The notes under the pieces were generated by a model, which worked only from the letters and a program-made list of their open reading frames with translations, searched no databases and was not told the DNA's origin. Both the position numbers and the translations under genes were made by a program. Below, one piece after another: positions 1-21,921 of a stretch of DNA of 21,921 nt. The stretch's first letter is position 1; every line of letters begins with the position of its first letter. Origin of the DNA: a virus. Location: positions 1-21,921 of the IMG/VR virus record IMGVR_UViG_3300009437_000029; one strand, written 5' to 3'.

Positions 1-2
1 CT

Positions 3-923
3 GTTCAAATTCAAGGCGTATCTTCTGGTAGCACAGCAACCGATACTCTTCAAGTATTAGATTCTGATGCAGTTTATACTATATCTGTTAATAACACTAC
101 ACCGACCGAAGGCAATACGCTTACTTTTACAATCGGAGGAACAGATTGGAGTCAATCGCCGATTTATTTACAGTTCGTACCCGTCGTAGGTGCGATATCA
201 ACAGCAGATTTCACAAATCCTTCCGCCGGATCTGTAGCTCCTATTAGCGCTAAGCAAGCAATTACAACTTCTGGAAACCCTGCTTCGGCATCATACACGA
301 TTGATCTTGTAGATGACGCTGTTACAGAAACAGAAAGTTTTACTGCTAAATTATATACTAGTTCTGGTTCTTCTACTCCTGTTGCAACTACGCCTACGAT
401 TACTATAAACGATGGAGTAGCAATACAAACGAGCGATGGTTATGTTATGTTTTTACCAGGAACCACTAGTGTATCAACTACTTCATCTGGAATTACTTCG
501 GTACTTGATTTTAACGCTGATGGCACGTTTGTAGTAGGATTTCCAAGCGCTCCTACAACAGGTCAGACAGAAGCATACGCTCCTCCTGAAGACCTAATGG
601 GTCCGTGGGAAGGTCGTTGGTGCACTGGATCATTTGGAAGTCAATACCAGATAAACGTTTCGGCGATTGCTTCCGGTGAAGCGCGTTTTGATACGGGTAT
701 AGGAACAGGAAATAACGATTCTTTTAGTACTTGGCTTGGTTTAAATACTGATCGAGAATTTACCGCTGCTCTCTCAGCAACCGATAGTTTTCAAGAAAAC
801 GGGTCAGTCTCATATGAAATCCACATCAAAACCTGGGATGGCACTGGGGGCAATTTAGGTGCTGGCACTACTGTTATGCAAAAAACATATAACGTCAATC
901 TTGAAGCTAGGAGAGGATCATAA
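3..923 (+). CDS. Beta-rich virion appendage protein with Calx-beta-like domain (5' end outside window)
   Basis: The frame is open from the left edge, with no stop before TAA at 921-923, so only the last 306 residues are visible. Residues about 25-140 look like a Calx-beta domain: an early 'TEGNTLTFTI' strand, then 'DLVDDAVTETESFTAKLY', then a closing 'TITINDG'. That is the usual order of E-G-x-T, D-D-x-x-x-E-x-E-x-F and the final I-x-D. The residues before it ('TLQVLDSD') could be the tail of a preceding repeat. The last 160 residues are rich in Ser, Thr, Gly and predicted strands, with no enzyme motif. Calx-beta modules are common in long phage fibres and bacterial adhesins. Fibre or baseplate-attached appendage is my inference. 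The stop overlaps the next ATG (TAATG), suggesting translational coupling. The ATG at 447 is internal to this frame and is not the start. Confidence 0.7.
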   Translation, partial: VQIQGVSSGSTATDTLQVLDSDAVYTISVNNTTPTEGNTLTFTIGGTDWSQSPIYLQFVPVVGAISTADFTNPSAGSVAPISAKQAITTSGNPASASYTIDLVDDAVTETESFTAKLYTSSGSSTPVATTPTITINDGVAIQTSDGYVMFLPGTTSVSTTSSGITSVLDFNADGTFVVGFPSAPTTGQTEAYAPPEDLMGPWEGRWCTGSFGSQYQINVSAIASGEARFDTGIGTGNNDSFSTWLGLNTDREFTAALSATDSFQENGSVSYEIHIKTWDGTGGNLGAGTTVMQKTYNVNLEARRGS

Positions 924-1504
924 TGGCAGTTGAATTTATAAGTTATCTCGGAGGCGACTATGGTAGCGGATCCAGTTTTCTTCCTTTCCACTCGACTGGC
1001 GTTGATCATCAATTAGGAATAGTTTTCCATGGCAGCTCTGGCGCTGGTAATAACCTTAGTGAGACTACAGATCAGAATGCTGTTGCAAGAGAAAGAGGAA
1101 CCTGGAGATACGAAAAATCTACTCCTAATCCCTCCTTTAACGATTTAGATGAAATTCAAGATAACTATGTTAAAAATCCGATGATAGATTCTTTGAATTT
1201 TGATAACATTTGGATATATGCAGAAGAAATCGCTACACCTGCTGCCGAATCACCCCTCCAAGGCGGCAACAGCGGATGGGATGTTAATAATGCTGGGTTG
1301 GACCAATGGATCTCAATGGGCGCTCAGACCCGCTCTTGGACATTTAGTAGAAGCGCTGCAAATACCTCGTCCGAGGTTTACATCGGCACTTTAAAATTTT
1401 ATTTCGTAGAAAGCGTCTCAACACCGACAACAGATCCTTCAACAGGAGTTACGAATGAGACTTATTTCGGACAAGTTCAATTGACGTTAGGAGCATTAGT
1501 ATAA
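923..1504 (+). CDS. Small beta-rich structural protein, function unknown
   Basis: A 193-aa protein whose ATG shares its A with the upstream stop codon and follows a GAGAGGA ribosome-binding site. It has no signal peptide, membrane segment or catalytic motif that I recognise. It is rich in Gly, Ser, Asn and aromatic residues, with a charged middle region and a C-terminal run of probable strands (residues about 150-193, 'EVYIGTLKFYF' to 'FGQVQLTLGAL'), the look of a folded beta structural protein. Its own stop again overlaps the ATG of the small terminase gene. Its position, coupled to an appendage gene and just before packaging genes, suggests a virion component. It could be a chaperone or an attachment partner for the upstream fibre. 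I do not recognise the family. Confidence 0.75.
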   Translation: MAVEFISYLGGDYGSGSSFLPFHSTGVDHQLGIVFHGSSGAGNNLSETTDQNAVARERGTWRYEKSTPNPSFNDLDEIQDNYVKNPMIDSLNFDNIWIYAEEIATPAAESPLQGGNSGWDVNNAGLDQWISMGAQTRSWTFSRSAANTSSEVYIGTLKFYFVESVSTPTTDPSTGVTNETYFGQVQLTLGALV

Positions 1505-1869
1505 TGAAACATAACGACAAAGATACGCCCGAAGATAAAGTAGATTACGATTATGATTACTCTCGTTCGACTTATTACGAACTCATAGAGAAAGGAAAAG
1601 AATCGCTTGACCTTATGATTGAGGTTGCGCGTGAATCAGAACACCCTCGTGCTTTCGAAGTTTTAGCAGGTATGGTAAAAAACATATCTGATGTGAATGA
1701 CAGGTTGATGGATCTGAATAAGAAACAAAAAGAAATGAAAGCGCCTGGCAAAAACGAAGCAAAACAAATTACAAATAATAATGTGTTTTTAGGAAGCACA
1801 ACTGATCTACAAAAATTATTACGTAATGAGGAAAAGGTGATTGATGCAGACAGCGTCGAGAATGATTAA
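1504..1869 (+). CDS. 16: Terminase small subunit, gp16-like
   Basis: A 121-aa protein matching the T4 gp16 pattern: a helical core at residues 24-79 with 'YYELIEKGKESLDLMIEVA', 'HPRAFEVLAGMVKNI' and 'LMDLNKKQKEM', giving two long antiparallel helices. Both ends are charged and probably disordered. In T4-like phages gp16 forms a ring that recognises DNA and regulates the gp17 ATPase and nuclease during headful packaging. It is somewhat shorter than T4 gp16. It starts on TAATG overlapping the upstream gene and its last 26 bases overlap the large terminase start, as expected for subunits made in a fixed ratio. The family call is from recognised pattern and synteny with gp17, and I regard it as firm. 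Confidence 0.9.
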   Translation: MKHNDKDTPEDKVDYDYDYSRSTYYELIEKGKESLDLMIEVARESEHPRAFEVLAGMVKNISDVNDRLMDLNKKQKEMKAPGKNEAKQITNNNVFLGSTTDLQKLLRNEEKVIDADSVEND

Positions 1870-3484
1870 TGTAAACGAAACTTATCTTGGAAATATAAAT
1901 GTTAAACGCGATGGTATCGTACAAGAATGGTCTCAAGAGCAAGTTCAAGAGTATGCAAAATGCATGGGGTCTCCCGAATATTTTGCGAGAGAATATATTA
2001 AAATCATCTCTTTGGACAAAGGACTTGTTCCATTTAGTCTTTACGACTATCAGAAAAACATGTTCAAACATTTCAACGATAATCGTTTTAGCATCGTACT
2101 TGCTTGTCGACAATCTGGTAAATCGATATCTTCGGTTGCATACTTACTCTGGTACGCTATATTCAATTCCGAAAAAACAATCGCCATATTGGCGAATAAA
2201 GGATCTACTTCCAGAGAAATGCTCGCGCGTATTACTCTTATGTTGGAAAACCTTCCATTTTTCTTGCAACCAGGTTGTAAAACTCTTAATAAAGGTTCCA
2301 TCGAGTTTTCTAATAATTCTAGGATTGTTGCTGCTGCTACCAGCGGTTCTTCTATTCGGGGTATGTCTGTTAATCTCCTCTATCTCGATGAGTTTGCTTT
2401 TGTTGAGCGAGCAGCTGAATTCTACACTTCAACGTATCCTGTTATCTCCTCAGGAGTAGACACTAAAGTAATTATTACCTCTACTGCCAATGGTATTGGA
2501 AACACTTTTCATAAAATATGGGAAGGCGCTGTTCAACAAACAAACGAATACAAATCTTTTAGAGTAGACTGGTGGGACGTTCCTGGAAGAGACGAGAAAT
2601 GGAAACTAGAAACTGTAAACAATACCTCTCAATTACAGTTTGATCAAGAATTCGGTAACACGTTTTTTGGTACAGGCAATACTCTAATAAACGCTGAAAC
2701 ACTCCTTTCCTTGCGGGCAGGAGTGCCCCAGCGGGTCTTAGAGGGCGGTCTTTTGTTAGTTTACAAAGAACCTTGCGCAAAGCACGAGTACATCATGACC
2801 GTAGATGTCTCGAAAGGAAGAGGTCAGGATTACTCTACGTTCAATGTCATAGACATTACGACACGCCCTTTTGAGCAAGTGGCAGTGTATCGGAATAACA
2901 ATATATCTCCAATACTCTTCCCTAATATTATCTATAAGTATGCTACTGTTTACAATCAAGCATATGTGATTATTGAAGCAAACGATCAGGGATCATTAAC
3001 TTGCGCTGGGTTGTATTACGATTTAGAATATGAGAATACGCACGTTTCTTCTGCTATTAAATCTTCTCATATTGGCGTTGAAATGAACAAACGAGTTAAA
3101 AGAATTGGGTGTTCTGGGATAAAAGATATCCTAGAAGAAAATAAAATGACTATTCATGATGAAGAAACTATATTAGAAATATCAACATTTGTCGCTTCTG
3201 GTTCTTCGTATGAAGCGAGTCAAGGCAATCATGATGATTTAATGATGAACCTTGTTATGTTTGGTTACTATGCTATGACAGAACAATTTATTAATATGAC
3301 AGACGTTAACATAAAAGAAACGTTGTATAAAGAAAAGATGAAAGCGATTGAAGATGACGTAGTTCCTTTTGGTTTTGTTGATGATGGTTCAGAATTTATT
3401 GAACACATAGTTACTCGAGAAGAAATGGAACGTTTAGAATGGTCTTTGCCTATTTTAGAACAAGAACTTGATTTTTATAAATAA
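1844..3484 (+). CDS. 17: Terminase large subunit, gp17-like packaging ATPase/nuclease
   Basis: This is the DNA packaging motor that docks on the portal, pumps DNA using ATP and cuts the concatemer. Counting from the upstream in-frame TTG at 1841, the ATPase has Walker A 'ACRQSGKS' (88-95), Walker B 'NLLYLDE' (178-184, catalytic Glu184) and coupling motif 'TSTA' (213-216). The C-terminal RNase H-like nuclease shows Asp322 in 'VDVSKGRG', Glu379 in 'IIEANDQG' and Asp465/466 in 'NHDD', matching the T4 acidic triad. I chose ATG 1844 because GAAAAGGTGATTG gives a ribosome-binding site at good spacing; TTG 1841 and ATG 1862 are alternatives. The length (546 aa) is a little below T4 gp17. The stop codon lies inside a late promoter for gene 18. 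Confidence 0.97.
   Translation: MQTASRMINVNETYLGNINVKRDGIVQEWSQEQVQEYAKCMGSPEYFAREYIKIISLDKGLVPFSLYDYQKNMFKHFNDNRFSIVLACRQSGKSISSVAYLLWYAIFNSEKTIAILANKGSTSREMLARITLMLENLPFFLQPGCKTLNKGSIEFSNNSRIVAAATSGSSIRGMSVNLLYLDEFAFVERAAEFYTSTYPVISSGVDTKVIITSTANGIGNTFHKIWEGAVQQTNEYKSFRVDWWDVPGRDEKWKLETVNNTSQLQFDQEFGNTFFGTGNTLINAETLLSLRAGVPQRVLEGGLLLVYKEPCAKHEYIMTVDVSKGRGQDYSTFNVIDITTRPFEQVAVYRNNNISPILFPNIIYKYATVYNQAYVIIEANDQGSLTCAGLYYDLEYENTHVSSAIKSSHIGVEMNKRVKRIGCSGIKDILEENKMTIHDEETILEISTFVASGSSYEASQGNHDDLMMNLVMFGYYAMTEQFINMTDVNIKETLYKEKMKAIEDDVVPFGFVDDGSEFIEHIVTREEMERLEWSLPILEQELDFYK
3476..3483 (+). promoter_or_regulatory. T4-type late promoter box, upstream of gene 18
   Basis: Exact TATAAATA, the T4 late (-10) box read by the phage sigma gp55 with RNA polymerase. 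It lies over the last codons and stop of gene 17, about 64 bases before the sheath ATG. With standard spacing transcription would start near 3489, giving a leader of about 58 bases. No other feature is seen in the gap 3485-3546 except an AAAGGAA ribosome-binding site. Confidence 0.8.
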
Positions 3485-3546
3485 ATACAATTGAGATTTA
3501 TACCGTATTATGTTTTCAGATAAGCAAATGACAAAAGGAAACGACT

Positions 3547-5262
3547 ATGGCAACCATACCAAGTGAGTCTCCCAACATTCTAGTCAAAGAAATTGACTTA
3601 ACTGGGCAGGTACCAGGAGTCACTACTAGCACTGGAGCGTTCGTAGGAGAATATTCATGGGGTCCAACAAATACTCCTGTTCTAGTTGGTAATGAAGCGC
3701 AACTAGCAGAAACGTTTGGTGCGCCCGGATTAGATTCAGCAGTATCTAGTAGAGATTTTTTAACCGGAGCATATTTTCTAAAATATTCTGGCAGTTTATA
3801 CAATGTTAGAGGAGTAGGAGCAGGCGCTACAAATTCGACTAATGCTGGATCGGCACAACTAATCGAAAATAGAACAGACTGGGAAACTGACGAACCCACT
3901 ACTGGCGATTTTCATGCTAAATACCCAGGAAGTGTTGGTAACTCATTAGCAATTAAAGTTTGTTCAGGATCGTCAAACTTTGCCACATTTAATGCTGGAG
4001 TAGATTCTGCATTTGATGGACAACCAGAATCTTCTGTGTTTGTAAAACAATCGCAAGGCGTTACGACAAATACTATTTTTGACGAAATGCATATTGCGGT
4101 TGTTGATAGTGGCGGTGTGTTTACTGGGTCTCCTGGCACTGTTCTGGAAACATTTCCTTTTGTCTCTGCAGCAAACGACGCTAAAGCGCCAGATGGCAGC
4201 ACAAATTATGCAAAAGATGTAATTAACGCTGCTTCCGAATATGTTTGGTGTCGTACTATTACTGGCGTTACTGGATTTGGCGAAACTTCCACAAATATCG
4301 TTGGTTCAAATACCGACGCTAATACAAGTTTTGCATTGGGATCTGGATTAACCGGAACATATAGCGCGTCTTCGGTTCAATCTGGTTACGACGAATTTAA
4401 TGACGGAGATAATATTCAGGTAGATTTTTTAATTACGCCTGGACAAGATACTACGGCGGACGTAACGACAGTAGCGAATGACCTTATTTCTATAGCAGAA
4501 GGTCCGTCTAGAAGAGATTGTGTTGTAACTGTTTCTCCAGGGTTAGATGATTGCGTTTCTCTTTCTCCTGCCGCTGCTACAAATGCAGTCAATCTTTGCG
4601 CTAACACTGTAACTCGAAGCAACTATACAATCTTCGATAATAACTGGTTGAAGGTTTATGACAAGTATCGCGATCAATATGTTTATATTCCAGCATCTTC
4701 TTCAACAGCAGGATTAATGGCTGCAGGCGATTTAACTGCAGATCCATGGTTCTCTCCTGCTGGTCAGAGGAGAGGAAGATATTTGGGTGTGACTGCTTTA
4801 GCATATAACGCTGATCGAGTTGGAAGAGATTTGTTGTATAAAAACGGTGTTAACCCAATTGTTAATCTACCTGGGCAAGGCGTTTTGCTTTATGGAGATA
4901 AAACGTTCCAGAACAGACCTTCTGCGTTCGATCGAATTAATGTTCGAAGATTGTTTTTAACAATTGAAAGAGCGATTAAAGGCGCAGCACAAAACGTGCT
5001 GTTTGAACTTAACGATGAATTTACTCGTGCTGAATTTGTCAACGTTGTAGAACCTTTCTTAAGAGAAGTTAAAGGAAGGCGAGGCATTACAGATTTCAGA
5101 GTTGTTTGTGACGAAACGAATAACACGCCATCTGTAATTGACGCAAACAGATTTGTTGCTAGTATCTTCATTAAACCTGCACGTTCCATCAACTACATCA
5201 CTCTTAACTTTGTTGCTGTAAGAAGCGGAGTTGAGTTTGAAGAAGTAGTCGGCACAGTTTAA
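3547..5262 (+). CDS. 18: Contractile tail sheath protein, gp18-like
   Basis: A 571-aa protein with the N-terminal signature of T4-like sheaths: 'SPNILVKEIDLTGQVPGV' followed by 'GAFVGEYSWGPTNTPVLV' (residues about 8-45). The C-terminal domain used for sheath-sheath and sheath-tube contacts is also typical: 'RAEFVNVVEPFLREVKGRRG', 'FRVVCDETNN' and a final 'IKPARSINYITLNFVAVRSG' strand pair. Copies polymerise around the gp19 tube and contract to drive it through the host envelope. It is shorter than T4 gp18 (659 aa), mostly in the outward-facing middle part, as in other marine relatives. ATG 3547 follows an AAAGGAA site. The tube gene follows after 11 bases. Confidence 0.96.
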   Translation: MATIPSESPNILVKEIDLTGQVPGVTTSTGAFVGEYSWGPTNTPVLVGNEAQLAETFGAPGLDSAVSSRDFLTGAYFLKYSGSLYNVRGVGAGATNSTNAGSAQLIENRTDWETDEPTTGDFHAKYPGSVGNSLAIKVCSGSSNFATFNAGVDSAFDGQPESSVFVKQSQGVTTNTIFDEMHIAVVDSGGVFTGSPGTVLETFPFVSAANDAKAPDGSTNYAKDVINAASEYVWCRTITGVTGFGETSTNIVGSNTDANTSFALGSGLTGTYSASSVQSGYDEFNDGDNIQVDFLITPGQDTTADVTTVANDLISIAEGPSRRDCVVTVSPGLDDCVSLSPAAATNAVNLCANTVTRSNYTIFDNNWLKVYDKYRDQYVYIPASSSTAGLMAAGDLTADPWFSPAGQRRGRYLGVTALAYNADRVGRDLLYKNGVNPIVNLPGQGVLLYGDKTFQNRPSAFDRINVRRLFLTIERAIKGAAQNVLFELNDEFTRAEFVNVVEPFLREVKGRRGITDFRVVCDETNNTPSVIDANRFVASIFIKPARSINYITLNFVAVRSGVEFEEVVGTV

Positions 5263-5273
5263 GGAGAACATAA

Positions 5274-5801
5274 ATGGCAATTTTAGGAGTCGACGACTTT
5301 AAAGCAAAACTACGCGGTGGTGGCGCTCGTGCAAATTTATTCAAAGCAACGTTAAATTTCCCTCAGTACGCTGGGGGAGATGTTGAACTTTCTTCGTTTA
5401 TGTGTCGAGCAGCACAACTTCCGGAATCAACGACTAATATCATCAACATTCCTTTTCGTGGTAGAGAGTTAAAAATCGCAGGCGATAGAACGTTTGCCGA
5501 TTGGAACGTTACTATCATGAACGACACTGATTTTAGTGTAAGAGACGCGATGGAAAGGTGGTTGAATGGAATTAATGCGCATAGTGCTAATACTGGATTA
5601 GTAAATCCCGTAGACTATCAAGCGGATCTTATCGTAGAACAACTTGATCGCGATGAGTCTGTGGTTAAAAGATATGATTTCCGAGGAGCGTTTCCTATTT
5701 CGGTGGGTCAGGTTCAGTTAGATTATGCGCAGGTGGGAGAAATTGAAACTTTTGATGTAGTATTTGCAGTACAGTACTGGGAAAGTAACACCACATCATA
5801 A
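5274..5801 (+). CDS. 19: Tail tube protein, gp19-like
   Basis: A 175-aa protein close to the T4 tail tube length (163 aa). Residues 1-25 give the typical start 'MAILGVDDFKAKL' and 'GGARANLFKATLNFP'. The middle carries 'FMCRAAQLPEST' and 'IPFRGRELKIAGDRTF', then 'WNVTIMNDTDFSVRDAMERW'. The C-terminal half ends in the beta strands 'FPISVGQVQLDYA' and 'ETFDVVFAVQYWE'. This is the known two-sheet fold that stacks as hexamer rings to form the DNA channel inside the sheath. TAAGGAGAA gives a strong ribosome-binding site 11 bases after gene 18, so sheath and tube share a transcript. A terminator follows directly. Confidence 0.96.
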   Translation: MAILGVDDFKAKLRGGGARANLFKATLNFPQYAGGDVELSSFMCRAAQLPESTTNIINIPFRGRELKIAGDRTFADWNVTIMNDTDFSVRDAMERWLNGINAHSANTGLVNPVDYQADLIVEQLDRDESVVKRYDFRGAFPISVGQVQLDYAQVGEIETFDVVFAVQYWESNTTS

Positions 5802-5803
5802 GC

Positions 5804-5811
5804 TCTAAATA
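5804..5811 (+). promoter_or_regulatory. Possible late promoter variant TCTAAATA
   Basis: One mismatch from TATAAATA, just after the gene 19 stop and directly before a hairpin. The usual start distance would place +1 near 5817, inside the left arm of the hairpin, so a transcript from here would not carry the complete terminator stem. It would serve portal gene 20. The mismatch makes this tentative. Confidence 0.4.
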
Positions 5812-5841
5812 ACGGGGGAGAGATCCCCCGTTTAATTTTTT
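5811..5841 (+). terminator. Intrinsic terminator after gene 19
   Basis: An 8-bp perfect stem AACGGGGG / CCCCCGTT (5811-5818 with 5825-5832), loop AGAGAT, followed by TAA and six T residues (5836-5841). It should end or thin sheath/tube transcripts before the portal gene. That fits the large excess of sheath and tube over portal needed per virion. Confidence 0.75.
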
Positions 5842-5851
5842 AGGAATATTC

Positions 5852-7541
5852 ATGGCAGACGATAACGTACTCAAATTATTTGGTTTTGAAATTAAAAGAC
5901 CGTCTAAAGAAAAGGCAGGGGACAAATCGTTACGTTCTGTCGTGCCTCCTACTGACGACGATGGTGCAGGATATGTAACTGCTGCTGCTGGTCATTATGG
6001 CCAGTATATTAATATGGACGGTGATCAATCAAAAGATAATCATCAACTTATTATGCGTTATCGTGGCGTCTCTATGAATCCTGAAGTTGATATGGCAATT
6101 GAAGAAATTGTAAACGAAACAATATCTGCTTCAGAACTTAGAAGTTCCGTTGAAATATCTTTAGAAGACGTTGAAACTACCAATAGAATTAAAAAACTTA
6201 TATCAGAAGAATTTGACAATGTTATAGCAATGTTGAAATTTAACGAACTTGGGCATGATATTTTTAGGTCATGGTATGTAGACGGAAGAATTTATTATCA
6301 CCTTATGGTTAACGAATCTAACCTTAAGGCAGGAATTCAAGAAATACGAAATATTGATTCTTCTAAAATGCGAAAAGTTAAACAGGTAAAATATAAAAAA
6401 GATCCTAAGACTAATGCTAAAATAGTAGATCATATAGACGAGTTTTATATTTACGAAGAAAGACCTGGTTCTATGACCAGCGCAGTTAAATTTTCAGTAG
6501 ATGCTATTCAGTATACCACTTCTGGTATGCTCGACGAAACTAAAAAGAAAGTCGTATCTCATTTACACAAGTCACTAAAAGCAATTAATCAGTTGCGTAT
6601 GATGGAAGACTCTCTGGTCATCTATCGTCTCGCGCGTGCACCAGAAAGGCGTATCTTTTATATTGATGTAGGTAACTTGCCTCGTGGTAAGTCTGAACAA
6701 TATATGAAAGATATTATGGCTAAGTATCGTAACAAATTGGTATACGACGCGAACACTGGCGAACTTAAAGATGATCGCAAACATATGTCGATGCTTGAAG
6801 ATTTCTGGTTACCACGTCGAGAAGGTGGTCGCGGTACAGAAATTTCTACTCTTCCTGGTGGCGATAACCTTGGTCAGATTGACGATATCATTTATTTCCA
6901 AAAGAGATTATATCGTGCATTGAATGTTCCTGTCAATCGTTTGGAACAAGAAGCGCAGTTTTCTTTAGGAAGGTCTGCAGAAATTAGTCGAGACGAAGTT
7001 AAGTTTCAAAAGTTTATTGATAGATTGCGTCGGCGCTTTTCACAAGTATTTCTTGGTATTCTTAAAAAACAACTTATCTTAAAAGGCGTTTGTACTGAAC
7101 AGGATTGGAACAACTGGAAAAATGATATCGTCGTTGATTTCGTAAAAGATAATCATTTTTCAGAATTAAAAGAAGCAGAAATTCTTAGAGATAGGTTGGG
7201 ACTGTTAGCAGAAGCAGAACCTTTTGTCGGTCAATATGTTTCTAAAGAATGGATTTGGAGAAATGTTTTACGATTATCTGCCGAAGACATTGAAGAAGTT
7301 AAAACCCAAATTGATGGCGAAATTGATGCGGGAGAAGTTCCAGATCCTATGGAACCAGAACCAGAACCAGAACCAGAAGAAGAAGAACCGAAACCCGAAC
7401 CGCCTAAAACGCCGCCACAACAAGTTCATATTAATGTTAATGGCGGTAAACCCGAATCTAAGAAAAATAAAAAAGAACAATATGTACCCTCCCAAGAAGA
7501 TGAATTGGTTGAAGAGTTGACGAGGTATATGGCAAAAGCAA

Positions 7542-7555
<14 letters not shown>
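5852..7555 (+). CDS. 20: Portal vertex protein, gp20-like
   Basis: A 567-aa portal of the T4 gp20 family, which forms a dodecamer at one capsid vertex, starts head assembly, threads DNA and joins the neck. Signatures include 'MRYRGVSMNPEVDMAIEEIVNE' early on (residues about 68-90), the stretch around 'LARAPERRIFYIDVGNLP' (about 261-280), 'LEDFWLPRREGGRGTEISTL' and 'LNVPVNRLEQEAQFSLGRS', all conserved in T4-like portals. The C-terminus is extended by a Pro/Glu-rich linker (about 496-522, four EP units) and a charged helical end, making it longer than T4 gp20 (524 aa). ATG 5852 follows AGGAA. Its last 14 bases overlap the collagen-like gene, an unusual neighbour for a portal. Confidence 0.96.
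7352..7375 (+). repeat. Hexanucleotide repeat GAACCA x4 in gene 20
   Basis: Four tandem GAACCA units encode Glu-Pro repeats (portal residues 501-508) within a Pro/Glu-rich linker, followed by a GAA run. Units of six bases can expand or contract by slippage without shifting the frame. Confidence 0.85.
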
Positions 7556-8621
<1,066 letters not shown>

Positions 8622-8622
8622 T

Positions 8623-8630
8623 TATAAATA
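8623..8630 (+). promoter_or_regulatory. T4-type late promoter box before the 659-aa gene
   Basis: Exact TATAAATA two bases after the stop of the collagen-like gene. The expected start is near 8636, leaving a leader of about 32 bases that includes the TCGGAGAA ribosome-binding site of the next gene. Confidence 0.85.
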
Positions 8631-8667
8631 AAAACATTAATCAATATCGTTTATCGGAGAAATTTAA

Positions 8668-10647
8668 ATGGCAATTATCACAGATCCTGATAATTTATTA
8701 GACGCTGGGGTCGACTCAGCGCAAAATATTTTTATCGACACTGCTTCAAGAACAATTAAAATAAGAAATAATTCTGCTGCTCCATCTGGACCAGAATTAA
8801 ATAATGATGGTGTAACACACCAAGCATTATACTCGTTCTTAAAAGAAGAATGGAAAAACGACACTAAGTCTAAAGACCTTATTGCCTATCCGTTTCCTCT
8901 AATCGCCATTACTCCCGAACAGTTCGAGTGGCGGTTTGGTTGGTCTCCTGCTGACGATTCGTCACGATCACTGTTACGTACTGGTGGTTGGAGAGAATTT
9001 GATATTGACAACAGCACACAGTTAAGAGAATTCATTGGTACGATTTCTCTAGGCAATATTCAGGGTACTCCGACTCAGGGTGATGCTGCTACTGTTGTAC
9101 AACACAAAGTATATTATGCGTTTTTTGATTCTGCTGATGGAACATCAAGCGCTGGTCCTTTCGATTACGATTATGCTGGAGAAGTCAATCAAGCAGTTGA
9201 AACCTATCGAGATTTGAATGGTGATGGTACTCCCGACTTTGATCGTCGCGGCGATATTTTACGATTGTTTACTCGTTCACAACCTTATACTGGACCAAAC
9301 GCAGATCAACAGTCTAAAGCATGGACTTTTGATCAAACTGATACAACAGATATTGGTTTGGCGGCAGGCACAACCCTTCCTTTTAATACTCAAAGATTCC
9401 CGTTGGTCGAAGGCGAAGACTTAAACGTAAAAGACAGAGATGGTGCTAGTATTACTGATGCTGTTATTGCTGCAGGGTTGGGCGCAGGACAAAAATATGC
9501 AAACGCTGGCGGTCCTACTATCGATTACCGTGCTGCTGATGTTGCATCAAGCACTTTAGGGTACTCAGAAGATCTTCTGAGTGGTCCTTTCAATTTTGGT
9601 AATATTATTGACGCGACCTCTCCAACAGTTACGCAATTATCTAACTCTGAACTGTATAGTTGGGTTCAATATAAATTGCGTCAAGATTCTGACATTGAAT
9701 TTGCTGGTGGTACGGTTAAGAATGGTAAATTACAGGATGAATTATTGGCGTTTGTTGGACCTACTTTGACCACAAAATTGGCGACTAACCTCGATCAATC
9801 TGGTTCTAAGCGTGGTACAGCGGTTACTAATATTCGTTCTGCTGATATTAACAACACGCAGTTACGAGATACTGTTAATAATGCATTACAATCGTTTCCT
9901 TTCTCGGCGTCTGTTAAAGTCACTTTCTCAAATGATATACTTGCTGATAGTGATAACGCAAAAGCAACTGTATTTTATGACTACACGCGAGAATATACAG
10001 GCACCAACATTATTATAGCAGACGCTGGTGCTGCTGCTGGTGACGCTACTAAAGATAGTTGTAACATTACATTAACTGGATTTAGTACTACGCCGCTTCT
10101 TAGGGTTGGAACTCCAAACGGTCTCAATACTATTAGTAATCAAGCAGAGGACGCATATTTTAAAATAACTGGCGATGCTACTAATGCAGACAATAATGTT
10201 ATTTTCGGTGTTACTTCGATATTCGATTCTGTTAGTTTTGCTGCGATTACTTTAGACGACACTCCCACTATTGTAAACGTTCCTGGAGGAATTTCAGGAG
10301 GGACTATCAGAACACACCCAATTAATAGTCCTGCTTCGTTAAAAGTTGACTCAGCAGGTACTGCTGTTGAAAATACAGGCGGCGTTGTTTCGTTACTTGC
10401 AACTCCTCCGTTATATAACGGACCAGAAAACACTGTTAATTCCTTAGATGAACTTGTATTTTCATACTCTTACGATAATAACTCTCAAAAAGATCGCGTA
10501 GCGAGTACTGATGTTGCAATTAATGTTCGCGCGATAGGGTTAAATTCTGGTCAGTGGGTACAACAAACCGCGAGTATCACACGTGTTAACGAAATTCCGG
10601 TGTCAGTAATTTCTGCTGTTGAAAGAAACTACAATAATCCAACGTAA
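8668..10647 (+). CDS. Large virion structural protein (marine phage type)
   Basis: A 659-aa protein with no enzyme motif. The N-terminal module (about 1-115) has 'TIKIRNN', 'GVTHQALYSFLKEEWK', 'YPFPLIAITPEQFE' and 'LLRTGGWREFDI', an arrangement I recognise from structural proteins of marine tailed phages whose exact role is not established. Residues 182-190 (DLNGDGTPD) fit a calcium-binding loop of the D-x-N-x-D-G-x-x-D type. The remainder is a string of beta-rich segments high in Ser, Thr, Asn and Asp. It ends in 'AVERNYNNPT', resembling the end of the 687-aa protein downstream ('VGDRNYKNPA'). The start has a GGAGAA site and its own late promoter. Baseplate-attached or fibre component is the likely role. 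Confidence 0.75.
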   Translation: MAIITDPDNLLDAGVDSAQNIFIDTASRTIKIRNNSAAPSGPELNNDGVTHQALYSFLKEEWKNDTKSKDLIAYPFPLIAITPEQFEWRFGWSPADDSSRSLLRTGGWREFDIDNSTQLREFIGTISLGNIQGTPTQGDAATVVQHKVYYAFFDSADGTSSAGPFDYDYAGEVNQAVETYRDLNGDGTPDFDRRGDILRLFTRSQPYTGPNADQQSKAWTFDQTDTTDIGLAAGTTLPFNTQRFPLVEGEDLNVKDRDGASITDAVIAAGLGAGQKYANAGGPTIDYRAADVASSTLGYSEDLLSGPFNFGNIIDATSPTVTQLSNSELYSWVQYKLRQDSDIEFAGGTVKNGKLQDELLAFVGPTLTTKLATNLDQSGSKRGTAVTNIRSADINNTQLRDTVNNALQSFPFSASVKVTFSNDILADSDNAKATVFYDYTREYTGTNIIIADAGAAAGDATKDSCNITLTGFSTTPLLRVGTPNGLNTISNQAEDAYFKITGDATNADNNVIFGVTSIFDSVSFAAITLDDTPTIVNVPGGISGGTIRTHPINSPASLKVDSAGTAVENTGGVVSLLATPPLYNGPENTVNSLDELVFSYSYDNNSQKDRVASTDVAINVRAIGLNSGQWVQQTASITRVNEIPVSVISAVERNYNNPT

Positions 10648-10655
10648 TATAAATA
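10648..10655 (+). promoter_or_regulatory. T4-type late promoter box before the 88-aa gene
   Basis: Exact TATAAATA immediately after the stop of the 659-aa gene. The expected start is near 10661, so the transcript would begin with the GC-rich hairpin at 10662-10683. Confidence 0.8.
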
Positions 10656-10661
10656 TGTTAT

Positions 10662-10683
10662 ATGGGGGCATTACGCCCCCCAT
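10662..10683 (+). terminator. GC-rich hairpin, weak terminator or 5' mRNA hairpin
   Basis: GGGGGC ATTAC GCCCCC forms a 6-bp all-GC stem (10664-10669 with 10675-10680), and flanking AT/AT could pair around one extra C. Only a broken T stretch follows (ATTGATTT), so termination may be partial. It lies just downstream of a late promoter, so it may also cap the new transcript's 5' end. Confidence 0.45.
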
Positions 10684-10701
10684 TGATTTCCGGAGAATAT
10701 T

Positions 10702-10968
10702 ATGAAAATTACACTCGCTCAGGCATCTGAGATTTTAAGTCGTTCTGAAGATGAAGTTTTATTCATCGCAAACAGTGAGGGGCGACTACCTATCACATTG
10801 GTATCCGACCAAGAACTCACATATAATAAAGACGGCACTATATCATTTAACGATGATGTAGAGCATACCACGCCCGAATGGATTTTCGAATTAGAAGATG
10901 TATTGGCGTTTAAAAAAGACATGGACGAAGGTCTCGTTGGGACCGTCGAAAAACTATTAGAGAGTTAA
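10702..10968 (+). CDS. Small protein resembling excisionase-type winged helix
   Basis: An 88-aa acidic protein. Residues 1-33 'TLAQASEILSRSEDEVLFIANSEGRLPITL' (written here only in part as family pattern) follow the layout of the excisionase/MerR-like helix-turn-helix: a helix with A-x-x-x-L, a turn, a second helix, then G-R-L-P before the wing. Residues 58-76 ('EWIFELEDVLAFKKDMDE') match the usual closing 'W-x-F-x-x-x-D-V-x-x-F' helix. A DNA-binding role, perhaps regulatory, is therefore possible, but the acidity and the setting among virion genes also allow a structural or chaperone role. CCGGAGAATATT gives a good ribosome-binding site. The stop abuts the ATG of the 687-aa gene with no gap, so the two are coupled. 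Confidence 0.7.
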   Translation: MKITLAQASEILSRSEDEVLFIANSEGRLPITLVSDQELTYNKDGTISFNDDVEHTTPEWIFELEDVLAFKKDMDEGLVGTVEKLLES

Positions 10969-13032
10969 ATGGCCGTACAAGTACTTGACACAAGAAACAC
11001 CATCGACGCCGCCGATGCATTGACCAACTGGAACTTTTCAGTTAACAACAACGCACGTGATCTTTTTACGGCTGATCCCGATCCAATCGAAGCAACTGGG
11101 CACATTGGTATCGCGGTATCAACAGCAACCGAAGAAGGGTACTTCAACGGTACTATACCTAACAGTGGAGATTTATCGAATACGCTTCTTTATATCTGGG
11201 GTCTTTCACAGGGCATTATGGACACCGAAGTAAACGGTGGTGTTCAAATTGTTTTAGGTGATGGTACTAACCGAAGAGGATATCACGTTGGTGGCTCAAA
11301 TGTGTCTAGTTTTCGACATCCTACAGATAACCCAAATTATGAGTGTCACGTATTAGACACGTCTAATCTTCCTACTGCAATAACTAACTTTCAGGGAGCG
11401 GGTGCACCAACACTTACCACAATTACTGAAGTAGGGCTTGCATTCAAAACGCTACAGGACGCAAAAGGTGGTACTGAAAACTGCTTTATCGATATCATGC
11501 GTTTCGGTACAGATGGCATAGAACTTACATCACAGACACTTGGTCAAATAATACGATTTGACAGTGTGGCGGCATACGACAGGAGCGGGATTACAGGCAG
11601 GGCCAACGGCGCTATAAGAGAAATTGGTGACGGCGTTTTTTCTGCTCAAGCGAAAATAACGTTTGGCACTCTAGGCGATACTGTTGGTAGAAATTGTGAT
11701 TTCTTGACAAAAAACGAAACGTTTTTGTGGGAATCAAGAGGGTTGTCTACGGATACTCGTTATGGTTTCGAAGTAAGAAAACGCGGCGGGGTCGGCGGAA
11801 CTCCCGGCCGAGCCTCGTTTATTGCGGGTAATCGTGTGAGTCAAGGTGTTGGCAATCAGGGCACTACATTTATTGCCAACTCAGCGTCTAATGCAAAGGC
11901 AAACTTTATTGCATCACAAATCAACCTCGACTCTGTTGGTATATACGGCTGTGTGTTTAGAGATTGGGAAGAATTTGTATTTCGAGGCGATGATAGTGCC
12001 GCAGTCGATACGGAAATATTTCAAACAGATTTTATTCAATGCGGCAATGTTGATTTAGGTCGTATTGAAGCACGTAATTGTGGTTTCTTTTCTACTAAGG
12101 CTACGGGAACTACAACAGCCGCGGCAACATTTAACGACACAACTAATATGAGTGGTTTGTTCTTTTCTTCGGGAGGGGCAGGGCACGGGATTAACATCGA
12201 CTCTGCTACTGCGAACCAAGAATTTACGTTTAGTAATTTCACATATAGTGGTTATGCGGCAACAACAGGAAACACAGGAAACGAAGCATTAATTAATCTT
12301 TCAGGCGAACCTATTACAGTTCTCGTATCCGGTGGCGATGTTCCTACAGTCGATTCTGATGGTGTGCGTGGTCAAGTCACAGTTGTTAACAACATTACGA
12401 CTACTATTTCCAGCGTTCTAGGCAATAGCGAAATCAAAGTGTTACCAACTGCTGGGTCACCATACTCAGGCAACACTCTTTCAGATTTCGCAAGTCCAAT
12501 TGCTACTGAAACTGTTAGTGCAGACACAAACAGTGGTGACGGTGGTTCTAATTACATTGGTTACTCCAACAACGGTGGTTTTGTTCAAATTGATGCCAAC
12601 GGAACAAATGTTTTTAGTAATTTTCCCGGCGTACTTCAAGACACAAATTCAACAAATCCAAGAGCGTTAGCGGCAGGAGACACTGTGCGTGTTCTTATCA
12701 GAAACGATGCCGACAACCCATCATTACAATTATTTGATACGTTTGTGGTATCGGGTACACCAAGTGCATCAACTATATTGACAACGACTTCATTTAGTGG
12801 ATTTACCTCAGCATTTGGCACAACATTAAATAGTGCGAACAGTAAAACAGTCACCGTCGAAAAGGTTGATGCAAGATATCAATTCAGTGTTGCGAATGGA
12901 ACGCAAATAGACTTCTTAACATATCGAATCGGTAGTGATTCTATTTTAACAACTGGACAGACAATTACTAGTGCTAACAGTTCGTTTCCTCTCTCACAAG
13001 TCGGTGACAGAAACTATAAGAACCCAGCATAA
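10969..13032 (+). CDS. Large beta-helix-like virion protein (tailspike/fibre type)
   Basis: A 687-aa protein. The N-terminal half (about 1-200) is a globular beta domain of the kind repeated in marine phage virion proteins, with 'LTNWNFSVNNN' and 'VQIVLGDGTNRRGYHVGG'. Residues about 295-430 have short strands with regular turns ('FIANSASNAKANFIA', 'SVGIYGCVFRDW', 'EIFQTDFIQCG', 'RIEARNCGFFS'), the look of a right-handed parallel beta-helix. The C-terminal part (about 560-687) is beta-rich and ends in 'VGDRNYKNPA'. Beta-helix trimers are typical of tailspikes and host-binding proteins. I see no clear catalytic triad, so binding rather than cleavage is as likely. It is coupled without a gap to the small winged-helix-like gene. 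Confidence 0.75.
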   Translation: MAVQVLDTRNTIDAADALTNWNFSVNNNARDLFTADPDPIEATGHIGIAVSTATEEGYFNGTIPNSGDLSNTLLYIWGLSQGIMDTEVNGGVQIVLGDGTNRRGYHVGGSNVSSFRHPTDNPNYECHVLDTSNLPTAITNFQGAGAPTLTTITEVGLAFKTLQDAKGGTENCFIDIMRFGTDGIELTSQTLGQIIRFDSVAAYDRSGITGRANGAIREIGDGVFSAQAKITFGTLGDTVGRNCDFLTKNETFLWESRGLSTDTRYGFEVRKRGGVGGTPGRASFIAGNRVSQGVGNQGTTFIANSASNAKANFIASQINLDSVGIYGCVFRDWEEFVFRGDDSAAVDTEIFQTDFIQCGNVDLGRIEARNCGFFSTKATGTTTAAATFNDTTNMSGLFFSSGGAGHGINIDSATANQEFTFSNFTYSGYAATTGNTGNEALINLSGEPITVLVSGGDVPTVDSDGVRGQVTVVNNITTTISSVLGNSEIKVLPTAGSPYSGNTLSDFASPIATETVSADTNSGDGGSNYIGYSNNGGFVQIDANGTNVFSNFPGVLQDTNSTNPRALAAGDTVRVLIRNDADNPSLQLFDTFVVSGTPSASTILTTTSFSGFTSAFGTTLNSANSKTVTVEKVDARYQFSVANGTQIDFLTYRIGSDSILTTGQTITSANSSFPLSQVGDRNYKNPA

Positions 13033-13038
13033 AAACCA

Positions 13039-13046
13039 TATAAATA
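13039..13046 (+). promoter_or_regulatory. T4-type late promoter box before the 833-aa gene
   Basis: Exact TATAAATA seven bases after the stop of the 687-aa gene. The expected start near 13052 gives a leader of about 29 bases with an AGGAT ribosome-binding site. Confidence 0.85.
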
Positions 13047-13080
13047 GAACTATTAACAAAGAATTTAACAGGATCTAAAA

Positions 13081-15582
13081 ATGTCAGGCGAAAAGAAATT
13101 TACTAGGATACCACCGGAGAGTACTGGCGACCGTGTGTACATGGTACATACTGCCGAGATTGGGTTCAAGGACTTCAACGTTGTTCCTGCGGGTTCTACT
13201 GATCATGTGTGGAAAACAGGAGAATTGTACGACATCTCTGGTTTCGGAGGTAATGGCAAGGTTCATGTCCATGGAGATTATGTCAATGGCGAAACAGGTC
13301 TTCTGGCGGTTCACTATAACAAAACTGCCAAGTTTGAAAATTTAGTTCCTGCTGTTGATGCTGTCATATCATACAAAGGGACAGATATTGCAATAGTAAC
13401 TAATGCTTATGATGTATACATTCCTACTCAAAACATTATGGGGTTTGATAACCCAGAATTTGGTCTTGATATTGATCGCTTCGGCTCTGCTCAAATTACT
13501 TTTGGTGAAGGTGCTCCAGAGATTAATGGTTTTGGTGCGTTACGTATCGCAAACTCAAGGGTAATCGCACAGTATAACTTTTCGCAAAGTGCTTTGCCTG
13601 ACCAATTTGCTAATACTCAAGTTGGAACGGGGTCTGCTACGTATGAAGCAGATAGACGTTGGGTTAAACTCAGTGTTGCAGGTGATGCCTCTGGCGGAGC
13701 AGACAACGATTTAACAACAAACACTTCTCACTTATATCACCCAGTAACCTATGGATCAACAAACCTTCTTGTAATGGGCACACGGTTGCCTGATGCTGGT
13801 GTTGCGGGTCTTGTTAGGAACTGGGGTTCATTTGATGCAACAGATGGATTTATGTTTCGTTTGGTCGGAACATCACTAGGGGTTGTTCATCGACACACTT
13901 TCAATGCAAATTATGTTAGTGCCAATAAAACAGAAAACTTTATTGCTCAGGCAGATTGGAATAGAGACACGCTTCTGGGTACAGGCGGAACCACAAACAA
14001 ATCAGGTGTTACATTAGATGTAACCAAAGCAAACGCATACTGGATCGACTTTCAACAGTTGGGCGGGGGTACGATTCGCTGGGGTATTTTTGCTGGTGGT
14101 GAACGAATTATTTGTCACGAAATGGACATGGGTAATGGTGGTCCTGCTGGCACTTGGGTTACTAATGCGGTAGCAAATAGTGCAAGACCTATCTGTTGGG
14201 CAATGAAACGCATTGACATTACACAAGATCCAGGTGGTCCAGAAAGATCTTTTTATTCTTTGGGTGCTACGGTATGGACGGATGCAGATGTAGAACCAAT
14301 TCAAGAATACGGAAAACCAGGAAATTTTGACGCAGTGTTTGCAATTGATGAAAACACCACGCAAAGAGGTGTTCCTTATACTCAAGGGGCATACTATCTA
14401 ACTTCTTTAAAACCATCTGTTAGTTATCCTAACGGACAAGACAATCATACCATATACACTCCTAAAAAATTGGATGTCAATTGTTTCAATCAAGATGGAT
14501 CACGCCCAGACGGGGAAATTAGAGTATTCTTACAGTGTATACTGCGTGGTGAAAACTTCAATACACCATCGTATAGTACATTGGAATACGATGGGCAGAA
14601 TGCGTCTTCATCTGTTACTGGTGGTGTTCGATCTATATACAATCAAAAAGGAAATCACGTAGGACACGGTCCTGAGATTTTCAGAGTGCCCATAAGTCAA
14701 GGTGTTGGTCAGTTGGACATGGGCGATATCTTTGACAATATTCAATACGGTGCTGTTCGACCTAATGCTGAAGCATTTGTTGCTTTTAGATCACAACCGC
14801 TTGCGAATATCAATGCACAAGATGATCACAATGCCGTGGGTTCATTAGTAGGTTCTACTTTCGGTGCTGGTAAAGTAAGTATTCAAGTTGGCACTAATCC
14901 ACTTAATGGCGGCAACGTTCACTTCTTCGAGGATCGTGCGCCCATTACTATTACAGGAGTTTCAGGACTAACTACTGGACCAGAAACATTAACAGGCACG
15001 TATTATCTTTCGTTCATCGACGGTAACGAAGCATTCTTGTATGATAGTGCCGCAGGTGGTTTGACGACACTAGAAGACGATAGAGATTGTCGTGTGATTA
15101 ACTTTACACCATCAACTGTTCCTCTTGGCATTTCTGAAGATGATTCGTGTTCAGTTGCTGGTATAGGTAGTGCATATGTATTAGACTATGATTCTGATGC
15201 CGGTAACATATATCTACACGGAAGAACTGTTGCGGCGCTCGATGATACTGTTGCGGGCGGAACGGCATTCACCGTAGCATCTGCGACGAATACCAGTCTG
15301 CTTGCTACCACGTTAATAGCAATCAACAAAACCGGTGTTAGTAATTATCCCAAAGACTACAAGACAACATTAGGCGCAGTTAATTCTTCTGGGTGGTCGC
15401 AACCAACACTTGATGTTGCATCTATCGGAAACATTAGGGGTCTTGCGCCGAAATCACCTGTTTGGACATTCATGTATAATCCTATTGGTGGCGACGATCT
15501 TGGGTTACAACCTGGTGGAGCATCTGGTCCAGAAAGAACCTTCGTTACATTCAATCTCACTTGGAAAGAATTAAGTCAGTAA
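13081..15582 (+). CDS. Multidomain virion protein with marine-phage beta domain and E1-FCCH-like module
   Basis: An 833-aa protein. Residues about 150-405 form a beta-sandwich-like domain with core motifs 'QADWNRDTLLG', 'SGVTLDVTKANAYWIDFQQLG', 'IRWGIFAGGE' and 'CHEMDMGN' (288-352). This pattern of W-N, G-V-T-L-D, I-D-F-x-x-L-G, I-R-W/F-G and H-x-x-x-x-x-N recurs in many phage tail-associated proteins of unknown function. Residues about 608-665 ('PITITGVSGL', 'LTGTYYLSFIDGNEAFLYD') resemble the E1-FCCH-like modules often inserted in tail proteins. The C-terminus ends in 'TFVTFNLTWKELSQ'. No enzyme motif is visible. It has its own late promoter, and its stop overlaps the next ATG. Baseplate or fibre component is my inference. 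Confidence 0.75.
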   Translation: MSGEKKFTRIPPESTGDRVYMVHTAEIGFKDFNVVPAGSTDHVWKTGELYDISGFGGNGKVHVHGDYVNGETGLLAVHYNKTAKFENLVPAVDAVISYKGTDIAIVTNAYDVYIPTQNIMGFDNPEFGLDIDRFGSAQITFGEGAPEINGFGALRIANSRVIAQYNFSQSALPDQFANTQVGTGSATYEADRRWVKLSVAGDASGGADNDLTTNTSHLYHPVTYGSTNLLVMGTRLPDAGVAGLVRNWGSFDATDGFMFRLVGTSLGVVHRHTFNANYVSANKTENFIAQADWNRDTLLGTGGTTNKSGVTLDVTKANAYWIDFQQLGGGTIRWGIFAGGERIICHEMDMGNGGPAGTWVTNAVANSARPICWAMKRIDITQDPGGPERSFYSLGATVWTDADVEPIQEYGKPGNFDAVFAIDENTTQRGVPYTQGAYYLTSLKPSVSYPNGQDNHTIYTPKKLDVNCFNQDGSRPDGEIRVFLQCILRGENFNTPSYSTLEYDGQNASSSVTGGVRSIYNQKGNHVGHGPEIFRVPISQGVGQLDMGDIFDNIQYGAVRPNAEAFVAFRSQPLANINAQDDHNAVGSLVGSTFGAGKVSIQVGTNPLNGGNVHFFEDRAPITITGVSGLTTGPETLTGTYYLSFIDGNEAFLYDSAAGGLTTLEDDRDCRVINFTPSTVPLGISEDDSCSVAGIGSAYVLDYDSDAGNIYLHGRTVAALDDTVAGGTAFTVASATNTSLLATTLIAINKTGVSNYPKDYKTTLGAVNSSGWSQPTLDVASIGNIRGLAPKSPVWTFMYNPIGGDDLGLQPGGASGPERTFVTFNLTWKELSQ

Positions 15583-16217
15583 TGCCTAGTTTAATATTCA
15601 ACTATGGTTCTTGGTGGAACTGGGAGACTGCCGCAGCAGGTGGTTATCCTAATCAAAAAGTTGCGTTTGATGGACGTAATAAAATCATCTATGTTAATGA
15701 GGGTGTCACTGACCTCGACGTAAAAATTGACATCTATTCAGCGTGGAAAGAGTGGACTTTGTTTTCTCCTGAGTATCCTGTCGCAATTGGTTGGAAAGAA
15801 GCAATCAGTGCAATTGGTGGTGAACCACTGAACGATACACTGAACGTTGGTAGTACATTCTTCTTAGAGAATAACTGGAGAATACAACCGTTTGCGTCTA
15901 AAGATCCATATGTTTTGACTGTGAATGGTAACATTTATACGCGAGAGGCGGGAGGTAATCCGTTCTTGTTTGCAGAAGGTGTCTCGGTAAACCTGACACG
16001 TTCTAATTTGGTCGATCAGTTAGTAGCAAATGCTACAGTAACAGAAGCAGATTATCTTGCAATAGCGCAGAAAGTTTGGGAATATTCTACTTTAGTATCT
16101 ACGGGCGGAAATACTTACGGAACATTAACCAAAGGTATTGATAGCGATCAAACTATTATTTCGACCAAGGTCGATAAAACTTTAACGACCGGAGAATATT
16201 TGGCGTTTCAAAAATGA
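15582..16217 (+). CDS. Conserved phage structural protein, function unknown
   Basis: A 211-aa protein. The frame is open upstream to a TTG at 15561, but ATG 15582 overlaps the upstream stop as TAATG, like other junctions here, so I use it. The core (28-120) has 'KIIYVNEGVTDLDVKIDIYSAWKEW', shown here as a pattern of beta strand then I-Y-S-x-W-K-E-W, followed by 'AISAIGGEPL', 'STFFLENNWRIQPF' and 'YVLTVNGNIYTREAG'. I recognise this order from small virion proteins of many tailed phages; the role is not established. The C-terminal 70 residues are helical with a D-Y-x-x-I-A-x-x-V-W-E-Y segment. It lies between a large virion protein and the glycosyltransferase gene, overlapping the latter as ATGA. 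Tail or fibre attachment is possible. Confidence 0.78.
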   Translation: MPSLIFNYGSWWNWETAAAGGYPNQKVAFDGRNKIIYVNEGVTDLDVKIDIYSAWKEWTLFSPEYPVAIGWKEAISAIGGEPLNDTLNVGSTFFLENNWRIQPFASKDPYVLTVNGNIYTREAGGNPFLFAEGVSVNLTRSNLVDQLVANATVTEADYLAIAQKVWEYSTLVSTGGNTYGTLTKGIDSDQTIISTKVDKTLTTGEYLAFQK

Positions 16218-16987
16218 TTTATGAAATCCGCGAGAGAGGCGGTCTTGGTGATGTTGTAAAATGGACTGCATATTTTAAAAAATTTTCTACAGAAAAAGAT
16301 ACGTTTCAATATCTTTTAAAAAGTCACGGCGGCGGACCTGCTTGTTGGGAACGTTTTAAATTATGTTTTGAACTTTTCGATATAAAATCTGAGTTAAGAT
16401 CAGTCGATTTTGATTCATATTATCACCCCGATCGCATTTTTAATATGGGTAATCCAGAGTATGCCTCATATGATAATCCAGTATATTATGAAGGTATAAA
16501 TGAAAAATATTTATGGAATCCTACTAAAAATTATGTAGGAGTTTATTTAAACAACGATAGAGATGGGTGGAGAGTAAGAAAACAAAATTTTGAAGACTCT
16601 GGCAAATCTGGATATGATGAGGATATGAAAAAGTGGAATTTTTATAAACTTCTGCCGCAGAAAACTCAAGAAGACATATTAGATTTACTTGTTGAGCATA
16701 ACATAAATTATTCTATATTAGGTTTACCACATAGAGATTTTTATTCTTCTTTAAAAGTAATGAGAAACTCGGCGTTTTGCATAGGTATAGAAGGCGGGTG
16801 GGCGCATATGGCGCATGCATTAAAAGTTCCGTATATCTGTTTGTTAGACGGACCATTGGATATTGCGAATATGGCGCATCCGTTTAACCCATATATACAG
16901 TATGTTAGAACAAAACATTTACATAAGTTTTTTGAAAGTGAATTAATTAGTAAGTATTTAAATTTAGAAATATACAAAGGAGTATAA
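16214..16987 (+). CDS. Glycosyltransferase family 9-like (GT-B) enzyme
   Basis: A 257-aa protein with the two ends of a heptosyltransferase-type GT-B fold. The N-terminus has a 'GGLGDVV' loop (9-15), like the G-x-L-G-D-V of ADP-heptose transferases. Near the C-terminus 'GIEGGWAHMAHALKVPYICLLDG' (191-213, cited as family motif) mirrors the sugar-nucleotide-binding G-x-D-x-G-x-x-H-x-A-x-A-L-x-V-P. Proteins of this family move a sugar from a nucleotide donor to an acceptor; donor and acceptor here are unknown. It is shorter than cellular members. It overlaps the preceding structural gene by ATGA and is followed within 2 bases by gene 67, so it is made late with virion proteins. It is visibly more A+T-rich than the structural genes. 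Modification of a virion protein is inference; host surface modification is the alternative. Confidence 0.72.
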   Translation: MIYEIRERGGLGDVVKWTAYFKKFSTEKDTFQYLLKSHGGGPACWERFKLCFELFDIKSELRSVDFDSYYHPDRIFNMGNPEYASYDNPVYYEGINEKYLWNPTKNYVGVYLNNDRDGWRVRKQNFEDSGKSGYDEDMKKWNFYKLLPQKTQEDILDLLVEHNINYSILGLPHRDFYSSLKVMRNSAFCIGIEGGWAHMAHALKVPYICLLDGPLDIANMAHPFNPYIQYVRTKHLHKFFESELISKYLNLEIYKGV

Positions 16988-16988
16988 A

Positions 16989-17294
16989 ATGCCTGATAAT
17001 GATGTAGACGCAGCAACAATTACTATTCCAGATTTGTTATCTGCGATAAAAGATGATAATTTTACTTTAGCAGGTAATCAATTTAATGATTTGGTTAATG
17101 ACAAATTACAAAATAGTTTAAATCAAAATAGAATTAGACTAGCGAGTCAAATTTTTAATGGAGAAGGTCTTCCTGTAGATAACGAAGAAGAAATCGAAGA
17201 TGAAGAACTTGAACTAGAATTAGAAGATGAAGAACTTGAAGACGAAGAGTTTGATGCAGACGAAGAGTTTGATGAAGACGAAGTTGAAAATTAA
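16989..17294 (+). CDS. 67: Prohead core protein, gp67-like
   Basis: A 101-aa protein with the T4 gp67 layout: a short N-terminal helical part (15-58, 'LLSAIKDDNFTLAGNQFNDL' then 'RIRLASQIFNGE') and a strongly acidic tail. Of residues 66-100, 26 are Asp or Glu. In T4, gp67 is part of the prohead core and is cut to a small acidic internal peptide by gp21. AAAGGAGTATAAA is a strong ribosome-binding site. It follows the glycosyltransferase gene by one base and is separated from gene 68 by a methyltransferase gene, unlike T4 where 67 and 68 are adjacent. A late promoter starts right after its stop. Confidence 0.85.
   Translation: MPDNDVDAATITIPDLLSAIKDDNFTLAGNQFNDLVNDKLQNSLNQNRIRLASQIFNGEGLPVDNEEEIEDEELELELEDEELEDEEFDADEEFDEDEVEN
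17196..17274 (+). repeat. Short direct repeats in the acidic tail of gene 67
   Basis: GAAGATGAAGAACTTGAA occurs at 17196-17213 and 17223-17240, and GACGAAGAGTTTGATG at 17241-17256 and 17259-17274. Spacings of 27 and 18 bases keep the frame, consistent with growth of the acidic tail by in-frame duplication. Confidence 0.8.
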
Positions 17295-17299
17295 ATTTT

Positions 17300-17307
17300 T
17301 ATAAATA
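17300..17307 (+). promoter_or_regulatory. T4-type late promoter box before the methyltransferase gene
   Basis: Exact TATAAATA six bases after the gene 67 stop. The expected start near 17313 leaves only about 7 bases before the ATG at 17320, with no Shine-Dalgarno sequence. This promoter can also drive 68, 21, 22 and 23. Confidence 0.8.
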
Positions 17308-17319
17308 TTCCTACTAATA

Positions 17320-18057
17320 ATGAATGTTTTAACAGAAGATAAAACTAAAATATCTAGAGATTGGGGAGTTCAAGCATACCTCGATCAACTGTCTCACGAT
17401 TATCAGTTGTACTTGAGTAAGTTAGCAGATACTGGATTCGATATAAAAAAACATTCTTATAGTTTGCAATATTGTAGATCTGAAGTATATAGAGCACATT
17501 TAAATTTATGTAATGATATAGCGACTGGAGTATGTGAAGACAATAAAAAATATTTAAATATTGGATGCGGAGGAGGGTTTTTAGAAAAAATTTTTCTTGA
17601 CAGAGGTAAAGAAGAAAATATTATCGGAGTTGATTGGAACTACACTGATTTGTTTTTTCAACCAATAAGGAACGGATTTAAAGTTGCAGAAATGACGTCT
17701 TTTCAAGTTAACAATTTGGTAACTTCTAAAAGATACAAGATACATAATAAATATTCTGGTAATACTTTAATGCATAAAGATTTTGATGCTATAATATTAA
17801 TTAGGTTTAATGCTTTTTGGGACACTAAAGTAAGAAATTTTGATTCATCAAAACAGTTTGAATACATAAAATTTTTTTTACGCTCTGTTAAAAAATATTC
17901 TAACAAACTTATTTGGATAACACAAACTGATTCTTTTGTTCATTTTGATAAACTGACTAGAAATTATTTAGATAGTATAGTGGTAGAACATAATGATCAT
18001 ATAATGGATCATAAATCAGCAACGTTAGTTTTAGATTTAGAAAAAGTAGTAATATGA
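17320..18057 (+). CDS. Class I SAM-dependent methyltransferase
   Basis: A 245-aa protein with a Rossmann-type methyltransferase core. Motif I is 'YLNIGCGGGFLEKIF' (78-92), the acidic residue for the SAM ribose is Asp105 in 'IIGVDWNY', and motif II is 'FDAIILIRFNAFWD' (155-168) followed by helix 'FEYIKFFLRSVKKYSNKLIWI'. The first 75 residues are helical and may bind the substrate. There is no N-P-P-Y or D-P-P-Y DNA-adenine motif and no P-C cytosine motif, so DNA methylation is not supported; a small molecule, sugar or protein target is more likely. The 10 bases before ATG 17320 contain no ribosome-binding site, and the gene is very A+T-rich. Its end overlaps gene 68 by ATGA. It splits the usual 67-68 pair. 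Confidence 0.8.
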   Translation: MNVLTEDKTKISRDWGVQAYLDQLSHDYQLYLSKLADTGFDIKKHSYSLQYCRSEVYRAHLNLCNDIATGVCEDNKKYLNIGCGGGFLEKIFLDRGKEENIIGVDWNYTDLFFQPIRNGFKVAEMTSFQVNNLVTSKRYKIHNKYSGNTLMHKDFDAIILIRFNAFWDTKVRNFDSSKQFEYIKFFLRSVKKYSNKLIWITQTDSFVHFDKLTRNYLDSIVVEHNDHIMDHKSATLVLDLEKVVI

Positions 18058-18257
18058 AAACTTTTTTAGAAATAAGAAAAATTAAAACAATTCCAAATGG
18101 AATTAAAGTTATGTCTAAAAAAATAAACAGACATATGGTTTCCGTTTATAAAAACGACAAAGGTTTTACAGTATATGTAGACGGCGACAAACTAGACACA
18201 TATAAAAATAAAAGAGATGCAGAAAAAACTGCAACACAATTCGCTAAGGAATTTTAA
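18054..18257 (+). CDS. 68: Prohead core protein, gp68-like
   Basis: A 67-aa basic protein. It has an N-terminal helix, then strands 'HMVSVYKNDKGFTVYVDGDKLDTY' (as pattern: basic strand, K-x-x-G, G-D-K-L-D-T) and a C-terminal helix 'KRDAEKTATQFAKEF'. Short gp68-like proteins of this kind precede the prohead protease gene in marine T4-like phages; T4 gp68 itself is about twice as long. In T4, gp68 is a minor prohead core component that affects head shape. It overlaps the methyltransferase by ATGA and gene 21 by TAATG. The call rests mostly on position, size and the helix ending, so it is less certain than its neighbours. Confidence 0.75.
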   Translation: MKTFLEIRKIKTIPNGIKVMSKKINRHMVSVYKNDKGFTVYVDGDKLDTYKNKRDAEKTATQFAKEF

Positions 18258-18913
18258 TGAAACTTATAGCTGAATACGTAGAACAAGATATCGGCGTTAT
18301 CGTTGAGAAAAAAGAAAACGGCGAAAAATCTTATATGATCGAAGGCGTATTCGCGCAAGCAGAACAAAAAAATAGAAATGGACGTATTTACCCTAGACCT
18401 ATTATGGAAAAAGCGGTAGGTAAATATGTTCAAGATCAGGTTTCACAGAAAAGAGCTGTCGGAGAATTAAATCATCCTGACGGACCAACTGTAAACTTAG
18501 ATAAAGTTTCACACCTCATTACCGACCTTCAATGGGAAGGCAATGATGTGATTGGAAAGGCATCTATTCTTGATACTCCTAATGGAAAGATTGTTAAAGG
18601 TCTTCTTGATGGCGGGGTCAAACTGGGTGTTTCAACTCGTGGTATGGGTAGTCTTGAGAGTAAAAACGGCACGATGTATGTGAAAGATGATTTCATTCTT
18701 AACACTGTTGACATCGTACAAGATCCATCAGCACCAGCAGCTTTCGTTAATGGAATTATGGAAGGTGTAGAATGGGTTTGGGATAATGGCGTTATACAAC
18801 CTCAAGTAATTGAAGAAATGGAGACTGAAATTAGAACCGCTCCGAAAAAGCATCTCTACGAGACGCAGGTTCGTGAGTTTAAAAATTTCCTCTCGTTACT
18901 CAAATCAAACTAA
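18257..18913 (+). CDS. 21: Prohead core scaffold and protease, gp21-like
   Basis: A 218-aa serine protease, close to T4 gp21 in length. The 'NRNGRIYPRPIMEKAV' block (39-54), catalytic His73 in 'GELNHPD' and catalytic Ser126 in 'GVSTRGMGS' are the standard marks of T4-type prohead proteases, and 'VDIVQDPSAP' (151-160) supplies a conserved acidic stretch. It becomes active after prohead assembly, cutting core proteins and removing the gp23 N-terminus, then itself, to clear space for DNA. AAGGAATTT before TAATG gives ribosome binding with coupling to gene 68. The scaffold gene follows after 14 bases. Confidence 0.96.
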   Translation: MKLIAEYVEQDIGVIVEKKENGEKSYMIEGVFAQAEQKNRNGRIYPRPIMEKAVGKYVQDQVSQKRAVGELNHPDGPTVNLDKVSHLITDLQWEGNDVIGKASILDTPNGKIVKGLLDGGVKLGVSTRGMGSLESKNGTMYVKDDFILNTVDIVQDPSAPAAFVNGIMEGVEWVWDNGVIQPQVIEEMETEIRTAPKKHLYETQVREFKNFLSLLKSN

Positions 18914-18927
18914 AGGAGTAATACAAT

Positions 18928-19986
18928 ATGTCGAAAGATATTAACGTTGAACTTCCTATTGATGACGAATCATTAGAGGAAGATAAAGCTCAACAAATGC
19001 CTGTCGGGACTGAGGCTGACTCAGTTAAGTCCGTAGACAAAGCTGAGGATGGCGTAAAGAAGCAAGCATCCGCTCGTAAGGGCGACAAGTTGTCTGCTAA
19101 AGACGAACCATCTGGTAAGCCGTCACCTAAGACGAAAGCAGGAATTATCAATGCTATGTTCACTAAGATGAACGGAATGAAAACTGCAGAACTTGGAAAA
19201 ATGTATTCTTCGTATCACGAAGATGTAGATTTAGAAGAGCTCGAAGAAATCGAAGAAACTTCTTACGATTTCGATGCAGACCTCAAAGCATTGGTTGAAT
19301 CAGAAGCAACTCTTTCTGATGAATTCAAAGCAAAAACTGCAATCATCTTTGAAACTGCTATTAAATCCAAAATTGCGGGGGAAGTTTCCCGTTTGGAAGA
19401 TGAGTATCAACAAAAACTTGACGAAGAACTTTCTGCTCAGTCAGAAGAACTCATCGAGAAAGTTGATAACTACCTCAACTATGTTGTTGAAACTTGGATG
19501 GAAGAGAATAAACTCGCTGTGGAGACTGGTCTTCGCACTGAGATCGCTGAAGGTTTTATGAACTCGTTGAAAGACTTGTTCGTTGAATCTTACATCGATG
19601 TTCCCGAATCTAAAGTCGACCTAGTTGACGAACTTGCTGCATCAGTCGAAGAGTTGGAAGAAAAACTCAACGATCAGACTGGTTCAGTAATCGAAATGAC
19701 TCAAATGTTGGAAGCATATCAGCGCGAATCAATCGTTCGCGAGCATTCACGCGATCTTGCTGACACTCAAGTAGAAAAATTAATGTCATTAGTTTCTTCT
19801 CTTGATTTTGAAGACGAAGAGTCTTTTACTCATAAAGTAATGACTGTTAAAGAGTCTTACTTTAAAAACGAGGAAGTGTCTTCTGATCAAGAAGAAATTT
19901 CTGAAGATTTAGATGCCGATCAAGTTATTCAAACTTCTACTTTGATGGATCAGTATCTAGCAACGATTAGAAAAACTCAAAAATAG
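18928..19986 (+). CDS. 22: Major prohead scaffold protein, gp22-like
   Basis: A 352-aa highly charged, mostly helical protein between gp21 and gp23, as in T4. The N-terminal 70 residues are Lys/Asp/Glu/Ser-rich and probably flexible. 'AGIINAMFTKMNGMKTAELGKMY' marks the conserved region (about 71-94). From about 110 to 300 it is long helix and coiled coil with many Glu and Lys, and the conserved end 'LMDQYLATIRKTQK' may contact gp23. It forms the core inside the prohead and is destroyed by gp21; several L/I-x-E cleavage-type sites are present. It is longer than T4 gp22 (269 aa). AAAGGAG gives a strong ribosome-binding site. Confidence 0.93.
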   Translation: MSKDINVELPIDDESLEEDKAQQMPVGTEADSVKSVDKAEDGVKKQASARKGDKLSAKDEPSGKPSPKTKAGIINAMFTKMNGMKTAELGKMYSSYHEDVDLEELEEIEETSYDFDADLKALVESEATLSDEFKAKTAIIFETAIKSKIAGEVSRLEDEYQQKLDEELSAQSEELIEKVDNYLNYVVETWMEENKLAVETGLRTEIAEGFMNSLKDLFVESYIDVPESKVDLVDELAASVEELEEKLNDQTGSVIEMTQMLEAYQRESIVREHSRDLADTQVEKLMSLVSSLDFEDEESFTHKVMTVKESYFKNEEVSSDQEEISEDLDADQVIQTSTLMDQYLATIRKTQK

Positions 19987-19996
19987 GAGTATATAA

Positions 19997-21421
19997 ATGC
20001 AAATTTCATACGACAAATTAGTCGAGAAGTGGGCACCTGTACTTAACGAAGAAAGCGCTGGAGCAATCCAGGACTCTCATCGTCGTGCAGTAACCGCAGC
20101 TGTTCTCGAAAACCAAGAGCGTGCTTTCGCTGAAGAGCGTGGCATGCTTTCTGAAATCTCTAACGGTAATGCTTTTGCTAACACTGCCGCTGGCGCTAAC
20201 TCAGTAACTGGCGGTGTTGGTTCTGATGGTGCTGGTTGGGATCCTGTACTTATCGCTCTCGTTCGTCGCGCAATGCCTAACTTGATGGCATACGACGTTT
20301 GTGGCGTACAACCTATGACTGGTCCTACTGGCCTGATCTTCGCTATGAAGTCAGTTCATAAGTCTACTCGTGGTGGCGCTACTACTGATACAGAAGCGTT
20401 GTTCGTTGAACCTCATGTACCGTTCTCAGGCGACTCATCATTAAGCATGGATTCGCTCAATGCTGCTGGTAACCGTGGACCTTCTGGTCTTGCTGGTACT
20501 TTGGACGGCGACGCTGACGGAACAATCATTGACTCACAGGGTCAACATGTTCCTGGCGGTCTTTCTGGTGGCACTGCTTCAGCAGGTATGCCAACGCAAG
20601 ACGCGGAATCTTTGGGTACTGACGTTGGTTCAGCGTTTGGAGAAATGGGTTTCACGATCGAGAAAGCAACCGTAACGGCTCGCTCTCGTGCGCTGAAAGC
20701 AGAATACACCTTAGAATTGGCACAAGACTTGAAAGCGATTCATGGTCTTGACGCTGAAACTGAGTTGGCAAACATTCTGTCTACAGAAATCCTCGCTGAA
20801 ATCAACCGTGAGGTTATTCGTACTATCAATGCTCAAGCGAAAATTGGCGCTCTTCAAGGCAACGTGGGTACCAAAGGTATCTTTGATCTGTCTACTGACG
20901 CTGATGGTCGTTGGTCAGTTGAGAAGTTCAAAGGTCTGATGGTTCAGATCGAGCGTGAGCAAAACGTAATCGCTAAAGAAACTCGTCGTGGTAAGGGTAA
21001 CGTGGTCATCTGTTCTTCAGATGTTGCTACTGCTCTTAACGCTGCTGGTATGCTCGATTACACTCCTGCTCTTGCTGCTAACTTAGCAGTAGACGATACG
21101 GGCAACACCTTTGCAGGTGTATTGAACGGTCGTACTCGCGTATACATCGACCCCTATGCGGTTCGTGACTACGTAACTGTAGGTTATAAAGGTACTAACC
21201 CCTATGATGCTGGTGTGTTCTACTGCCCTTACGTCCCTCTCCAGATGGTACGTGCGGTTGGTGAGAATGATTTCCAACCTCGCATCGGGTTTAAGACTCG
21301 TTATGGAATGGCGTCTAACCCATTCGTAGGTGCTGCACCTGCTAACGGTCTTGCTGCAAATCGTACTAACCAGTACTATCGTATCTTCGCTGTTGACGGG
21401 ATCCTCGACAACGGTTTATAA
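19997..21421 (+). CDS. 23: Major capsid protein, gp23-like
   Basis: A 474-aa protein with the T4 gp23 HK97-type fold signatures: N-terminal 'KWAPVLN' and 'RRAVTAAVLENQERAF', then 'PVLIALVRRAMPNLMAYDVCGVQPM' (in pattern), 'GPTGLIFAMKS', 'RALKAEYTLELAQDLKAIHGLDAE', and C-terminal 'VICSSDVATALNAAGML' and 'FQPRIGFKTRYGMASNPF'. The likely gp21 cleavage site is after Glu53 in 'MLSE', fitting the (L/I)-x-E rule, which would remove the N-terminal peptide during maturation. It is shorter than T4 gp23 (521 aa). AGGAGTATATAA is a strong ribosome-binding site. Its codon choice is more G+C-rich and even than upstream genes, as expected for the most abundant protein. A strong terminator follows. Confidence 0.98.
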   Translation: MQISYDKLVEKWAPVLNEESAGAIQDSHRRAVTAAVLENQERAFAEERGMLSEISNGNAFANTAAGANSVTGGVGSDGAGWDPVLIALVRRAMPNLMAYDVCGVQPMTGPTGLIFAMKSVHKSTRGGATTDTEALFVEPHVPFSGDSSLSMDSLNAAGNRGPSGLAGTLDGDADGTIIDSQGQHVPGGLSGGTASAGMPTQDAESLGTDVGSAFGEMGFTIEKATVTARSRALKAEYTLELAQDLKAIHGLDAETELANILSTEILAEINREVIRTINAQAKIGALQGNVGTKGIFDLSTDADGRWSVEKFKGLMVQIEREQNVIAKETRRGKGNVVICSSDVATALNAAGMLDYTPALAANLAVDDTGNTFAGVLNGRTRVYIDPYAVRDYVTVGYKGTNPYDAGVFYCPYVPLQMVRAVGENDFQPRIGFKTRYGMASNPFVGAAPANGLAANRTNQYYRIFAVDGILDNGL

Positions 21422-21450
21422 GATATAGAATAAAAACAATAAAATGTTTT

Positions 21451-21476
21451 AGGGCACCTACGGGTGCCCTTTTTTT
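21451..21476 (+). terminator. Strong intrinsic terminator after gene 23
   Basis: An 8-bp perfect stem AGGGCACC / GGTGCCCT with tetraloop TACG, followed by a run of T to 21476. Just before it, AAAACA and TGTTTT (21433-21438, 21445-21450) could form a second, AT-only hairpin. T4 also ends transcription after gene 23. Confidence 0.9.
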
Positions 21477-21478
21477 AA

Positions 21479-21486
21479 TATAAATA
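21479..21486 (+). promoter_or_regulatory. T4-type late promoter box abutting the next gene
   Basis: Exact TATAAATA directly after the gene 23 terminator. With the usual T4 spacing, +1 falls at about 21492, the A of the next ATG, so the message would be leaderless or nearly so. Confidence 0.82.
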
Positions 21487-21491
21487 AAAGT

Positions 21492-21921
21492 ATGGCAGAA
21501 CAAGTAGACAATATAAATTACTTACAACCGAATGGTTTTAAAGTAACTATTTCCCGCGAGAACTATGCTGCGGCGCAATATTTTGCGCAATCTATCTCAC
21601 ATCCTAATGTCGACGCACAGGCAGCAGAGACTCCTTATAAAAGAATTAATGTTCCGATGCTTCCAGACAAATTAGACTATGGTACGCTTACTATAGATTT
21701 TCTAATGAACGAAGACATGCAAAATTATATCGAGATTTATAATTGGTTAACAAGAATGGTGGAAGAAGAACATAATATGGGTTCAGTACGTTTCAATAGA
21801 AACAGTACTGTTGGCGGTTCAGGTCCAGACAACTCTGCTATAACATCATACAATGATATCGTGATTGACATATTAACTAGTCAAAATAATATTAACAAAT
21901 CAATCAATTTGGATGAATATA
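21492..21921 (+). CDS. Tail-tube-like phage structural protein (3' end outside window)
   Basis: The ORF is open from ATG 21492 to the right edge, giving 143 residues without a stop. It begins 'MAEQVDNINYLQPNGFKVTIS', then 'YAAAQYFAQSISHPNV', 'RINVPMLPDKLDYGTLTIDFLMNED' (as pattern) and 'NYIEIYNWL'. The alternation of a strand, an A-Q-x-I/V segment, a P-rich turn and a helix with Y-x-x-x-x-x-W-L is like the tube fold shared by gp19, gp48/54 and related tail proteins. In some marine T4-like phages a tail completion gene follows gene 23, so a gp3-type tail terminator is one option, but I cannot assign it. No vertex gene 24 is seen at the T4 position. There is no Shine-Dalgarno sequence, and the late promoter sits 5 bases upstream. 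Confidence 0.75.
   Translation, partial: MAEQVDNINYLQPNGFKVTISRENYAAAQYFAQSISHPNVDAQAAETPYKRINVPMLPDKLDYGTLTIDFLMNEDMQNYIEIYNWLTRMVEEEHNMGSVRFNRNSTVGGSGPDNSAITSYNDIVIDILTSQNNINKSINLDEY

Follow-up and report, generated by a model that had tools for sequence, protein, structure and literature searches.

The head operon of a marine T4-type phage carries a small gene (hereafter the GT ORF) whose product, as judged from its sequence and those of its relatives, very probably has a GT9-like fold and is co-expressed with virion proteins late in infection. The explanation that best accounts for the observations as a whole, although we hold it tentatively, is that this gene encodes an accessory late GT9-like glycosyltransferase with a virion protein as its first-choice acceptor. 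The DNA analysed is the whole of a 21,921-nt virus record (IMGVR_UViG_3300009437_000029, hereafter the window), which was identified as a T4-type head operon by ORF, Pfam and PHROG annotation. It comprises genes for the large terminase, sheath, tube, portal, a collagen-like protein, several large ORFs, a gp67-like ORF, the prohead protease, the scaffold and the major capsid protein. The latter is 63% identical to its counterpart in Phage C48C1 (Kyanoviridae), and it is also near those of Methylophilales, Pelagibacter and Synechococcus myoviruses. The collagen-like protein (7542-8621; Pfam Collagen, E=8e-28) is encoded directly 3′ of the portal gene, and of the loci retrieved by way of the prohead protease only L015 also gave a collagen-like match.

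The GT ORF (16214..16987, + strand) codes for 257 aa from an ATG start, its stop codon lying within these coordinates. Its ATG shares an ATGA (16214..16217, + strand) with the TGA, ending at 16217, of p218 (15561..16217, + strand), the conserved ORF on its 5′ side. On its 3′ side, base 16988 alone separates it from the ATG at 16989 of a gp67-like prohead core ORF (16989..17294, + strand), which is identified, with modest support, by PHROG 1064 (“prohead”, E=7.6e-4) and by gene position. The ORF, the overlap, the one-base gap and both protein motifs are as a previous reading of the sequence alone (hereafter the sequence-only reading) had described them. The same gene and junctions are found in a separately assembled contig, L001, which differs by 7 SNPs over 5,319 bases, all outside the GT ORF; thus, the locus is not an assembly chimera. 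Further 5′ lies the gene for p833 (13081..15582, + strand; PHROG 1645), a virion structural protein that opens the late unit containing the GT ORF. The TTG start listed for p218 (15561-15582) runs into p833 and, as most relatives begin about 18 bases downstream, the real start is probably an ATG at about 15582, directly after p833.

Exact copies of TATAAATA, the T4 late promoter element, occur six times in the window, all of them on the + strand, against 1.9 expected. Two of these sites, at 13039..13046 (5′ of p833) and 17300..17307 (after gp67), bracket p833, p218, the GT ORF and gp67. Their conservation was assessed in 39 distinct related loci, defined as those containing p218, gp67 and a 67-aa ORF at the position of gene 68. 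The element lies between gp67 and the 67-aa ORF in all of them (39/39), usually 13-14 bases from the start codon of the latter, and it is found between p218 and gp67 in none (0/39). It is also present just 5′ of p833 in the relatives whose sequence covers that stretch. Because of the constant promoter after gp67 and the promoter-free p218-gp67 interval, the GT ORF would belong inside a late unit formed by p833, p218 and gp67 and, lacking its own late promoter, should be read with these three genes. The late, virion-coupled expression put forward in the sequence-only reading is, consequently, well supported by this comparison, in which the conserved late-type promoters flanking the unit seem a better argument than gene spacing.

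The GT ORF itself is an accessory insertion. In L005 and L149, the p218 proteins share 89-91% identity with the window p218 (about 94% at the DNA level in L005) and the empty site is intact, with CAAAAATGA at the end of p218, a short spacer and then gp67. AAAATGA ends p218 in these relatives as well, the GT start codon being formed from bases already present at that end, and the final GT codons provide an RBS-like AAAGGAG for gp67. Its absence from these relatives, in which p218 is almost unchanged, makes the gene dispensable for building the particle. Among the surveyed p218 loci, it is found in the window lineage only, shared with L001/L147. No GT9 match was found in the 146-kb record of a near relative, L152, where positive controls worked, and searches of the relatives' records with PF01075 and with a phage-GT profile (the latter without a positive control) revealed no second copy. 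A possible argument for transfer, the low G+C of the gene (32%), was dropped because it does not discriminate: the values for gp67 (31%), the methyltransferase and the 67-aa ORF (27%) do not exceed it.

The interval between p218 and gp67 receives other cargo in other phages: a Methyltransf_24-like ORF in one other lineage (L021/L182), and acidic or structural ORFs in further loci. A second slot runs from the late promoter to the 67-aa ORF. Accessory methyltransferases occupy it, of several kinds that look unrelated, and the methyltransferase-like ORF of the window (17320..18057, + strand), a neighbour of the GT ORF, is one of them. In this second slot, L053 has an ORF of 261 aa (L053:1005-1787) whose HRYLSH, HRIHH and HEKHH boxes, by eye, suggest a fatty-acid desaturase; nothing in Pfam matched it up to E=1. 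Additionally, a 276-aa ORF of unassigned family (L054:6900-7727), which has an ARTGS loop close to its start, lies between gp67-like and protease genes. Whichever acceptor holds, the survey locates two exact slots for cargo genes in the head operon of such phages, and the near-identical phages with and without the GT ORF offer a clean natural comparison.

By motif, profile and approximate fold, the GT ORF most likely encodes a remote GT9-like protein. It contains G-x-G-D-x-V at residues 10-15 (GLGDVV, codons at 16241..16258, + strand), i.e., the N-terminal G-x-G-D loop with the position of the catalytic Asp, and G-I-E-G-G-W-A-H at residues 191-198, within GIEGGWAHMAHALKVP (residues 191-206, codons at 16784..16831, + strand). 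In the alignments, D13 corresponds to Asp13 of E. coli WaaC and WaaF, and E193 and H198 correspond to the Asp and the His of the GT9 donor loop, D-[ST]-G-x-x-H. The phage loop, E-G-G-W-A-H, departs from that pattern in having Glu for Asp, but keeps the second Gly and the His. K145, invariant in the three phage proteins, is aligned by MAFFT with K192 of WaaC, the donor-phosphate Lys, in the middle of the alignment, which is unreliable. Asp13 is the catalytic base of WaaC. Its equivalent in TibC, Asp-110, has been tested by mutation (PMC4358343).

Searches with the single sequence (Pfam, PHROGs, NCBIfam, PDB and tblastn on phages) gave no significant match, and two scans of genome contigs revealed no relative. 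The score against Pfam GT9 (PF01075) was 11.3 bits (E=0.21), under the gathering cut-off of 22 bits; that against the NCBIfam heptosyltransferases had an E of about 0.16, and TIGR04414 gave 10.9 bits over residues 7-29, under its curated cut-off of 200 bits. As these cut-offs are not reached and the D-[ST]-G-x-x-H loop is not present, the protein is placed in neither PF01075 nor TIGR04414. Relatives were found by pattern scans and alignment search of IMG/VR, with the C-terminal loop as bait. The GxEGGWxH pattern gave 43 viral stretches, nearly all of them by chance; the genuine ones were two remote relatives on other phage contigs, L085 (228 aa) and L103 (236 aa), with 24-25% identity over the alignment, plus the identical L001/L084. 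A looser GxEGGxxHxA pattern made one addition, the GT1-GT9 fusion L099, and a further alignment-based scan added nothing. The N-terminal G-x-G-D-x-[VILMA] motif is present in only 4 of the 1,298 distinct ORFs of at least 150 aa in the fetched loci; these include all three genuine relatives, which have it in the same place and are the sole ORFs with both motifs. As it played no part in finding them, this motif is independent evidence. When residues 185-208 of the GT protein were masked, the residual match to L085 and L103 was no better than that of shuffles and, consequently, the homology rests on the C-terminal loop together with the independent N-terminal motif.

A profile of the three phage proteins gave four distinct matches among 177,635 PDB sequences, all of them GT9 heptosyltransferases (WaaF 1psw, E=0.4; WaaC 2h1f, 2gt1 and 6dfe, E about 1; range 0.4-1.1). 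These matches are weak singly, and their weight would come from the absence of any other family. Against an alignment of E. coli WaaF, WaaC and WaaU, hhalign reached a probability of 85% in the donor-loop region (E=6e-6 for one comparison), and the relative L085 matched Pfam GT9 with E=0.0014 (18.4 bits). The heptosyltransferase-like GT-B identity of the sequence-only reading is, thus, retained as a remote GT9-like one, on the PDB profile, the alignment, hhalign and the fold, whereas the label “GT9” is too firm for a protein that scores at half the Pfam cut-off.

The AF2 model made without relatives was useless (pLDDT 33), and the one made with two relatives is of low confidence (pLDDT 47, pTM 0.52), with a C-terminal half that alternates strand and helix. 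The best VIA-align match of the latter was WaaF (Z=6.7, rmsd 4.1 Å, 153 aligned residues spanning 6-255). WaaC, a Veillonella GT9 and TibC (Z=5.4 over 158 residues) also aligned over almost the full length of the model, while DNPH1-type matches covered its C-terminal half only. Foldseek gave no significant match for this low-confidence model, with E-values of 0.2 or worse. Because Z under 8 is common for models of such quality and the Foldseek matches are non-significant, we take the structure as agreement and not as proof, the two facing Rossmann-like domains of a GT-B fold being putative, and families missing from the fold lists were not treated as evidence. The fold search against GT9 structures that had been suggested earlier, therefore, agrees with the proposal in its best and nearly full-length match, but does so with a model of low quality. 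The best viral structural match was a phage protein annotated as GT9 (E=5e-3). Annotations of GT9-like proteins already exist for uncultured phages, and the GT ORF encodes a divergent protein of this kind in an unusual place.

Among known systems, WaaC and WaaF (PF01075) are the sole PDB families matched by the phage profile and the best full-length structural match, and they share with the phage protein the G-x-G-D loop with Asp13 and a C-terminal G-x-x-H donor loop, then a hydrophobic strand after a Pro. By contrast, the phage protein is shorter (257 aa versus about 320-350), has Glu for the donor-loop Asp and is only about 17% identical. The TibC/Aah autotransporter heptosyltransferases (TIGR04414) have a related GT-B architecture with an N-terminal catalytic Asp and a weak N-terminal match, and provide a precedent for a protein acceptor (PMC4358343), although TibC is larger (over 370 residues) and has iron-finger and thumb elements. 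L085 (9784-10467, minus strand) and L103 (2327-3034, plus strand) carry the same motifs in the same places as the window protein, but on unrelated viral contigs with no virion genes recognised adjoining.

In the mechanism that we favour, a small GT9-like (GT-B) glycosyltransferase gene was inserted right after the p218 stop in one lineage of marine Kyanoviridae-like T4-type phages. Having no promoter of its own, it would be carried on a late p833-p218-GT-gp67 transcript, and its translation would probably be coupled to that of p218 via the ATGA overlap. The sugar would most likely be supplied by a host nucleotide-sugar donor, held by the E193-G-G-W-x-H198 loop, with D13 as the putative catalytic base, and it would be passed to an acceptor present late in infection, the first choice being a co-made virion protein. 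Glycosyl-transfer activity, the donor and the virion acceptor are the steps to which the data point most faintly. A virion protein is preferred as the acceptor because enzyme and virion proteins would be made together and because the fold can act on protein, TibC being a GT9-like enzyme able to glycosylate it (PMC4358343). If virion proteins are indeed glycosylated, this would be a T4-type phage that decorates its own particle by means of an enzyme translationally tied to a virion gene. A more specific version, in which a dedicated protein glycosyltransferase of a T4-type late head operon modifies the phage's own surface proteins (e.g., the collagen-like protein at 7542-8621, p218 or p833) and alters adsorption or recognition, is possible but doubtful.

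The sequence-only reading had drawn virion-protein glycosylation from late expression as a deduction, and as such it is unsupported. Unrelated accessory enzymes (several methyltransferases and a desaturase-like ORF) share the head-gene region in relatives, the enzyme is absent from close relatives whose neighbouring gene is nearly identical, and glycosyltransferases of marine T4-type SAR11 phages are usually read as modifiers of host LPS (PMC7029224). The same reading had set DNA and host lipopolysaccharide aside together; late timing argues against DNA glucosylation, but does not count against a host glycan. Late modification of a host surface glycan (LPS or O-chain) by the same enzyme, e.g., blocking superinfection or the sticking of released virions to debris, is thus a serious rival, although a somewhat unlikely one: the closest solved relatives, WaaC and WaaF, are GT9 enzymes acting on LPS, pelagimyophage glycosyltransferases have been interpreted as O-chain modifiers (PMC7029224), and a slot that accepts unrelated cargo implies that the neighbours of the GT ORF say little about its target. 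On the other hand, expression from the head operon comes late for superinfection exclusion, and no sugar-synthesis gene was identified within the 21.9-kb window, a mere fragment. The glycosyltransferases of pelagimyophages and cyanomyophages are likewise accessory sugar-transfer genes of marine T4-type phages, but they are mostly GT8 and lie mostly in the host-recognition cluster or in small ones, whereas that of the window is GT9-like and lies between head-operon genes (PMC7029224). If it acts on the host, the enzyme would add another accessory modifier of the cell surface, unusually placed.

It is unlikely that the product is a GT-B-like protein other than a transferase onto a macromolecule, i.e., one whose substrate is a nucleotide sugar, a small molecule or a modified nucleotide (cf. 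non-hydrolysing UDP-GlcNAc 2-epimerases), or a degenerate binding protein. Such a role would fit the Asp-to-Glu change in the donor loop, the short length, the uncertain equivalent of WaaC K192, and the NeuC-type epimerases and DNPH1-kind nucleotide hydrolases that Foldseek and VIA-align also return for the C-terminal half. However, the sequence-profile matches in the PDB are all GT9, the GT9-typical N-terminal loop is in the expected place in all three phage relatives, and the best full-length structural match is WaaF. Glycosylation of phage DNA in the style of T4 is very improbable: although T-even phage DNA is modified by GT-B fold enzymes, the T4 enzymes that glucosylate DNA are early or middle products, whereas the GT ORF is in a late unit, a timing on which this role was rejected, and there is neither a hydroxymethylase or similar gene in the 21.9-kb window nor a DNA glucosyltransferase match in Pfam, PHROGs or PDB.

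Two of the contigs retrieved with the glycosyltransferase patterns carry further genes of this kind. In L103, which has a methyltransferase as well as its GT9-like relative, a 2OG-Fe(II) oxygenase (phrog_61, E=3.7e-23) adjoins a glycosyltransferase-like ORF that is, by eye, GT25-like (L103:7117-8456). In L099, a 241-kb viral contig, a C-terminal GT9 domain (L099:5858-6805; Pfam GT9, 37.5 bits) is fused to a domain that is, by eye, GT1-like in a 767-aa protein, and its donor loop likewise reads EGG.
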